In this document: positions 1 to 64,000 of the stretch, one piece after another
Layout: each line of letters begins with the position of its first letter
Numbering within the stretch: the stretch's first letter is position 1
Assembly: GCF_001676785.2 (NCBI RefSeq)
Contig: NZ_CP015910.2
Span: 1,674,001 to 1,738,000 of the forward strand
DNA from: Brachyspira hyodysenteriae ATCC 27164
Lineage (GTDB): Bacteria > Spirochaetota > Brachyspiria > Brachyspirales > Brachyspiraceae
Direction of reading: 5' to 3'
DNA length: 64,000 bases
Position numbers and translations under genes: made by a program
Notes under the pieces: model-generated
Database searches by the model: none
What the model saw: only the letters and a program-made list of their open reading frames with translations
Told to the model about the DNA's origin: nothing

Positions 1-1155
1 TTCATTTTTTTTTTTATTTATGAAGTCATTATAATAACTTCTATAAAACTCATCTTCCATTTCCATACTGCTTTTATGATTTATATTATTTCTATTAGCT
101 TTTTCTTTTCCAAATACAACTTCTGCTAAAGTAAGACCCAAATCTTCTTCTCTATTTTCTAATGCATTTACATTTATTCCGCCGTTAAAATGCATATTTT
201 TTAATTCATTTGTAATATTTTCAGTTTCTTTACTAAATGAATCAGTTTTAGTAAAAAAGCTATTAGCAGAGTTATTTTTTCTCAATAAATTTTCTCTGTA
301 TTTTTTTTCATCAAAATTATAATTATTATTTTCTACTTTCTCTATAAATGGTACAGTTTTAAATTCTAATTCTGAAATTTCTTTAGTATCAAATAAAGGT
401 ATATAATCTCTAGAATATGTTTTTTCTTTATTATCAGTTTGAAGAGAAGTTTCAGTATTTTTCATTGATTTTATTTCTAAATCTTTTATTCCATTAACTA
501 CTTTTTGCTCTATATCTTTTATCTTATCAAAATCTACATTTCTCACCATATCTCTGAAATAATTAACCAAGTCCATTATAGAAAGTTTAGCAAAAATTAT
601 GGCAGTTATTACAAGTCCTGCAATTACTATCATAATAGCACCAGTCTTTCCAAATATTGATACTAAAGAACCACCTATAAACTCGCCTAACATACCGCCT
701 TTATTATAAAAATCTAAACTTCCTAAGAATATGTTTAATAGTATGCTAAGAAGTATCATCAATATAGAAGATGATAATGCAGATATTAATATTCTATCAG
801 TAGAGTTTTTTAATATGATATTAACTCCAGCATATATAAAAAATGCAGGTATAACATAAGATGCAAAACCAAATGCTAAAAATGAATAGCTTGATATATA
901 AGCACCAAATATACCTAATAAATTTTTAATTTCATTATTGGAGTTTAAATCTTCCATATTCATACTGAAATATGAAAGAAGTAATATTCCAGCAAATAAA
1001 AGGCATAAGAAACCTACTATATCAAAAAAAGGATTTCTATTCTCATATTCTTCATGAATGTAATCATCAAAATTTTCATTTTCTGATTTTTGTTCAAATT
1101 TCTTTTGTTCAGCTCTTTTTTGTATTGTTAATTTTCTTTTAAATAATCCCATCAT
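1..1155 (-). CDS. ftsK: FtsK/SpoIIIE DNA translocase, N-terminal part (runs off the window start)
   Basis: The reverse strand is open from an ATG at 1155 (or the adjacent ATG at 1152) to the window edge, giving about 385 codons. GGAG lies 7 nt before the start. After a charged leader (residues 1-42) the protein has four hydrophobic segments (about 45-65, 82-112, 120-145, 158-190), matching the four-helix membrane anchor of FtsK. A polar, Lys/Glu/Asn-rich linker fills the rest of the visible part. The RecA-like motor and gamma domains would lie beyond the edge and cannot be checked. FtsK pumps chromosome ends through the division septum. It sits 24 nt after uppP, so the two are probably cotranscribed. 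An 11-A run in the coding strand (window 5-15) is noted separately. Confidence 0.8.
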   Translation of the reverse strand, partial: MMGLFKRKLTIQKRAEQKKFEQKSENENFDDYIHEEYENRNPFFDIVGFLCLLFAGILLLSYFSMNMEDLNSNNEIKNLLGIFGAYISSYSFLAFGFASYVIPAFFIYAGVNIILKNSTDRILISALSSSILMILLSILLNIFLGSLDFYNKGGMLGEFIGGSLVSIFGKTGAIMIVIAGLVITAIIFAKLSIMDLVNYFRDMVRNVDFDKIKDIEQKVVNGIKDLEIKSMKNTETSLQTDNKEKTYSRDYIPLFDTKEISELEFKTVPFIEKVENNNYNFDEKKYRENLLRKNNSANSFFTKTDSFSKETENITNELKNMHFNGGINVNALENREEDLGLTLAEVVFGKEKANRNNINHKSSMEMEDEFYRSYYNDFINKKKNE

Positions 1156-1179
1156 AATAAAACTCCAATACCTAAAAAA

Positions 1180-1989
1180 TCATACCTGCAAAAAGTAGAA
1201 GAAAACTGCCATTCCGGCTATAAGACAATAAAATCCGAAATAGAAAAGTTTTCCTTTCTTCAAAAATGAAAGAAGGAATTTCAATGCTATAATACCAAAT
1301 ACAAATGCTGTAAAAAATCCTACTAAAGCATAAGTAATATTGAAATCAGCAATATCTTTTATTGATAATAATAAAGCACCGAATATGGCAGGCAATGATA
1401 TTAGGAAAGAAAATCTTCCTGCCAAATCTCTATTTAATCCTAAAAATAAAGCAGCACTTATAGTCATACCAGATCTTGATATACCCGGAAATATTGCTAT
1501 TGACTGTGCTAATCCTATTATAAATGCATTTCTATAAGTCATAGTAAATACATCTTTTAAATCATTGCTGTAAGTATTTTTATCTAATTTTCTAGTGAGA
1601 AGAAGTATAGAACCTGTGATAATAAGATTAAGTCCTATTCTTTGTAAATCCAAATTACTTAAATATTGTTCTAATAATAAGCCTACTATAGCAACAGGTA
1701 TAGAAGCTATTATCACCATTAAAGATATTCTAAAGCCTTCGCTATTTTTGCTTGCATATTTAACATCTTTAAGTCCTGAAAAGAATCCCACAATGGCATT
1801 TATTATATCTTTACGGAATATTAAGCATGTAGCTAAGAATGTACCGAAATGAAGTGCAACTTCAAATGATAATATGTTTTCTGCATGAAAATTTAGAAAA
1901 TATTCTGTTATTCTTAAATGACCGGAACTTGAAACCGGCAGAAATTCTGTTATAGCCTGAACAAAACCAAGTATTACAGCTTTAATCAT
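1180..1989 (-). CDS. uppP: Undecaprenyl-diphosphatase
   Basis: An integral membrane phosphatase that recycles undecaprenyl pyrophosphate to the monophosphate lipid carrier for peptidoglycan synthesis; the family is also linked to bacitracin resistance. The N-terminus has the family signature around FLPVSSSGHL, and the second signature PGISRSGMT lies mid-protein, with several hydrophobic helices. I chose the ATG at 1989 because the product then starts MIKAVILGFVQAITEF, as family members do, with GGGG about 9 nt upstream. The frame stays open further upstream to 2049, but those 20 extra residues do not look family-like. Length 269 residues is normal. It is followed closely by ftsK. Confidence 0.93.
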   Translation of the reverse strand: MIKAVILGFVQAITEFLPVSSSGHLRITEYFLNFHAENILSFEVALHFGTFLATCLIFRKDIINAIVGFFSGLKDVKYASKNSEGFRISLMVIIASIPVAIVGLLLEQYLSNLDLQRIGLNLIITGSILLLTRKLDKNTYSNDLKDVFTMTYRNAFIIGLAQSIAIFPGISRSGMTISAALFLGLNRDLAGRFSFLISLPAIFGALLLSIKDIADFNITYALVGFFTAFVFGIIALKFLLSFLKKGKLFYFGFYCLIAGMAVFFYFLQV

Positions 1990-2110
1990 TAAACTACCCC
2001 ATTGTTTACATAATATCTGTATAATTTTCGGATAGTTTAAAAAAAGCAATAGTAAAAAATTATGTCAACTATATTATGATAATCTATTATGATGTATTAT
2101 AATTGCAGCA

Positions 2111-2740
2111 TCACTCTAAAGTAGTTTCAACAACCACATTATATTCATTAGAACTATAGCTTTCTTCCAATATATAAGCTTCATTTGTCAATTTTACTGC
2201 TCTGTTAACATCTATATCATTGCTTCTCAATACTCTAAATAATGATTCATAAGCTCTTTTTAAAGCATTTTGAGTAAGCATCTGTTTTGTATAAGCACTG
2301 AGATTTCCTGAATCAGGCATTTGTATTGAAGCATTAGCCCTGAAAAATTTATCCTCTACACTTCCCTCTTTCTTTAATCTTTGTAATATTTCTATAGTTC
2401 TGTTATATACGCTACTGTCTTTTACCTTTATCTCAACATAGAAATTATCATCTTCTTTATATTCTTTTATATTAGCTATATCTTTATTATCAAAATCTAT
2501 CAAATTATTATCCTTTAAAGATACTGCTACTATATTAAAATCTGTTCTATTTATTATTGATGAAGTTTCCTTAGCTATATAATAGTATATAGAATCTATT
2601 GCCTTTGTCCTGCTCGCTTCAAAACTTACATCAGTATAAACTTTTGAATAGAAATTACCTTTTTGCATATTATTTCTTGAACATGCAATTAAATAAAATA
2701 ATAATAAAATAATAATGAAATACAGCTTGTTTTTTTCCAT
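2111..2740 (-). CDS. Hypothetical lipoprotein
   Basis: A 209-residue protein starting with a basic N-terminus, a long hydrophobic stretch and a lipobox ending in LIAC (Cys about residue 20), so it is predicted to be lipid-anchored in the envelope. The mature part is polar and probably mixed alpha/beta. Two stretches resemble each other (ASRTKAIDSIYYYIAKE and QNALKRAYESLFRVLRS), suggesting a repeated helical unit. I do not recognise the family. It is divergent from the lipoprotein gene at 2829 and shares an 88-nt promoter region with it. Confidence 0.7.
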   Translation of the reverse strand: MEKNKLYFIIILLLFYLIACSRNNMQKGNFYSKVYTDVSFEASRTKAIDSIYYYIAKETSSIINRTDFNIVAVSLKDNNLIDFDNKDIANIKEYKEDDNFYVEIKVKDSSVYNRTIEILQRLKKEGSVEDKFFRANASIQMPDSGNLSAYTKQMLTQNALKRAYESLFRVLRSNDIDVNRAVKLTNEAYILEESYSSNEYNVVVETTLE

Positions 2741-2828
2741 AAATTATAATAAATTATCCCTTTATAATATTAATTATTTTAACTTTATTATATTAAGAAT
2801 TGTAAAATAAGTATACGGAGATTTTATA

Positions 2829-3572
2829 TTGAATATAAAGATATTTATATTATTGTTGGCAGCCATTATAATTTTATCATGTAAGAAAAAAGAAGATAAT
2901 TTTCTAGAGGATATGGCATCTTTAGATAAAGCATATATGGACACATTATTAATAATTAGAGATGTTAATAATCCAAATAGAAAAGAAGCTATAGAAAAAT
3001 TTATAGTTATATGGAATGATTTTAAAAAACAATACTATAATTCAAATACAGAAGATCCTCAATGGAAAGCAGATTTTGACTCTTTGCAGGATATACTTAT
3101 AAGATCCCATTATTATATATCTAGCGGAGAAGATGAAAGTGCAGGATATTCTATACTGCATGATATAAAATATGTACTTTCAGATTTAAGAAAAAGAAAT
3201 AATGTTAATTGGTTTTTTGATAATTTAAACTCAATATATAAAATAGCATATAGAATAGGAGAACTCTCAAAAATATACGCAGGCTCTAATACTACACTTT
3301 CACCTGAAGAGGAAGAAAAATTAATAGTAGTATATTATCTTCTTGATGCTGCTGTAAAAAATACTATATCAGAATTCGACAGAAGCAATATTCATCTTCT
3401 TCATTTATCTCAGCAGCAGCTTGGAACTTTGAAGCATAATATAGAAACTATAGACGACTTAGTTAAATCAATAGGAAATGATTTGTTTTCAAAGAAATAC
3501 AGTAATCTTTCTAATATATCAGAAAATATTTTGAATATATACTTCAACTCACTTCAGATAATAAGAGGATAA
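2829..3572 (+). CDS. Hypothetical lipoprotein upstream of truB
   Basis: The start is a TTG, supported by a GGAG 8 nt upstream (part of ACGGAG) and by the signal peptide that begins there. The first 18 residues form a hydrophobic signal ending in a lipobox ILSC followed by lysines, so export and lipidation are predicted. The remaining ~230 residues look mostly alpha-helical (regular Leu/Ile heptad-like spacing), with no enzyme motif I recognise. The stop is 10 nt before the truB GTG start, so the two are probably cotranscribed. Confidence 0.7.
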   Translation: MNIKIFILLLAAIIILSCKKKEDNFLEDMASLDKAYMDTLLIIRDVNNPNRKEAIEKFIVIWNDFKKQYYNSNTEDPQWKADFDSLQDILIRSHYYISSGEDESAGYSILHDIKYVLSDLRKRNNVNWFFDNLNSIYKIAYRIGELSKIYAGSNTTLSPEEEEKLIVVYYLLDAAVKNTISEFDRSNIHLLHLSQQQLGTLKHNIETIDDLVKSIGNDLFSKKYSNLSNISENILNIYFNSLQIIRG

Positions 3573-3582
3573 TTAAATCATA

Positions 3583-4469
3583 GTGAAAGGATTTTGTATT
3601 TTAAATAAACCTGTAGGCATAACTTCTTTTGATGCCATAAAACAGACAAAGATAATATTAAAGCAAAAAGAAAATATACTAGAAAAAAGAGTTGGACATG
3701 CCGGTACATTAGATCCATTTGCTGACGGCGTATTAATATTGGCTTTCGGAAGATATACTAAATTATTTTTCTTATTTGATGATTTTAATAAAGAATATAT
3801 AGCATCAGGAATATTTGGAGAAAGCAGAGATACTGATGACATAGAAGGCAATACAATTAAAACTTCAAATAATAATAATAAATTAAGTTTTGAAGAATTA
3901 GAAAATATTATAAAAACAAATTTCAAAGGTAATATAAAACAAAAGCCTCCAATATATAGTGCCAAAAAATAAATGGAAAAAGAGCTTATGATTTAGCTAG
4001 AGATAATAAAAGTTTTGAATTGAAAGATGTTGATGTTTGTATAGAAAAAATAGAATTATTAGAATATGATTATCCATATTTCAAAATAAAAACCTCAGTA
4101 AGCAAAGGCACATATATAAGGTCAATAATAAGAGATATAGGAGAAATTACAGGAAATCTAGCCTATACAAAAGAATTAAAGAGAGTTTCTATAGGAAATT
4201 ATAATATTGATATGTCTTGTAATATTGAAGATATAAATAAAAATAAAATATTATCATTCTTTTATATGTTTAAAAATTTTGATAAAACAATAATAGAAGA
4301 TGCCTCAGATATAAGGCAGATATTATGCGGAAATACTAAAACAATAGAAAAAATAAAAGTAAATAATAAATATATGGCATTAACAGATAATAAAAATAAT
4401 CTTCTTGCTATAATAGAAAAAAATATTGAAGACAAAAATAATAAATATGCTTTTATAGATATTGAATAA
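3583..4469 (+). pseudogene. truB: tRNA pseudouridine-55 synthase TruB, interrupted by a -1 frameshift
   Basis: TruB isomerises U55 in the T-loop of tRNAs. The first part (3583-3972, GTG start) carries the N-terminal motif NKPVGITSFDAI and the catalytic-Asp motif GHAGTLDPFADGVL. It stops in the middle of the conserved segment PPIYSAKK at a TAA (3970-3972). The -1 frame continues without a break as INGKRAYDLARDN and then through 4020-4469, including the conserved SKGTYIRSIIRDIG motif. One extra A in the six-A run at 3964-3969 would restore a single ~295-residue TruB, the normal length. It could be a real mutation, a sequencing or assembly error, or (less likely, as the heptamer is not canonical) programmed frameshifting. 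Confidence 0.88.
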
Positions 4470-4620
4470 ATTTTGATTATTTTAGCGATAATACCATTTA
4501 CATATTCCAATAATTTAAAATGAATTAACATAACACAAAATCAATATTTGATTTTTTTTTCAATAGGTATATTATATTATTTAGCAAAAATTCTATAAAT
4601 AAAGGTTTCTGTCATATATT

Positions 4621-5064
4621 ATGAATATATTAGTTATAAACGGCCCTAATACAAATATGTTCGGTGTTGCTCAGACTAAAATCTTTGGAAATATTACATT
4701 AGGTGATATTGAAAATAAAATTAAAGAAGCGGCATTGGGCAGTGCAAAAGTATCATTCTTTCAATCAAATCATGAAGGTGCTATTATAGACAGAATACAT
4801 AGAGCTTATGATGAAAGTATAGATTATATAATAATAAATGCTGGTGCTTATGCTCATACATCTATAGCTATAAGAGATGCTTTTTTGGCAACTAATATAC
4901 CATTTATAGAAGTTCATATGAGTAATATTTATGCAAGAGAAGATTTTAGAAATAAAAGCTATTTATCAGATATAGCATTGGGCGTTATTACAGGATTTGG
5001 TGATAATAGTTATATATTAGCCTTAGCCCATTTATTATCAATAGAGAAAAGAAATAATAATTAA
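4621..5064 (+). CDS. aroQ: Type II 3-dehydroquinase family protein with altered active-site loop
   Basis: Family members dehydrate 3-dehydroquinate in the shikimate pathway. The 147-residue length and motifs INGPNTN (7-13), IIINAGAYAHTS, IEVHMSN and a C-terminal GFGDNSY place it clearly in the type II family. However, the flexible active-site loop reads FGVAQTKIFG. Aligned without gaps to the Helicobacter pylori enzyme, catalytic Arg17 is Ala and catalytic Tyr22 is Phe. The Asn, His and later Arg residues of the pocket are kept. The fold assignment is secure, but catalytic activity is doubtful. The gene sits 20 nt before a proline peptidase gene, the same pairing as yqhS-yqhT in Bacillus subtilis, so the two are probably one operon. 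Confidence 0.85.
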   Translation: MNILVINGPNTNMFGVAQTKIFGNITLGDIENKIKEAALGSAKVSFFQSNHEGAIIDRIHRAYDESIDYIIINAGAYAHTSIAIRDAFLATNIPFIEVHMSNIYAREDFRNKSYLSDIALGVITGFGDNSYILALAHLLSIEKRNNN

Positions 5065-5084
5065 ATATATTACGGAGTTTGAAA

Positions 5085-6200
5085 ATGTGTAAATTAACTT
5101 TAACTGAAAGCGGAGAAAATAAAAAATTTAATTATGATGCAAGATTAGAAAGATTATTAAAATTAACAAATCAAAATCTTCTTATCACTAAAAATGAAAA
5201 TATATTCTATCTGACAGGATTTAAAGGAAGTGCGGGTTGGCTTCTTATAAGTAAAGGCAAAAAATATTTATTTGTAGATTCAAGATACTGTGAGCATGCT
5301 TCCAAAGTTACTCATAAAACTACTGTTATACTTGTAGCAGGAACTTATCATGACGCTTTAGCTGAATTCTGTAAAGAAAATAATATTAAAGAAATATACA
5401 CAGCCAAAAACGGACTTTATCTTTCTGACTATGAAAATATAGTTGCTTCAATGGTTAATAATTCAATAAAAATAGGAATAAGCAAGGTAGATGTAGATAC
5501 TATAAGAAATATAAAAGAAAAAGAAGAAATAAAAATAATAAAAGATAATCTAAACAGAGCAGAAAAAGCAATGACTAAAATGCTTGCTTTTGTAAAAGAG
5601 GGAGTAACAGAACAAGAATTAGCAGCAGAATTGGAATATCAAATGCGTAAGGAAGGCGGAGATAAAACAGCATTCGATACAATTTTGCTTTTCGGAGAAA
5701 GAACTTCTCTTCCTCATGGAGTCCCTTCTGAAAGAAAATTAAAATTAGGCGACAATATACTTATGGACTTCGGATTATCAAGAGACGGATATAAAAGTGA
5801 TATAACAAGAACTTTTTTCTTCGGCAAAGGAAATAATTTCGAAGAAATGACTAAAATATATAATATAGTAAAAGAAGCACATCATAAAGGCATAGAAGCA
5901 ATACATTCAGGAGTTTCAGGAAAAGAAGTAGATAATGCTGCAAGAGAAATAATAAAAAATAACGGATACGGTCAATATTTTGGACATGGATTGGGACATA
6001 GTGTAGGACTTGAAATACATGAATCTCCTAGACTTTCTCCTCTTGTTGATCATACTTTAGAAGGCGGATGCGTAGTTACAGTTGAGCCTGGTATATATGT
6101 ACCTAATTTAGGCGGTGTGAGAATAGAAAATATGGCAATAGTAACTAAAAACGGAGGAGTTTCTATAAATGATACTCCTACAGATTTAATAGTTTTATAA
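5085..6200 (+). CDS. M24B family aminopeptidase (Xaa-Pro aminopeptidase/dipeptidase type)
   Basis: A cytoplasmic metallopeptidase that removes N-terminal residues next to proline. It has a creatinase-like N-terminal domain (about 1-135) and a pita-bread catalytic domain. The dinuclear metal ligands are visible: MDFGL and DITRTFF (Asp pair), HGLGHSVG (His), TVEPGIY and RIENM (Glu pair). The ATG at 5085 is preferred because ACGGAG ends 7 nt before it; the in-frame TTG at 5079 is too close. It follows aroQ in a likely operon and ends before a bidirectional terminator. I cannot separate PepP-like from PepQ-like specificity by eye. Confidence 0.9.
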   Translation: MCKLTLTESGENKKFNYDARLERLLKLTNQNLLITKNENIFYLTGFKGSAGWLLISKGKKYLFVDSRYCEHASKVTHKTTVILVAGTYHDALAEFCKENNIKEIYTAKNGLYLSDYENIVASMVNNSIKIGISKVDVDTIRNIKEKEEIKIIKDNLNRAEKAMTKMLAFVKEGVTEQELAAELEYQMRKEGGDKTAFDTILLFGERTSLPHGVPSERKLKLGDNILMDFGLSRDGYKSDITRTFFFGKGNNFEEMTKIYNIVKEAHHKGIEAIHSGVSGKEVDNAAREIIKNNGYGQYFGHGLGHSVGLEIHESPRLSPLVDHTLEGGCVVTVEPGIYVPNLGGVRIENMAIVTKNGGVSINDTPTDLIVL

Positions 6201-6212
6201 ATTAAATTATAT

Positions 6213-6248
6213 AAAAAAGGCATATACTTGATAATATATGCCTTTTTT
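6213..6248. terminator. Bidirectional rho-independent terminator
   Basis: A 14-bp stem (6213-6226 with 6235-6248) has an 8-nt loop. The core is GGCATATA/TATATGCC, flanked by A6 and T6 so that it has a U-tract on either strand. It lies between the convergent peptidase gene and the outer-membrane protein gene. Confidence 0.85.
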
Positions 6249-6261
6249 ATTTATATTTTAA

Positions 6262-6933
6262 TCAAAATATATATTTACTAAATTTAGGTCCGAATCTATA
6301 CCCTAGTTGAAGTCCTATATCTAAATTTCCATAACTGTCGCCTGATGAAATGCCTGAAGATTCTATAACCTTATCCCATTTGAATCCCCAATCATAACCA
6401 ATATAAAGCCCTATATTCAAAGCCATAGTTTCATTAAAGAAAATAGAATAATCAAAAGTACCTTTTATATATGTTCTAGGCTGAATTTTATTTTCTAATT
6501 TTGATTCTGAATCATAATATTTTAGTACAGAATAAGAACCAACATCAAATTTTACTCCTGTATTAATACCTATAGAAAAACCTTGTATATTAAATTTAGG
6601 ATAAAATCCTATATAAAGATCATGTACAGAACTTTTAAAATTCATGTCACTGCCTTTTGAATAATTAAATCCCGTAAAGCCATATCCCAAAGAACCAAGC
6701 AAACTAAAACCCATATTCTCTTTTATATTAAACATATATCCTATATCAGCTTCTATACCTATTTGAAAATTTCCGGAACTTTTAAACTCTTTTGAAGCCG
6801 GATTATATAAAGTTATGCCTGCTCCTATAGGTACATTTGCTATTATCTCAAATCCTCCAATTTCAGCATATGAAGTCTGACTTAACAGCATAAATAAAAA
6901 GCTTACAAATATTGTTTTATATGATTTAAACAT
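6262..6933 (-). CDS. Predicted outer-membrane beta-barrel protein
   Basis: A 223-residue protein with a cleavable signal peptide (cut after about SYAE, residue 24). The mature part alternates hydrophobic and polar residues with many Gly and aromatic positions, and ends on an aromatic strand (LGYRFGPKF...F), typical of a small barrel. It is paralogous to the protein at 28589-29317: both share an N-terminal VPIGAGI/IPLGASI segment, a PKFNI segment, and a GLY(I/V)GYD(W/F)G segment near the end. Function is unknown; a porin-like or structural surface role is inference. Confidence 0.7.
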   Translation of the reverse strand: MFKSYKTIFVSFLFMLLSQTSYAEIGGFEIIANVPIGAGITLYNPASKEFKSSGNFQIGIEADIGYMFNIKENMGFSLLGSLGYGFTGFNYSKGSDMNFKSSVHDLYIGFYPKFNIQGFSIGINTGVKFDVGSYSVLKYYDSESKLENKIQPRTYIKGTFDYSIFFNETMALNIGLYIGYDWGFKWDKVIESSGISSGDSYGNLDIGLQLGYRFGPKFSKYIF

Positions 6934-7176
6934 GATTATTGCCTCGTATTATTTTAATCGCATTTATTACTAAATAATATTATAATTATTATAGTATTTT
7001 ATATAATTGTCAAGATACATTTTTAATCTTAAGAAGCATAAAAATTTACTCTAATATATCTTGAATATACTATATAATTATAACAAAAAATAATATTTAT
7101 ACTTTAATAATTGATATTTTATACAAATAATTTATTATATTTGCAATTAAAATTTAATTTTATATAAGGATTTTTT

Positions 7177-8244
7177 ATGAATGATATTTTAAATTTAATG
7201 AAAGATTTAACTAATGCATTCGGACCTTCAGGTTTTGAAGATGATGTTATAGAAGTTATAAAAAAGAATACTTCATTTATAGATAATGAAAGAGATTCAA
7301 TAAACAATTTATATTTAGGGCTTCAAAAAATAGACAGTTCTAAACCTATAGTAGCATTGGATTGTCATATAGATGAAATAGGATTTATGGCAGAACATAT
7401 AAATGATAATGGTACTATATCTTTTATACCTTTGGGAGGATGGCATATACCAAATATAGTATCAAATTCTGTTGTAATAAAATCTTCTTCAGGAGAATAT
7501 GTTAAAGGAGTTATAGGCTCAAAACCTCCTCACTTTATGACAGATGAAGATAAAAGACGCTTACCTACTTTGCAAGATATGTATATTGATGTAGGCACTA
7601 GAAGCAAAAAAGAAACTGAAGAAGTATTCGGCATACAAATAGGAGACCCTATAGTTCCTGATGTTGATTTCAGATATGATGACAGAACTAAAAGTATATG
7701 TGCAAAAGCAATAGATAACAGAGTTGGTGCTTTATGCGTAATAGAAACTTTAAAAGCTTTAAAAGATGAAAAATTAGATGTTAATTTAGTGGGAATGATG
7801 ACAGCTCAGGAGGAAGTTGGTACTAGAGGTGCTGCTGTTGCTGCCAATAAAGTAAAACCTGATTTAGTAATAGTATTTGAAGGATCTCCTGCTGATGATA
7901 CTTTCTACTATGGAGATAGAGCTCATGGTGCTATAGGAAGAGGTTCTCAGCTTAGAGTTATTGACGGAGGTATGATAACAAATCCTAGATTAAATAAATA
8001 CACAATAGAAGTAGCTAAAAAAAATAGTTTGGCTCATCAAGTTATAGTTCGTGAAAAAGGTTCTACTAACGGAGCTGTTTATCATAGAACTAATTTAGGT
8101 TCTCCAAGCGTAGTATTGGGTGTTGCAACAAGATATGCTCATAGTCATTACTGTTATGCTTCTTATGATGATATAATTGCTTCTGTAGAAATAGCAAAAG
8201 CATTGATAAAAACTTTAAATAAAGAAAAAATTAAAGAATTTTAA
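7177..8244 (+). CDS. M42 family metallopeptidase (glutamyl aminopeptidase / FrvX type)
   Basis: M42 peptidases are cytoplasmic tetrahedral (TET) aminopeptidases that trim short peptides. The 355-residue protein carries the metal ligands in order: CHIDEIG (His and Asp), the bridging Asp in KAIDNRVGA, the catalytic and metal Glu pair in QEEVGTRGA, and a later Asp/Glu in FEGSPADD. A C-terminal His in AHSHYC completes the set. An AAGGA site lies just before the ATG. It has its own upstream region of about 240 nt and a following terminator, so it looks monocistronic. Exact substrate specificity cannot be read from sequence. Confidence 0.9.
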   Translation: MNDILNLMKDLTNAFGPSGFEDDVIEVIKKNTSFIDNERDSINNLYLGLQKIDSSKPIVALDCHIDEIGFMAEHINDNGTISFIPLGGWHIPNIVSNSVVIKSSSGEYVKGVIGSKPPHFMTDEDKRRLPTLQDMYIDVGTRSKKETEEVFGIQIGDPIVPDVDFRYDDRTKSICAKAIDNRVGALCVIETLKALKDEKLDVNLVGMMTAQEEVGTRGAAVAANKVKPDLVIVFEGSPADDTFYYGDRAHGAIGRGSQLRVIDGGMITNPRLNKYTIEVAKKNSLAHQVIVREKGSTNGAVYHRTNLGSPSVVLGVATRYAHSHYCYASYDDIIASVEIAKALIKTLNKEKIKEF

Positions 8245-8270
8245 TAATAATTAATAAATATATAAAATAA

Positions 8271-8304
8271 AAATGGTATTAAGTTTTTAAACCTAATACC
8301 ATTT
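8271..8304. terminator. Bidirectional rho-independent terminator
   Basis: An 11-bp stem (8271-8281 with 8294-8304; core TGGTATTA/TAATACCA) with a 12-nt loop, A-rich on the left and T-rich on the right. It lies between the convergent M42 peptidase gene and the small gene at 8327. Confidence 0.8.
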
Positions 8305-8326
8305 TTTATAGTTTAAATTTTATAAT

Positions 8327-8755
8327 TTATTTTTTTACTATCTCTTTAAATTTTGAAACATCAAACATTCTAGTAGTTTTACTCTTTTCAAGTGAAGCCC
8401 TTATTATAAGCATATTACAATCAAGAAGATTATCATAAACATAATCAGATTTTAAAACTATAGAACTTAATCTATTTTCACTTGCTTTGCAATCCAAATT
8501 ATCAGGCAAATCATCATCAAATCTGAAAAATGCTTTATGTTCAGCAAATACAAAGTCTTTACTATTCCAATCTATTATTATTTCTTTAGTATTATTTTCT
8601 TTATTAACTTTAACAATTAAATATGTATCCTCACTCCAAGATGATAATTTGTATGCTAGAAGTTTATAAATAATAATATTGCCGTTTTCTTCTACTTTCC
8701 AATCATTTTCTTTTATTTGATAAACATTGGGATCCATAATATCTTTATCATCCAT
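8327..8755 (-). CDS. Hypothetical protein
   Basis: A 142-residue soluble acidic protein without signal peptide or membrane segment. A perfect AGGAGG lies 8 nt before the ATG, so it is surely translated. It is rich in Asp, Lys and aromatic residues and seems mostly beta-stranded. I recognise no motif. It follows the sialidase-like gene by 71 nt on the same strand and may be cotranscribed with it. Confidence 0.65.
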   Translation of the reverse strand: MDDKDIMDPNVYQIKENDWKVEENGNIIIYKLLAYKLSSWSEDTYLIVKVNKENNTKEIIIDWNSKDFVFAEHKAFFRFDDDLPDNLDCKASENRLSSIVLKSDYVYDNLLDCNMLIIRASLEKSKTTRMFDVSKFKEIVKK

Positions 8756-8826
8756 AAATAATACCTCCTGTAAAATCGCTATTAATATTCATTATTATAT
8801 AGTTATATTTACTTTATACAATATTT

Positions 8827-9942
8827 TTAAATTAATGTAAACCTTTTCATATATATTTTTCTAATTTTATTCTTCTCTTTATATCCGTAATATACGCATG
8901 ATATTATACCATCATTTTCAATACACCAAGGATATCCGCAGTCTGTGCTTTTCATATCAGAATCTATTATAATTTCTTCATTGTTTGCTTTATAATTAAT
9001 TTTATTTATATCAAATATATCATCTATATTGTCTAAAACAATAGCTCTCACTCCATAAGGTTTTAATCTGTATCCATAAGTAAGAACTAATTTTCCATTA
9101 TTTAAAATCAAAGTATTAAGAGGATATCCTTTAATATCTGTAAACAAAGGTTTTGAAAAAGTTTTGCCTTTATCATTTGAGTAGCTTATAGAAGTAATTC
9201 CGTATTCATTATTAACATGAGTTCTTATAAATGCTATTATATTATTTTTATAATTAAGCAAAGAAGGCTCAACATATTCTATTTTTGATTTTTTTCCGTT
9301 TATCTTTTTAAACTCTGTTTCGCATAAAAAACTTTTTAACTTCCAATTAATTAAATCTTTAGAGGATATTATATGACATTGATATTTGCAGTTATTTTTA
9401 TTGATATTTTTTTTATAAGCATATGTAGGAAGAAATATTTCATCATTAATTTTGCATATACTTCCTCTAACAGCAAAATGCTTCATATTATTAGCTTCTA
9501 TGACATAAGGTTTTGAAAAAGTCTTTCCATTATCATAGCTTATACATACTCCTATTCCGCTTAAAAGAGCTATTGTATTATCATATTCTATAAAAGTATA
9601 ATCTTTGAATAATTCTTTTTCATTAATAGGGTGAAATGTATATCTGAAATAGTATGCCATTATAGTTTTTTCATCTATTCTAAAAAGCTGTGCATCCTGT
9701 TTTGCTGCTTCATCATATTCACCAAATTCAAATACTTTCTCTACTCTATTATTCTTTATATTTACAATTGCAAGCATAGCTTTACTTAATGAATGCAGAT
9801 GAGAATAATGCCTTTTTATTTTTGGAGCTGTTCTGAAACTTATCATACATCTGTTATTATCGAGTTTAATAATGCTAGGAAAAGCAGGATATAAATTTTC
9901 ATTTTCAAATATAACATTTTCATTTAAAATATTAATTCTCAT
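8827..9942 (-). CDS. Sialidase-like BNR/Asp-box beta-propeller protein
   Basis: The 371-residue protein has two clear Asp-box motifs, SYDNGKTFSKP (about 135-145) and SYSNDKGKTFSKP (about 253-265), with the spacing expected of a six-bladed sialidase-fold propeller. The N-terminal segment YPAFPSIIKL followed by SFRTAP resembles the first strand and Arg region of sialidases. No signal peptide is present, so it appears cytoplasmic, unlike secreted mucosal sialidases. It may act on imported sialoglycans or another glycan. Catalytic Arg, Tyr and Glu residues cannot be assigned confidently, so enzymatic activity is not claimed. Confidence 0.7.
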   Translation of the reverse strand: MRINILNENVIFENENLYPAFPSIIKLDNNRCMISFRTAPKIKRHYSHLHSLSKAMLAIVNIKNNRVEKVFEFGEYDEAAKQDAQLFRIDEKTIMAYYFRYTFHPINEKELFKDYTFIEYDNTIALLSGIGVCISYDNGKTFSKPYVIEANNMKHFAVRGSICKINDEIFLPTYAYKKNINKNNCKYQCHIISSKDLINWKLKSFLCETEFKKINGKKSKIEYVEPSLLNYKNNIIAFIRTHVNNEYGITSISYSNDKGKTFSKPLFTDIKGYPLNTLILNNGKLVLTYGYRLKPYGVRAIVLDNIDDIFDINKINYKANNEEIIIDSDMKSTDCGYPWCIENDGIISCVYYGYKEKNKIRKIYMKRFTLI

Positions 9943-9978
9943 AAAAAAACCTTATCTTTTATAGAATAATTTTCGGTA

Positions 9979-10020
9979 TAAAAAAACCTGCATATACAAA
10001 AATATATACAGGTAAAAAAA
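9979..10020 (-). terminator. Rho-independent terminator for the gene at 10037
   Basis: An 11-bp stem with one mismatch (9986-9996 with 10003-10013; ACCTG/CAGGT ends) and a 6-nt loop. On the minus strand it is followed by a run of seven T. Confidence 0.75.
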
Positions 10021-10036
10021 ATATGATAGATATTAG

Positions 10037-10807
10037 TTAGAATCTCAATGTAATACCAATTCTAGGAAGAAATAAAGCTCTTATATTAGCAAAAGGTTCA
10101 TATTGCTTAAAGCTTGAAAGGTGAGATATTTCAAATAATGAAGAAGTCCAAGGAGCAACATAGTAACCTATATCAAATAATGAAATATCTATACCAACCT
10201 GTACAGGCCAATTAGCACCTGTTTTAGGGAATAACTGTATTCTCCATCCAAGTTCAAGCGACATATAAAATCCGCCATGTGAATATATATCCGAAAGTCC
10301 TCCTTCTTTCAATGCACTTCCGCTTATAGAAAGTGCTGTACCTCCGAATCTAGGAGATAAGAAAAATCCGAATGGGGCATTTCTCCAAAAGAAAAATTTA
10401 ACATTCAAAGACCATGGTACTGTAGTAAAACTAATATTATATTTATCCATCTTTATTTCACCAACTGAAAATCCTATATCAAGACCTACAGTCATAAAAT
10501 CAACAGGAGCAAAATCATAGCTGAAACCTAATCCAAAAGCATAATGTTTAAGTTTAGTGTCAATATAATTATTAGCCTGACCTTGAGTCATATTATTAAT
10601 AGTTTCCTGAAATGTAGGTTCAAGTACTCCAATACCTATATCAAATAAACCTGCATACAAAGTAGGTCCGAAATTAATCCCAAATAAACTTCTGCCATGC
10701 ATATAATCTAAAAATGCATTTCCTGTAGGCTCTCCTATATTCTGAGAAAATAATGATGCAGTACTTAAACTAAAAATAATCATCACTAAAGAAATAAACT
10801 TCTTCAT
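10037..10807 (-). CDS. Predicted exported outer-membrane protein
   Basis: A 256-residue protein with a clear signal peptide (residues 1-22, ending ASLFSQ). The mature protein is Gly- and aromatic-rich with alternating hydrophobic strands and a terminal strand ending ITLRF, a C-terminal Phe as in barrel proteins. GGAG lies 7 nt before the ATG. It has no evident relation to the barrel pair at 6262 and 28589. Function is unknown. It is monocistronic, with its own terminator. Confidence 0.7.
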   Translation of the reverse strand: MKKFISLVMIIFSLSTASLFSQNIGEPTGNAFLDYMHGRSLFGINFGPTLYAGLFDIGIGVLEPTFQETINNMTQGQANNYIDTKLKHYAFGLGFSYDFAPVDFMTVGLDIGFSVGEIKMDKYNISFTTVPWSLNVKFFFWRNAPFGFFLSPRFGGTALSISGSALKEGGLSDIYSHGGFYMSLELGWRIQLFPKTGANWPVQVGIDISLFDIGYYVAPWTSSLFEISHLSSFKQYEPFANIRALFLPRIGITLRF

Positions 10808-10986
10808 AAAAATCTCCGTTACAAAATTACATAGCGGAATAATATATTAAATTACAAAAAAATCAATATAGCATAATATCTAATATATAAAAATAATAAT
10901 ATAAATATAAAAAAAATTGAATTCCATTTGCATAAATTATTAATATCAAATACATTTTAATAGTAAAATATTTTAAGGATACTTTT

Positions 10987-12228
10987 ATGAATAGAAAAAA
11001 TAGAAAAATAGTAAATCCCAAAAGAAGAAAAAAATATCATAATAAACATAAAAAAAATAATAAAATAAAAAACTTACAGGAAAATATAGCAAACAAAGCA
11101 AAAGAATATATAAACGATGAAAATATACAAAAAATAAAAGATACTGCGGGAAAAAGTTTTGAAAAAGCAAAAAATTTTACATCAGAAAATATAGATAAAT
11201 TTCAAAAATATTTAGATGAACAGGATTTTAAAGGTAAAATACAAAATATAGCAAATGCCGGAATGGATAAAATAAAAGAGCATTCAAAAAAGAAATATAT
11301 AAGCAGATTCTTAATTTTTCTTCATAAGCATTATATACTAAACTTTTCTATTTTATTTATAATTGCAATATTAGTATTCAGAAATATATATATCACTCAT
11401 AATAGAGAAATAGAAAAAAATTTAAATTATTCAATTACTAATTATGCCCCATCATTAGATAATATAATAGTGGCTAAAGAAGATTATTACACAAATATGA
11501 TAATAAGACAAATATCAAGTAATAAAACTGCCACAAATAATATAATATTAAAAAGCTCATCTATTAATGATTTAGAAACATCATTAAAAAATGTACTTGA
11601 TAATTATAATAGAAATCTTGAAACTTCATTAAATGAAACTATAAAATCATCTAATAGAGTTATAAATTTTTGGTTTGCATTTTTAAGTGTAATAATAATA
11701 ATATTCACTCTTGTAGGAATAATAATAAATAATAGGATAATAAAAACTTCCAAAAAAAGAATTAGTAAATTTAATAGAGAATACAATAAAAGATTAAATA
11801 CAATGAAAAAACAAGTAATGGAGTTTAAAAAACTAAAAAAAGAAAGTGAAAATAATTTGCAAATAAATAGCCTTTATAATTTAGCAAATACAGCATTTGA
11901 CAACAAAGATTATAATACTTCTATATCTTATTATAATAAAGTTTTAGAATTAAATAATAGTTTTATACATGCAATTTATAACAGAGCAATAGCTTATTAT
12001 TATGTTAACAATCATACTAAATGTGCATTTGAACTTATAACATTATACAATAATAATAAATCAAATGAGATAAAGAATTTAATATTAAAAAATATAATAG
12101 AACTTGCAAATGATAATATAGAAATAGCAATTCTATTCTGCGATAATGAAAATATAGATTATAAATCATTGCAGCAGAAAGAAGAAAAGCAATCATTATT
12201 CGAAAGGATTAAAAATATTATATCCTAA
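10987..12228 (+). CDS. Membrane protein with basic N-terminus and TPR C-terminus
   Basis: A 413-residue protein. Residues 1-45 are extremely Lys/Arg/Asn-rich; 45-110 are amphipathic and helical. A transmembrane helix lies at about 116-136 (FSILFIIAILVF) and a second at about 228-250. Between them is a ~90-residue polar loop, probably outside the cytoplasm. After a coiled-coil stretch (255-290) at least two TPR-like units follow (about 292-345, with SYYNKVLELNN and AIYNRAIAYYY). AAGGA lies before the ATG. The layout suggests a membrane-anchored scaffold. I do not recognise a named family. Confidence 0.65.
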   Translation: MNRKNRKIVNPKRRKKYHNKHKKNNKIKNLQENIANKAKEYINDENIQKIKDTAGKSFEKAKNFTSENIDKFQKYLDEQDFKGKIQNIANAGMDKIKEHSKKKYISRFLIFLHKHYILNFSILFIIAILVFRNIYITHNREIEKNLNYSITNYAPSLDNIIVAKEDYYTNMIIRQISSNKTATNNIILKSSSINDLETSLKNVLDNYNRNLETSLNETIKSSNRVINFWFAFLSVIIIIFTLVGIIINNRIIKTSKKRISKFNREYNKRLNTMKKQVMEFKKLKKESENNLQINSLYNLANTAFDNKDYNTSISYYNKVLELNNSFIHAIYNRAIAYYYVNNHTKCAFELITLYNNNKSNEIKNLILKNIIELANDNIEIAILFCDNENIDYKSLQQKEEKQSLFERIKNIIS

Positions 12229-12240
12229 AAATTTATAATA

Positions 12241-12918
12241 TTATTTAAAAATATCATTAGTGGCATCGTACCAAAATACGAAATCTAAATACTCCATAGG
12301 TATTTTCTCGCTTTTTGAATATTCCACTAAGTTTGACTCGCATTGAAGATAATTATTTTTTGTAAGGCTTGTTTTAGGAGTCATACCTTCAGGCAAAATA
12401 CTTAATTTATCCATTACACGCATTATATGTCTGTCAAGTATAGCTATCTTTTGTCCGAATCCTATATTTCTAAGAAAATGACTAGCCTCTTTAAGTCCGT
12501 AGCCTTTTACTTCTTTGGCAAGCTCATTTCTTAATTCTACCATTGTATCATTTTTTAAAGCTTCATTAATTCTATCTTTTAATATAAACTTTTCATTTGG
12601 AAAGTATAATTTTCTAGCCAATACTATATTTTCAGCCTTCATATTATGAAATCTTACATGCTTTATTAAAATATTAGCTACTTTTTCAGCACTTCCTTTG
12701 AAAAGCAAATTATTATTATATAAATCAATTATAGCAGCTGCTCCGCTTCTAGCCTTTGTTTGAGGAGTACATATACAAAATGCAAGTTCAGCAAATAATC
12801 TTTTATCATTATCTCTTTTAAAAACTCTTTCAAAATATTCAAGCCTTCTTTTCATTCTCTCATGAAGAACTTTATCTTTGTATATTCCCATCAAATGTTT
12901 AGCATATTCCTTATCCAT
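12241..12918 (-). CDS. 8-oxoguanine DNA glycosylase/AP lyase, Ogg2 type
   Basis: A base-excision repair enzyme that removes 8-oxoguanine and nicks the abasic site. The 225-residue protein carries the helix-hairpin-helix core VKGYGLKEASHFLRNIGF with the presumed Schiff-base Lys at 143 and the catalytic Asp at 162 in ILDRHIMR. The compact length without the N-terminal domain of eukaryotic Ogg1, and the C-terminal residue being Lys, fit the Ogg2 group found in archaea and some anaerobic bacteria. It is convergent with the TPR protein gene, with only 12 nt between stops. Confidence 0.85.
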   Translation of the reverse strand: MDKEYAKHLMGIYKDKVLHERMKRRLEYFERVFKRDNDKRLFAELAFCICTPQTKARSGAAAIIDLYNNNLLFKGSAEKVANILIKHVRFHNMKAENIVLARKLYFPNEKFILKDRINEALKNDTMVELRNELAKEVKGYGLKEASHFLRNIGFGQKIAILDRHIMRVMDKLSILPEGMTPKTSLTKNNYLQCESNLVEYSKSEKIPMEYLDFVFWYDATNDIFK

Positions 12919-12936
12919 AATCAGCCCCTATATCGA

Positions 12937-13282
12937 ATTATATAAAAGTATATAGATGATACTATTATATAAATTAAATTTCAATATATAAAATATGCTT
13001 TATATATTGAAAAAATTAAAATTATTAAACTATAATTTTTTAAGTTTTAATTATACAGTATATATTAACTATTTTTATGTATGTATAATATTAAATTATA
13101 ATATAATAATATACATTTAAAATAATTAATAAAGATAATTTAATAATAAGCATAAAAAACAATTATAAAATAAAAATATATATTAATTTTATACAATAAA
13201 AAATTATTTTTTAGTTATTATATTATATTGATTAATAAGGAATTATTTTTTATTAATTAATACTATTTTTTTATATTAAATC
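12937..13282. other. Long AT-rich intergenic region, no gene seen
   Basis: About 350 nt of almost pure A/T lies between the divergent Ogg2 glycosylase and lexA genes. I see no RNA gene, hairpin of note, repeat unit or start codon with ribosome-binding site. It presumably carries the glycosylase promoter. Confidence 0.5.
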
Positions 13283-13310
13283 TTGACATCATATTTTTGT
13301 ATAGTATAAT
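13283..13310 (+). promoter_or_regulatory. Promoter of lexA
   Basis: A consensus TTGACA (13283-13288) and TATAAT (13305-13310) separated by 16 bp lie about 38 nt before the lexA start. A short palindrome ATACGGTAT (13316-13324) follows the -10 box. I cannot say whether it is a LexA operator. Confidence 0.75.
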
Positions 13311-13347
13311 AAGAAATACGGTATGTTAATATAAAGAGGTATAATAT

Positions 13348-13974
13348 ATGACTGAATTGACAGATAAACAAAGAGATATTTTTAATTTTCTGCAAAAATT
13401 CACAAATGAAAACGGCTATCCTCCTACTGTTAAAGAAATCATGGTTCATTTCAATTTCGCTTCTCCTACTGCAGTAACAACACATTTGACAGCATTGGAA
13501 AAAAAAGGATATGTAAAAAAAACAGGCAAAAGAGCAAGAGGCAGCGTACCTATAGACACTTCAGGTAAAGGAAATCATAATATGATAAAAATACCGCTTC
13601 TTGCAAATGAAGTTAAAGCAGGTCTTTTAATGGATGTTGCAGATGAAACTGTAGAAGAAACTTATTCGCTTCCTAAATCTATAGCACAAGATGAAAATAA
13701 TTTTCTTATGAAAGTAATCGGAGATTCTATGATAAATGCCCATATCAAAGAAGGAGATATGGTATTAGTTCATCCTTCAAATGAGGCTGATAACGGAGAT
13801 ATTGTAGTTGCCAAAATAGATGATAATGGAAATGAAGAGATAACTATTAAAAGATTTTTCAGAGAAAAAGACTGTGTTAAATTAGTATCTGAAAATAATA
13901 ATTATCCTCCTATAGAAAGAGAAAGTATATCTATAGTAGGTAAAGTAATAGGACTTATAAGATTAAAAATATGA
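13348..13974 (+). CDS. lexA: LexA repressor (SOS response)
   Basis: A transcriptional repressor that cleaves itself when RecA filaments form. An N-terminal winged helix (1-65, with PPTVKEIMVHFNFASPTAV) is followed by an S24 peptidase domain. The scissile Ala-Gly bond is at 91-92 (VKAGLL), the nucleophile Ser at 127 (GDSMI) and the general-base Lys at 156 (VVAKID). Length 208 is normal. AGAGGT precedes the ATG. It stands alone between a strong promoter and a terminator. Confidence 0.95.
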   Translation: MTELTDKQRDIFNFLQKFTNENGYPPTVKEIMVHFNFASPTAVTTHLTALEKKGYVKKTGKRARGSVPIDTSGKGNHNMIKIPLLANEVKAGLLMDVADETVEETYSLPKSIAQDENNFLMKVIGDSMINAHIKEGDMVLVHPSNEADNGDIVVAKIDDNGNEEITIKRFFREKDCVKLVSENNNYPPIERESISIVGKVIGLIRLKI

Positions 13975-13987
13975 TTGATATAATAAA

Positions 13988-14014
13988 AAAGGGGGCTTTA
14001 TAAAAGCTCCCTTT
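13988..14014. terminator. Bidirectional rho-independent terminator
   Basis: A G/C-rich stem (13988-13996 with 14006-14014, one G-T wobble) with flanking A and T runs separates convergent lexA and yajQ. Confidence 0.85.
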
Positions 14015-14035
14015 AATTTTGCATTTATATAAATA

Positions 14036-14533
14036 TTATCTGTAATTTGTAAACTGTAAAGGTATAGGATAATCTTTTCCTTTAATCATAGTAATAACAG
14101 CCTGCAAATCATCTTTTTTAGCTCCTGAAACTCTGATCTGTTCATCTTGTATGCTAGCCTGAACTTTCAATTTCATATCTTTTATATCTTTAACTATCTG
14201 CTTAGCTAAATCTTTATCTATACCATGAACTATTTCATTGATCTCTCTTATAGCATCTCCGGCTGCTTTTTCTTTTTTCTTTTCTCTTAAACACTTTTGA
14301 TTTAAGCCTCTTTTAATGAATTTCTGAAATAAAATATCTCTAACTTGATTAAGAACAAAATCTGCAGGTGCTAATATAGTTATTGTTTTTTCGCCTTTAT
14401 TTAATTCAATTTGTATATTCTGTCCTTTGAAATCGAATCTATTATCTATTTCTTTAACAGCAACATTAACACAGTCATCTATAACCTGCATATCAACCTC
14501 AGAAACTATATCAAAACTTGGATCTTTTGCCAT
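14036..14533 (-). CDS. yajQ: YajQ family nucleotide-binding protein
   Basis: A 165-residue cytoplasmic protein of the YajQ family, two ferredoxin-like domains with nucleic-acid or nucleotide binding. Some members bind cyclic-di-GMP, and others have been linked to RNA or tRNA binding. Family signatures are the start [14 protein letters not shown], the segment DNRFDFKG, and the end [12 protein letters not shown]. An AGGAG site precedes the ATG. It is monocistronic between lexA and glgA. Confidence 0.93.
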
Positions 14534-14621
14534 AATTTAAACTCCTTTAAAAATATAATATTTATAACTCTGCTATAGAATTATATTAAATTCAAGCAAT
14601 AATTTTTATATAAAAGCAATA

Positions 14622-16118
14622 TTACTTTTCGGTATTTAATAATTTTTTATAAAGTTTAGTATATTCCAAAACGGTTTTATGAAGAGAATAATCTTTGCCC
14701 ATAGCATTAAATATAAGCTTATCCCAAACATCTTTCTTATTATAATATATATCGAAAGCTAAGTCCATAGTATCAACGAAACTTTTTACAGAATATTCAT
14801 CGAAAACAAATCCTGTAGCTTTATTAACACTTTTATTTCCGCTGTAATTGATAACTGTATCTTTAAGTCCGCCTACTGCATGAACTATAGGAATACTTCC
14901 ATATTTCATACTATATATCTGATTAAGTCCGCAAGGCTCGAAACGGCTAGGCATTAAATACATATCGCTTCCTGCTGTTAATCTATGTGCTAATGATTCA
15001 TCAAAGGTAAATAGTATCTTTATATTTTTAGCTCTGCCTGCTCTTTTAGTGAATTCATTTTCAAAATCTTTGAAATAATTATTCTTACTGAATAGAAAAA
15101 TAAAATTAGCATCATAAGTAGAAATTTCAAAGAATGAAGAATATATCAAATCAAGTCCTTTCTGAGGATCGAATCTTGATATCATAGTTACAAGAGGATA
15201 ATTTTTATTTGAAAAGCCTAGTTCTTTATATAAAGAATTTCTTATTAGTTTTTTCTTTTCTACTGAATTAATATCATAATTATTTTTTATAAGTTTATCA
15301 GTTGCAGGATTCCAAGATTCATAATGAATTCCATTAAGTACTCCGTATAATTTATGAGATATTCCCTCAAGAAGACTATTCATTCCGCATCCGAATTCTT
15401 CTCCCTGTATCTCTTTAGAATAAGAAGGACTTACTGTTGTAACTATATCTGAAAGTATAATACCAGCTTTAATGAAACTTACATTTCCATAAAACTCCAA
15501 TCTGCTATGCACAAAAAATTTCCAAGATACATTAAGAAGTGTATATATATCCACAGAAAAATTTCCCTGATAAGCTAAATTATGAATAGTAAACATTACT
15601 TTTAATTTCTTCAAAGCATCTTCATTATTATAAACTTCTTTTATATAGAGAGCTATCAAAGCTGTCTGCCAATCATGAATATGAACTATATCTAATTTGA
15701 AATTTTCTTTTTTATATAAATAAATTATTAATTGAACAGCTGCCTTTGAAAAGAATATGAATCTGCTGGCATTATCTGAATAATCAATGCCATTTTCAGA
15801 ATATAATCCGTCTCTTTTAAAGAAATTATCCTGTTTTATAAAATAGATATTAACATTATCATTCTCAGGATGCTTTATTCTGGCTACTTCAGTTTTTATT
15901 ATTTCTTTTCCATGCTCTATTTCAAATTCAGCTATGATATCTTTTTTGCTTACTAATTTATAATTCTGTTTATATAAAGGTATTACCAAAGATGCATTAA
16001 CATTAGAAGAGCCTACTTTAATGGAAGATAATTCCAGAGGCAGACTTCCGGCAATATCTCCCAAACCTCCTGTTTTAGAAAATGGATATGCTTCGCTGGA
16101 TACCATAAATATATTCAT
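14622..16118 (-). CDS. glgA: Glycogen synthase (ADP-glucose type, GT5)
   Basis: Adds glucose from ADP-glucose to the growing glycogen chain in the cytoplasm. The 498-residue protein starts with MNIFMVSSEAYPFSKTGGLGD, where KTGGL binds the sugar nucleotide. The C-terminal GT-B half has the DPQKGLDLIY segment and the PSRFEPCGLNQ motif of the retaining E-X7-E region. Length and motif order are normal. No other glycogen gene is adjacent. Confidence 0.95.
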   Translation of the reverse strand: MNIFMVSSEAYPFSKTGGLGDIAGSLPLELSSIKVGSSNVNASLVIPLYKQNYKLVSKKDIIAEFEIEHGKEIIKTEVARIKHPENDNVNIYFIKQDNFFKRDGLYSENGIDYSDNASRFIFFSKAAVQLIIYLYKKENFKLDIVHIHDWQTALIALYIKEVYNNEDALKKLKVMFTIHNLAYQGNFSVDIYTLLNVSWKFFVHSRLEFYGNVSFIKAGIILSDIVTTVSPSYSKEIQGEEFGCGMNSLLEGISHKLYGVLNGIHYESWNPATDKLIKNNYDINSVEKKKLIRNSLYKELGFSNKNYPLVTMISRFDPQKGLDLIYSSFFEISTYDANFIFLFSKNNYFKDFENEFTKRAGRAKNIKILFTFDESLAHRLTAGSDMYLMPSRFEPCGLNQIYSMKYGSIPIVHAVGGLKDTVINYSGNKSVNKATGFVFDEYSVKSFVDTMDLAFDIYYNKKDVWDKLIFNAMGKDYSLHKTVLEYTKLYKKLLNTEK

Positions 16119-16285
16119 AAATTACTTCCATAAATATTTTTAGTATACTATAGTTATATATCTTTTGGGCTGAAAAATCAAGTAATTTATTTTTATAATA
16201 TAATGACAAAGTAATATATAATTTTTTACCATAAATTTATAATATTGTTATTATTTAATAAGTATAAAATATAACAGGAAAAAAC

Positions 16286-17812
16286 ATGAAATATTTTAAA
16301 GAATTAATAAAAAATTACAAAGTATCTAAAGAAAGTCAATTAACAAAGGAATGTTTGAATACAGAAATAAAAGGAGCAGCATACGATTCAAGATTAATAA
16401 AGAAAAATTATTTATTCGTTGCAATAAAGGGATTAAAAGATGATGGACATAAATATATAGAAAGTGCTATAAATAATAAAGCATCAATTATAATATATGA
16501 TAATACTGCTGATAAAGAGTTTATAAAAAAATTACAAGATAATTATAAAGATGTACATTTTGTTGCTGTGAAAAATCCTAGAGAATGTTTAGCATATATC
16601 TCAGCAAAATTATTCGATGAGCCTACAAAAAAAATAAACACAATAGGCATAACAGGAACTAATGGAAAAACTACTACAACATATTTATTAAAATCAGTAC
16701 TTGAAGCAAATAAAAATAAAACAACTTTAATAGGCACTATCAAAAATATGATAGGTAAAACAGAAATAAAAACTAATCTCACCACTCCTGAATCTATTGA
16801 TTTAGAAAGTATATTCGATAAATCATTAAAAAAAGGTATATCTCATATAGTTATGGAATCATCATCTCAGGCACTAGCTATGAACAGATGTGATTATTTG
16901 AATTATGATACAGCAATCTTTACTAATATCACAGAAGATCATCTTGATTATCATGGAGATATGCAGAATTATCTTAAAGCAAAATTAAAATTATTTTCAT
17001 TATTAAAAGAAAGCAGTAAAAAGAAAAAATTAGCAATAGTTAATATAGATACTGATCATTTTAAACAAATATCTAATTATATAAAAAAACTTGGAATAAA
17101 AATGGTTACTTACGGAATTAATGAAAAAGCTGACTATTATGGAAAAGTTATTTCATTAAATTCTAAAAATACAGAATATGAATTCTATGCTAAAGGAAAA
17201 CTTATATCAAAAGTAAAATTATCAATGCTTGGAAGATTCAATATTTTAAACTCGCTTTCAATTTTAGCTTATGTTTGTGAAAATAAATTGGATATAGAAA
17301 AGTCAATAAAGGCTATGAGAAAAGTACAGGTAGAAGGAAGATTCGAAATAGTAACTAAAGAAAAACATCCTTTTATAGTGGCCGTTGACTATTCACATAC
17401 ACCGGACAGTTTAGAAAATATTTTAGTAGAAGCTAAAAAATTAAATCCAAACAGAGTTATAGCAGTATTCGGATGCGGAGGCGACAGAGATAGAAAGAAG
17501 CGTCCTATAATGGCGGAAATAGCTGAAAAATATGCTGATATAGCTATACTTACAACTGATAATCAAAGAACTGAAGATATTAATCAGATAATGAATGATA
17601 TTGAAAAAGGATTCAAAAATAATAATTATAAAAAAATTATTGACAGAAAAGAAGCAATATTTGAAGCAGTAAAAGAAGCTAAAGAAAATGATATAATAAT
17701 AATAGCCGGAAAAGGACATGAAACTTATCAAATATTCCCTGATAAAACAATACATTTCGATGACAGAGAAGAAGCAAGAGAAGCTTTAAAAAAGTATTAT
17801 CCTAATGTTTAA
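16286..17812 (+). CDS. murE: UDP-N-acetylmuramoyl-tripeptide synthetase
   Basis: A cytoplasmic Mur ligase that adds the third, diamino residue to the peptidoglycan stem peptide using ATP. The P-loop TGTNGKT is at 123-129. The central domain contains ITEDHLDYHG, and the C-terminal domain contains GCGGDRDRKKRP. The substrate-selecting motif, DNPR in meso-diaminopimelate enzymes, reads DNQR here (425-428), so the amino acid added is uncertain. AGGA sits 9 nt before the ATG. The gene is monocistronic, with a hairpin after it. Confidence 0.93.
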   Translation: MKYFKELIKNYKVSKESQLTKECLNTEIKGAAYDSRLIKKNYLFVAIKGLKDDGHKYIESAINNKASIIIYDNTADKEFIKKLQDNYKDVHFVAVKNPRECLAYISAKLFDEPTKKINTIGITGTNGKTTTTYLLKSVLEANKNKTTLIGTIKNMIGKTEIKTNLTTPESIDLESIFDKSLKKGISHIVMESSSQALAMNRCDYLNYDTAIFTNITEDHLDYHGDMQNYLKAKLKLFSLLKESSKKKKLAIVNIDTDHFKQISNYIKKLGIKMVTYGINEKADYYGKVISLNSKNTEYEFYAKGKLISKVKLSMLGRFNILNSLSILAYVCENKLDIEKSIKAMRKVQVEGRFEIVTKEKHPFIVAVDYSHTPDSLENILVEAKKLNPNRVIAVFGCGGDRDRKKRPIMAEIAEKYADIAILTTDNQRTEDINQIMNDIEKGFKNNNYKKIIDRKEAIFEAVKEAKENDIIIIAGKGHETYQIFPDKTIHFDDREEAREALKKYYPNV

Positions 17813-17818
17813 AAAAAT

Positions 17819-17856
17819 ATGAGCAGACAAATAATTAAATTATATTGCCTGCTCAT
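17819..17856. terminator. Rho-independent terminator between murE and mlaE
   Basis: ATGAGCAG (17819-17826) pairs with CTGCTCAT (17849-17856) around an A/T loop, with A-run and T-rich flanks. It serves convergent genes. Confidence 0.75.
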
Positions 17857-17877
17857 TTATGTATATGAATTATATAA

Positions 17878-18684
17878 TTACATTCCAAACATACCAAGTA
17901 TAGAAACAAGTATATAGTCAGTTATAAGTATTATCATAAAACTATAAACAACGCTTGTAGTAGTAGCCTTACCTACTCCCTCAGCACCGCCTGAAGTTCT
18001 AAATCCATAGAAACAAGATATAAGCATAACTTCAGCACCGAATATAGTAGACTTTATCAAACTTCCTATAAAATCCCCTACACTAATAACGGCAATAGCT
18101 CTATCAAAATAATGCATAGGATCGCTTCGTAAAACAAATACTGTAACAACAGCACCTCCCAAAACCCCTATAACATCCGCAGAAACTGTAAGCATAGGAA
18201 GTGATATAACAGCAGCCCAGAAACGAGGAACGGCAACATATTCTATAGGATTAGTATATAAAGTTTTTAAAGCATCCAACTGCTCACTTACCTGCATAGT
18301 ACCAATCTCAGCAGTAACAGAACTTCCAACCCTTCCTGCAAATATCAATGCGAGAAGCATAGGAGATAATTCCTTAACCATAGCTTTACCAACCATAGAA
18401 CCTACAAATTGAGATATACCTTTCAATACACTGTCAAGAACTACGGCTATCTGTAATGACATAACCATTCCTGTACAAAGTACCGTAACAGCAGCAACAA
18501 CAAAAGAATCAACACCCATTCTTATTATCTGTTCTTTTAAAAGTTTAAAAGAAAATGTAGGTCTGAATGTATATCTAAATACTTCTATCATAAGAGTGGC
18601 AAATTCACCTAAAGTTGCTAAAAAATATGTTATCTTATTTTTTACGCCCTTTCGTAATTCTATTTTCATATCAAATAATTCCAT
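17878..18684 (-). CDS. mlaE: MlaE/YrbE family ABC transporter permease
   Basis: The inner-membrane permease of Mla-type phospholipid transporters. The 268-residue protein contains several transmembrane helices and the family features [34 protein letters not shown] region (about 105-135) and [16 protein letters not shown] near the C-terminus. AGGAG is 10 nt before the ATG. It is the third gene of an rplI-dnaB-mlaE run with a 19-nt gap to dnaB. The ATPase (MlaF) and MCE-domain (MlaD) partners are not next to it, so they must be elsewhere if the system works. Confidence 0.9.
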   Translation of the reverse strand: [268 protein letters not shown]

Positions 18685-18703
18685 AATAAAATTACTCCTT
18701 TAA

Positions 18704-20104
18704 TTAAGACTCGCTATTATTATAAATATTTTCAAATCTTGTTTGATCAGCTATAAAATGAAGCGGTATACCATCATGTATAGCACCATTTCTATGTTTT
18801 GCAAGTATAACTTCAACTTGATTAGTTCTTTCATCTATTACTTCATCATCTTTACCTTCTTTATTAGGCTTTTGTCTATGCAAAAACATAACTATATCAG
18901 CATCCTGCTCTATAGATCCAGATTCCCTTAAATCTGAAAGTCTAGGCTTATCTTGTCTTTGTTCAACTGCTCTTGATAACTGAGCCAAAGATATAACAGG
19001 AACATTAAGCTCTTTTGCCAAAGCTTTAAGCCCTCTTGAAATATCAGCTATTTCCTGCTCTCTTGTACCATTTCTTCTTGTATTCAAACCAGAATGAATT
19101 AACTGAAGATAATCAACAACTATTAATTTTAAATCTATTTCTTTACCGGTTGTTTTACTAATTTCAGCAAATTTATATTTCATTTGCCTAGCCTTTCCTC
19201 TTATTTCCATAATAGTTAATTGGCTTGAATCATCTATTAATAAATTTGCCTGAGATAAGCTATTAAAAGTTTGTCCAAGTTTAGTCCATTCCTGTTTTTC
19301 TAAATCTCCGGATCTTATTCTTGATAAACTTATTCTAGCCTTACTTGCAATTAATCTTTCTACAAGCTGCATTCTGCTCATTTCAAGAGAAAAAAAACCA
19401 ATACCAAAATTTGAAGTTTCAATATTAGTAATGACATGTTCTATTATATTTAATGAAAAACTTGTTTTACCCACGGAAGGTCTTGCAGCCAATATTATTA
19501 AATCTGATGGCTGAAAACCATGTGTAACCTTATCAAGTGCTATAAAACCAGAAGGCACTCCTGTAACAGTACCTTTATGTTTTTTTCTGCTTTCTATAGA
19601 AGTTAAAGCTTCATAAAGTAAATCTCTGATATGAATAAAATCATTATCAAGTCTTCTTTGAGTAACTTCAAAAATTTTCTTCTCAGCAAAATCGGCTATT
19701 TCCTTAGTTTCAGCATCTTTTGCTTCATAAGCTGATTTTTGTATATCCTGAGAAACAGTTATTAAATCTCTTAATAATGACTTTTCTGCAATGATTTCAG
19801 CATAATATTTAGCATTCTGATGAAAAGGGGTTCCATCTATAATACGAATCAAATATGCTTCATCATTTTGAATGATTTTTTCAAATAAACCATTTTCTTT
19901 AAGATATCTCAAAGTTGTTTCTGCATTAATAGCTATACCTCTATTATGCATTTCTAAAATGCTTTCATAGAGCATACGATTTCTTTCACTGTAAAAATCG
20001 GTAGATTTTATTTTGGATATAGCAACAGATACAGCCTGAGAGTTTTGAAGCATTGCACCCAATAGAGACTCTTCAGCCTCTATTGAGCAGGGTGTATTAT
20101 TCAT
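18704..20104 (-). CDS. dnaB: Replicative DNA helicase DnaB
   Basis: The hexameric 5'-3' helicase at the replication fork. The N-terminal primase-interacting domain (1-105, starting with SIEAEESLLGAML) is followed by the RecA-like domain with Walker A ARPSVGKTS (about 207-215), Walker B LIVVDYLQLI, and the conserved SDLRESGSIEQDADIV segment. Length 466 is typical with no intein. It follows rplI by 38 nt, the common rplI-dnaB pairing. Confidence 0.96.
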   Translation of the reverse strand: MNNTPCSIEAEESLLGAMLQNSQAVSVAISKIKSTDFYSERNRMLYESILEMHNRGIAINAETTLRYLKENGLFEKIIQNDEAYLIRIIDGTPFHQNAKYYAEIIAEKSLLRDLITVSQDIQKSAYEAKDAETKEIADFAEKKIFEVTQRRLDNDFIHIRDLLYEALTSIESRKKHKGTVTGVPSGFIALDKVTHGFQPSDLIILAARPSVGKTSFSLNIIEHVITNIETSNFGIGFFSLEMSRMQLVERLIASKARISLSRIRSGDLEKQEWTKLGQTFNSLSQANLLIDDSSQLTIMEIRGKARQMKYKFAEISKTTGKEIDLKLIVVDYLQLIHSGLNTRRNGTREQEIADISRGLKALAKELNVPVISLAQLSRAVEQRQDKPRLSDLRESGSIEQDADIVMFLHRQKPNKEGKDDEVIDERTNQVEVILAKHRNGAIHDGIPLHFIADQTRFENIYNNSES

Positions 20105-20142
20105 TAAATATTATGCCTATTAATTGGATGTTAGCTTTTTAA

Positions 20143-20643
20143 TTAAGCTTCAACTGCAGCAGTATTTTCTTCTTTAACTTCTTCTGCAGCTGCGTTTTCA
20201 TCTACATTAACAACTTTAATTTTGATATTAGCATTAACGCTATGATATAATTTGATTTCAACTTCAAAATCGCCTAGTTCTTTTATATGTTTTTCCATAT
20301 GAACATCGCGTTTGTTTATATCTATTTCTTTTTCTTTTAAAGCATCAACTATAGTTTGCTGACTTACTGAACCATATAATTTGCCGTTTTCAGCAACTTT
20401 CATAGGTATAACTACAGTAATATCTACAATTTTACCTTTTAATATTTCTGCTTCCATTTTTCTTTTAGCTCTTTTCTTTTCTAAGCTTTTTTGCATTTGA
20501 GCTAAAGTTCTTAAATTAGCAGCATTTTTTACTACTGCTATATTTCTTGGAATAAGGTAATTTCTTGCATAGCCGTCTTTCACTTTACATATATCACCTT
20601 CATAACCTAATGATATAAAATCTCTTTTTAAGATAACTTCCAT
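20143..20643 (-). CDS. rplI: 50S ribosomal protein L9
   Basis: Binds 23S rRNA near the L1 stalk base. The 166-residue protein begins MEVILKRDFISLGYEGDICK and has the L9 signature GYARNYLIPRNIA, a long central helix rich in Lys/Arg, and a C-terminal domain ending in an Ala/Glu-rich tail longer than in E. coli L9. AAGGAG precedes the ATG. It is the first gene of the rplI-dnaB-mlaE operon. Confidence 0.96.
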   Translation of the reverse strand: MEVILKRDFISLGYEGDICKVKDGYARNYLIPRNIAVVKNAANLRTLAQMQKSLEKKRAKRKMEAEILKGKIVDITVVIPMKVAENGKLYGSVSQQTIVDALKEKEIDINKRDVHMEKHIKELGDFEVEIKLYHSVNANIKIKVVNVDENAAAEEVKEENTAAVEA

Positions 20644-20704
20644 TTGCCTTCTCCTTGATTTACTCTATTAAATAATATAATAAATTTCACTTTATAATTT
20701 CCAT

Positions 20705-20733
20705 ATTATAACATATTTTACATACAATAGCAA
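20705..20733 (-). promoter_or_regulatory. Promoter of the rplI-dnaB-mlaE operon
   Basis: On the minus strand TTGCTA (20733-20728), a 17-bp spacer and TATAAT (20710-20705) lie about 60 nt before the rplI start. Confidence 0.7.
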
Positions 20734-20785
20734 GTATTAAAAATAATCAATATAAAAAATAACATAAATACTACTATATAGTATA

Positions 20786-20813
20786 TTGCTAAACTTTTAA
20801 AAAATGTTATAAT
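20786..20813 (+). promoter_or_regulatory. Promoter of the flavodoxin gene
   Basis: TTGCTA (20786-20791) and TATAAT (20808-20813) with a 16-bp spacer lie 33 nt before the flavodoxin ATG. Confidence 0.7.
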
Positions 20814-20846
20814 AAATTAGAATAATCTAACAAAAGGAGTTAAAAA

Positions 20847-21365
20847 ATGAAATATTCTATTGTTTATACAAGTAAAAGCGGAAATACTGAAAAATTGGCT
20901 TTAGCTATAAAAGAAGCTGCTAATGGAGAATGTCTTCAATGCGTAAAAGCTGATGCAGCAGACAATAATAAAGTTAATGATTCAGATATAGTATTTGTTG
21001 GTGCAGGAAGCTATAAAGGTACTTGCGATGAAGCTGCTGGAAAGTTTATGCAGACATTAAAAAATAAAAAAGTATTCTTATTTATGACTGTTGGATACGG
21101 TGATAATCAGGCATATTATGATAAAATGCTTAATCCTGCTAAAACTTTCTTGGATTCTTCAAATACTGTAATAGGAACTTATGCTTGTCAGGGTCAATGG
21201 ATAGACGGACAAAAGAAAAATTTAGAAAACATGCTTGAAAAAGCTGCAAGCGATGATGAGAAAAAAGTTGTTCAGGCTAAATTAGCAAATTATGATAATG
21301 CTATGGGACACCCTAATGCTGATGACTTAAACAAATTAAAAGAAGTTGTTAAAGCTATTAAATAA
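20847..21365 (+). CDS. Flavodoxin family protein
   Basis: A 172-residue cytoplasmic FMN-binding electron carrier. The FMN phosphate-binding loop TSKSGNTEKLA lies at the N-terminus (about 8-18), and the second FMN loop region is VGAGSYKGTCDEA. An insertion of helical, Lys-rich sequence in the C-terminal third makes it a long-chain type. AGGAG precedes the ATG. It is monocistronic with its own promoter and terminator. The redox partner cannot be inferred from context. Confidence 0.87.
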   Translation: MKYSIVYTSKSGNTEKLALAIKEAANGECLQCVKADAADNNKVNDSDIVFVGAGSYKGTCDEAAGKFMQTLKNKKVFLFMTVGYGDNQAYYDKMLNPAKTFLDSSNTVIGTYACQGQWIDGQKKNLENMLEKAASDDEKKVVQAKLANYDNAMGHPNADDLNKLKEVVKAIK

Positions 21366-21378
21366 TATTATTAAAAAT

Positions 21379-21410
21379 AAGCTCTCGATAAAATTAATTA
21401 TTGAGAGCTT
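21379..21410. terminator. Bidirectional rho-independent terminator
   Basis: A 13-bp stem (21379-21391 with 21398-21410, one G-T pair; core GCTCTC/GAGAGC) separates the convergent flavodoxin and tatD genes. Confidence 0.85.
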
Positions 21411-21422
21411 TTATATTATTAA

Positions 21423-22235
21423 TTATATTCTATTTAAATCCACAGGTAATTCCAAAACTCTTACAGCATTTTCTAAAGCGGTTCTCATAATATCTTCTTT
21501 GCTTTCTCCCCTAACCTCTGCTAGTACTTCTACTGTATAAGGAATAAAAGAAGGTTCATTAGCTCTGCCTCTAACCTTTTGAGGAGTAAGATAAGGAGCA
21601 TCTGTTTCTATTGTAAACATATCTTTAGGTACATATTTAACAGCATCTCTTATGAAATCATTTTTCATATATGTAGAAGAACCTGAAAATGATAATATAT
21701 ATCCCAAATCCAAAGCATTTTTTGCATCTTCAACATTTCCGCTGAAACAATGAAATATTCCTCTTTTTGGCAAGTCTGCATCTCTAAGAACTTTAAAAGT
21801 ATCTTTGAAAGCATCTCTGCTGTGAATCAATATAGGCAAATCAACATTTTTTGCTGCCTCGCATAAAGCTCTAAAAAATTCTTTTTGCTCATTTTTATTA
21901 TCATCATTATGATAATAATCAAGTCCTATTTCTCCAACAGCATATATTGATTTATTTTTTTTCTCTAATGTTTTTTTATTCAAATTTTTTATTTTTAATT
22001 CAAACGCTTTTAAAGTATCTTCATCATTTTCATTGGCATAATCAGGATAATATCCCATACTGAAAAATACTCCTTCAGCATCAGATAATATAAACATACG
22101 TTCATCTATATCATTTGGATGAACTCCTATATCTACAAAATAAAATATTCCTGCCTTATTAGCACGTTCTAAAACTTCTTCTAAGTCTTTACTCTTTTTG
22201 GATATATATGTAAGATGGCAATGACTGTCTATCAT
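21423..22235 (-). CDS. tatD: TatD family metal-dependent hydrolase (DNase-like)
   Basis: A TIM-barrel metallohydrolase; characterised members are 3'-5' exonucleases or D-aminoacyl-tRNA-related hydrolases. The N-terminal MIDSHCHL gives the first His pair, VGEIGLDYY the Glu, PILIHSRDA and GIFHCFSG the next His residues, and TIETDAPYL the Asp. Length 270 is normal. It lies 31 nt after the HIT gene, so they probably form an operon. Confidence 0.92.
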   Translation of the reverse strand: MIDSHCHLTYISKKSKDLEEVLERANKAGIFYFVDIGVHPNDIDERMFILSDAEGVFFSMGYYPDYANENDEDTLKAFELKIKNLNKKTLEKKNKSIYAVGEIGLDYYHNDDNKNEQKEFFRALCEAAKNVDLPILIHSRDAFKDTFKVLRDADLPKRGIFHCFSGNVEDAKNALDLGYILSFSGSSTYMKNDFIRDAVKYVPKDMFTIETDAPYLTPQKVRGRANEPSFIPYTVEVLAEVRGESKEDIMRTALENAVRVLELPVDLNRI

Positions 22236-22266
22236 TATGTTAACTCCAATTATAATCTATTTTTTA

Positions 22267-22617
22267 TTATTCTTCTAAATTATCGCCTGAAAGTACATGA
22301 AAATGAACATGAAATACTGTCTGGCCAGCTCCTGCCCCACAATTATTCATTATTCTGAAAGATTCTAAACCTTGTTCTTTTGCAACTTCTTTTATAGTTT
22401 CAAGAACTTTATTCATTATAAACTCATCTGTTTCCAATATATTTTTAACATGAGGTTTAGGAACAACAAGTAAATGCACTTTTGCTTTAGGATTTAAATC
22501 TTTAAATACCACACAGTATTCATTTTCTTTTATAAACTGTGAAGGAATTTCTCCTTTTATAATTTTACAAAATATACAATCTTTATCAAAATATTTATCT
22601 TCATTATAATTACTCAT
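22267..22617 (-). CDS. HIT family nucleotide-binding protein (HINT/PKCI type)
   Basis: A small phosphoramidase-type nucleotide hydrolase. It carries the histidine triad HVHFHVL near the C-terminus and the CIFCKIIKGEIPS segment near the N-terminus. The ATG at 22617 is chosen since AGGAG lies 8 nt before it; an in-frame ATG 21 nt further upstream has no such site. The resulting 116 residues match the family. It precedes tatD in a two-gene unit. Confidence 0.92.
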   Translation of the reverse strand: MSNYNEDKYFDKDCIFCKIIKGEIPSQFIKENEYCVVFKDLNPKAKVHLLVVPKPHVKNILETDEFIMNKVLETIKEVAKEQGLESFRIMNNCGAGAGQTVFHVHFHVLSGDNLEE

Positions 22618-22820
22618 AATAATTCTCCTAATAATCAAAATATAATTTCATAATTAAAAAACTATTGCAATATAAATATAATAAATCAAAATTAAAAATT
22701 AATCTATATTATAATAAAAAAATAAATTATATTATTAGTAATTATTATCAATAAGTATTGAAATTAATTTTCATAATATATATAATCAATCTATAAAAAA
22801 TAAAAACAAAAGGTATAAAA

Positions 22821-23627
22821 ATGATAGAAAATTATTCACCTGTATCGTTGGCATTATTCGGAGGCGGTATTACTTTTGCATTCACAGCATTGGGATCTGC
22901 TCTTGTATTTTTCTTTATGTCAGAAATAAAACCTAAACTATTAGCAACTATGTACGGATTTGCTGCAGGAGTTATGACTGCGGCTAGTTTCTGGTCATTA
23001 CTTGCACCATCAATAGAATTATCAGAAAATACTAATCTTCCTAATTGGTTAATACCAGTAGCAGGATTTTTATTAGGAGCATTTTTTATATGGGTATTGG
23101 ATAAAGTAATGCCTCATATGCATATAGTAAACGGAAACGAAGAAACAGAAGGAGCTAAGGTTCAATTATCAAAAAGCATACTATTATTTTTAGCTATAAC
23201 ACTTCACAATATACCTGAAGGTTTAGCAGTAGGCGTAACATTCGGAGCTTTTTCTGTTGGTGACAGCGGAGTAACATTCAATGCTGCATTAGCATTAGCA
23301 CTTGGCATAGGTTTACAGAATTTCCCTGAAGGTGCTGCAGTTTCTCTTCCTCTAAAAACAACAGGGGTGTCAAAATTAAAATCTTTTTCACTTGGTGCAA
23401 TATCAGGAATAGTAGAGCCTATTGCTGCTGTTATAGGTGCTTTGGCTGTTACAAAGCTCACTGTTATACTTCCAATAGCTTTGGCATTTTCTGCCGGTGC
23501 TATGATGTATGTTGTTATAGAAGAACTTGTGCCTGAAGCTGTTGCTGAAGAACATAATCATTTCGGCGTATTCGGTTTTATATTTGGATTCGCTATAATG
23601 ATGGTTTTAGATGTGGCTTTAGGGTAA
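22821..23627 (+). CDS. ZIP family metal transporter
   Basis: An inner-membrane importer of divalent cations, usually zinc. The 268-residue protein has about eight hydrophobic helices and the two metal-site motifs HNIPEG (129-134) and QNFPEG (166-171). The loop after helix three is short and has only a few His (MPHMHIV). Membership is closest in look to the GufA-type bacterial ZIPs. AAAGG lies before the ATG. No regulator is adjacent. Confidence 0.92.
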   Translation: MIENYSPVSLALFGGGITFAFTALGSALVFFFMSEIKPKLLATMYGFAAGVMTAASFWSLLAPSIELSENTNLPNWLIPVAGFLLGAFFIWVLDKVMPHMHIVNGNEETEGAKVQLSKSILLFLAITLHNIPEGLAVGVTFGAFSVGDSGVTFNAALALALGIGLQNFPEGAAVSLPLKTTGVSKLKSFSLGAISGIVEPIAAVIGALAVTKLTVILPIALAFSAGAMMYVVIEELVPEAVAEEHNHFGVFGFIFGFAIMMVLDVALG

Positions 23628-23644
23628 TTAAATATAATTTATAA

Positions 23645-26600
23645 TTATATTTTACTTTTTAATTCCTCTAATATACTTAACATAGCTTTTTTATCTTTAT
23701 ATAATAAAGTTTTGTCATAAGGGTGAAAAATTATATCTTTTTCATCTGTAGACATATTTTTATACATATCCAATTCTTTTATTGGAAAACTACATAAAAT
23801 TGGAAGACCTTTTATATTCTCAATTTTTATTGAGCCAGAATCTGTATTTTTTATTTCATTATTAATTTCTATAATTAATCTTAATTCATTTTCAAATTTA
23901 AAATCATTCCTTTTATCAAAAAAATCCCACACATTTTCATTTTTACTTTTTATTTTTTCTTTATCCATATAGTATAATGAACCTAAATATATTTCTACAT
24001 TATGATTATACAATATAGACATAATACTTTTTATAAAATCTTTAATATCTATAGTCATTCTAAATTTTGTTTTACTGCCATAAATCTTCCACCATGCATA
24101 AGCATTTTCATTACCTATACTATAACTAAAACAAGAAATATAAAGTTTATTCTTTATATCATATTGATTTTCATTGTCATCTTCAAATAAATAAGGATGC
24201 GACATTGTGATACATCTATTTTCAATATCTTTTACCAAATGTTCAAATTCCAATATTCTTGATATTTTAGCCGTTTTATTAAATCTATTATTCAAATTTT
24301 GAAGAAGTTTTTCTAAATTATCATATGATGTTTTATCACCATGTTTATTTTCTATAAAGTATATTGATAAAGATTTATCCTTATATATTTTTATCGGTGA
24401 TATCAACAAAGTTTTTTTATATATTAATCTTTTTTCTAAATTTTTTAAAAATTCTTTTTCATCTTCTGTTTTAGGCTCTAATTCTGTAACTTTTAATAAA
24501 TTATCATATACTTGCTCATCAAAATAATAATCAGTTTTAATTATTTTATCTATTATATATTCAATAATAACTCTTAATTCAAATACAAGATAATAACTAC
24601 CACATTCAGGATATTCTATTTTTTTATCAAGTTTATCATATATTTGATTTATTACATATGTAACTTTAATAAAAGAATTTTTATACTTTTCTATATTATC
24701 AAATATGTAATCTAAATTTTTTATGGCTTCTTCTTGAACATTATAATCATTGGTTATAAAATTACAAAAATATTTAAAAATTTCATTATTTTTATCTATA
24801 AAAATTAATAATGATGCTATATTATCATGTTCATAATATAATACTTCTTTATTTACTGTTCCTTCTAATTTTATATTAATATCATTACTAATATCAGTTA
24901 ATAGTTTAAACTGCTCATTTGTATCTTTTATACTCATCATATCATTTATTTTTTTTATTAATTCATCACAATATTTTTTTAAATTATAACTATTATTGAT
25001 ATTGTTATGTTCTGTAATTTTTATTTCTTTTTTTCTTATTTTTTCTCTAATTTCATATATTATATCTAATAAATCTTTATTATATAAATTATCAAATATT
25101 ATACTATCCTGCCATTGTGAAATTATATTATAATGACATATTCCTATAAAATTAGAATTAAGTATTAATTTTAATAAATCATTCATCAAATCTAATTTTA
25201 TAACACTATCTATTAATAAAGTTGATATATGTGTTATACCATTATTTGATTTATCTAATGTAGCTTTAAAATATTCTAAAATTATTTCTTTTATTTTGTC
25301 TGTATACTTAATTTTATTATCTACAGAATTATATAAATTAATAGTAGATACAAGAAAATAATATTTATATGATGGAAAATTAATAGCATTTTCTATATCA
25401 ATATGTTTTATACATAAATCTAATAAATAATATTTATCTATATTTAATTTTTTTATTATTGAATTAAAATTAAAAGTTTCAAATTCTAAATCTACATAAC
25501 TAGGTCTTCCAACTGGATATTTTATCGAAATACGATCTGATATAAGAATTTGACAAGGACATTCCTTGATAAAATAATAAGGATAACTTAATAGTTCTAT
25601 AATAGATTTATCATCAATAAATCTTTTTAAATCAATGTCAAATCCAAATACTTTTTCTAAATGTAAAAGTATATATTTAGGAAATTGTATATTAATATTC
25701 TTAAAATAGTTTCTTATTATTTCTTTTTCTTCATTAGAAAAATTATAATCATATTTTCTTATTGCTATTAAATAATTATATAAATGCAATATATAAAAAT
25801 TATTCCAATTATCTATCAAATATTTATAAACAATATTAAGATCAACTTCTTCTTGATAGAGAAAATCAAAATTAAATATTTCGTATATATAAAAGATACA
25901 AAATGGATTAAAAATAGGTATACTAAAACTATCATCTATAATCTTATTTTTATCATCAAATGATAAATATTCATATTTATTATTTAATTTATAAAAATCC
26001 ATTTCAGTAATAATACATTTATTATCAAATTGTTTTAATATAAATCCAATATCTTCTTTAATAGCTTCAAAATTGAAAAATTTTTTTATACAATTTATTT
26101 TTTCATTTTCTTTATCTTCTTTATACTTTTCTATTTTATACCTTAACTTTTGTAATTTTTCTATATTTTCTTGTTTTACTTTTAAAATATTATTAATTTC
26201 TTCATCATCTTCTTTTATATTATAAATTGGATCATCACTAGAAAGTATTAGACTAATTCTATATTTTTTTACTTTTTTTGAGCATTTATCATATTTTTCC
26301 TGAGAATCTATATAATTTATAATTATTTGAGAATATAGAAAACTATCTTCTCCTTCGTAAACTTCAAATATGTCAATAATATAATTAGAAATGGTCTTTT
26401 TTAATTTTGATAAATCTATTTCCTCATCTTCTATCTTTAATTTAAAATCTGTGTTTATCAAATGAAAGGCAATATATTTAAATAAAAAATCTTTTTGTTT
26501 TGGTTCTAATTTTTCAATACAGCCTTTTTGATGAATTTTTTTTATAAGCATAAATTGAATGAATAAATAATATGAATAATTATTTGATAAAATATCTTTT

Positions 26601-26926
26601 AACCAATTTGGAAAAGTATAAGAAAATATTTTTATTTCAAAATCTATATCATTTATTTTATCTAAAATATTTAATATTAATTTTATAGAAATAACAGAGT
26701 CAATATCATAATTATTAATGTTTCTATTAAAATTAGATAATATAAATAATATAATATCTTTATTTACATTATCGATATTTTCTTCTTTTTTCAGAAGAAA
26801 TCCTATTTGTTTTGATAATTCCAATACTAATTTATTACCTATATTTTTTGTTTGGTCTATGAAATAGATTATTTTATATAAATTATCTTCTATATAAGAT
26901 ATATTTATATCAATATACTTAATCAT
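23645..26926 (-). CDS. Large protein of unknown function with DUF2971-like C-terminus
   Basis: A 1093-residue protein extremely rich in Ile, Asn, Lys and Tyr, with no signal peptide or convincing membrane helix. Residues 1-880 look all-helical, like an extended repeat scaffold, but I find no named domain. Residues ~887-1093 resemble DUF2971: an ITMSHPYLFEDD segment, a CFSYS strand, an AYAWWKIYG motif (about 943-951), and a FENELRLI motif (about 1011-1018). The start overlaps the stop of the upstream gene by ATGA, indicating translational coupling. Its composition is even more AT-skewed than its neighbours. Role unknown; a defence-type role is only inference. Confidence 0.75.
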   Translation of the reverse strand: MIKYIDINISYIEDNLYKIIYFIDQTKNIGNKLVLELSKQIGFLLKKEENIDNVNKDIILFILSNFNRNINNYDIDSVISIKLILNILDKINDIDFEIKIFSYTFPNWLKDILSNNYSYYLFIQFMLIKKIHQKGCIEKLEPKQKDFLFKYIAFHLINTDFKLKIEDEEIDLSKLKKTISNYIIDIFEVYEGEDSFLYSQIIINYIDSQEKYDKCSKKVKKYRISLILSSDDPIYNIKEDDEEINNILKVKQENIEKLQKLRYKIEKYKEDKENEKINCIKKFFNFEAIKEDIGFILKQFDNKCIITEMDFYKLNNKYEYLSFDDKNKIIDDSFSIPIFNPFCIFYIYEIFNFDFLYQEEVDLNIVYKYLIDNWNNFYILHLYNYLIAIRKYDYNFSNEEKEIIRNYFKNINIQFPKYILLHLEKVFGFDIDLKRFIDDKSIIELLSYPYYFIKECPCQILISDRISIKYPVGRPSYVDLEFETFNFNSIIKKLNIDKYYLLDLCIKHIDIENAINFPSYKYYFLVSTINLYNSVDNKIKYTDKIKEIILEYFKATLDKSNNGITHISTLLIDSVIKLDLMNDLLKLILNSNFIGICHYNIISQWQDSIIFDNLYNKDLLDIIYEIREKIRKKEIKITEHNNINNSYNLKKYCDELIKKINDMMSIKDTNEQFKLLTDISNDINIKLEGTVNKEVLYYEHDNIASLLIFIDKNNEIFKYFCNFITNDYNVQEEAIKNLDYIFDNIEKYKNSFIKVTYVINQIYDKLDKKIEYPECGSYYLVFELRVIIEYIIDKIIKTDYYFDEQVYDNLLKVTELEPKTEDEKEFLKNLEKRLIYKKTLLISPIKIYKDKSLSIYFIENKHGDKTSYDNLEKLLQNLNNRFNKTAKISRILEFEHLVKDIENRCITMSHPYLFEDDNENQYDIKNKLYISCFSYSIGNENAYAWWKIYGSKTKFRMTIDIKDFIKSIMSILYNHNVEIYLGSLYYMDKEKIKSKNENVWDFFDKRNDFKFENELRLIIEINNEIKNTDSGSIKIENIKGLPILCSFPIKELDMYKNMSTDEKDIIFHPYDKTLLYKDKKAMLSILEELKSKI

Positions 26927-27396
26927 ATATATAGATGATTGTATTTTTTTTCATCCTCTTTAGTATGATTAGATTCCAACATATTTAGTATTGCCAATAA
27001 TGAATTATTTACATATTCTATGATTTTGTTTTTATCTATATGTCTACTAACGCATACTATATAATCAAATAAATCAAAAATATCTTGTGAATCTATATTG
27101 TCTTTATCTAAAATATTTTTAATTTCTGATTCTAAACTATTTACAATTATATCTATTATATCATTAAAAAAGTTAGCTTCTGTAATAGTATCAGTTTTTC
27201 CATAATAGTATGTTGTAAAATATGGTAATTCTAATTTTTTTCTTAAATAAAAAAAATAATTGAATATCTCTTTCTTTTCTTTTTTTGAAAATGAGTCATC
27301 ATCTAAAATTAAAGTTTTTAAATAACAGGATACATTTGGATATTTAGACTCTAAAAATTCTTTTCTATTTATAAATTGTAAAACCTTATTTGTCAT
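26923..27396 (-). CDS. Small protein coupled to the DUF2971-like gene
   Basis: About 157 residues, helical, acidic-to-neutral, with no signal peptide. I recognise no domain. The ATG at 27396 is preferred: AAGG lies 7 nt upstream, while an in-frame TTG at 27402 is too close to it. The stop overlaps the start of the 1093-residue gene by 4 nt (ATGA), so the pair is a tight two-gene operon with matched odd composition and probably works as a unit. Confidence 0.7.
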   Translation of the reverse strand: MTNKVLQFINRKEFLESKYPNVSCYLKTLILDDDSFSKKEKKEIFNYFFYLRKKLELPYFTTYYYGKTDTITEANFFNDIIDIIVNSLESEIKNILDKDNIDSQDIFDLFDYIVCVSRHIDKNKIIEYVNNSLLAILNMLESNHTKEDEKKYNHLYI

Positions 27397-27610
27397 ATAC
27401 AACCTTATTTTTAATTATATGCTATCAAAATACCTTTAATTGCAGCTATAATAAATATTATAATTTTATCAATCTATTTAACATCAATTATATTATTATA
27501 TTCTATAAAAAATGTCAGTAATTTTTTAATAAAAACAAATAATTTATTAAGTATTTTAAATTAACAAAAAATATTATATAATAATTGCAAATAAATTCTA
27601 AAGGTTAATA

Positions 27611-28537
27611 ATGATTGTTTATATAATATTTGCTATAATAGCTGTAATTGTACTATCATTGATAATAATAGCTAATCACTTTGTTAATAAACTTCTAATA
27701 AAAACAAATAAAAAACTATTTGAAAGAAAAGAAAGCAGTAAGGAAGAAAGCGAAGAAAAAAAACGTATAAAAGAACAAAGAAGAATATGGTTTGAAAGCT
27801 CTCAAAAAGATGTTTATACAACTTCAAGCGATAATTTAAAATTGCATGCTCATCTTATAAATAATAACAGCAATGTATATGTTATAATAGTTCACCCATA
27901 TGAAGCAAGAGGCTCTTATATGAAATATTTTATAGAAAAGTTTTATAATATTGGATTTAATATACTAGCAATAGATTTAAGAACTCATGGAGAAAGCGAA
28001 GGAAAAATATATTCTTTGGGATATTTAGAGAGATTAGATGTACTTGCTTGGATAAAATATATAAATGATAATTATAATAATAGTCAAATAATTCTTTACG
28101 GAATTTCCATGGGAGCAAATGCTGTTATGATGTGCTGTAATGAGGATAACACAAATAATGTAAAGGCAATAATAGAAGATGCTGGATTTACAAATGCTTA
28201 TGAGCAATTAAAAAGAAGATTAGATATGGCATATAAATTTTCTTTTCTTCCAATAGTTGAAGCAACATCATTAATGGCAAAAATAAGATTAGGTTTTTCA
28301 TTCAAATATATTGATGTAAAAAAAAGAGTGGCAATGTCAAAAATACCTATTCTTTTTATACATGGTGATAAAGATGAGCTTGTAGATTATAATATGGTTA
28401 ATAAACTTTATGATGCATGTTCATCTGAAAAAGAAAAACTCATTATAAAAGATGGTCATCATATATCTGCTGTTTTCAGTAATGAAAATTTATATTGGAA
28501 TACAATAAAAAATTTTATAAGTAAATATATTAGTTAA
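27611..28537 (+). CDS. Membrane-anchored alpha/beta hydrolase
   Basis: A 308-residue protein with one N-terminal transmembrane helix (1-28), a charged linker (35-60) and an alpha/beta hydrolase domain. The nucleophile elbow is GISMGA with Ser166. The acid is probably the Asp in HGDKDELV, and the His lies in KDGHH. The HGESEG segment after strand four is typical of the serine-peptidase/esterase-like group. AAGG precedes the ATG. Substrate unknown. Confidence 0.85.
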   Translation: MIVYIIFAIIAVIVLSLIIIANHFVNKLLIKTNKKLFERKESSKEESEEKKRIKEQRRIWFESSQKDVYTTSSDNLKLHAHLINNNSNVYVIIVHPYEARGSYMKYFIEKFYNIGFNILAIDLRTHGESEGKIYSLGYLERLDVLAWIKYINDNYNNSQIILYGISMGANAVMMCCNEDNTNNVKAIIEDAGFTNAYEQLKRRLDMAYKFSFLPIVEATSLMAKIRLGFSFKYIDVKKRVAMSKIPILFIHGDKDELVDYNMVNKLYDACSSEKEKLIIKDGHHISAVFSNENLYWNTIKNFISKYIS

Positions 28538-28543
28538 ATAAAA

Positions 28544-28568
28544 AAGCAGGATAATGAATACCCTGCTT
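28544..28568. terminator. Rho-independent terminator
   Basis: AAGCAGG (28544-28550) pairs with CCTGCTT (28562-28568). A-rich sequence lies on the left, serving as the T-tract for the minus-strand gene. It lies between convergent genes. Confidence 0.7.
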
Positions 28569-28588
28569 AAAATACTATTTGGAATATA

Positions 28589-29317
28589 TTAATTATCTAC
28601 AAAGTAGAAGCTGAATTGTCCGCCTATATCAACAGCACCATAATCATTTTTATTAAATCTTGAATCATTAACTCTTCCAGGTCCGAAATCATATCCAACA
28701 TAAAGTCCTAATCCTAAAGCTGTTTCATCACTAAAGAAGAATAAATAATCCAATGTTAATTTAAGATAAGGAATTACTGACATTTGATATTTATTTTTAA
28801 TATCATTTAAAGTATAATAGCTATTAGAAGTTTCAAATTGATTATATGTAGTATTATAATTTTTAGTAGATTCTCCTCCAGCCAATGGAATTTTTACTCC
28901 TGCTCCTAATCCTATAAAGAAGTTATATATATTAAATTTAGGAAGTATACCTATGCTTAATGTGTCAAAGTAATATGTTGTTTTTACATTTTGATATTGT
29001 CCTGCAGCACCGGCTTGCTTGCTTTCATTAAAGGCATAAACATCTCTATGATAAGCTAAATCCAATGCTATAGAAAATCCCATATAATTATCAAAACCAT
29101 TATATATACCAGGAGTTATTCCAATACCCCATTCAAAACCAGCATCAGTACTCAGTTTACCGTCGCTGCTATTAACTCCCAATTTATGTTCCTGATAACT
29201 TTGAGATATAGATGCTCCTAATGGTATATATATTCCTATACCGGCATTAAAATCTGCGAAAACAGTGCTGAATTGCATTATAAAAATACTAATAATTGCG
29301 ATAAGTATCTTTTTCAT
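28589..29317 (-). CDS. Predicted outer-membrane beta-barrel protein, paralogue of 6262-6933
   Basis: About 242 residues with a signal peptide (MKKILIAIISIFIMQFSTVFA) and a Gly/aromatic-rich mature part of alternating strands. The ATG at 29317 has AGGAG 5 nt upstream; the GTG two codons earlier is too close. Shared blocks with the protein at 6262 are the IPLGASI start, PKFNIYNFFIG, LDYLFFF, and GLGLYVGYDFG. The two are separated by 22 kb, so this is a dispersed family and not a tandem. Surface function is inferred only. Confidence 0.72.
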   Translation of the reverse strand: MKKILIAIISIFIMQFSTVFADFNAGIGIYIPLGASISQSYQEHKLGVNSSDGKLSTDAGFEWGIGITPGIYNGFDNYMGFSIALDLAYHRDVYAFNESKQAGAAGQYQNVKTTYYFDTLSIGILPKFNIYNFFIGLGAGVKIPLAGGESTKNYNTTYNQFETSNSYYTLNDIKNKYQMSVIPYLKLTLDYLFFFSDETALGLGLYVGYDFGPGRVNDSRFNKNDYGAVDIGGQFSFYFVDN

Positions 29318-29431
29318 AAACACTCCTTTATTAATTATTTATAATTATATTATAATACATTGTAAATAAAATGTCAAGAAAAAGTAAATAATTTTTACTA
29401 AAAAAGATAAATATCACAAATAAAGTAAAAT

Positions 29432-32400
29432 TTATTTATCAACATAATCTCTAGGTATACCAGGAAGTATATAATCAAATAAAGCATAATTAGCCATATA
29501 TAAAGTATCTCTGTCATTTGGATTTATAGTATTAACAGGAACTCTATATGTTTTTATATATCTGTATGAATCAATTATACCTTTATCAAAATTATTATAT
29601 AAATACTTCATCACAGTATAGTAATCACCTGAAGAATTAGTAGTATATGTGAATAAAAGCTTAGTATCATTTCTAGCTTTTAAATATCTGTTTATATCAT
29701 TATTTCTAGCCGGAGATAAGAAAATATCCATATCATCATAAGGCTTATCTCTGTTCGTATCTATTCCTATATAATGCATCAAAGGTATTTTTCCATTGGC
29801 ATTATCAAATGATTTTACAGCCAAACTTTCTAATGATGTATAGAAGTTAGTTTCTGTATTAAGTTTTATAGAAGGCTTACCAACATCTAAAATAGAAGAA
29901 GGAGAATATTGGAACTCTCTTATTTTTATAACATCATTATTCTGGAATGCTTCCAAATATGCAAAAGGAACAGTAAATAAATTAGCAGCAGAACCTGTTA
30001 TATATATTTTTTCAACTCTTTCTGCATCTTTAATTATATCAGATGAAAGCATAGCACTTTGAATAGATTTTAATGAATTTCTTCTATCCCTTGGTTTTGC
30101 TACATTTGTAAAGCTATTCAAATATGTATTAAGTTTTTCTCTATCTATCAAAACAGCTTTTTTTACTTCGCTGTCTCCTATAACATAACTATAAGCTGCA
30201 TATTTATTATCCTCATAAGCATAGAATATAAACATAGTATTAGTATTTTCATTTGAGAATATTTCATAAGCATCTTTTATATTATTATCAAAATTACTTT
30301 CAGGTACACGTATCTTATTTAATAATCCATATATATAAGCTGAATTAGTTTTGTATAATGAATAGAATCTATTTGCAAAAGATGCCACAGTTTCCGCTTC
30401 AAATATATATTGATTTCCATAAATATAATTCATAGTTGTGAATATATCATTTTCATTAGTTGCATCTGTATTCATTATAGTATTTGCAACAGTCAATACT
30501 TCGTTTGTATTTTGCATTCTATTTAAGAAATTAGTTACTGTATCAATAGGAGTATTAGCATATATTAAATCATAAAGAACAGCAACTTCTAAAATTTTAT
30601 CTTTATTTTCTCCGTCTACTCTAGTTGCAATATAATTCAAATATCTTACAGATTCTTTAGGATCATTTTTAGCTTTTAAGAATCTTGATAAAGTTCTAGG
30701 TGTAAAATACTCGTCTATAAGATCATAATTATTATTAGTATACAAATACATAAAATGCAATGCTCTATTAGCACCTTTAACTGCACCATCTTCTCCCATT
30801 CTTCTATATACAGGAAGCATAGATTTTATAAATCTGTAAGCATTAGAATCGCTTATATTAGTATATGAACTTGCAAAGAATTTATAACCTTCTTCAGAGA
30901 ATAAATATGCGGTATTTGTATCTTTAACTGCATATCTGTCTTCAACAATCCTAGCATAATTAAGCATCTTTTCATTATCACTCTGAGAATAAGCAATAAC
31001 ATTTGACATCATAGTTATGCTTGGAGAAGCACTTGAAGAATAAGAATTATAAAGTCTAGTTTTAAACTCATAAGCTGCATTTGATAATGAAGATACACTG
31101 TAATCAGGTTTTCCATATACAGTAAATATATTATTATCATAGCCTTTCATACTAACTTCCAGAGAATTAGAAGATAATTTCCTGAAATAATTAGTATAGA
31201 ACATTATTCTTGAATCTTTTCCGCCTTTTCCTACAACTAAAGCTATATTATTTATATCTCTTAAAACTCTTCTATTATTTGTGAATGTTTCATTATCGCA
31301 ATAAACTATATATAGATTCTTTTTCATTATGTTAGATATATCAGAAGCACTCGCACCTGTTATATCTGTAACTAATGGAACATAAGAATTAGTAGCTATA
31401 TCTTTTAATTCTATGAATCTAAAACTTCCTCTTCTTCTCCTATTTGTAGAAACTGTATTTGTAGAAGTCATATTTGTAGACATATCATTTGAATACATAT
31501 TATTAGTTTCTTCAGGATTATAGGAAACATTCATATATAAATTTCTATTATCAAAATTATTTAATTCATTATCTTCTGGCAAATTATTATAACTATAAAC
31601 ATTATTAGTAACATTAGTATTGCTTGCCATAGTCATACCGCTGTTTATTTCTTTCTCAGCATTTCTAGTAGTTCTGAAGAATGCTATTAATTTACTATCT
31701 ATATAAGCAGTTTTTGCAGGAAGCATATATTCTGTTGAATCATATAATTCTCTTACAAATATATTTCTATTGCTTATAACAATAGGTCTAAATCCTATAT
31801 GAGTAACATAGTTTTTAGTTTTAGGCATAGAATTAGTCTGCATATAGAATGAAGTTCTTCCATTTTCTCTAACAAATCTATATCCTAAATAAGTATCCCA
31901 AATAAGAGTTTCATCTTTACGCATAGATTTATCAATATCTTCAGCTTTAACATCACATATAACTATAGGCTCTATAGGAGTATTAGAGAATTTATCTATT
32001 GCCTCCTTTTCGTAAGTAGATATTTGCTTAAGCATAGCAGATTCCATTTTACTGTCATAAGGAGTATCTACAGCATTCAAATACATCTGATATGAATATA
32101 AAGCCTTTTCATAAAGTTTGTAATATTCTCTAAGATAATAATTGTTCTCACCCAAAGTATAAAGTCTCTTATCTAAGAATTTCCTTCTCATATCAATGGC
32201 ATCAAACATGGCAAGTATATTAATGCTGGCATCAGGATAACTGTCTTTCAAAAACTCTATAACTTTATATTTAGCTTGTCTTAATATAAAGTTATTATCC
32301 TCTACAAATGTTATCATGAATACGCTTTCTCTCAATCTTTTAAGTATTCTAAATACATACTGCACAGGATAATCCAAACTATCCGGATATCTGTTTCTAT

Positions 32401-35400
32401 ACTTAGAACTGAAATCAATCAAAGTAGTAAGTATTGCAATTTCTTCAACGGCAAAAGCAGAAGTCTGTGCCTTTGAGAATGCTGACATATATTCTCTAGC
32501 TGCCTCTTCTATATATCCAGCTAATTCATAAGCTTTAGCCAAATTATATCTTATAATAATTTCTGTTTTCAAATCCACAGGGAAATTAGAGTTAGATGAT
32601 AAAATATATTTATACCTATCTATAGCATCTTTAAGCATAGATAATCTTTGTACATTAACATCATGATCTCTCATATCTGTAGGATCATCTGATTGTTTTT
32701 TTCTATAATTGACACTGTTATCTGCTGTAAGTTTGAAAGCCATAATATAATTGAAAGCAGCTATATGAGAATATAATAATAATCTGTCTTTTGTGCTTAC
32801 AACATTATTTGTTGATAATATCTGAAGTGTTTTAGTAGTATTAAATAATTCTATAAAAAATTCTCTTCTAATAGAAGTTAAATCATTTTCTGATAAATAT
32901 CTTAAATATAAAGATGATAAACTTAAATAGTTTTTAGCATCGTTTTCAGCATTCTGATATTGAAGACTAGGATTATTAGCTAAAGTCTTTGCATCTAAAG
33001 TTTTCTGATATTCTTCTATTGATGTTTTAAAAGACATTATAGAATTTGACTGATCACCCTGTCTGTAATAAAGATATCCTTCATTATTGTAATATGTAGC
33101 AAGCATTAAAGGCTGAATAGATTTTTTAGGTTTATCTTGTATAATATAATTACGGTATGAAGATAAAGCTTCTCTAGCCTCAGAATATCTTCCCATTTTC
33201 TCATACAATTCCTGATATATAGAATATAACATCTGCTGTTTATCTACGTTTAAAGGCTCTCCAGGTATATATCCTCCGAAAGATGCAAGTCCTAAATTTA
33301 CAACGTTTATATTAGCACCATACAAAGTTATACTAACATAATTAGGAGTATAAACAGAAGAATCCAAACTATCTATTTGGGCTTTTACACTATCACAATA
33401 AGCTAAGGCATTATTATAATCTTCTAATTTTAAATAACATGCAGCAAGTAAAAGCTGATTAAGTTCATTTTTATTAACATCATCTTTTGTAAGTTTATCT
33501 CTTTCTAGTAAAGACTCTATAGCCTTTTCATAATCTTCTTGTTCTATAGCAGCAACTGAAGTATATCCAACTATTTTATATACACTTTCTTTATCACCTA
33601 ATTTCTCAAATAAAGCACGGGCTTTCTCATATTCGCTATAAGCTCCTTTTATATCATTGTTCATCCATAAAGAATAACCATAAAAGAAATGATACCAAGC
33701 CTTACTTTTATCTGATCCTACTTGATTTAAAAGACTTTCTGCTTCCTTATATTCATTAACTGCATCTGAATATCTTCCATTTATTAAATAAGAATTTGCA
33801 AGCATTATAGAAACTACATTAGGCTTAGTTCTTACTTTACTTTTTGCCATTATTAATGAATCTATAATTTCTGAATCCAAATTCTGAGTTTGGAATGCAA
33901 GCATATTATATCCCATATATTGACCATTAGTAATTGCATTATCTTTATAAGCCGGTACTAACTCTATTACACTTTTAGATGTTTTTTCATCTTGAAGAAC
34001 CTGCATTCTTAAAGCCTGAGCAAATGTTAACATCTCAGCCTTTTTCACATAATAATTCTCTTCATCAGGATATAAGAATATTGCAAAATTAATATATGAT
34101 ACAGCCTTTTCAACTATAGTATCAAAAGCCATATTCAAATATAGATAAAATCCGTCTTCTCTTTTTTTCTCACTTACAACATATCGTTCCGGACTATACT
34201 GTTTTGATACAGCTATACCATAATATCTATTAGCCAAGTAATAATAGGCATTAGCAAGTTCAGCATGTGCCTCATGAGAAGAATATCTAGTTGATAAAAT
34301 ATTTCTCTCTCTCTCTAATATAGTTTCTTCAAGGGATTCTATTGTACTGTATGCTCTAAGTCCGCTCTCTATAACTCTTGATGAAGAAGAAGTATCATTA
34401 GGATTATATTTTAAAGTTTCATTATAATTATCATAAGCAGCGGCATATTTACCCTCATTGTATGCTTTATCTGCCAAAGATTTATAATAATTAGCTAATG
34501 TATCTTTACAATACTGTGCCTCATAAGTAGAATCAAAATTTTTTCCGCCTGAACTCAATGCTTCTTTAAACAAAGCATAAGAGCCGTCATCTTTCTGAGC
34601 CATAAGTACTTTAGCATTAGCATAATAACCCAATGCAAGCATTATATCGTTTTTAGATTCAACATAAGGCTTAAATAAATTAGTAGCATCATCATAATTT
34701 CTAGAGAGTATAAGTCCGTCCAAATATATAAGTCTGGTAGCAACAGCTAAAGGAGCATAAGGATGTGCGTTTTCTATTATAGTATCATAAGAAATTTTTG
34801 AATCTCTTATAAAATCTTTTGCAATCTCTAATCTATCTGAAAATAATAAATCTCTTCTTTTATAAGGATTATTATAAATATCTTCATCTTCAGGATATTT
34901 GTATCCATTATCTTCAACTGAATGAGCATATAATTTAGCTATTGGAATATATAAGTCTTTATTAATATTTAAATTAATAATTTCACTAAGAATTGCAAAT
35001 GTATCTTTATTATTTTTATTAGCTTTATATTTTTCATTAGCAGATATATATCCTGTCCAAGCTATTAAATTAGTAATTTCCAAATCATTATTAGTAAGAA
35101 AATATTCATTTGTATATGATTCTATATCAAACCAATTATTATTAGTATCAAATTTTGTATCTATCTTTGATGTTAAAAATCCTGGAAATGTATCTAAATA
35201 TTCAGATGTTAATACTTTTTTGGCATTATTATATTCATTCATATTCTTATTAGTATATGATGAAACCATCATATTAAAATAAGCTTTGGCAACATTATTC
35301 TGATCTTCAGAAAAAGGGAAATATTCAGCAAATCTTTCTATAACATCAACTTTTCTATTATATGGAAGTTCTACAAAACTATTATACATAGCTGCTGAAC

Positions 35401-36430
35401 TATCATCTTTTATAAAATATTCCTTAGTGGATCCCATTGTAACTATACTTGTGCCATCTTCACTTACAACATAAGTTCCAACCAAAGCTGAAGGATAAGC
35501 TACATTAAAAGTTGTTAATTGAGTATCTTCTGATAAAACATAATATTGATGAGTCGCCAAAGAATAAGACATTAAACGTCTTTTATCATAATAAGTTAAA
35601 TTTCCATCTCTGTCAGAATCTTTTTCTATCTCAAAGAAAATAATAGTATCATCATTATAAAAAGTAGGATTAAACTTGAATGTTTCTGTATCTGTAAGTA
35701 TAGTTAAATTAGTTTCATTGTTTGTATTATGAGTTAAATCTAATATAGCTAATTGAGAATATTTATCTCCTATTTTAGAAGTTATGAATGCTATCTTTGT
35801 ATCATCAAAAGAAAATGTAGGAGAACTAGCTTCAATATCAGATAATTTTTGAACATCTTTACCATTAGGTTTTACAGCAAAAAGTTTCTTTATTCCTCCG
35901 TCCCTATCCGAAACAAAAGCTATAATATTACCTTTATGAGAAACCACAGGATCAGTATCATAACCCTTATAATCAGTAAGCCTTACAATACTTTGCTCTA
36001 AGTTTTCTAAATTATTTTTTGAAGTTCTTATCCCAAGATTATAAAGTTTATATAAATAAATATCTCCGAAAGCATCATCTCTAGTTGAAGAAAATACTAT
36101 ATATCTTGATTTATCATCAATAGAAACAGATGTATCTATTGCAGGACTTCTAGTTAATCTATAGGTTTCTAGTGTGTATGAATCTACGGCAAAAATATCA
36201 GTATTTCCGGCATTTTCTCTTGAATAATAAATCCAAGTACCTTCTCTATCAATAACAGCATCCAATGCCGGATTTACTTCTCCAGACGTTAAAGAATATC
36301 TTTTATATTCTCTTAAAAAAGGTCTGCTGCTAAATGCAGAATCAGAACTTTTCTGACTTGATGCACAAGCAAACAGAATAAAAGAAAATAAAATTAATAT
36401 TTTAAATTTCATATAACACTTTAATCTCAT
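29432..36430 (-). CDS. Giant lipoprotein: TolB-like PD40 propeller, TPR array, CHAT-like C-terminus
   Basis: A 2332-residue protein. The signal peptide ends in a lipobox FACASS, so a lipid anchor is predicted. Residues ~55-345 hold PD40/TolB-like blades (IYYSRENAGNTDIF, VFSSTRDDAFGDIY, AFVSDRDGG). Residues ~380-1550 are a long helical region with TPR units (for example KAYNEGKYAAAYDNYNETLK). A low-complexity Asn/Thr/Ser segment follows near 1620-1710. The C-terminal ~280 residues resemble a CHAT peptidase fold: IYITGSAANLFTVPFAYLEA (2142-2161), FQYSPSSIL, and MHYIG (His2219). The usual catalytic-Cys strand reads LLFTYTTNSSG with no Cys. An alternative start is the ATG at 36412. It follows the STAS gene. 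Confidence 0.8.
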   Translation of the reverse strand: MRLKCYMKFKILILFSFILFACASSQKSSDSAFSSRPFLREYKRYSLTSGEVNPALDAVIDREGTWIYYSRENAGNTDIFAVDSYTLETYRLTRSPAIDTSVSIDDKSRYIVFSSTRDDAFGDIYLYKLYNLGIRTSKNNLENLEQSIVRLTDYKGYDTDPVVSHKGNIIAFVSDRDGGIKKLFAVKPNGKDVQKLSDIEASSPTFSFDDTKIAFITSKIGDKYSQLAILDLTHNTNNETNLTILTDTETFKFNPTFYNDDTIIFFEIEKDSDRDGNLTYYDKRRLMSYSLATHQYYVLSEDTQLTTFNVAYPSALVGTYVVSEDGTSIVTMGSTKEYFIKDDSSAAMYNSFVELPYNRKVDVIERFAEYFPFSEDQNNVAKAYFNMMVSSYTNKNMNEYNNAKKVLTSEYLDTFPGFLTSKIDTKFDTNNNWFDIESYTNEYFLTNNDLEITNLIAWTGYISANEKYKANKNNKDTFAILSEIINLNINKDLYIPIAKLYAHSVEDNGYKYPEDEDIYNNPYKRRDLLFSDRLEIAKDFIRDSKISYDTIIENAHPYAPLAVATRLIYLDGLILSRNYDDATNLFKPYVESKNDIMLALGYYANAKVLMAQKDDGSYALFKEALSSGGKNFDSTYEAQYCKDTLANYYKSLADKAYNEGKYAAAYDNYNETLKYNPNDTSSSSRVIESGLRAYSTIESLEETILERERNILSTRYSSHEAHAELANAYYYLANRYYGIAVSKQYSPERYVVSEKKREDGFYLYLNMAFDTIVEKAVSYINFAIFLYPDEENYYVKKAEMLTFAQALRMQVLQDEKTSKSVIELVPAYKDNAITNGQYMGYNMLAFQTQNLDSEIIDSLIMAKSKVRTKPNVVSIMLANSYLINGRYSDAVNEYKEAESLLNQVGSDKSKAWYHFFYGYSLWMNNDIKGAYSEYEKARALFEKLGDKESVYKIVGYTSVAAIEQEDYEKAIESLLERDKLTKDDVNKNELNQLLLAACYLKLEDYNNALAYCDSVKAQIDSLDSSVYTPNYVSITLYGANINVVNLGLASFGGYIPGEPLNVDKQQMLYSIYQELYEKMGRYSEAREALSSYRNYIIQDKPKKSIQPLMLATYYNNEGYLYYRQGDQSNSIMSFKTSIEEYQKTLDAKTLANNPSLQYQNAENDAKNYLSLSSLYLRYLSENDLTSIRREFFIELFNTTKTLQILSTNNVVSTKDRLLLYSHIAAFNYIMAFKLTADNSVNYRKKQSDDPTDMRDHDVNVQRLSMLKDAIDRYKYILSSNSNFPVDLKTEIIIRYNLAKAYELAGYIEEAAREYMSAFSKAQTSAFAVEEIAILTTLIDFSSKYRNRYPDSLDYPVQYVFRILKRLRESVFMITFVEDNNFILRQAKYKVIEFLKDSYPDASINILAMFDAIDMRRKFLDKRLYTLGENNYYLREYYKLYEKALYSYQMYLNAVDTPYDSKMESAMLKQISTYEKEAIDKFSNTPIEPIVICDVKAEDIDKSMRKDETLIWDTYLGYRFVRENGRTSFYMQTNSMPKTKNYVTHIGFRPIVISNRNIFVRELYDSTEYMLPAKTAYIDSKLIAFFRTTRNAEKEINSGMTMASNTNVTNNVYSYNNLPEDNELNNFDNRNLYMNVSYNPEETNNMYSNDMSTNMTSTNTVSTNRRRRGSFRFIELKDIATNSYVPLVTDITGASASDISNIMKKNLYIVYCDNETFTNNRRVLRDINNIALVVGKGGKDSRIMFYTNYFRKLSSNSLEVSMKGYDNNIFTVYGKPDYSVSSLSNAAYEFKTRLYNSYSSSASPSITMMSNVIAYSQSDNEKMLNYARIVEDRYAVKDTNTAYLFSEEGYKFFASSYTNISDSNAYRFIKSMLPVYRRMGEDGAVKGANRALHFMYLYTNNNYDLIDEYFTPRTLSRFLKAKNDPKESVRYLNYIATRVDGENKDKILEVAVLYDLIYANTPIDTVTNFLNRMQNTNEVLTVANTIMNTDATNENDIFTTMNYIYGNQYIFEAETVASFANRFYSLYKTNSAYIYGLLNKIRVPESNFDNNIKDAYEIFSNENTNTMFIFYAYEDNKYAAYSYVIGDSEVKKAVLIDREKLNTYLNSFTNVAKPRDRRNSLKSIQSAMLSSDIIKDAERVEKIYITGSAANLFTVPFAYLEAFQNNDVIKIREFQYSPSSILDVGKPSIKLNTETNFYTSLESLAVKSFDNANGKIPLMHYIGIDTNRDKPYDDMDIFLSPARNNDINRYLKARNDTKLLFTYTTNSSGDYYTVMKYLYNNFDKGIIDSYRYIKTYRVPVNTINPNDRDTLYMANYALFDYILPGIPRDYVDK

Positions 36431-36522
36431 ACTCTTCCAATATAATAATTTATTACTATTACCAAAACTAAAACATATGTAAAGTATTATACAAAAAAAA
36501 CAAATAAAATCAATCTAAAATA

Positions 36523-36855
36523 TTAAAATGAAGCTACAGCATCATCTACGCTTTCATATACTTCAAATAAATCTTCTAATTCTACTGTTTTCAATATTTT
36601 CTTAATTATATCAGGAACGCAAGCTAATACCAATCTTCCATTTTTATCTTTAATTTTTCTCATTATAGAAATGAACACTCTTATACCGCTTGAACTTAAG
36701 TATTCTATACCTGATAATTCTAATATCAAATTAATAGAACCTGATTCTACTAATTGCTCTAATTCAGCTTCAATAGATACAGATAAATTAACATCTAATT
36801 TACCTACTAAACTTACAACCTTAACTTTTCCTTTATCCTCTATGTTTAAACTCAT
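36523..36855 (-). CDS. STAS domain anti-sigma factor antagonist
   Basis: A 110-residue SpoIIAA-like single-domain protein. The phosphorylation-site motif YLSSSGIRV (Ser at 54-56) is intact, so regulation by a serine kinase and phosphatase (partner switching) is likely. AGGAG is 7 nt before the ATG. No anti-sigma kinase or phosphatase is adjacent in the window, so the partners are elsewhere. It lies 92 nt upstream of the giant lipoprotein gene on the same strand. Confidence 0.9.
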   Translation of the reverse strand: MSLNIEDKGKVKVVSLVGKLDVNLSVSIEAELEQLVESGSINLILELSGIEYLSSSGIRVFISIMRKIKDKNGRLVLACVPDIIKKILKTVELEDLFEVYESVDDAVASF

Positions 36856-36978
36856 ATATTTCTCCTTAAGAATAATTATTTTTTAAGTATAACAAATAAA
36901 AAAAAATATTCAATATACTTACATATATAACAATAATATAATAAAATTGTAATATTTATTTTTCTTAAAAATTGATTA

Positions 36979-37497
36979 TTATGATAAAATTCCTATCATA
37001 GCTTTTTTTTCCCAATTGATATCAGATGATTGAGGACAAGGAAATGTATTCCATTTAACATTCTTTTTTGCAATCCAATTTTCTTTATCTTCAAAAACTC
37101 CGTTAAATTTCATCCATTTATTTAGTTTGGTATAATAGGAAGGTTTATAGGCATAAGTATAATATAATTTATTATTTTCAACTATATATCCTTCCATAAA
37201 AGTTACCTTTATAGAAGGATATCCGGAAAAAACAAGCATAAATTTGTTTAAATAGTCTGTATTACTATAAACAGCCATATTATCATGTTTTGCCTGAATA
37301 AAATTTAATCTTTTCTTTTTATTTATAATAAGATCACCGTCTTCTTTGAATAGATAATCTCTATCCGCTTCCTTTACAACTCTATTTTGTACTAATTTAA
37401 TCCAAGCATTATCATAAGAAATAACTGTTTTATTATTAATAAAAAATAAAACAGTTAAAACTAATAGTATAACTAATATAATAGAAATATACGACAT
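36979..37497 (-). CDS. Membrane-anchored protein, paralogue of the next gene upstream
   Basis: A 172-residue protein with an N-terminal hydrophobic helix (3-22) and no clear cleavage site. Its C-terminal block (KWMKFNGVFEDKENWIA, then NTFPCPQSSDINW) matches the neighbour at 37507 (SWKKANSTFTNERWVA, NSYPVPQPEDVNW), so they are tandem paralogues. There is no good ribosome-binding site before the ATG. The only GGAG lies inside the end of the upstream gene, 9 nt before its stop region, suggesting translational coupling. Function unknown. Confidence 0.65.
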   Translation of the reverse strand: MSYISIILVILLVLTVLFFINNKTVISYDNAWIKLVQNRVVKEADRDYLFKEDGDLIINKKKRLNFIQAKHDNMAVYSNTDYLNKFMLVFSGYPSIKVTFMEGYIVENNKLYYTYAYKPSYYTKLNKWMKFNGVFEDKENWIAKKNVKWNTFPCPQSSDINWEKKAMIGILS

Positions 37498-37506
37498 TAT
37501 ATTTTT

Positions 37507-38037
37507 TTAATATAACTCTCCTGCATATTCTCCATCAGCCCAGTTAACATCTTCAGGCTGAGGTACAGGATAAGAATTCCAATCAGCATCTGCATTAGCT
37601 ACCCATCTTTCATTAGTAAAAGTAGAATTAGCTTTTTTCCAAGAATCTAATTTGCCTTGATAGCTTTTTATATATTTTGAATATCTCATTATTTTTCCGC
37701 CCTCTATAGAATAACCTTCAACTAAGTTAATTCCTAAAGCTGGGGCACCATCATAAAACATTGATATAGGTACTTGATGTGTATAATAAGCATGTGTATC
37801 TGATCTAGCACCCATAAATTTATATAGCTTAACAAGTAAAAGAGGAGATCTTCCTGAAACTAATTCTAAATCTCCTCCAGGTCTTCCTTCATATAATGCA
37901 CCTTTCATATCTATAGTTTTTTTAAAAATGAAATTAGCCCAATTCTTAGAATAATCACTGTCTTTTGTTATATTTTGTGCATTTAAAAAATTAAATGAAA
38001 AAACAAATAAAAATATAAACAAAAATACTTTCTTCAT
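37507..38037 (-). CDS. Exported protein of unknown function (tandem paralogue)
   Basis: A 176-residue protein with a cleavable signal peptide (ends FNFLNAQ, residue 21), so it is periplasmic or surface-located. The mature protein carries Trp/Tyr-rich segments and a C-terminal block shared with the gene at 36979 (NSYPVPQPEDVNW). I do not recognise the family. It lies 9 nt before its paralogue, with which it is probably cotranscribed. Confidence 0.65.
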   Translation of the reverse strand: MKKVFLFIFLFVFSFNFLNAQNITKDSDYSKNWANFIFKKTIDMKGALYEGRPGGDLELVSGRSPLLLVKLYKFMGARSDTHAYYTHQVPISMFYDGAPALGINLVEGYSIEGGKIMRYSKYIKSYQGKLDSWKKANSTFTNERWVANADADWNSYPVPQPEDVNWADGEYAGELY

Positions 38038-38152
38038 AACTGTATTCTCCTATTTTTTATATGTATATTAAATCAAATAAAAAATATAAATGTAAAATAT
38101 ACTTTTCTATATTATCGGAATAATACAAGAACAATAGAAAAATTTAATATAT

Positions 38153-38740
38153 TTATTCAGAAAAAACTCTTTGCATTATAATGTCTGATATATAAGAAGC
38201 CAATTCCTCTACAGATATAAAACAATCATTAACTATCCAATCTGTAAGAACTGATATGAATGCACCAGAATAAAAACTAACCATAACCCTTATAACATTC
38301 TCTTTATTAGGGCGTATAGTCTTAAAATCTTTTATACCTTCTATAACATAAGAAGCCAAATATTCTCTTAAAATACTTGTAACGCTTCCGTCTTTATTAT
38401 TTTGAAATATTATTTTTAAATACTTTCTATTCAAATAGAAATATTGAAGTATTTTTTCCATTATATCAACATGTGAGTCTTTTAATTTATTTTCTATTTT
38501 ATATCTTTTCAAATCTTCTAAAAACTTAGCCTCGTATTCATCTAATTTTGATTTTAATAATTCATATTTATCATTATAGTAAGTATAAAAAGTACTTCTA
38601 TGCATATTAGCTTTTGCACAAATATCGATAACTCTTATATCTTCAAAAGGCTTTTCTTCCAATAAAAGACCTAGAGAATCTTCAAGCAACTTTTTTGTTT
38701 TTTTTACTCTGGCATTGTTTTTATTTGAACTGCTCTTCAT
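38153..38740 (-). CDS. TetR/AcrR family transcriptional regulator
   Basis: A 195-residue repressor-type regulator. The N-terminal helix-turn-helix is typical (IRVIDICAKANMHRSTFYTYYNDKYEL, about 37-63 in two parts). The C-terminal half is a helical ligand-binding domain with no recognisable specificity. It is divergent from the RND transporter gene, with a perfect 9+2+9 palindrome in the intergenic space. Such pairs normally mean the regulator represses the pump gene and itself. Confidence 0.9.
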   Translation of the reverse strand: MKSSSNKNNARVKKTKKLLEDSLGLLLEEKPFEDIRVIDICAKANMHRSTFYTYYNDKYELLKSKLDEYEAKFLEDLKRYKIENKLKDSHVDIMEKILQYFYLNRKYLKIIFQNNKDGSVTSILREYLASYVIEGIKDFKTIRPNKENVIRVMVSFYSGAFISVLTDWIVNDCFISVEELASYISDIIMQRVFSE

Positions 38741-38906
38741 AAAATGTCCTAGATTTTGATAAATAAAAAATATTAATAGACTTGTGTATATTATATTATA
38801 ATCTTATAAAATGTAAACTATTTATATTTTATAATTATAAATATTTTAATAAAAAATATAAATTAATTTCATAATAAACAACAATATAATATTTATGTCT
38901 ATAAAA

Positions 38907-38926
38907 ATAGTCTTATTTAAGACTAT
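38907..38926. promoter_or_regulatory. Palindrome, candidate TetR operator
   Basis: ATAGTCTTA and TAAGACTAT are perfect inverted repeats separated by TT, in the 306-nt space between the divergent tetR and RND genes. The size suits a TetR dimer. It lies about 120 nt before the RND start and 167 nt before tetR. The rest of the spacer is plain A/T with -10-like TATAAT boxes on both sides. Confidence 0.55.
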
Positions 38927-39046
38927 ATGTAAAATATGTTCATCATGAATATTATCTGATTAATAATTTTTTTTATTAAAAATATAAATTCATAACAAAA
39001 TTTGCTATACTATAATGTATAATATATATAATGGAATTGTAATATA

Positions 39047-42000
39047 ATGAAAAATTTGATATATTTCTTTGCCAATAATAGAATGTTGGTAAATATTATA
39101 ATATTTGTCTCTATTATGATAGGTCTATATTCATACTATAATATAGATAAAGAGTCATTTCCATCTACAGACTTAGAATTAATGATTTTACAAGTTATTT
39201 ATCCTGGAGCTTCACCATTAGATGTAGAACAAAATGCCGTAATACAAATAGAAGACCAATTAAGGACTATATCTGGAATAGATGAATTCACTTCTATAAT
39301 AACAGAAAATGCAGCTATAATATTTGTTCAGTTAGATATGGAAATAGATACAAGCAAAGCTAAAGATGAAATATTTAGAAAAATGCAAAGCGTACCGGAT
39401 ATGGCTGCTGAAGTTCAAACTATAGAAATAACAGATATAAACCCAAAACTTACTCCAATATACAATATAGGTGTGCATTTCAAAAAAGGATATAATGGAG
39501 ATGAAAAAGTTCTATACGATTTCAGTAAGGAATTGGAAAGACAATTAAAATATGTTGATGGTGTTGCTGATATAAGGGTTCAGGGAAGAGCTGATCCAGA
39601 AATAAAAATTCTAGCCGATCCTAAAAAACTTCAGGAGTATTATATTTCTCTAACAGATATAGTAAATTCACTTTCTGCAAGAAACATAAGAGCTACAAGC
39701 GGTGATTTAAAAAAGCCTATTTATATGGATTTAGAAGAAAATGAAGAAGAAAAAACAATAGTTACAATGGGACAATTTGAAAATCCTACAGAGGCTACTA
39801 ATGTGGTTGTACGCTCTACTTTCAATGGACAAAGAGTAAGAATACAGGATTTGGCAAAAGTTGACAGCAGCTTTGTTGAAAAATCTATTTATGTGAGGAT
39901 AAACAGTGTTGAAGGATATTCATTAAGCATATTAAAAAAAGAAAATGCTGATATAGTAAAAACTACAGAAAATATAAATGCATTTCTTAAAAATAATCAA
40001 AATTTAATACCTGAAAATATTGAAGTTACAACTATGGGAGAAACTTCAAGAATGGTATTGGCTCTTACAAATGTTGCAACAAGCAATTTAATATTTGGTT
40101 TTATTATAATATTAGTGGTTCTTTTAATATTCTTGGATTTCAAAAGTGCCCTATTTACAAGCATAGGAATGATAGTTGTAATATTTATAACTTTCTCATA
40201 CATACATTTTTCTGCTTTAACATTCAATATAATATCTCTTGCCGGAATAATTACTGTTATAGGTATGGTTGTTGATAATAGTATTGTAGTGTGCGAAAAT
40301 ATATATGACTTTCAAAAGGCTGGAAAAACAGGTATTGAAGGAACAGTAGAGGCTGTAAAAGATGTTGTAAGTCCTATAATGGTTGCTACTATGACCACTG
40401 TTGTTGCTTTTATGCCTATGCTTCTTACTAAAGATGTTGTTGGAAAATTGATTGCTCCTTTTCCTAAAGTTGTTGTAGTTGCTTTGATTGCTAGTTTATT
40501 TCAGGCTATATTTCTTCTTCCTAATAATTTGCAGGATAAAACTAAGAAGAATTCTAAATTTAATTTACTAAAAAAGATAAAAAATCCATTAGATTTTGAT
40601 AAAGAAAAATTATTCAATGCTATGAAGAATCCTTTTAATAAGGCTTTGAAAATATTATTAAAATTTAGATATCTTGTAGTTTTATTTTTTGTAATACTTT
40701 TGATATTTTCATTCTTCTTAGCAAAAGACAGTCTTAAAAAATTTATACTTATATACGATACAAGCTCAGACAGTATAATGATAAATATTGACTCAGGAAT
40801 AGGAAACTCTATTAAAAACACTATGAAATATGTTGAGCAAATAGAAAATGCCATATACAAATCTGTTGATCCTAAAAACTTAGTTGCAGTAAATAGCGTA
40901 GTTGGAAAACAGGTTAATCAAAACATAGTTGATATATCAGAGGAATCAGCAAATCTTGCCGGCATTACAGTTTATCTTATACCTTCTACTGAAAGAAAAA
41001 AAACAGCGTATGATATAATGGATGATATAAATGCCGAATTAAAAAAAACAACTTTAAGACAAGAGCTTGATGCTTTAATGGTATCAGTTAAACTTCCAAT
41101 GGATCCTGGAAAAGCAGTTGATATAAAAATAGTAGGTAATGATATTAATCAAACTAGAAAAGTAAGAGATGAAGTGAAAGCATATTTACTTAGTTTAAGC
41201 GGAGTTATAAATTATTATGATGATGATAAGATAGGAAAAGATGAATTAAGAGTATTATTCGATTATGATGAAATAGCTCAATTAGGTATGAATGTTGCTA
41301 ATGTTGCTAATGAACTTAGAACAGCATACAGCGGAACAGTTGCTACATCAATTCAAGAGCTTGATTATAAATTAGATTTTAGAGTTCAGTTAAACAGAGA
41401 TTATATATATGACACAAATGTACTTAATAATTTAGTAATACCAAATACTTATAACAGACTTCTTTATTTGAAAAATGTTGCTAAAATAGTTGAAACAAAT
41501 GGTGTATCTGCAATAAGGCATTATAATGGACAGAGATGTATAACAATCAATGCTGATTTAGTTCAAGGACAAAACACATCTATACAAGTAATGTTTGCCA
41601 TACAGAATAAATTTAAAGATATAAGCCAAAGATATCCAGGTGTTATAATAGGATTCGGAGGAGAGGCAGATCAGACAGTAGGTGCTTTAGACGGACTTAC
41701 AGTTACATTATTTATAGCAATAGTTTTGATATATTTAATATTATTATTACAATTCAAAAAATTTGCTCAGCCTTTAATGATAATGTTTTTAATACCATTC
41801 ACATTGACAGGAGTATTTATTGCATTCTATCTTCATGGCATGCCTATGTCATTTATAGGTTTTATAGGTATAGTAGGATTATGCGGTGTGCTTGTAAACG
41901 ACGGTATTATAATGATAGACTTAATAAACAAAATAATAGAATCCGGAAAAACAAATCCTGATGCTTTGAATAATCCTAAAAAGTTTGCATTTGATTCCAT

Positions 42001-42226
42001 AGTAGAAGGAGCCACTCAAAGGCTTTTACCTATATTCTTAACTACAGTAACTACAGTTGGAGGATTAATGCCTACAGTTTATGGTATAGGAGGAGATGCT
42101 GACTTAATAGTGCCTATAGTGATGAGTTTAGCATACGGGCTTATATTCTCAACATTAATAACATTGATATTTTTGCCTTGTGTATTTATGATAGCTGTGG
42201 ATTTGAAACTTATCAAATTAAAATAA
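39047..42226 (+). CDS. RND family efflux transporter permease
   Basis: A 1059-residue inner-membrane proton-driven pump of the AcrB/MdtB class. It begins with a transmembrane helix (about 11-30), then a porter domain with YPGASPLDVEQ, a central membrane block (about 345-500) with the proton-relay region GMVVDNSIVVCENIY, a second porter domain, and a final block (about 875-1050) with GIVGLCGVLVNDGIIMID. Both halves are present, so the pump is complete. No membrane-fusion or outer-membrane channel gene is next to it; these must be supplied from elsewhere. Likely controlled by the divergent TetR protein. Confidence 0.92.
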   Translation: MKNLIYFFANNRMLVNIIIFVSIMIGLYSYYNIDKESFPSTDLELMILQVIYPGASPLDVEQNAVIQIEDQLRTISGIDEFTSIITENAAIIFVQLDMEIDTSKAKDEIFRKMQSVPDMAAEVQTIEITDINPKLTPIYNIGVHFKKGYNGDEKVLYDFSKELERQLKYVDGVADIRVQGRADPEIKILADPKKLQEYYISLTDIVNSLSARNIRATSGDLKKPIYMDLEENEEEKTIVTMGQFENPTEATNVVVRSTFNGQRVRIQDLAKVDSSFVEKSIYVRINSVEGYSLSILKKENADIVKTTENINAFLKNNQNLIPENIEVTTMGETSRMVLALTNVATSNLIFGFIIILVVLLIFLDFKSALFTSIGMIVVIFITFSYIHFSALTFNIISLAGIITVIGMVVDNSIVVCENIYDFQKAGKTGIEGTVEAVKDVVSPIMVATMTTVVAFMPMLLTKDVVGKLIAPFPKVVVVALIASLFQAIFLLPNNLQDKTKKNSKFNLLKKIKNPLDFDKEKLFNAMKNPFNKALKILLKFRYLVVLFFVILLIFSFFLAKDSLKKFILIYDTSSDSIMINIDSGIGNSIKNTMKYVEQIENAIYKSVDPKNLVAVNSVVGKQVNQNIVDISEESANLAGITVYLIPSTERKKTAYDIMDDINAELKKTTLRQELDALMVSVKLPMDPGKAVDIKIVGNDINQTRKVRDEVKAYLLSLSGVINYYDDDKIGKDELRVLFDYDEIAQLGMNVANVANELRTAYSGTVATSIQELDYKLDFRVQLNRDYIYDTNVLNNLVIPNTYNRLLYLKNVAKIVETNGVSAIRHYNGQRCITINADLVQGQNTSIQVMFAIQNKFKDISQRYPGVIIGFGGEADQTVGALDGLTVTLFIAIVLIYLILLLQFKKFAQPLMIMFLIPFTLTGVFIAFYLHGMPMSFIGFIGIVGLCGVLVNDGIIMIDLINKIIESGKTNPDALNNPKKFAFDSIVEGATQRLLPIFLTTVTTVGGLMPTVYGIGGDADLIVPIVMSLAYGLIFSTLITLIFLPCVFMIAVDLKLIKLK

Positions 42227-42252
42227 TTTGTTAGTAATTGTTAATTAATATA

Positions 42253-43140
42253 TTATAGTTTTTCTTTTAACTTATTTAAAAATACTTTTGAAGCTTCGGA
42301 AAATACCTGATTTTTTTTCCAAACTACTCTAAGCTCTATTTCCAATTTTGGTTTTAAATATACAAAGCATAAATCACTTGTATTTGTTGTATTAACTAAT
42401 TTATCTATAGTCAAAGCGTATCCTATACCCTCTTCAACCATTAAAGCAGCATTATAAATTAAATTATAAGTTAATATAATATTTAATTTATCAAAATCAT
42501 TTCCTATCCATTCATTAAATTTTGATGTCTGAATTTTATTATTAAAAAATATTTTAGGGCATATTATAGGTATATCAAAAAGATCCTTTTTTTCTATAAA
42601 TTTATTTTTAGATAAATGAGAATCTTTCCTCATTAATAAACCATAAACCTCTTTATAAGGAATATCTATATAATCATATTTAGATGAATCTATATTTCCT
42701 ATTAAAATTCCAAAATCTAAAAGTCCCTTATCAAGTTTCTCTGTAATTTCAGAATATGCACCGCTATGAATATGGTATATTATATTAGGATGAGATTTTC
42801 TAAGATTTTTTATTATATTAGCAATTAATTTAATATAATATGTTTCAGCACTCCCTATATAAATATCTCCGGCTATAATATCTTCTGATGATTGAAATTC
42901 CTTTCTTGTTTTATCTATCATATCAATAATTTCTTCTGCTCTTTTCTTAAGCAAAATACCATCTGATGTTAATTTTATACTGTAATTACTTCTTATAAAT
43001 AATTTTTTACCGATTTCTTTTTCTAAATTATTTATTTGTCTTGAAAGATTAGGCTGTGTAAGGTTTAGAGAATTTGCTGCTTTTGTTATGCTTCCTTCTC
43101 TTGCGGCAGTTAAAAAATATTTTAAAGATTTTATATCCAT
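42253..43140 (-). CDS. LysR family transcriptional regulator
   Basis: A 295-residue LysR-type regulator. The N-terminal winged helix (1-60) is canonical (SITKAANSLNLTQPNLSRQI). A periplasmic-binding-protein-like effector domain follows. It is divergent from the MerR gene with 157 nt between the two starts, and it closes the accessory region on its left. LysR regulators usually control a divergent neighbour, so MerR-region genes are candidate targets. Effector unknown. Confidence 0.92.
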   Translation of the reverse strand: MDIKSLKYFLTAAREGSITKAANSLNLTQPNLSRQINNLEKEIGKKLFIRSNYSIKLTSDGILLKKRAEEIIDMIDKTRKEFQSSEDIIAGDIYIGSAETYYIKLIANIIKNLRKSHPNIIYHIHSGAYSEITEKLDKGLLDFGILIGNIDSSKYDYIDIPYKEVYGLLMRKDSHLSKNKFIEKKDLFDIPIICPKIFFNNKIQTSKFNEWIGNDFDKLNIILTYNLIYNAALMVEEGIGYALTIDKLVNTTNTSDLCFVYLKPKLEIELRVVWKKNQVFSEASKVFLNKLKEKL

Positions 43141-43297
43141 TTAAATACCTATTTTATTTTTTTGTATAATATCATAAATGCCAATATTTAGTAATACTTT
43201 TTTATTATAACTAATTATAAGATATAAGTATTTGATATATTTTAATAATAACTTAAAATTAGCACATAAAACAATTAATAATAGAAGGGAGGATATT

Positions 43298-43648
43298 ATG
43301 ACTATATCAGAAGTAAGTGAATTAACAGGTTTATCAAAAGATACTTTAAGATATTATGAAAAAATAGGTATAATACCAGAAATAGGAAGAAGCAAAAGCG
43401 GAATCAGAAACTACAATGAATATAATCTAAAATGCATAGAGTTTTCAAAATCAATGCGTGATTTAGGCATATCTATAGACTCCATAATAAAATATATTAA
43501 ACTTTCAAAAAAAGGAAAAAATACTATAAACGAAAGAAAATCAATACTTATAAATGAAAGAGATTTGATGCAAAAACATTTTAATGAAATGAAAATAAGA
43601 TTAGAAAAATTAAATAAAAAGTTAGAAGAAAAAGATTTCTTTAATTAA
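43298..43648 (+). CDS. MerR family regulator (AdhR/NmlR-like)
   Basis: A 116-residue regulator with an N-terminal MerR winged helix (MTISEVSELTGLSKDTLRYY, 1-20), a conserved GI.R.Y region, and a C-terminal coiled coil. The ATG at 43298 has GGGAGG 6 nt before it; an upstream in-frame ATG has no site and adds non-family residues. There is no Cys cluster for metal binding, which favours the thiol/aldehyde-responsive AdhR/NmlR group over metal sensors. Three promoters nearby have the 19-bp spacer and dyad that such proteins act on, so it is the likely activator. Confidence 0.88.
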   Translation: MTISEVSELTGLSKDTLRYYEKIGIIPEIGRSKSGIRNYNEYNLKCIEFSKSMRDLGISIDSIIKYIKLSKKGKNTINERKSILINERDLMQKHFNEMKIRLEKLNKKLEEKDFFN

Positions 43649-43664
43649 AAAATATTTTTTCATA

Positions 43665-43695
43665 TTGCTATTAGAGTTAACTCCAATGTTATAAT
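43665..43695 (+). promoter_or_regulatory. MerR-type promoter of the acetyltransferase gene
   Basis: A -35 TTGCTA (43665-43670) and a -10 TATAAT (43690-43695) are 19 bp apart. The spacer is TTAGAGTTAACTCCAATGT, holding the dyad GAGTTAACTC. The overlong spacer with a centred dyad is the MerR-family activation signature. Confidence 0.8.
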
Positions 43696-43717
43696 TATAA
43701 TCTATAAAAGGAGCATA

Positions 43718-44278
43718 ATGTATATGAATATAAAAGAATTTTTAAAAGATTATAGTTCAGGCAAATCAATAGATATGTTTTCTAAGGAGTTTATAAATAT
43801 AGCAAATAAAATGAAGGAAACAGAAAAACTATTATGGCAGTATAATAATACATTTCAAAGCTATATAAATAACAAAGATATATTAAATAAAATTTTTGAA
43901 ACTAATATTGATGAATCTGTTATTATAATGCCTAATTTTCATGTTGATATAGGCAATATAGAGTTTGGAAAGAATATCTTTATAAATAAAAACTGCACTA
44001 TAATGGATATAGGCGGAGTAATTATAGAAGATAATGTACAGATAGCGCATAATGTGAGTATAATAACTCCTAATCATGATTTTAATAATAGAAATATATT
44101 AATTCCAAAACAAATCACAATAAAGAAAAATGTATGGATTGGTACAGGTGCTATTATACTTCCTGGTGTTACCATCGGAGAAAATGCAATAGTTGCTGCA
44201 GGTGCTGTTGTCAATAAAGATGTTGAAAGCAATACTATAGTAGGAGGCAATCCTGCTAAATTAATAAAACGTTTATAA
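43718..44278 (+). CDS. Hexapeptide-repeat O-acetyltransferase (maltose/galactoside type)
   Basis: A 186-residue left-handed beta-helix acyltransferase that moves acetyl groups from acetyl-CoA to a sugar hydroxyl. The N-terminal helical cap (1-60) precedes hexapeptide turns, with the catalytic His in [11 protein letters not shown] and the acetyl-CoA loop [16 protein letters not shown]. It ends in the usual VVGGNPAK-type motif (here [13 protein letters not shown]). AGGAG lies 4 nt before the ATG. A MerR-type promoter is directly upstream. Confidence 0.9.
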
Positions 44279-44338
44279 ATTAGACTTGTTTCTTCAAAAC
44301 AAATATTTGAACTATTTCAATTTTTAGTATTTTTATAA

Positions 44339-44398
44339 CTGGGGCTTTGCCCCATACCCCACTTCTTTTGGTGACCCAAAGAAGCAAAAGGACTGCAA
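44339..44398. repeat. GC-rich dispersed repeat, short copy
   Basis: A G/C-rich block in A/T-rich intergenic DNA. It contains GGGGCTTTGCCCC (44341-44353, self-complementary), a near-perfect inverted repeat CTTCTTTTGG/CCCAAAGAAG (44362-44384) and a GGACTGCA end. The last two parts recur in the longer element at 49126-49295. The rest of the 336-nt gap has no gene. Confidence 0.7.
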
Positions 44399-44533
44399 TT
44401 TTACATATTAAAATTAAATATTACATAACATATCAAACATTGTTTCATAAATAAAATTAATTAAAAATTATATAACTAGTTTTGTCAAGTACTTTTGAAA
44501 AAGTCTATTGTTTTAGCTTTAATTAATAATAAA

Positions 44534-44575
44534 AAAATTGGTATGTTCTTAAAATAATTAAGGCATACCAATTTT
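44534..44575 (-). terminator. Rho-independent terminator for the MATE gene
   Basis: A 12-bp stem (44534-44545 with 44564-44575; core TTGGTATG/CATACCAA) with a second inner pairing CTTAA/TTAAG. A/T runs lie on both sides. Confidence 0.75.
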
Positions 44576-44614
44576 ATTTTCTTTTATTTATTACAGATCA
44601 TTTAATAACTATCA

Positions 44615-45988
44615 TTAACTATATTTAAACTTTATCCATTTACCGCTTAAATATCTAAAAGTAAATATTATAGCCTTAACTATCCAATCAACAAACATAG
44701 CTATCCAAGTACCAACCATACCCATTTTGAAATATAAGGCAAATACATAAGCCAACACTATCCTGCATAGTACCATTGAAACCGAAGCTACTATCATAGG
44801 AAACTTTGCATCTCCTGAAGCTCTAAATACCACAGGCAGAGAATAACCTAAAGGCCATATAATCATCATAATAGCATGATACCATGATAATTTATAAGTA
44901 TATCCTGTAGCCTCTGCTGATAAATGATATATATTAAGTATTATAGGCAAAATGGCAAGCATAATGGCACTAGTTATAGTTTGAGATACATAAATAATAG
45001 CTATGATTTTTTTAGTATAATATTTAGTTTGATTATAATCATTAGCACCTACGCATTGAGATATAATAGTTGTAAGTCCTAATCCTATAGCCATACCAGG
45101 AAGAACCTCCAAACTAGCTATAAGAGTAGATACAGAATTTGCCGCTATTGATGCAGTTCCGAATGTAGATATTAAACTTAATATAAGAAGTCTTCCTAAA
45201 TAAAACATTCCGTTTTCTATACCATAAGGAATACCTACTGATAATATTCTTTTTATTGTGTTTAAATCCATCTTATACATAATTTTATTTTTTATATATA
45301 TAAGATTATTTTTATTAAGTCCCAATATTATAATTATTAAAGCCGAACCTATTCTGCTAATTAGTGTAGATATTGCCGCTCCTGCTATACCCATTTTAAA
45401 TACATAAATTAAAATAGCATTCCCTATAACATTTAATATATTCATAGATATCATAATCTTCATTGATATTTTTGAATTGCCTATAGTTCTAAACATTGAA
45501 GCCCCGCCATTATAAACAGCTAAAAATGGTATTGAAGCTGCAACTATCAGCATATAAGTATTTGCCTCATTTCTAACTTCATCGGTAATACTTCCAAACA
45601 ATGCTCCAAATATAGCATCTTTAAATAAATACATGATTAATGTTATAAATACAGAAAATAATAATAAAAATCTTATAAGCTGATTAATAGAGTCATCTGC
45701 CTTTTCAATATTTTTAGCACCTATATGCTGACCGCTAGCAACAGCCCCTCCAGTAGCAACAGCAGCAAATATACTTATAAGAAATGCTATTACAAAATCC
45801 ACTAAAAATACTGCAGATACAGCAGACTCCCCTACACTAGCAACCATTATAGAATCTATAAGCCCCACTAAATATTCTAAAAATACCTCTATAATAAGCG
45901 GAACAAATAATTTTATAAGATATTTATTAGAAAACATATAATTAGTTTTTATATTATTATTTAAATCCGAATAACTTATATCACTCAC
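44615..45988 (-). CDS. MATE family multidrug efflux transporter
   Basis: A 457-residue inner-membrane cation-coupled antiporter with about twelve transmembrane helices. Family features are the VGLIDSIMVASVGESAVSAV segment near the N-terminus and the repeated half at ~250-450. The start is a GTG at 45988 with GAGGG 7 nt upstream. The first internal ATG (codon 18) has no ribosome-binding site. It follows the reductase gene at 46035 by 46 nt on the same strand, so it is probably transcribed from the same MerR-type promoter. Confidence 0.9.
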   Translation of the reverse strand: MSDISYSDLNNNIKTNYMFSNKYLIKLFVPLIIEVFLEYLVGLIDSIMVASVGESAVSAVFLVDFVIAFLISIFAAVATGGAVASGQHIGAKNIEKADDSINQLIRFLLLFSVFITLIMYLFKDAIFGALFGSITDEVRNEANTYMLIVAASIPFLAVYNGGASMFRTIGNSKISMKIMISMNILNVIGNAILIYVFKMGIAGAAISTLISRIGSALIIIILGLNKNNLIYIKNKIMYKMDLNTIKRILSVGIPYGIENGMFYLGRLLILSLISTFGTASIAANSVSTLIASLEVLPGMAIGLGLTTIISQCVGANDYNQTKYYTKKIIAIIYVSQTITSAIMLAILPIILNIYHLSAEATGYTYKLSWYHAIMMIIWPLGYSLPVVFRASGDAKFPMIVASVSMVLCRIVLAYVFALYFKMGMVGTWIAMFVDWIVKAIIFTFRYLSGKWIKFKYS

Positions 45989-46034
45989 TTTCCAACCCTC
46001 AAAAAATTAATTTAATTATTCTTTAATAAAATAA

Positions 46035-46574
46035 TCAAACATTCAATCCCATATTGTATGCTTCCTTCATAAACTCTTTATCGTTAACTTCTCCTTTATT
46101 CCAAACGCTATGTGCTAATATAAAGCCTTTCTCTTTCACATCTTCCAAACAATCTAAAAAGCCTCTGAATCCGTCAATAGTTCTAAGCATTTCATCTTTA
46201 TTTTCAGTAGCAGCAGTAGCTATAAAATAAAAATCTTTATTCTTAATCTCCAAATATTTAGTAACGCATCTGTCTATAAATGTTTTCATTTGAGCATTCA
46301 TTGTATAGAAATAAACAGGTGTAGCCATTACTATTACATCAGCTTCAAGCATTTTATCCAATATATCTTTCATATCATCTTTTTGTACGCAAGGCTTATT
46401 ATTTTTATAGCAAGTTCCGCAGTCTTCACAATAACCTATATTCTTATCTTTTAAAAATATTTTTTCAGCATCATGTCCTGCTTCCTTAGCACCTTTTAAA
46501 AATTCATCGCATAATGTATCTGAATTACCTCCTCTTCTTGGACTAGATGATATTATCAATACTTTTTTACTCAT
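46035..46574 (-). CDS. NADPH-dependent FMN reductase / iron-sulfur flavoprotein-like
   Basis: A 179-residue flavodoxin-fold protein. The FMN loop is SSSPRRGGNSDTL (9-21). A compact Cys cluster Cys49-X2-Cys52-X2-Cys55-X6-Cys62 sits between, as in iron-sulfur flavoproteins that carry a 4Fe-4S cluster. VMATPVYFYTMNAQMKTFIDR is the usual second FMN segment. It begins the minus-strand unit with the MATE gene, downstream of a MerR-type promoter. Natural electron donor and acceptor unknown; quinone, nitro or metal reduction are possible. Confidence 0.88.
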   Translation of the reverse strand: MSKKVLIISSSPRRGGNSDTLCDEFLKGAKEAGHDAEKIFLKDKNIGYCEDCGTCYKNNKPCVQKDDMKDILDKMLEADVIVMATPVYFYTMNAQMKTFIDRCVTKYLEIKNKDFYFIATAATENKDEMLRTIDGFRGFLDCLEDVKEKGFILAHSVWNKGEVNDKEFMKEAYNMGLNV

Positions 46575-46609
46575 TTATAACACCTCATTTTTTAATTAAT
46601 TTTGAAAGT

Positions 46610-46640
46610 ATTATAGTATTAGAGTGCACTCCAATGTCAA
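46610..46640 (-). promoter_or_regulatory. MerR-type promoter of the reductase-MATE unit
   Basis: On the minus strand TTGACA (46640-46635) and TATAAT (46615-46610) are 19 bp apart. The spacer TTGGAGTGCACTCTAATAC carries the dyad GAGTGCACTC. It is the mirror counterpart of the promoter at 46812, about 170 bp away. The gap between the two is plain A/T. Confidence 0.85.
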
Positions 46641-46811
46641 ATGATTTTATAGAGTTTTTTTATAAAATGTTAAAAAATTATATAAATAAATATTATAAAA
46701 GAATAATAAGAAATAAAAATTAAAAGCATATATAATTAAATATAAAGCATATCATCAAAAAATATTTTTTAATAAAAATTACAAAAAATTAAAAATTATA
46801 ATAATTAGCTA

Positions 46812-46842
46812 TTGACATTGGAGTCAACTCTAATGATACAAT
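46812..46842 (+). promoter_or_regulatory. MerR-type promoter of the cyclophilin-like/AKR/CMD operon
   Basis: TTGACA (46812-46817) and TACAAT (46837-46842) are separated by the 19-bp spacer TTGGAGTCAACTCTAATGA with dyad GAGTCAACTC. It drives the genes from 46890. Confidence 0.85.
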
Positions 46843-46889
46843 CAGAATACAATTTGTTAGTAGATACAAAAAAAGGAGGGTTATTATTT

Positions 46890-47318
46890 ATGAAAAACAT
46901 TATCATAACTTTTATACTATTTATAGGATTATTTACTATGAACGCTTTCGCACAAACTACAAGAATAAAATTAACTTTTGGCAGCAATGAAATCTATGCT
47001 TTAATAACAAATTCAAAAGCAGGAAATGATTTTTTATCACTCCTTCCTTTGAATATTAAGGCAGAAGATTATAACAGCACAGAAAAAATATTTTATTTAA
47101 GTAAAAAACTAAATACTCAGAATGAACCGGACGGAATAAATCCTAAAGCCGGAGATATTACTTATTATGCTCCTTGGGGAAACATTGCTATATTTTATAA
47201 AAATTTCAGATACTCAAATAATTTAATTTATTTAGGAAAATTTGAAAATGCATCAGATATATCAAAACTTTCAAATATGAAAGGAGATTTTGATATACGC
47301 ATTGAAAAAGCAAATTGA
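46890..47318 (+). CDS. Exported cyclophilin-like fold protein
   Basis: The ATG at 46890 has a perfect GGAGG upstream and opens a signal peptide (residues 1-22, ending MNAFAQ). The in-frame sequence upstream crosses the promoter, so it is not coding. The mature ~120 residues match the cyclophilin-like domain family often seen with flavodoxins: FGSNEIYALITNSKAGNDF, LSLLPL and GDITYYAPWGNIAIFYK. No proline isomerase residues are claimed. It starts a tightly spaced operon with the aldo/keto reductase. Confidence 0.8.
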   Translation: MKNIIITFILFIGLFTMNAFAQTTRIKLTFGSNEIYALITNSKAGNDFLSLLPLNIKAEDYNSTEKIFYLSKKLNTQNEPDGINPKAGDITYYAPWGNIAIFYKNFRYSNNLIYLGKFENASDISKLSNMKGDFDIRIEKAN

Positions 47319-47345
47319 TATTTTATTTAATGATTAGGAGATATT

Positions 47346-48191
47346 ATGAATACTATAAAATTAAATAATAATGTTGAAATGCCTATTCTAGGATTTGGAG
47401 TATACAGAGTAGAAGATTATGAGGAATGCAAAAAAGCATGTATTTATGCCATTGAAGCAGGATACAGACATATAGATACAGCATCAATATATCTTAATGA
47501 AAAAGCTGTCGGAGATGCCATAAAAGAAAGCGGAATAAATAGAAAAGAAATGTTTATCACTACTAAATTATGGATACAGGATGCAGATTATGATAAGGCA
47601 AAGAAAGCATTTCAAATATCTATGGAAAAATTAGGATTGGATTATTTGGATTTATATTTACTTCATATGCCTTTTGGTAATTATTATGCTGCTTGGAAGG
47701 CAATGGAAGAATTATATGAATCCGGATATATAAGAGCTATAGGATGCTGCAATTTATATAAAGATAGATTAATTGATTTTGCAGCACATAGTAAAATAAT
47801 GCCAGCAATTAATCAAATAGAAACTCATCCATTCTTTCAAAGATGGGAAGATCAGGATTTAATGAAAGAATATAATATCACATTAGAATCTTGGGGACCT
47901 TTGGCAGAAGGAAAAAATAATATTTTCAATAATGAAATATTAAAAACTATAGGCAAAAAATACAATAAAACTGTAGCTCAAGTTATTTTAAGATGGCTTA
48001 CTCAAAGAAATATACCAATTATTCCAAAGAGTATACACAAAGAGAGAATAATAGAAAACTCTAAAATATTCGATTTCACATTAGATGATAATGATATGAA
48101 TATTATAAAAACTTTGGACAATAATAAAAACATAATATTTCTTAATGATGATGCTGACTTTATAAAGCAATTATTAAAATTGAAATATTAA
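47346..48191 (+). CDS. Aldo/keto reductase
   Basis: A 281-residue cytoplasmic NADPH-dependent carbonyl reductase. The catalytic tetrad is complete: Asp44 (HIDTA), Tyr49 (SIYLNE), Lys74 (TKLW) and His107 (LLHMP). The cofactor motif IPIIPKSIHKERI is near the C-terminus. AGGAG is 6 nt before the ATG. It lies 27 nt after the cyclophilin-like gene and 29 nt before the decarboxylase-like gene. Its place behind a MerR-type promoter fits a role in detoxifying reactive aldehydes or ketones. Confidence 0.95.
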   Translation: MNTIKLNNNVEMPILGFGVYRVEDYEECKKACIYAIEAGYRHIDTASIYLNEKAVGDAIKESGINRKEMFITTKLWIQDADYDKAKKAFQISMEKLGLDYLDLYLLHMPFGNYYAAWKAMEELYESGYIRAIGCCNLYKDRLIDFAAHSKIMPAINQIETHPFFQRWEDQDLMKEYNITLESWGPLAEGKNNIFNNEILKTIGKKYNKTVAQVILRWLTQRNIPIIPKSIHKERIIENSKIFDFTLDDNDMNIIKTLDNNKNIIFLNDDADFIKQLLKLKY

Positions 48192-48220
48192 AAATTAATA
48201 AAAATTAAGGAGATTATTAA

Positions 48221-49057
48221 ATGAAAAAAACTTTAAAAATTATTTTATCTTTATCTATCCTAGTGATAGTATTTTCATGCATAGCAAATTCACAAAGTAA
48301 AGGAGAAAGTTTAACTATGACAGAAAAAGCAAAAAACAAATATAATGAATTATTAAAAAGAGATGCATCTATAACAAAAACTAATGATGCAGATTTAGAA
48401 AGCATATTCAATAATTTTTTATATGCTGATGTTTATAATCATGGAACATTGGATCCTAAATTAAGAGAACTTGTAACATTAGTTTCTTTAACTGCCTCAC
48501 AAGGTACTGATATGATAAAAGATCATGTAGAAATAGCTTTGAATGTTGGAGCTAGTCCTATAGAGATAAAAGAAGTATTGTATCAATGTTCACCTTATGT
48601 TGGATTTCCTAGAGTATTTGCTGCATTAGAAAAAGCAAATGAAGTGTTCAAAGAAAAAAATATTTTGCTTCCTATAGAATCTCAATCAACAGTTACAGAA
48701 CAAACTAGATTCGATAAAGGATTGGAAACTCAGGTAAGCATATTCGGAGATGCCATACATGCTGCACATTCAAATGCCGCACCTAATCAGAAGCATATAC
48801 AGAATTTCTTATCAGCTAATTGTTTCGGAGATTTCTATACAAGAACAGGTTTAGATTTAAAAACTAGAGAGCTTTTAACATTCATAATGCTTATTTCGTT
48901 AGGAGGAGCTGAACCTCAGGCAACAGCACATGCTAATGCTAATATATCGATGGGCAATACTAAGGATATGATGCTTGAAGCGGTAACTCAATGTCTTCCT
49001 TTTATAGGCTATCCAAGAACATTGAATGCTATAGCTATAATTAACAATCTAAAATAA
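48221..49057 (+). CDS. Carboxymuconolactone decarboxylase family lipoprotein (two domains)
   Basis: A 278-residue protein with a signal peptide and lipobox VFSC (Cys20), so it is exported and lipid-anchored. Two tandem CMD domains follow (about 60-140 and 180-275), each with the DPKLRELVTLVSLTA or LKTRELLTFIMLISL helix. The AhpD-type CxxC is absent, so peroxidase-reductase chemistry like AhpD is unlikely. Exported double-CMD proteins occur next to flavodoxins and reductases in gut anaerobes. Third gene of the operon. Confidence 0.87.
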   Translation: MKKTLKIILSLSILVIVFSCIANSQSKGESLTMTEKAKNKYNELLKRDASITKTNDADLESIFNNFLYADVYNHGTLDPKLRELVTLVSLTASQGTDMIKDHVEIALNVGASPIEIKEVLYQCSPYVGFPRVFAALEKANEVFKEKNILLPIESQSTVTEQTRFDKGLETQVSIFGDAIHAAHSNAAPNQKHIQNFLSANCFGDFYTRTGLDLKTRELLTFIMLISLGGAEPQATAHANANISMGNTKDMMLEAVTQCLPFIGYPRTLNAIAIINNLK

Positions 49058-49125
49058 AAATATATTATTAATAATGATAAAATATTAAAAATTTTAGTTT
49101 ATTAAAATTAGTTTTTTATTTTATT

Positions 49126-49295
49126 CTGGTGGCTTTGCCCTGCGAAGCACACAGACGTGCCAAACCCCAGTTCTTTTGCGACCAAAGGAAGTGCCTGTGG
49201 TATTGGCACAGGGGAAGCCACCTCACGAAGTGCGCCTTTGCCAAGCGAGAAGCTATATCCTCGATAAACTCGGATACGCTTCGCGAAAGACTGCA
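49126..49295. repeat. GC-rich dispersed repeat, long copy
   Basis: A 170-nt block of clearly higher G/C. It contains an inverted repeat GGTGGCTT (49128-49135) / AAGCCACC (49215-49222) enclosing a hairpin GTGCC/GGCAC near 49192-49210, and a GTTCTTTTGCGACCAAAGGAAG segment like the copy at 44362. It ends in GACTGCA as that copy does. Open frames across it on either strand are accidental. It lies between the operon end and the flavodoxin gene; the rest of the gap has nothing. Confidence 0.7.
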
Positions 49296-49434
49296 TTTTT
49301 ATAGAAAAAAATAATTTATTTATCAATAGTTTTAAAATAACTATATATCATAAAGCATAATAAATAAAAAATGCAAGATAGGTGTATATTTTTAAAAATA
49401 AAACTTTAAGAATAATAAAATAGGAGGATCAAAA

Positions 49435-49992
49435 ATGAAAAAAATAATTAAAACAATATTAATGTCATTGCTTATTTCAAGTACATTATTAATCGGAAGT
49501 TTAAACGCTCAAAGTTCAAAAACATTAATAGTATATTTCTCTTGGGGCGGAAACACTAGAACAGCCGCTAACATGATAAAGAATATGACTCAAGCTGATA
49601 TGTTTGAAGTAAAAACTGCTGAAAGCTACCCTACTTCTTATAATGATATTTTAGATAAAGCAAGAGCAGAATTAAATGATAATGTTTTGCCAAGATTAAG
49701 TGCTAATATAAATAATTTAGCCAACTATGACACTGTAATATTATGTTACCCTAATTGGTGGGGCACTATTCCTCAGGCAGTGAAACAATTATTATCAACA
49801 CATGATTTCAGCGGTAAAAAAATTGCTCCTTTATGTACTCATGGAGGCGGCGGTATGGGAAGAAGTTTAAGCGATATAAAAAGTTTATGTCCTAATTCTA
49901 CCATACTTGATAATTTGAGCATATCAGGAAGAAACGTTAATAACTCAGAAAACAATATAAAAACATGGCTTCAAAATATTAATATACTATAA
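49435..49992 (+). CDS. Exported flavodoxin
   Basis: A 185-residue flavodoxin with a cleavable signal peptide (residues 1-25, ending SLNAQ), so it acts outside the cytoplasm. The FMN loop is YFSWGGNTRTAA, and the later segments CYPNWWGTIPQAV and THGGGGMG bind the flavin in this family. GGAGG precedes the ATG. It begins a run of three genes (with 50088 and 50848) with gaps of 40-95 nt, likely cotranscribed. An exported flavodoxin needs a membrane electron donor, and the DUF4405 cytochrome downstream is the obvious candidate. Confidence 0.88.
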   Translation: MKKIIKTILMSLLISSTLLIGSLNAQSSKTLIVYFSWGGNTRTAANMIKNMTQADMFEVKTAESYPTSYNDILDKARAELNDNVLPRLSANINNLANYDTVILCYPNWWGTIPQAVKQLLSTHDFSGKKIAPLCTHGGGGMGRSLSDIKSLCPNSTILDNLSISGRNVNNSENNIKTWLQNINIL

Positions 49993-50087
49993 GATTTTTA
50001 TTTACTGTCATTGATTAATTATTAATTAATTGATGACAGTACAAATTAATTAATAATTTCTAATAATATTTAAATAAAGGAGATTTT

Positions 50088-50807
50088 ATGAAGAATTTAA
50101 TCTTTATACTTTTATCAATAATTATATTATCATCATGTAGTAATAAAAATAATTCTGAAAAAACAATAAAAACAGATTATATAGTTTCTAATATTGAAAA
50201 TTCAGAAATTAATAATAATGAAAAACAAACAGTAAATATAAATTATACTCAAAGCGGTTCAAAAATATTAATAGCATATTTCACTTGGTCAGATAACACA
50301 GTAGTAGAAAATCCTGCCTCTATTGATGTAGATGCTGAAACTTCTGCAAGCGTACTTTCTCCAGGCAATGCTGAATTAATAGCCACTTGGATACAGGAAG
50401 AAACAGGAGGAGATTTATTCAGTATAAAAACTCAAAATAAATATTCAAGCGATTATGATGAATGTTTGAATCAAGCTAGAAAAGAAAGGGATAATAATGA
50501 AAGACCTGCACTTACTGAGAAAGTTAATAATATAGATGATTATGACGTTATATTTTTAGGCTTTCCAAATTGGTGGTATACATGTCCTATGGCAGTATTT
50601 ACATTCGTTGAAAGCTATGATTTATCAGGAAAAACTATAATACCATTTTGCACACATGGAACAGGAGGACTTTCAAGAACAATAAGAGATTTAAAAAAAT
50701 TACTTCCAGCTAACTGCAAAGTATTGGATCCTATAGGAGTATACAGACCAGAAGTAAAAAATTCAAAGAATAAAGTTGTGGATTGGGTGAGAAAATTGGA
50801 TTATTAA
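50088..50807 (+). CDS. Flavodoxin lipoprotein
   Basis: A 239-residue protein with a signal peptide and lipobox LSSC (Cys17), an Asn/Lys-rich tether (about 18-60) and a flavodoxin domain. The first loop is enlarged (YFTWSDNT, then a ~25-residue insert before SPGNAELIA), with Ala where Thr is usual. The later motifs GFPNWWYTCPMAV and THGTGG match the exported flavodoxin just upstream. GGAG precedes the ATG. Envelope-anchored electron carrier; partner unknown. Confidence 0.87.
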   Translation: MKNLIFILLSIIILSSCSNKNNSEKTIKTDYIVSNIENSEINNNEKQTVNINYTQSGSKILIAYFTWSDNTVVENPASIDVDAETSASVLSPGNAELIATWIQEETGGDLFSIKTQNKYSSDYDECLNQARKERDNNERPALTEKVNNIDDYDVIFLGFPNWWYTCPMAVFTFVESYDLSGKTIIPFCTHGTGGLSRTIRDLKKLLPANCKVLDPIGVYRPEVKNSKNKVVDWVRKLDY

Positions 50808-50847
50808 AAAATGATAATTATAAAATTATAAAAGGAGAAAATTATTC

Positions 50848-51501
50848 ATGAAGAAAATAATTAAAATAATTGTAGATATAATAATGACTTTGCTTTTTTT
50901 CACTCTAATGGCATATCATTTTACAGGAGATGCTATACATGAATATTTAGGTTTCTCACTTTTTATATTTTTTATACTTCATCATATACTTAATTTTAAT
51001 TGGTATAAAAACTTGCCAAAAGGAAAATACAATTTTAACAGAGCATTAAACACATTTATTAATACTATGCTTTTTATATGTATGGCAGGACTTATGATAA
51101 GCGGTATACTATTTTCTCAAAGGGTATTAGGTTTTCTTAATATTCATAATAGCGGAATGTTCACAAGAAGACTTCATATGATTTCAAACTCTTGGGGATT
51201 TATATTTATGTCCGCACATTTAGGAATGCATTGGGGTATGTTTATAAATATGAGTAAAAAATTTATAAATATAAAGAGACAGATATCTATAGCAATAGCT
51301 TCATTAATAGCATTGTATGGAGTTATTTCATTTATTAAAAGAGGCTTGTATAATAAAATGTTTTTGCTTGTAGAGTTCGCTTTCTTTAATTATGAAGAGC
51401 CTGTAATACTTTTCTTTATGGATTATTTATCTATAATGGGATTATTTATATTTATACCTTACTATTTACAAGTATTGAATAATAAATTAAATAAAAAATA
51501 A
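50848..51501 (+). CDS. DUF4405 haem membrane protein (flavinylation-associated cytochrome type)
   Basis: A 217-residue inner-membrane protein with about five helices. Several His sit at helix ends as haem-ligand candidates: His24, His31, His45, His46, His110, His124 and His128. This matches DUF4405, a b-type cytochrome-like family linked to extracytosolic flavin electron transfer. AGGAG precedes the ATG. It follows the two exported flavodoxins by 40 nt. Together they could pass electrons from the quinone pool or cytosol to the envelope. That role is inference. Confidence 0.82.
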   Translation: MKKIIKIIVDIIMTLLFFTLMAYHFTGDAIHEYLGFSLFIFFILHHILNFNWYKNLPKGKYNFNRALNTFINTMLFICMAGLMISGILFSQRVLGFLNIHNSGMFTRRLHMISNSWGFIFMSAHLGMHWGMFINMSKKFINIKRQISIAIASLIALYGVISFIKRGLYNKMFLLVEFAFFNYEEPVILFFMDYLSIMGLFIFIPYYLQVLNNKLNKK

Positions 51502-51577
51502 CAATTAATACAATCTAATTATAATATAAATTATTTTATTTAATGTTATATTTTATAACATTCATTTAATAAAATTA

Positions 51578-51602
51578 TATGCCCCCATTATTAGGGGGCA
51601 TA
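51578..51602. other. G/C stem-loop after the DUF4405 gene
   Basis: TATGCCCCC (51578-51586) pairs with GGGGGCATA (51594-51602) around a 7-nt loop. No T-tract follows on the plus strand, so it may be a processing or mRNA-end stabilising hairpin and not a classic terminator. Confidence 0.5.
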
Positions 51603-51665
51603 AAAATAAATGCTTTCTATATAATAAAACCGCATATTTAAAAATATGTAAAAAAATATTACTAT

Positions 51666-51693
51666 TTGACATTATAAATAATATTGCTATAAT
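51666..51693 (+). promoter_or_regulatory. Promoter of the RNase R gene
   Basis: TTGACA (51666-51671) and TATAAT (51688-51693) with a 16-bp spacer lie about 52 nt before the ATG. Confidence 0.75.
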
Positions 51694-51744
51694 GCTATAG
51701 TATTATTTATGTAGAATATCAATAATTTGTATGGATAATAAAAA

Positions 51745-53730
51745 ATGAAAGTTATAAAATTGCTAAAAAGAATAAATAAAGAAAAAGAATTAGATATATC
51801 AGAATACAAAAATAAATATGTAGAAACTAAAAAAGATAAACTTCGTTTTGATAAAATGCTTAAAAAGTCTGTTTCAATGGGACTTGTAATGAAAAAATCT
51901 AATACTTTAAAACTTACAAATGAAGGAAAAGTATATTTAGAAAGAGAGTTAAAACAAATAACAGAGAAAGAAAAAGATATATTAAGAGATAGAAAATCAA
52001 AATCTAAAGATAAAAAAGGTGATAAAGGCGGTAAAAAAACAAGCATACCTAAACCAGAAATAAAAGTCGATATTAACAATGCTAAGAAAGATGCTGAGAT
52101 AATAGCAAAAGCATATAATGTACCTACTGAATTCCCAAAAAAATGTATTGAAGAAGCTAAGCTATTACCAGACAGTATGGAAAATGTAGAATTAGAATTC
52201 GACAGAATAGATTTAAGAGATATAAGAACTGTAACAATAGACGGAGCAGATTCAAAAGATTTTGACGATGCTATAAGTATAGAAAAATTAAATGACGGTT
52301 ATAAATTAGGCATACATATTGCTGATGTTAGTCATTTTGTAGTTATGGGAAGTGCTTTAGACAGAGAGGCAAGAAAGAGAGGAAACAGCGTTTATTTAAT
52401 TGATACTGTTTATCCTATGTTTCCGCATGAGCTTTCAAATGGAATATGTTCTTTAAATGAAGGCGTAAGCAGATTCACAATGACAGTATTCGTAACAATA
52501 GACAATAAAGGTAATGTAAAAGAAAGTACTTTTCATAAAAGTGTTATAAAATCAAGCAGAAGATTAACTTATGATTATGCCCAGGATGTTTTGGACGGTA
52601 TAGAACAAGATGAAGATTGGCTTGTAGAATTATTAAAGAATGCTGATGATGTAAAAAAGATACTTCTTCAAAAAAGAATAGACAATGGAAGCATAGAGTT
52701 TAATCTTAATGAAACTCAAATAATATTGGATAAAGGCGGAAATCCTAAAGACTTTTTCATTGGCGAGAGAAAAGAAACACATAAAATAATAGAAGAGTTA
52801 ATGCTTATTGCTAACTGCGAAGTAGCTAAGAGATTAAAAAATATAAAAGGCTCTATATACAGAGTACATGATAGTCCGGATCAAGAAAAGCTAGACACAT
52901 TCACAAGAATAGCATTTAACAGAGGATATAGACTTACAAGAGATGCAGACGGTAATTTGGATTTTCATTCATTTATAGAATCTATAATGGGAAAGCCGGA
53001 CGAAAAATTACTACTTACCCTACTCTTACGTTCTATGAAGCAGGCTATATACGATGTTAATAATATAGGGCATTTCGGATTAGGTTTTGAATATTATACT
53101 CATTTTACTTCACCTATAAGAAGATACACAGACTTACTTACTCATAGACTTTTAAAACAGTCATTAGAGGGAGTAAATAATTTAAAACCTACTATGCAAC
53201 AGTTTTATACTAATTCAGCTCAATGGTGTTCAAAGACTGAAAGAATAGCAGTTGAATGCGAGAGAAGTTTGGATAAAGTAAAAGCGGCAAGATTTATGAA
53301 AGATAAAGTAGGAAATGAATATAACGGAATAGTAAGCGGCATTACAAATTTTGGTATGTTCGTTGAAATAGAAGACAGAGGAATAGAAGGATTAATAAGA
53401 TATGCAACTTTAAAATCACATTACAGATACGATGAACATGAACAGGCAGCCTACAGCGAAGAAGATGCTAAATGGTACACGTTGGGAGATAGAATAAGAA
53501 TAGTAGTTTATAAAGTTGATGTAAAAGAATTATTCATTGACTTCATACCAGCAAGCGAATTTGATAATAGTTTTGATGACAACGATATAATAGACAGCAG
53601 AGATTTTTTGAAGAAAAAGAAAAACAAAAAAGAAATATATTCAAAAAAATCTCATAAAAAAAGAAGTTCAAGAGATAGAACTGACAGAAAAGATAAAAAA
53701 CATAGAAAAAAATCAAAAAAGAGAAGATAA
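51745..53730 (+). CDS. rnr: RNase R-type 3'-5' exoribonuclease lacking cold-shock domains
   Basis: A 661-residue RNase II/R family enzyme, shorter than the ~750-800 of full-length RNase R. Residues 1-72 form a winged helix of RNase R type. Residues 75-105 are a Lys-rich linker in place of the first cold-shock domain, and only the end of the second is left (VPTEFPKKCIEEA, 126-138). The RNB nuclease domain starts near 160 with the catalytic Asp cluster DGADSKDFDDA (166-176). An S1 domain (NGIVSGITNFGMFVEI) and a basic tail (about 605-661) follow. A terminator lies just downstream. Confidence 0.9.
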   Translation: MKVIKLLKRINKEKELDISEYKNKYVETKKDKLRFDKMLKKSVSMGLVMKKSNTLKLTNEGKVYLERELKQITEKEKDILRDRKSKSKDKKGDKGGKKTSIPKPEIKVDINNAKKDAEIIAKAYNVPTEFPKKCIEEAKLLPDSMENVELEFDRIDLRDIRTVTIDGADSKDFDDAISIEKLNDGYKLGIHIADVSHFVVMGSALDREARKRGNSVYLIDTVYPMFPHELSNGICSLNEGVSRFTMTVFVTIDNKGNVKESTFHKSVIKSSRRLTYDYAQDVLDGIEQDEDWLVELLKNADDVKKILLQKRIDNGSIEFNLNETQIILDKGGNPKDFFIGERKETHKIIEELMLIANCEVAKRLKNIKGSIYRVHDSPDQEKLDTFTRIAFNRGYRLTRDADGNLDFHSFIESIMGKPDEKLLLTLLLRSMKQAIYDVNNIGHFGLGFEYYTHFTSPIRRYTDLLTHRLLKQSLEGVNNLKPTMQQFYTNSAQWCSKTERIAVECERSLDKVKAARFMKDKVGNEYNGIVSGITNFGMFVEIEDRGIEGLIRYATLKSHYRYDEHEQAAYSEEDAKWYTLGDRIRIVVYKVDVKELFIDFIPASEFDNSFDDNDIIDSRDFLKKKKNKKEIYSKKSHKKRSSRDRTDRKDKKHRKKSKKRR

Positions 53731-53746
53731 TATTTAATTAATAAAA

Positions 53747-53793
53747 AATAATAAAAGGCTTTCTTAAATTAATAAGGAAGCCTTTTTATTTAT
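53747..53793. repeat. 47-bp direct repeat, copy 1 (terminator of the RNase R gene)
   Basis: Identical to 54870-54916. It contains a 14-bp stem (53753-53766 with 53773-53786, one G-T pair; core AAGGCTTTC/GGAAGCCTT) with a 6-nt loop and a T-run, so it works as a rho-independent terminator after the RNase R gene. Confidence 0.9.
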
Positions 53794-53846
53794 ATTAAAG
53801 AATTATTCCAACTTTACTTTTATAGTTAATTTAGTATAATAAATCT

Positions 53847-54721
53847 ATGAGGAATATTAATGTTTTAAATGACTATTTTGTGAGATATTTATTATCATCA
53901 CCGTACAGTAATCCTATGCTGCTTGACTTTATAAATTCTATAATGCTTGATTCTAATATGAAAACTTTTAGGTCGGTAGAGATTTTAACCCCGTTCAATT
54001 ATAAAGAAAATTACGAAGATAAAGAAACTATTGCAGATGTAAAGGCATTACACAAAATGGTGCAGTTGTTATAATAGAAATTCAACTTCAAGGGAATTCA
54101 AGATTTCCAGAGAGAATATTATATTATTGGGCATCTAATTACAGTAAGTTATTAAAGCATGGAGAAAAGTACGATGCTTTAACTCCAGTAATAAGTATAA
54201 ATTTACTCAATTTCAATTTAGATGATAATGACTCTGTACATTCTTGTTATATGATTTATGATAGTATTAATAAAAGATTATTAACAGATCATTTACAAAT
54301 ACATATATTAGAATTAAAGAAGTTTCAATATAATTCATTGGAGCCTGATTTAAATTGCTGGCTTAAATTTTTTACAATGAAAGAAAAAGATAATAAGGAG
54401 GTTATTATGTCAGAGTTAGTAAAAGAAAAGCCTATAATGGAAGAAGTACATAAAAGATACAATAACTTTATTAAAGATAGATTAATGATGAATGAGTATG
54501 ATAAAAGAGAAGCATATCTATACGGAAATCAAATAATGCTTGAAGAAGAAAGAAGATTAGGAGTAGAAGAAGGAATTAAACAGGGTATAGAACAGGGAAT
54601 AGAACAAGGCGAAAAAAATAAAGCAATATCCATGGCAAAAAACATGAAAGCCAGGGATATGGATATAAATCTTATCAGTGAATTAACAGGCTTGAGTATA
54701 GAAGAAATAAAAAACTTGTGA
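53847..54721 (+). pseudogene. Rpn family PD-(D/E)XK nuclease / putative transposase, frameshifted
   Basis: The first part (53847-54074) begins MRNINVLNDYFVRYLLSS and reaches ADVKALHK, carrying the catalytic Asp of the PD-(D/E)XK fold. It then leaves frame at CAC AAA ATG near 54052-54058. The -1 frame continues as NGAVVIIEIQLQG, carrying the E-X-Q catalytic pair, and runs to 54721 with a coiled GIEQG-repeat tail, as in family members. One extra A would give a full 291-residue protein. Rpn proteins act in recombination and phage or plasmid interference. The two 47-bp repeats flank this gene. Confidence 0.85.
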
Positions 54722-54760
54722 GTACCTTATATTCATAATAATGTCAAGAGATATTTACGA

Positions 54761-54792
54761 ACAAGTTTTTTATGTATAAATAAAAAACTTGT
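54761..54792. other. Perfect 13-bp hairpin
   Basis: ACAAGTTTTTTAT (54761-54773) and ATAAAAAACTTGT (54780-54792) pair perfectly around a 6-nt loop, shortly after the Rpn-family stop. No T-run follows the stem, though the stem itself holds a T6, so it may act as a weak terminator. Confidence 0.5.
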
Positions 54793-54869
54793 GGTCATGT
54801 AATAAGACAGAGTCATTTGCTAGAACAAGAGTAGACAAAGTTTTTATATAAAAAATAAAATATTTAAGC

Positions 54870-54916
54870 AATAATAAAAGGCTTTCTTAAATTAATAAGG
54901 AAGCCTTTTTATTTAT
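54870..54916. repeat. 47-bp direct repeat, copy 2 (second terminator copy)
   Basis: Identical to 53747-53793 over all 47 bases. It lies after the Rpn-family gene, where it again gives a terminator hairpin. The 100-150 nt around it contain no gene. Confidence 0.9.
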
Positions 54917-54930
54917 TTTTATACACAAAA

Positions 54931-54960
54931 AAGGCTTCTCATAATACTATGAAAAGCCTT
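54931..54960 (-). terminator. Rho-independent terminator for the gene at 54981
   Basis: A 13-bp stem with one mismatch (54931-54943 with 54948-54960; ends AAGGCTT/AAGCCTT) and a 4-nt loop. On the minus strand it is followed by a run of T. Confidence 0.75.
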
Positions 54961-54980
54961 CTCTTTTATATAAACTTTTA

Positions 54981-57083
54981 TTATGGCACTACATAACCAA
55001 CTTCTTCTTCACCATACATATCTCTATATTGAACCTTAACATTCAAAGCCCTAAACTGTCCTGACTGAGCTAAATTTCTAAAACTGTTATAGTATATGAA
55101 ATATCTTCCAAAATTTATATTTTTCATTCTATTAAGCTCAGCAGTATAATTTATAGAATAATCAGCATCTATAATATAACCGTAAGTATTCTCAGTCATT
55201 AAATCTAAGAAATAATTAGATTTATTTGTACCGATATAAACTTGGTTTAATGAAACTGCATTGTTTTTAGCAAAACTTGCTACATCATTAAAGTTCATCA
55301 TATCAAATACTCTGTCGTCAGGACTAGTTACTGAAAAATGTATAATAGCAGTTTTCTTAAAACTATTTCCTGAAAGTCTTATAGCTTCATAATAAGCATC
55401 ATCCAAAGCAGATATTCCGCCTGTAAAATGGAAAGCATTAGCATTTTCAAGTATTCTTAAATTTCTAGCATCATAATTATCAGACTTGTAAACCTGGTCA
55501 TTATAATGTATAACTAAAACTTCATCATTATTAGTTAAGCTCATAGTAAAATTACTAATCTCTTCTTTAATTCTGCTCTCATAAGGTTTAGCAGCAAGAC
55601 TATCTTCTATTAAATACACGAATCTATATTCATGCAATTCAGGAGCATCATAAAAACCAACTTTATGAGCAACACCTGCATTCTCTGTAACAAAGAAATT
55701 TTCAGGAGTTAATCCAACTACAGGGTTCATAGCTCTATCTCTCACTGTAACAGAAGCTACAACAACAGGGAATCTATTTAAATATTCTCTGTCTACAAAT
55801 ACATCTAAATTAGCGTAATATTCTTCTTTTCTAGTATATACATCAATTCTTCCAGACATAAAATCAGTAAGATATATATTTCCATCAGGTCCCTCAGCAA
55901 TAGAAGTAGGAGTTACTGTATATCTTTCGGAATTATTAAATATTGTAAAATCTGATTCAGCTATATTATAATAAAAAACCTTACTTCCATCAGCTATATA
56001 AAGATTTCCATCTTTAGCAAAAGATAAACCTCTAGGCTCATTAAATAAATTATGCTTTATACTCTGAATATAATTTCCGCTCAAATCAAATTGCTGTATT
56101 CTTTTATTACCCATATCAGCAACATAAATATATTTGTCATCAACCGCTATGCCCGCAGGAGAAAAGAACTCTCCATTATTTTCACCAAGTTTTCCAAAAC
56201 TATATAAGAAATTTCCTTCTATATCAAATATAACTATTCTATTATTTCCTGTATCAGAAACATATAAATTTCCTTCTCTATCAACAGCAACAGATGAAGG
56301 TCCAAGAAGCTGACCATTACTTACACCGGATACACCAATATTTGTAATATAATTATGATTAGCATCATATTTTAATATTTTATCTTTTTTAGTATTGGCT
56401 ATATATATATATCCGTTTGCATCTATATCAAAACCTCTAGGATTTTCTAATTTTTCATAAGGATAAACTTTTGCTGCAAACTGAAGTAAATTTCTCCACC
56501 AGCTAGTCTGCTGTTTTTCTAATCTTTTTCCATGGGATATTTTACCTATTAGATTTCCATTAATATCAAATTTCTTTAATGAAGAATCACTATAATCCAA
56601 AACATATAAACTTCCATCAGACATTACTTTTATTTGTATAGGCTGATTAATATTTTTTCTAAAATTAAGATTTGTAGAGAATGCTTTCAAATAAATAAAA
56701 TTACTCAAAATATTTTCTCTCTCTTCATTAACATTTGCAGAATCATATTTATTAATTTTAGAAAGTATTATAGGATCTTCATAACCCATTCTCGTAATAT
56801 TAAGCCATTCATTAATAGCTAAGGACATATATCCGGCTTTGTATAAAGACTTACTATACCAATATCTTATGAACTTATCAGTAGGATTTGTATTAAGAGA
56901 GTTTCTAAAACTAGCTATGGATGCATCATATCTTTCCTGATTATAATAATGCACCCCTCTCAATAACTCTCTGTATGAGTCATAAGTTTCTGTGTTTACA
57001 TAATACGGAGTTTTGTCGAAAGTGTATGAAAGCGATATAGTCATTAAAAATAATACTATAACCGCTAGAAGTTTTATTCTCAT
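54981..57083 (-). CDS. Exported TPR-NHL propeller-VWA-like protein
   Basis: A 700-residue protein with a signal peptide (1-21). TPR units occupy about 36-105 (ELLRGVHYYNQERYDASIASF). NHL-type blades run about 150-425 with repeated DGNLY/GNNRI motifs (VDREGNLYVSDTGNNRIVIFD, split over two blades). The C-terminal ~260 residues resemble a von Willebrand A fold, with VYLIEDSLAAK near the usual metal-site position but without the full DxSxS motif. AGAGGA precedes the ATG. It is separated from the flagellar block by tRNA-Thr. Likely an envelope scaffold; its partners are unknown. Confidence 0.8.
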   Translation of the reverse strand: MRIKLLAVIVLFLMTISLSYTFDKTPYYVNTETYDSYRELLRGVHYYNQERYDASIASFRNSLNTNPTDKFIRYWYSKSLYKAGYMSLAINEWLNITRMGYEDPIILSKINKYDSANVNEERENILSNFIYLKAFSTNLNFRKNINQPIQIKVMSDGSLYVLDYSDSSLKKFDINGNLIGKISHGKRLEKQQTSWWRNLLQFAAKVYPYEKLENPRGFDIDANGYIYIANTKKDKILKYDANHNYITNIGVSGVSNGQLLGPSSVAVDREGNLYVSDTGNNRIVIFDIEGNFLYSFGKLGENNGEFFSPAGIAVDDKYIYVADMGNKRIQQFDLSGNYIQSIKHNLFNEPRGLSFAKDGNLYIADGSKVFYYNIAESDFTIFNNSERYTVTPTSIAEGPDGNIYLTDFMSGRIDVYTRKEEYYANLDVFVDREYLNRFPVVVASVTVRDRAMNPVVGLTPENFFVTENAGVAHKVGFYDAPELHEYRFVYLIEDSLAAKPYESRIKEEISNFTMSLTNNDEVLVIHYNDQVYKSDNYDARNLRILENANAFHFTGGISALDDAYYEAIRLSGNSFKKTAIIHFSVTSPDDRVFDMMNFNDVASFAKNNAVSLNQVYIGTNKSNYFLDLMTENTYGYIIDADYSINYTAELNRMKNINFGRYFIYYNSFRNLAQSGQFRALNVKVQYRDMYGEEEVGYVVP

Positions 57084-57133
57084 AAATCCTCTTTTATAGT
57101 TTGTGATATTTTTGCTTTATAATAGTGAACAAA

Positions 57134-57206
57134 AGCCCGCTATCGGGATCGAACCGACGACCCTCACCTTACCATGGTGATGCTCTACCTGCTGAGCTAA
57201 GCGGGC
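57134..57206 (-). tRNA. tRNA-Thr (anticodon GGT)
   Basis: On the minus strand the cloverleaf is complete: acceptor GCCCGCT/AGCGGGC (7 bp), D arm GCTC/GAGC, anticodon stem TCACC/GGTGA with loop ATGGTAA (anticodon GGT), variable loop GGGTC, and T arm GTCGG/CCGAT with loop TTCGATC. The 3' CCA is not encoded. Confidence 0.95.
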
Positions 57207-57278
57207 AAATTTGTAAAATATTATAAAATTACAGAATAAAAAAGTCAAGCAAACAACATGAAATTCATTATGTTAACT

Positions 57279-57992
57279 TTACTTTATATATCCTATAATG
57301 TTTTTAACATATTTTTGAGTTTCCTCTATATTAGGGATTCTCTGTAATCTGTCTACCAAAGCAGGTCCGGCATTATAAGCAGATAAGGATAAATCAAGTC
57401 TTCCATCATATCTGTTTAACATCTGTGATAAATATCTGCTTCCAGCCATTATATTAGTGTATGGATCTTTAAGCATTTCTGTATCAGTAATACCTAAGCC
57501 AACACCTGTTTGCGGCATTATCTGCATCAAACCAACAGCACCTTTATGACTTACAGCATTAGGCACATAGTTTGATTCCTGCTTTATAACCGCTTTTATT
57601 AAATTTTCAGGCAAAGAATATTTCTCTGCTGCCTCTTTAATTATATCATCATATTTAGTAGGGAAACTTTCTACTGAAGCTTTTTTATAAGCATTTATAG
57701 CTTTAGCAAAATTATTTGTATTACTATCATAAACACCAAATGATATATTTCCTTTGAAAGCATCAGAAGAAGTATCTCCATTAATTACTTTTCCATTATC
57801 TAACTTTTTATTTGTATCATTAACTATAGAACCATCAATATTATTGACTTTGTTTTCTGCCATAGCTTCATTTAAATGTTCAGCAAAAGGTTTAGTAGGA
57901 ATCTGAGTATTAATAGGAGCAAAACCTAATTTATTAAAAGTATCCTGAATCTCGCCTATTCTGGCATGTATTCTTTGTATTGATTCTATCAT
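57279..57992 (-). CDS. Lytic transglycosylase (SLT domain), flagellar operon
   Basis: A 237-residue protein. The C-terminal ~125 residues form a soluble lytic transglycosylase domain: catalytic Glu139 in IKQESNY, then SHKGAVGLMQIMP and SLSAYNAGP. The N-terminal ~110 residues are polar and low-complexity with no signal peptide seen. Its position as last gene of the fliF-fliJ operon, 11 nt after fliJ, suggests it opens the cell wall for the rod or hook. AGAGGT precedes the ATG. Confidence 0.85.
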   Translation of the reverse strand: MIESIQRIHARIGEIQDTFNKLGFAPINTQIPTKPFAEHLNEAMAENKVNNIDGSIVNDTNKKLDNGKVINGDTSSDAFKGNISFGVYDSNTNNFAKAINAYKKASVESFPTKYDDIIKEAAEKYSLPENLIKAVIKQESNYVPNAVSHKGAVGLMQIMPQTGVGLGITDTEMLKDPYTNIMAGSRYLSQMLNRYDGRLDLSLSAYNAGPALVDRLQRIPNIEETQKYVKNIIGYIK

Positions 57993-58003
57993 AATAATAC
58001 CTC

Positions 58004-58456
58004 TTAATATTCATAAGCATCACTAGAAACATATTCTTTCTTCCATTCATCTAGCTTAGCTTGTTCTTCTTTATTCATTAATTTTTTATATTCTAATAAT
58101 TTCTTTTCTTTTAAAAGCTCAACGGCTCTTCTCTGCCTTGATGCCTCTTGTAAAACTTCCTGCCTTTTTCTAAGCTCAACACTTATTTCTGCCATATTAT
58201 CTTCATGAATAGCTATCTGAGAATTTAAAGCACTTATATATTCTCCAAGATAAATACTCATATTAAGCATTTCTTCACTGTCTTCCATACTATCAACGAT
58301 TCTTATACCATCATTGATTTTTGAAATGCAATCATCTTTTCCATCACGCTCTTTATTATATAAAGCAGAAACTTCAGCTACTTCAGCTTGTTTTTGCTTT
58401 TCTATATTTTTTCTAAGTTTATATAAAGGCTCAAGCTTAAAATCAAATCTCTTCAT
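58004..58456 (-). CDS. fliJ: Flagellar export chaperone FliJ
   Basis: A 150-residue, almost fully coiled-coil protein with high Glu/Lys/Gln. It starts MKRFDFKLEPLYKLRKNIEKQKQAE, typical of FliJ, which couples the FliI ATPase to the FlhA export gate. Gene order after fliI supports the call. Confidence 0.87.
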   Translation of the reverse strand: MKRFDFKLEPLYKLRKNIEKQKQAEVAEVSALYNKERDGKDDCISKINDGIRIVDSMEDSEEMLNMSIYLGEYISALNSQIAIHEDNMAEISVELRKRQEVLQEASRQRRAVELLKEKKLLEYKKLMNKEEQAKLDEWKKEYVSSDAYEY

Positions 58457-58487
58457 AATATTACCAACAATTTATATTATATTTTCT

Positions 58488-59942
58488 CTACAGTATCACA
58501 ACATCATTAGCATATTCTACATTGTCGGAAATATCTGTTCTATCAGCTGCTTTTTTTACATCGCCGCTGTTTACTAAATCCTCTTCTATCTCTTCCTGTG
58601 AATAGAACATAGATAAAAGAGCTTCTTTACTATCAGCAAAACTTGAAACCTCATATACATCTTGCTGTAAATATCTATCCATCATAGGCTTATAATCAAT
58701 GGCTCTGTCAACTTCAGGCATACTTCCTTTAGCATAACCGCCTATCATTATAAGTTCTTTAGCTTCATTATAGTCAGCACTCATCTTTAAAAATTCTCTT
58801 GCTGCTCTTTTATGCATATTAGATACTACTTCATTCATAATCCTAGATATACTTTTATTTACATCAATAGCTGGGAAATGTCCTCTATTGGCTAAATCTC
58901 TAGATAAAACTATGTGTCCGTCTAATATACCTCTAACAGCATCTGTAATAGGTTCATCCAAATCATCACCTTCTACCAATACATTATAAAATGCTGTAAT
59001 AGAGCCTTTGCTTGAAGTACCTGTTCTTTCCAAAAGTTTAGCAAGTTCAGAGAATACACTAGGAGTATAACCTCTAGTGGTAGGAGGCTCACCTCTTGAA
59101 AGTCCTATCTCTCTTTGAGCCAAAGCAAAACGTGTTACAGAGTCTACCATAAACATAACATTTTTGCCTTTATCTCTGAAATACTCAGCTATTGTAGTAG
59201 CAGTGTATGCAGCTCTTACTCTCAAAAGCGGAGCATCATCACTTGTAGCAACAACTAATATACTTCTTTTTAATCCTTCTTCTCCTAAATCTCTTTCTAT
59301 AAAATCTCTTACCTCTCTTCTTCTTTCACCAATCAATGCGATAACATTTACATCAGCATTGGTATTTCTAGCTATCATAGATAAGAGTGTAGATTTACCG
59401 ACACCTGTACCGCTCATTATAGCCATACGCTGTCCCTGTCCAACAGTTAAAAGCCCGTCTATTGCTCTTACACCTGTTTGTATATGTTTATTTATTCTAG
59501 GTCTATTCATTGGGTTTACTGCTGAATGAGAAACAGGAATAGGAGTTTCATAAAAATTATGCCCGCCTCCTGCAAGCGGTTTTCCTCTTGCATCAAGCAC
59601 TGTTCCTAATATTTCATCACAGCACATAACAGATAATGGTCTTTCAAAAGAATAAACCATATTTCCAAAAGTTATTCCATTAACAGGTCCGTAAGTAGCT
59701 AAAAGTACATCTTGATTTCTGAAACCTATAGCTTCAGCATCAAGATAACTATTGTCATTCATATATATACGGCACATATCGCCAAGTTTGCAAAAAGGTC
59801 CCTCACTAATAACCAATGAACCTATAACTTCTTTAACTTTACCGTAAGATTTTAATAAAGCTACATCATCAACTACTTTTCTGTATTTATCAAATGTCTT
59901 TTTTACTTCTTTATCAAAATCTACATTTTCATCTTTAATCAT
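58488..59942 (-). CDS. fliI: Flagellum-specific ATP synthase FliI
   Basis: The cytoplasmic ATPase of the flagellar type III export apparatus. Walker A is GTGVGKST (178-185), and Walker B lies in VMFMVDSVTRFA. The EIGLSRGEPPTTRGYTPSVF segment is characteristic of FliI/SctN ATPases. Length 484 is slightly longer than usual, from an acidic C-terminal tail. It follows fliH. Confidence 0.96.
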   Translation of the reverse strand: MIKDENVDFDKEVKKTFDKYRKVVDDVALLKSYGKVKEVIGSLVISEGPFCKLGDMCRIYMNDNSYLDAEAIGFRNQDVLLATYGPVNGITFGNMVYSFERPLSVMCCDEILGTVLDARGKPLAGGGHNFYETPIPVSHSAVNPMNRPRINKHIQTGVRAIDGLLTVGQGQRMAIMSGTGVGKSTLLSMIARNTNADVNVIALIGERRREVRDFIERDLGEEGLKRSILVVATSDDAPLLRVRAAYTATTIAEYFRDKGKNVMFMVDSVTRFALAQREIGLSRGEPPTTRGYTPSVFSELAKLLERTGTSSKGSITAFYNVLVEGDDLDEPITDAVRGILDGHIVLSRDLANRGHFPAIDVNKSISRIMNEVVSNMHKRAAREFLKMSADYNEAKELIMIGGYAKGSMPEVDRAIDYKPMMDRYLQQDVYEVSSFADSKEALLSMFYSQEEIEEDLVNSGDVKKAADRTDISDNVEYANDVVIL

Positions 59943-59982
59943 AATATCATACAGCCCTAAAATAAATTAAATTATAGTAAAA

Positions 59983-60885
59983 TTAGAAACCTTTTATAGG
60001 TTCTACTTCTTTAATAGCAGTTTCTATTTCATTCAATTGAGTATTTATTCTAGCATCAATATCACCGAAGTCTGTTTCTATCATACATCCGCCGACATCA
60101 ACATTAGGGTCTTCCAATACTGTTACACCCTCAATCTTATCAAGCATTTGATAAAACTCATCTTTATGTCTTGCAGAAACTTCCAAATCATCAATATTAA
60201 CTCTGATAGTGATTTTAGTTCTGCCTTTAATTCTTCTTAAAGCTTCCTGTATATTTCTTATAACTATACCTTTGTCTCTTTCAGTAAGCATTTTTACAAC
60301 ACGCTTAGCTATAAGAACAGCAACCTCAATAACTTGAGCCTCTGCTGCATCTATTATTTCATTTCTTTTATTAATAGTTTCAGCTAAGATTTTTTTCATC
60401 TTTTCTGTTAATTTTATTAAATCATTATTGCTGTCAGAAAAAGATTTTTCAAAACCTTCATCATAACCTTTAGCATATCCTTCTTTATAAGCAGCATCTT
60501 TTATAGATTCTGATTCGCTTTGTATTCTTTCTTTTTCAGCATTAGCATCTTGTATTATTCTTGAAGCATCAACTTTAGCCTGTTCAGAAATAACATGTGC
60601 CTCATTTTGTTTAGATTTAAATATTTCAAAGGCTTGTGTTTTAGCATCTTCAATGATTCTGTCTGCCTCATCAACAGCCTTTCTCCTCATATCTCTTAAA
60701 TCTTCTTCCCACTGAGCTCTAAGTCCTGCAATCTCAGCTTCAATCTCTTCAATAGAAGGACCTCTGTATTCCTCTTGAGACTCTTCATAATCTAGTTCTT
60801 CCTGAGATTTATGATGAGGTACAGCAATATTAACTTTTTGAGTAAGTTCAACAATACTTCTGGATTTAAAAACCTTTTCTGGCAT
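59983..60885 (-). CDS. fliH: Flagellar assembly protein FliH
   Basis: A 300-residue protein that controls FliI and links it to the C-ring. The N-terminal third is acidic and flexible, the middle is a long Ala/Glu/Gln coiled coil (about 60-160), and the C-terminal domain carries VNIDDLEVSARHKDEF and VDVGGCMIETDFGDIDARI as in FliH and the related ATP-synthase stators. GGGAG precedes the ATG. Placed between fliG and fliI. Confidence 0.93.
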   Translation of the reverse strand: MPEKVFKSRSIVELTQKVNIAVPHHKSQEELDYEESQEEYRGPSIEEIEAEIAGLRAQWEEDLRDMRRKAVDEADRIIEDAKTQAFEIFKSKQNEAHVISEQAKVDASRIIQDANAEKERIQSESESIKDAAYKEGYAKGYDEGFEKSFSDSNNDLIKLTEKMKKILAETINKRNEIIDAAEAQVIEVAVLIAKRVVKMLTERDKGIVIRNIQEALRRIKGRTKITIRVNIDDLEVSARHKDEFYQMLDKIEGVTVLEDPNVDVGGCMIETDFGDIDARINTQLNEIETAIKEVEPIKGF

Positions 60886-60926
60886 AATTTACTCCCAATT
60901 ATTATTATAATTATTATCCTAAAAAA

Positions 60927-61958
60927 TCACACAACCATTTCATCTTCACCGGCACGAGCAACAACGATATCACCTTGCTCTTCAAGCTTACGAATGATAT
61001 TAACGATTTTTTGCTGAGCCTCTTCAACGTCTTTAAGACGAACAGGTCCCATAAAGTCCATATCCTCTTTAAGCAATGCAGCAGCACGTTTGGACATGTT
61101 TCTGTAAACTTTATCCTGAGCATCTGTATCAACACTCTTAAGCGCCTTAGCCAAATCGCTTGAATCAACCTCACGAAGTACCTTCTGTATAGCTCTGTCA
61201 TCAAGCAATACGATATCTTCGAATACAAACATACGTTTCTTGATCTCTTCTGCAAGTTCCGGATCGTCTTCCTCCAAACTCTCGATAATACTTTTCTCAG
61301 TAGATCTATCAACACTGTTAATAATTTCTACTATAGAATCGATACCGCCGGCAGAAGTAAAGTCCTCACTAGCAAGAGTAGAAAGTTTTCTTTCAAGTAC
61401 CCTTTCAACCTCTCTTAAAACCTCTGGAGATGTTCTGTCCATTATAGCAATACGTTTAGCTACATCAGGCTGAATCTCTGTAGGCAAAGCTCCCAATATA
61501 CTAGCAGCTTTTTGTGCTTCCAAATAAGCCAAAATAAGTGCTATAGTTTGAGGGTGTTCACCTTGTATAAAGTTAAGCAAGTGAGCAGGGTCTGTACGGC
61601 GTATAAAATCAAAAGGTCTAACTTGTAATGAAGAAGTTAATCTATTGATTATATCGCTAGCCTTCTGACTACCCACAGATCTTTCAAGCAAGTCTCTTGC
61701 ATAATCTATACCGCCTTGAGTTATGAAGTCCTGAGCTATCATCATCTCTTGGAATTCTCTAAATACAGCATCCTTGTCAGCAGATTCTATATTTTCAAGT
61801 CTGGCAATATCAAATGTTATCTGCTCTATTTCTTCCTCTCTCAAGTGCTTAAATATCTCACTAGATGTTTCCATTCCTAGAGATACTAAAAATATAGCAA
61901 CTTTTTTACGGCCGCTTAGCACTCGTTGTTTTTTATCTTTTTCTTTCTCTGCAGGCAT
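60927..61958 (-). CDS. fliG: Flagellar motor switch protein FliG
   Basis: The rotor protein that takes torque from MotA. The 343-residue protein has the full N, middle and C domains. The middle domain has the EHPQTIALILAYL motif. The C-terminal domain carries the charged torque helix (VLREVDSSDLAKALKS) and ends in a short tail. AGGAG precedes the ATG. It follows fliF by 59 nt. Base composition is a little less AT-rich than in its neighbours. Confidence 0.96.
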   Translation of the reverse strand: MPAEKEKDKKQRVLSGRKKVAIFLVSLGMETSSEIFKHLREEEIEQITFDIARLENIESADKDAVFREFQEMMIAQDFITQGGIDYARDLLERSVGSQKASDIINRLTSSLQVRPFDFIRRTDPAHLLNFIQGEHPQTIALILAYLEAQKAASILGALPTEIQPDVAKRIAIMDRTSPEVLREVERVLERKLSTLASEDFTSAGGIDSIVEIINSVDRSTEKSIIESLEEDDPELAEEIKKRMFVFEDIVLLDDRAIQKVLREVDSSDLAKALKSVDTDAQDKVYRNMSKRAAALLKEDMDFMGPVRLKDVEEAQQKIVNIIRKLEEQGDIVVARAGEDEMVV

Positions 61959-62017
61959 AATTTATACTCCTAATTTTTATTATACTCAATTTTATTATTT
62001 ACATTAATTAACTTTAA

Positions 62018-63721
62018 TTAGCTTTTATCATCAGCCATCCAAGTACGCAACAACTGAGCAACATCATCAGGTCTCTCATGACTTACTCTTATAACCTCAT
62101 CCATAAGTTTCTTACGAGCTGCATCTTCTAAGCTCATTTCACTTATAGGTTCTTCATTAGCATTCATCATAGCTTGTCTGCGCATTTCCATTTGCTTACG
62201 TTCAAGCTCTTCTTCTCTAAGTCTGCGTCTTCTAGCAAGCTCTTTCTGTATAGCTCTTATTGCTAATGCCAATACGAACAATATTAATAAAGAAATCATT
62301 GTTATTATCAATGTTTTTCTTATAAATCTATCTCTCATAAGTTTAGCATCTTCAGCATTGAATCTATCCCAATGGTCAAACTGAATATGTGTTACGCTTA
62401 CTTGGTCGCCTCTTTTCAAATCATAACCTATAGCAGCTTGTACTAAAGATGTAACATTTCTTATTTCCTCAGCTGTTACAGGATGATATTCTCTTACATA
62501 AGAAGTTCCATTAGTTATTATAGGATCTCCGTTTTGATCATAAGACTTAGTCCATCTTCCATCCAAAGCAACTGCTGCTGATATTTTTCCTATTTGATAG
62601 CTTCCCTTTTTAATAGCTTCATATCTTTTACTTAATTCATAGTTATCTTGAGAATCAGTTTTTGTATATGTTTGCCATCTATCACTTTTATCTTTATATC
62701 CAGGAGGTACATTTTCTTCAGCTCCTGCTGCACCTTGAGGTATAAACTGCTGTCCTTTCCAATCCTCTGTAACTGTACGAGTTGATACCTGAACCTTATT
62801 AGTAAATTGGCTATCATCATAAGGTGTTGCAGGGTCATCTTCTTTTAATATTATTGGAAGAACTAAATTATTTGTTATACTTACATCGTCCCAAATAAGT
62901 TCTAATGCTATTGTTGTTTCTACTCTGTTTGTATATATTCTTCCTAATGTTTGTCTTATTTTATTTTCTATTTTCTTTCTTTCTCTATCAACTATTTTCA
63001 ACTCTTCCTGAGCTACTTTCAATTTCAAATTAGCTGCCTCATCTGTAAAATCAGTTAATACATATCCTGTACTATCTGTAATTGTTACAAATTCAGGTTT
63101 TAATTTATCAACACCCATAGCTATTAACTGCTGTAAGCCTCTTACTGTTTTAGGATCTCTTAATACTTCCTCTTTGAAAGGCTGTGCTTTAATAACTACT
63201 GATGCTGTAACAGGTGAATCTATGTCTGTTAAATATTCCTTCTTAGGGAAAGCTAAATCAACTGTAGCTTCCTGTACAAAATCTAATTTAGTTAAAAGCT
63301 GAGTTATAGCTTTAGTTAAAGATCTTCTTTTATTAATATCAAGCTCAACATCTGTTATACCTATACGAGGAGCATCAAATAATTCCCATCCGTCAACTCC
63401 TGTAGGCATTCTTCCCTCTTTTACCAATTCTAATTCTGCTTTAGCCTTATCAGCTTCGCTATTGAGGGTAATAAAACCATTTCTGTATTGGTATCTTATG
63501 TTATTAGCATCTAATACTGCTATAACATTTCTAGCATCTTCCTGAGTCAATGCCTGCTGAAACAATAATGTTCCTGTTCTTCTTGATGTGAGCACTATTG
63601 TTGCTATTATTGCCCCAAGACCTATTACTAAAATACCTATTAACACGGCTTTTTGCAATGTTGTTGTCTTAGAAAAAATATTCTTTATTTGACTTGTCAA
63701 TTTATTTATAAAGTCCTGCAT
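62018..63721 (-). CDS. fliF: Flagellar MS-ring protein FliF
   Basis: The 567-residue inner-membrane ring that seats the rotor. It has an N-terminal transmembrane helix (about 24-46), the YscJ-like ring domain (about 50-230, with the GITDVELDINKRRSLTKAI segment), a variable periplasmic part, a second helix (about 465-487) and a C-terminal cytoplasmic tail that binds FliG. AGGTGG precedes the ATG. First gene of the flagellar operon in this window. Confidence 0.96.
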   Translation of the reverse strand: MQDFINKLTSQIKNIFSKTTTLQKAVLIGILVIGLGAIIATIVLTSRRTGTLLFQQALTQEDARNVIAVLDANNIRYQYRNGFITLNSEADKAKAELELVKEGRMPTGVDGWELFDAPRIGITDVELDINKRRSLTKAITQLLTKLDFVQEATVDLAFPKKEYLTDIDSPVTASVVIKAQPFKEEVLRDPKTVRGLQQLIAMGVDKLKPEFVTITDSTGYVLTDFTDEAANLKLKVAQEELKIVDRERKKIENKIRQTLGRIYTNRVETTIALELIWDDVSITNNLVLPIILKEDDPATPYDDSQFTNKVQVSTRTVTEDWKGQQFIPQGAAGAEENVPPGYKDKSDRWQTYTKTDSQDNYELSKRYEAIKKGSYQIGKISAAVALDGRWTKSYDQNGDPIITNGTSYVREYHPVTAEEIRNVTSLVQAAIGYDLKRGDQVSVTHIQFDHWDRFNAEDAKLMRDRFIRKTLIITMISLLILFVLALAIRAIQKELARRRRLREEELERKQMEMRRQAMMNANEEPISEMSLEDAARKKLMDEVIRVSHERPDDVAQLLRTWMADDKS

Positions 63722-63767
63722 TAGAAACCACCTAATAAAAGTTATCTTTAGAATTTATCGGATATAG

Positions 63768-63866
63768 TTATGTTTACTTTATAAAAAATTTAAGGGTTTA
63801 CATAACTATTTTTCTTTTTTATGAATATTAGTTTACATAATTATTTTTGTCAACAAGTAAACATAA
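63768..63866. promoter_or_regulatory. Four copies of a TTATGTWWAC motif before fliF
   Basis: TTATGTTTAC (63768-63777), GTTTACATAA (63796-63805), GTTTACATAA (63831-63840) and GTAAACATAA (63857-63866) lie in the fliF upstream region. The two central ones are identical, and the outer two are inverted copies of each other. The third lies in the spacer next to the -10 box, where a repressor would compete with RNA polymerase. Confidence 0.55.
63825..63853 (-). promoter_or_regulatory. Promoter of the fliF operon
   Basis: On the minus strand TTGACA (63853-63848), a 17-bp spacer and TAATAT (63830-63825) lie about 105 nt before the fliF start, giving a housekeeping-type sigma promoter. No sigma-54 or sigma-28 motif was seen. 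Confidence 0.7.
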
Positions 63867-64000
63867 TATTTTTTGAATTTATATTGGACTTTTTAGTTTT
63901 TTTTGTTAAATTGCATCTTTTAATATTAATGTTATTATAGCCTAACATTTTTTTATGAAACTTTCAATTAAATTCAAAGAAAACATTACACTTTGCTCTC

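Follow-up and report, generated by a model that had tools for sequence, protein, structure and literature searches.

The two overlapping minus-strand open reading frames (ORFs) that lie between what we take, by sequence recognition, to be a ZIP-type transporter gene (22821-23627) and, on the same ground, presumably an alpha/beta hydrolase gene (27611-28537) are, judging by their homologues, one ancestral gene of ~1250 codons that a one-base frame change has split in the window, by which we mean the whole 64 kb stretch of DNA analyzed. This single gene is kin to DUF2971 proteins, is sporadically present, is found in prophage and defense-island contexts, and has been lost repeatedly. As a prophage carries one intact copy and others have known anti-phage systems as neighbors, we conclude that it is probably a phage-defense gene of a type missed by current catalogues. 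We lean towards a single-protein anti-phage system, in which a helical scaffold would serve as sensor and a DUF2971 domain with an ADP-ribosyltransferase (ART)-like fold as effector. The features are collected in Table 1.

Table 1. Features of the split gene and its insertion site, in window coordinates.
Feature	Position	Strand	Basis
N-terminal piece of split gene (157-aa ORF)	26923..27396	-	Homology to starts of longer homologues
Remainder of split gene (1093-aa ORF)	23645..26926	-	65% identity to intact prophage protein
A8 run with frame change	26944..26951	-	Sole non-multiple-of-three indel versus intact prophage copy
Predicted all-helical, alpha-solenoid-like scaffold; proposed sensor	24407..27396	-	AlphaFold2, class-level only
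Divergent DUF2971 domain, residues 885-1050 of 1093-aa ORF; proposed effector	23777..24274	-	Profile-profile comparison, model, Foldseek
Approximate strain-variable insert between ZIP (end 23627) and hydrolase (start 27611) genes	23645..27500	.	Comparison with other species

The first-pass annotation described a two-gene cassette with an ATGA overlap. Both ORFs are present at the coordinates it gave, on the minus strand, and they do overlap by ATGA (the small one starting at ATG 27396 or, alternatively, at TTG 27402 to give 159 aa), but both parts belong to one ORF in the homologues and the split comes down to one base. An intact prophage homologue, a 1257-aa ORF from IMG/VR (IMGVR_UViG_648028009_000001, L104:2923-6696), spans both window ORFs end to end, the small ORF being 90% identical to its residues 1-151 and the large one matching its residues 158-1257. 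At the same site in genome G025 (L008), a 288-aa ORF joins the small protein in frame to the beginning of the large one, and the small ORF is 91% identical to the start of this joint ORF. In G001, a 512-aa ORF begins with a counterpart of the small ORF (44% identity) and extends into the part that corresponds to the large protein. The gene is likewise a single ORF in more remote intact relatives, with 1244 aa at a second locus in G025 and 1203 aa in an uncultured Brevinema metagenome-assembled genome (MAG); the small ORF is 22% identical (E=1e-4) to residues 1-117 of the latter. Against the intact prophage copy, 12 indels in the window gene have lengths divisible by three, and the only other one is a single-base difference within the A8 run; the other frame, read on from this run, gives KKIQSSIYMIKYIDINI, which is homologous to EEKIKSSIAMLNDIDINI of G025. 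No Shine-Dalgarno-like sequence was found before ATG 26926. Taken together, the fused homologues, the single-base difference and the lack of a ribosome-binding site indicate that the ATGA overlap is a by-product of the frame change. The small partner and toxin-like architecture also suggested earlier is unsupported, since the small ORF encodes the N-terminal end of one and the same protein. A genuine cassette, with a large toxin or sensor and a small protein as its partner, would fit the overlap, the common base composition and the absence of stops within either ORF, but such an arrangement, whether toxin-antitoxin or effector-partner, is extremely improbable and we reject it: all homologues that are more intact have the two pieces joined, the frames of the window pieces lie one base apart at the A8 run, homologous sequence continues past it in the other frame, and the second ATG has no ribosome-binding site. 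What looks like an ATGA-overlapping gene pair is thus a trap, being in reality one frameshifted gene.

The window copy has one lesion only in ~1250 codons. With all other indels in frame, any loss of function in this copy would be recent. The split in the A8 run may reflect a recent mutation, a homopolymer sequencing or assembly error, phase variation or slippage, so that the strain has either lost the function recently, makes a little full-length protein by slippage, or merely carries an assembly error; the best reading is a copy that is recently broken or slippage-dependent. That the gene is dead in this strain, a former defense gene in decay with no present function, is a serious contender to which we give slightly less than even weight. 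In addition to the frame change in the window, the G025 copy at this site is interrupted by frame breaks and a stop, the G001 copy has one frame break, and G014 retains only a scar. The single lesion and the frame-keeping nature of every other indel argue against decay, as does the chance that the A8 run is slipped in transcription or translation or is a sequencing error, and decay would in any case bear on the window copy and not on the family. The G013 copy has an ORF of 1002 aa, from which, compared with the intact relative P0003, a segment is deleted in frame.

The distribution of the family points to a gene that comes and goes. Presence and absence across the genus, raised in the first-pass annotation, fall out in its favor: the gene is found in 4 of 26 genomes of the genus, which we take to be Brachyspira, and is not universal, and its composition is not normal, with 17.8% GC in the split-gene stretch against a mean of 27.4% and a minimum of 23.1% over 1055 segments of equal length elsewhere in the 64 kb. 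Every copy from the genus has 17-18% GC. In our phylum sample, one Brevinema MAG also carries the family. The ZIP and hydrolase genes are close together in the genomes of 11 other species, separated by tens of bases to ~150 bases. One of these, G014, retains a remnant of the gene's 3' end (a 149-base match at 90%, flank included), which implies that the gene was formerly at this site and was then deleted; the other ten show no visible trace of it. As a permissive nucleotide search for remnants was swamped by AT-rich noise, we used only this 149-base match and matches to plain flanking sequence. The same site holds a transporter/regulator cassette in G024 and an unrelated 600-aa gene in G021 (L068:2489-4291(-)), whose product has membrane helices at its C-terminus and matches nothing in Pfam or PADLOC, and which lies in the same orientation.

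Synonymous divergence between the window and G025 same-site copies is 0.24, within the range of neighboring genes (0.20-0.36), and both copies have therefore occupied the site from the time they diverged or soon afterwards. The dN/dS ratio for this pair is 0.48 (neighbors 0.03-0.11), falling to ~0.3 at both ends of the gene and rising to 0.7-0.9 in the middle. Stronger selection at the ends than in the middle is as expected for a variable sensor region; alternatively, a ratio near 0.5 could reflect relaxed selection in a decaying gene. The best explanation of the history is that the gene moves with prophages and defense islands and is often lost or broken. Neither a plasmid nor a sequenced-phage origin is supported, P0003 and P0009 having no match in PLSDB and P0001 none in the phage collection. 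A match in G340 was set aside as likely composition-driven.

The C-terminal domain had been called DUF2971-like from its motifs, and profile methods bear this out. In a direct hmmscan, no Pfam model credibly matches the window protein, and the intact relative P0003 aligns to PF11185 with E=0.08 over model positions 1-89 of 89; at 14.7 bits, this is below the Pfam gathering cut-off of 22, which makes it a distant relative of PF11185 and not a listed member. A bridging protein in G017 reaches E=7.5e-4 against the same model, and the profile of the window family matches a broad DUF2971 profile with E=1.1e-10 and probability 97 (hhalign), making the domain homologous to the C-terminal domain of DUF2971 proteins, including the TPR-DUF2971 fusions of the genus. 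Its core motifs SHPYxFED, ISCFS, YAWWKIYG and FENELR occupy the DUF2971 positions FNDP, CLTT, MWSHYA and YENEYR, and the E-x-E-x-R strand is invariant in 15 sequences. DUF2971 proteins occur in 12 of 26 genomes of the genus, and the domain in 37 of 247 sampled from the phylum. Two recognizable ones are encoded in the window's own genome (G000:C1:2841588 and 2187837), of which one has TPR repeats and an open frame of 879 residues.

No credible solved relative was found by sequence, and the fold was approached by modeling. The model of the C-terminal 244 residues (pLDDT 79, pTM 0.81) has DarT structures as its six best Foldseek matches in the PDB, although with weak statistics (best E=0.012, prob 0.89, TM 0.37-0.42, with no match below E=0.001), and other ART enzymes appear lower in the list. 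Viral matches, all of them weak, include a putative RNA 2'-phosphotransferase and phage RNA polymerase ADP-ribosyltransferases. When the broad DUF2971 profile is compared with DarT profiles by hhalign, the LYHYT-type first strands of the two are aligned with a score of 18-20, above the maximum of 16.8 from controls comprising five decoy families and 30 column-shuffled profiles; at E 0.05-0.08, however, direct homology by profile is not significant. For the window family, the score in this comparison is no higher than that of the decoys. DarT-like proteins usually have a histidine in their first strand, which is not at the matching place in the window family. Because DarT tops the controls with only a modest E-value and the window family does not exceed the decoys, we regard the ART assignment as probable for DUF2971 in general and are less sure of it for the window family. 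A defense gene whose DUF2971 domain is not ART-like and has some other chemistry, such as that of a nuclease, is a possibility we consider the lesser one; the weak fold statistics and the non-significant alignment with DarT favor it, but the six best PDB matches are all to DarT with other ARTs recurring below, a YHYT-like first strand is common among broad DUF2971 members, and the E-x-E-x-R strand is invariant.

Upstream of this domain, AlphaFold2 predicts nearly all helices up to residue ~840 of the 1093-aa ORF, modeled without the 157-aa piece (mean pLDDT 64, pTM 0.36). This low-confidence helical model agrees with the sensor-like scaffold ending in a DUF2971-type domain that had been proposed from sequence. 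Foldseek returns only generic HEAT/karyopherin-type solenoids, which do not identify the scaffold further. Models in Pfam, NCBIfam and PADLOC give no credible match in the product of either window ORF, and we discarded STAND/AAA and other known sensor domains for want of a match in these three collections. In the mechanism that we propose, the N-terminal scaffold (~1000 residues including the N-terminal piece) would recognize an infection cue, upon which the C-terminal DUF2971 domain, with its putative ART-like fold, would serve as effector and stop infection, either by modification of a target in phage or host or by consumption of NAD. We infer the sensor role from the length of the scaffold and its fast-changing middle region, and ADP-ribosyl transfer or NAD consumption by the effector is likewise conjectural.

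In the strain studied here, slippage at the A8 run might yield a full-length protein and could serve as an on/off switch; it would be either a minus-one ribosomal slip on A AAA AAA or slippage of RNA polymerase. Such a heptamer does occur within the run in the frame of the small ORF, at codon 149, the minus-one frame runs without a stop into the large ORF, and both ORFs are intact apart from the split. Even so, we judge such slippage unlikely: the A8 run is not conserved, relatives having none at that place, and with heptamers of this type at seven places in this AT-rich gene, chance suffices to put one at the right spot.

The case for defense comes from the genomic neighborhoods of the relatives. 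The G013 copy adjoins Gabija (GajA, 2e-48, and GajB, 1e-162). Around the G001 copy are a type IIG restriction-methylase (6e-141), an RT-Toprim defense gene (3e-149), an AAA_13 protein (PDC-S06, 7e-31), a type I specificity subunit (HsdS) and a nucleotidyltransferase pair, while the Brevinema copy is immediately preceded by genes for a type IIG enzyme (2e-76) and for a PLD-SNF2 helicase (1e-41). The bridging DUF2971 protein of G017 is encoded between HsdM and HsdS genes. The 1257-aa prophage copy sits between integrase and terminase, in an interval that holds other cargo in ten sister prophages, including IetS (3e-204), ABC-3C/Lamassu-like systems (PDC-M68B 3e-85, LmuA-like, CTD10), PDC-M30A/B (6e-103, 2e-114), and DUF2326, DUF3800 and MORC-like ATPases. 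Matches to its terminase place this prophage family in 16 of the 26 genomes from the genus, at 91-99% identity in most full-length cases. The G001, G013, Brevinema and prophage copies are thus all in defense islands or mobile cargo sites. The one exception among intact copies, which counts against the defense reading, is the second G025 locus, where the 1244-aa ORF lies amid housekeeping genes. A prophage cargo gene with a different role, for instance in host interaction, would suit the position amid prophage genes, but it is quite unlikely in light of the chromosomal copies in defense islands, the recognized defense systems at the same site in sister prophages, and a protein in which no signal peptide or membrane segment is apparent by eye. 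The phage-defense role guessed at in the first-pass annotation thereby gains ground from relatives in a prophage cargo hotspot and in defense islands and from the match of DUF2971 proteins to PDC-S31.

PDC-S31 is a single-gene phage-defense candidate in PADLOC, and its models, those matched being 208-273 positions long, are hit by DUF2971 proteins of the genus and phylum with E-values down to 1.8e-37. The same models have no match to P0003, P0008, the Brevinema protein or the window pair. The window family resembles the TPR-DUF2971 proteins in having a helical N-terminal part, a C-terminal DUF2971 domain and a patchy distribution; it differs in its ~1000-residue scaffold without recognizable TPRs, and its domain, unlike that of listed DUF2971 proteins, is too divergent for Pfam to report. 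DarT, the toxin of DarTG, offers the nearest solved fold, and the modeled domain may resemble it in strand order and in having a conserved Glu late in the core. The family has no detectable sequence homology to that toxin and lacks the first-strand His at the matching place, and, unlike in DarTG, no DarG-like partner is seen. The fixed integrase-terminase site with its exchangeable defense cargo is like other hotspots that carry single large sensor-effector proteins.

In the literature searched, which covered the domain and the defense candidates, we found no description of the long family and no mention of PF11185 or PDC-S31; DUF2971 is mentioned in one paper, an unrelated genome reannotation (PMC5552945), and other PDC genes are described as candidates (PMC11514479). 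Since the link of DUF2971 to defense is already catalogued as a candidate through PDC-S31, what we add to that link is the long domain architecture, the cargo site in prophages and a putative fold of the ART type. If our reading is true, DUF2971 gains a biochemical hypothesis as an ART-like effector, the long family missed by Pfam and PADLOC becomes a defense candidate, and the integrase-terminase site of this prophage family becomes a source of more spirochete defense genes. More tentatively, and with some doubt, DUF2971 may be a new branch of the ART superfamily and a widespread defense effector, of which the window family would be a large, sensor-fused, prophage-borne one-protein form whose ~1000-residue solenoid would sense phage and trigger ADP-ribosylation.

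Several further observations concern the surroundings of these genes. The L104 and L115-L124 intervals form a cargo hotspot that holds several large proteins with no match alongside several recognized defense systems. Beside the intact prophage copy, L104:829-2394(-) encodes a 521-aa protein with no Pfam, PADLOC or PHROG match that is possibly a second cargo gene. The window's own genome has a prophage of the same family (G000:C1:1854311-1866500, L116), in whose cargo interval there is an ORF resembling a C5 cytosine methyltransferase fragment. DUF2971 proteins lie directly beside ORFs resembling restriction-methylase genes in L019 and L027, and the HsdM-DUF2971-HsdS arrangement is seen in L033/L040. 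Finally, 29432-36430(-) of the window encodes a 2332-aa putative lipoprotein in which TolB-like and TPR-like sequence can be recognized by eye.

Follow-up and report, generated by a model that had tools for sequence, protein, structure and literature searches.

A giant spirochaetal lipoprotein with a putative degenerate CHAT domain and its possible link to an AsmA-type lipid-transport system

Introduction

Why should a protein that appears to be a lipoprotein of the cell envelope end in a domain resembling the CHAT proteases, and why without their catalytic Cys? This question is raised by a single very long gene in the window analysed here, a stretch of 64,000 nucleotides from Brachyspira hyodysenteriae ATCC 27164. 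An earlier note on this DNA had described a lipoprotein of 2332 residues joining a TolB-like propeller, a TPR array and a CHAT-like domain, and had considered it either a pseudo-protease or a new active-site variant. No description of such a giant lipoprotein family was found in the open-access literature, and the full architecture is covered by no curated family, since Pfam, NCBIfam and PADLOC contain only its propeller, TPR and CHAT pieces.

Gene and domain architecture

The gene extends over 29432..36430 on the minus strand, and its intact reading frame encodes residues 1-2332 plus the stop codon, with the coordinates and length first given for it; Met7 is a possible alternative start. Behind a hydrophobic signal sequence lies the lipobox L19-F20-A21-C22 (36365..36376, minus strand), which is kept in Brachyspira, and lipoboxes of a similar kind occur in many distant relatives. 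The signal peptide and the lipobox Cys show, as motifs, a protein predicted to be exported and lipid-anchored, in keeping with its initial description as a lipoprotein. The TolB-like propeller was likewise recovered, at about residues 45-345 (35396..36298, minus strand), as PD40 repeats (PF07676, E 4.1e-10) with a partial match to the NCBIfam TolB propeller model (TIGR02800, E 3.3e-16). These repeats are of the same family as those of TolB of the Tol-Pal system, but the giant protein differs from TolB in being lipid-anchored and in scoring 59 bits against the cut-off of 343 for a full-TolB equivalog.

The propeller is followed by a helical array at about residues 360-1440 (32111..35353, minus strand), whose TPR nature is weakly detectable in the window protein (best E 0.001), whereas the TPR matches of its relatives are strong (1e-22 to 1e-18). 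A beta-rich mid region then spans about residues 1500-1770 (31121..31933, minus strand), the region in which relatives have the first of their degenerate CHAT domains; it includes an Asn/Ser/Thr-rich insert of variable length (about residues 1599-1672, 31415-31636). A second block of helical repeats, at about residues 1779-1957 (30560..31096, minus strand), is modelled by AF2 as all helix with a pLDDT of about 70-90. The remainder, residues 2060-2332 (29435..30253, minus strand), is assigned as a C-terminal degenerate CHAT domain from its profile match to the C-termini of spirochaete relatives.

Other reading frames of the window lie close to the giant gene. Just 3' of it, a 244-residue ORF (28589-29323) has a start resembling a signal sequence and a pattern like that of a beta-barrel, with no Pfam match. 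At 23645-27402, a 1093-residue ORF, for which neither Pfam nor PADLOC gives a significant match, overlaps by 4 bp a 159-residue ORF of no family, and the pair may form a two-gene unit. Two ORFs in tandem (36979-38037, minus strand; 172 and 176 residues) have similar C-termini with a W...P.P.. motif and belong to no Pfam family.

Distribution among spirochaetes

The search among relatives found the giant gene in each of 25 Brachyspira genomes, the source genome (3.07 Mb, two contigs) counted, and one further genome was added later. This presence across all Brachyspira genomes searched rules out a mutation of one strain. The orthologues are single, full length and mostly 71-96% identical, the exceptions being those on split contigs and that of G009, the most distant one (62/52% identity). 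A second Brachyspiraceae genus, represented by G148, has the protein at 37% identity, while the gene is absent from the third genus, g18, of which two genomes (G066 and G074) were searched.

A contig scan with one protein, not an alignment, yielded only close Brachyspira relatives, including those of B. hampsonii and B. innocens. With a distant relative from G037 as the query, ORFs of about 2200-2900 residues were found in many other Spirochaetota families; full-length relatives span 2200-3160 residues, one ORF reaching 3159. Using several family members as queries and taking out short TolB-type ORFs, the gene was counted in 108 of 247 sampled Spirochaetota genomes. The best explanation of these data is that the giant lipoprotein belongs to an undescribed, spirochaete-wide family.

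A strongly diverged CHAT domain

The CHAT-like C-terminus proposed from the sequence finds no Pfam CHAT match (PF12770) in the window protein, and what upholds it is a profile match to relatives that do bear CHAT. Among these, the G037 relative matches Pfam CHAT at E 5e-14; the model also matches the C-termini of 13 of 47 relatives (best 1.3e-11), and genome searches with it match the ends of several giant ORFs. For one large clade among these relatives (the T-clade), the C-terminal profile was compared by hhalign with a canonical CHAT profile, built from spirochaete proteins with intact HxxxHG and SAC motifs, and matched it with 98.5% probability (E 3e-15) over 225 columns, the first strand (..IFITD..LE.VPFEI..) included as well as the final helix and strand (..HPAYWAGIRLY).

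With regard to Brachyspira itself, the C-terminus matches the relatives' profiles at E 0.003-0.004 in one-to-one comparison. An unrelated domain that has replaced CHAT in this genus would account for so modest a value (E about 0.003), as well as for the silence of Pfam and the poor AF2 models obtained in the AlphaFold check suggested in the earlier note, which for residues 1950-2332 and 1430-1960 have a pLDDT of 41 and 50 from alignments of 8-9 close sequences. Nevertheless, such a replacement seems improbable, since the match to colinear relatives covers about 225-265 columns in register through the C-terminal end and, for one family profile, scores 28.3, above all 150 column-shuffled controls (maximum 25.0). 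Moreover, the PF, LE..A and Y.A....L motifs are conserved, and an intermediate sequence (L093, 36% identity) exists. In the PDB, the best match of the family profile is the CHAT-domain protein 8tl0, at a non-significant E of 0.083. Partly because the whole protein is colinear with relatives ending in CHAT, we read the Brachyspira C-terminus as a very diverged CHAT domain, the most diverged branch of the family, on evidence that is good but not conclusive.

A second degenerate CHAT domain is present at about residues 1290-1730 in relatives of two families (L022, L061 and L098). The profile of this mid-protein copy matches canonical CHAT (95%, E 3.8e-8) and, at 97.7-98.1%, the C-terminal copy; a partial match occurs in another family (L069, E 5e-6). 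In Brachyspira, the corresponding region is a beta-rich stretch with no CHAT match detectable by profile comparison. An ancestral tandem plan, [TPR-CHAT]-[TPR-CHAT], is plausible from these sequences, the evidence coming from the other families and not from Brachyspira.

Loss of the catalytic dyad

As first noticed, the window protein reads FTYTTNSSG where CHAT proteases have their Cys, so that Thr2263-Thr2264 (29639..29644, minus strand) stand at the Cys position. Other Brachyspira have FTY followed by T/A/S/N and then T/N/A, and none of the orthologues carries an intact Cys. His2219 (29774..29776, minus strand) is conserved across Brachyspiraceae; its counterpart in HxxxHG is the first His, which is non-catalytic. 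The second His of the motif, the catalytic one, has Ile at its position in the Brachyspira alignment. No counterpart of this second His or of the SAC Cys was seen in any aligned family member. The giant protein is without either residue by which a catalytic CHAT domain is recognised, the second His in HxxxHG and the Cys in [S/N]AC. The suggestion of a pseudo-protease domain on an exported lipoprotein is supported, neither of the refuting observations named in the earlier note having been made, while that of a new active-site variant is not. A residual or non-canonical protease, with Thr or Ser instead of Cys paired with His2219, could appeal to the Thr of the window protein and to the conservation of this His, and is nonetheless highly improbable, because the candidate positions change to A, N or S among orthologues, His2219 matches the wrong His and no nucleophile is conserved in the other families.

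Retention of a caspase-fold domain after loss of its dyad has been described for the pseudo-caspase FLIP(L) (PMC7586951) and for pseudo-orthocaspases (PMC6426788); the domain considered here differs from these in belonging to the CHAT clade, in being exported and in its fusion to a propeller. The succession of repeats and a CHAT domain is shared with the TPR-CHAT proteases, such as Csx29 of Craspase. In contrast to the latter, the giant protein is an exported lipoprotein of about 2300-2900 residues, with a propeller and without the catalytic His and Cys, and neither CRISPR nor gasdermin neighbours were seen at its loci.

An ordinary CHAT protein, distinct from the giant one and about 445 residues long (L030 913-2250, C1:354827-355471; PF12770 E 1e-10), is also encoded in the source genome. 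It bears motifs resembling HxxxHG and NAC and is found in the other sampled Brachyspira genomes as well. Its neighbour on the 3' side resembles an N-acetylmuramoyl-L-alanine amidase. In G148, a similar gene (L151 3836-5143) lies three genes from the giant gene, an arrangement not seen elsewhere.

Association with AsmA-like and DUF1318 genes

When the surroundings of the giant gene were compared at 24 loci of many families, the neighbours most strongly conserved were genes for an AsmA-like protein of about 1000 residues (position -2) and a DUF1318 lipoprotein of about 200 residues (position -1), each cluster being present at 14 of the 24 loci. In L145, the two match Pfam AsmA at E 1.2e-7 and DUF1318 at E 1e-7. 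The DUF1318 gene lies immediately 5' of the giant gene on the same strand, with a median gap of about 12 bp (60 genomes, 10 families). After removal of TolB-type ORFs shorter than 1000 residues (G026, G052, G065, G077, G083 and G089), the giant and DUF1318 genes occurred together in 104 of 247 genomes, the giant gene alone in 4 and the DUF1318 gene alone in 1, with 138 genomes containing neither; these counts refer to genomes and not to independent events, shared ancestry being uncorrected. The sister genus g18, devoid of the giant gene, also lacks the DUF1318 gene.

This adjacency is a property of the family, but not of Brachyspira itself. In the source genome, the pair is found at C1:2.075-2.079 Mb, about 365 kb away from the giant gene, where an AsmA-like protein of 1087 residues (DUF748, E 6.9e-11) and a 203-residue lipoprotein of the DUF1318 type are encoded by genes separated by 28 bp. 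The Pfam DUF1318 match of the Brachyspira lipoprotein is sub-threshold.

The gene order recalls that of E. coli, ydbH-ynbE-ydbL, in which an AsmA-like gene is likewise followed by lipoprotein and DUF1318 functions. In E. coli, YdbH belongs to a set of three redundant factors that are essential to growth and outer-membrane lipid homeostasis (PMC8593681), and YnbE acts with YdbH to move glycerophospholipids into the outer membrane (PMC11784454). In spirochaetes, by contrast, the lipoprotein and DUF1318 functions are united in one protein, and the giant propeller-TPR-pseudoCHAT lipoprotein is added. The DUF1318 half of the spirochaete lipoprotein matches YdbL (95%, E 2.9e-8). By-eye homologies of its first half to YnbE and of the AsmA-like protein to YdbH were unsupported by profile comparison, in which neither E. 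coli protein matched the spirochaete profiles.

The link to cell death or defence that a CHAT domain had first evoked is not borne out, the conserved neighbours being the AsmA/DUF1318 envelope genes and partner-switching regulators. As for a defence system, PADLOC gives no match for the giant protein.

Possible function of the giant lipoprotein

Because the dyad is missing from all family members aligned and genes of the AsmA/DUF1318 type are adjacent in most spirochaete families outside Brachyspira, we favour an envelope scaffold over an enzyme or a defence protein. More precisely, the sequence data give about an even chance that the giant protein is a periplasmic or envelope scaffold, or a regulator, of an AsmA-type lipid-transport bridge. 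The propeller and the TPR repeats would form a long scaffold, whose surfaces may bind partners. The TPR-CHAT module, its dyad visibly gone from the sequences, would have lost its protease function early, its fold being retained as a structural or binding domain instead of for cleavage. The putative partner system consists of the AsmA-like inner-membrane protein and the DUF1318/YdbL-type lipoprotein, with the E. coli YdbH-YnbE-YdbL system, carrying phospholipids across the periplasm, as its model. The giant protein would then probably dock the bridge to the outer membrane, or else regulate or space it. Against such a role stand the separation of the genes in Brachyspira, the linkage coming from other families, and the four genomes in which the giant gene occurs with no DUF1318 gene detected. 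We also know of no counterpart of the giant protein in the E. coli operon.

The main rival of the lipid-bridge reading is an envelope sensor feeding a partner-switching pathway of SpoIIE phosphatase, HATPase kinase and STAS protein, in which the AsmA link would merely be monitored. In the window, the giant gene is immediately preceded, at 36523..36855 on the minus strand, by a gene for a STAS-domain protein of the anti-sigma-factor-antagonist type (PF01740, E 1.4e-19), and a STAS gene is upstream in another Brachyspira locus too (L158). SpoIIE, HATPase and STAS genes follow on the 3' side in L140, L150 shows a matching size order, a SpoIIE-type gene is found at +1 in several other loci, and STAS stands at -3 in L155. 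We nonetheless judge the sensor unlikely: the identity and position of these regulators vary between families, whereas those of DUF1318 do not; partner-switching genes may simply be common in these genomes; and no transmembrane helix able to signal into the cytoplasm was identified. Under the lipid-bridge reading, the same STAS/SpoIIE genes might hint that the expression or state of the giant protein is tied to envelope regulation.

An adhesin or other surface-exposed protein in contact with the host or environment, unrelated to lipid transport, would fit the lipobox, the great length, the repeats and propeller and the Asn/Ser/Thr-rich insert. It is still less probable than a sensor, considering the operon with AsmA/DUF1318 and the almost strict co-occurrence of these genes in many families, and also the strong conservation within Brachyspira, which is unlike that of variable surface antigens.

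Returning to the lipid bridge, a more specific proposal, which we put forward tentatively and with somewhat less confidence than the general role, is that spirochaetes possess an AsmA/YdbL-type bridge to which a giant lipoprotein of the outer membrane is dedicated, its scaffold being provided by dead TPR-CHAT proteases in tandem. This assembly would be an undescribed envelope machine.

Implications

In a literature search combining AsmA and spirochaetes, the giant protein appeared in no title or abstract found among open-access papers. Lipid transport to the outer membrane has been little studied in spirochaetes, and a conserved operon partner provides a concrete candidate component. The family also suggests that a CHAT domain can persist across the phylum as a non-catalytic part of the cell envelope; a CHAT annotation should therefore not automatically be taken to mean a protease, cell death or defence. 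If the proposal is true, the tandem dead TPR-CHAT scaffold would put the CHAT fold to use outside the cytoplasm and without proteolysis.
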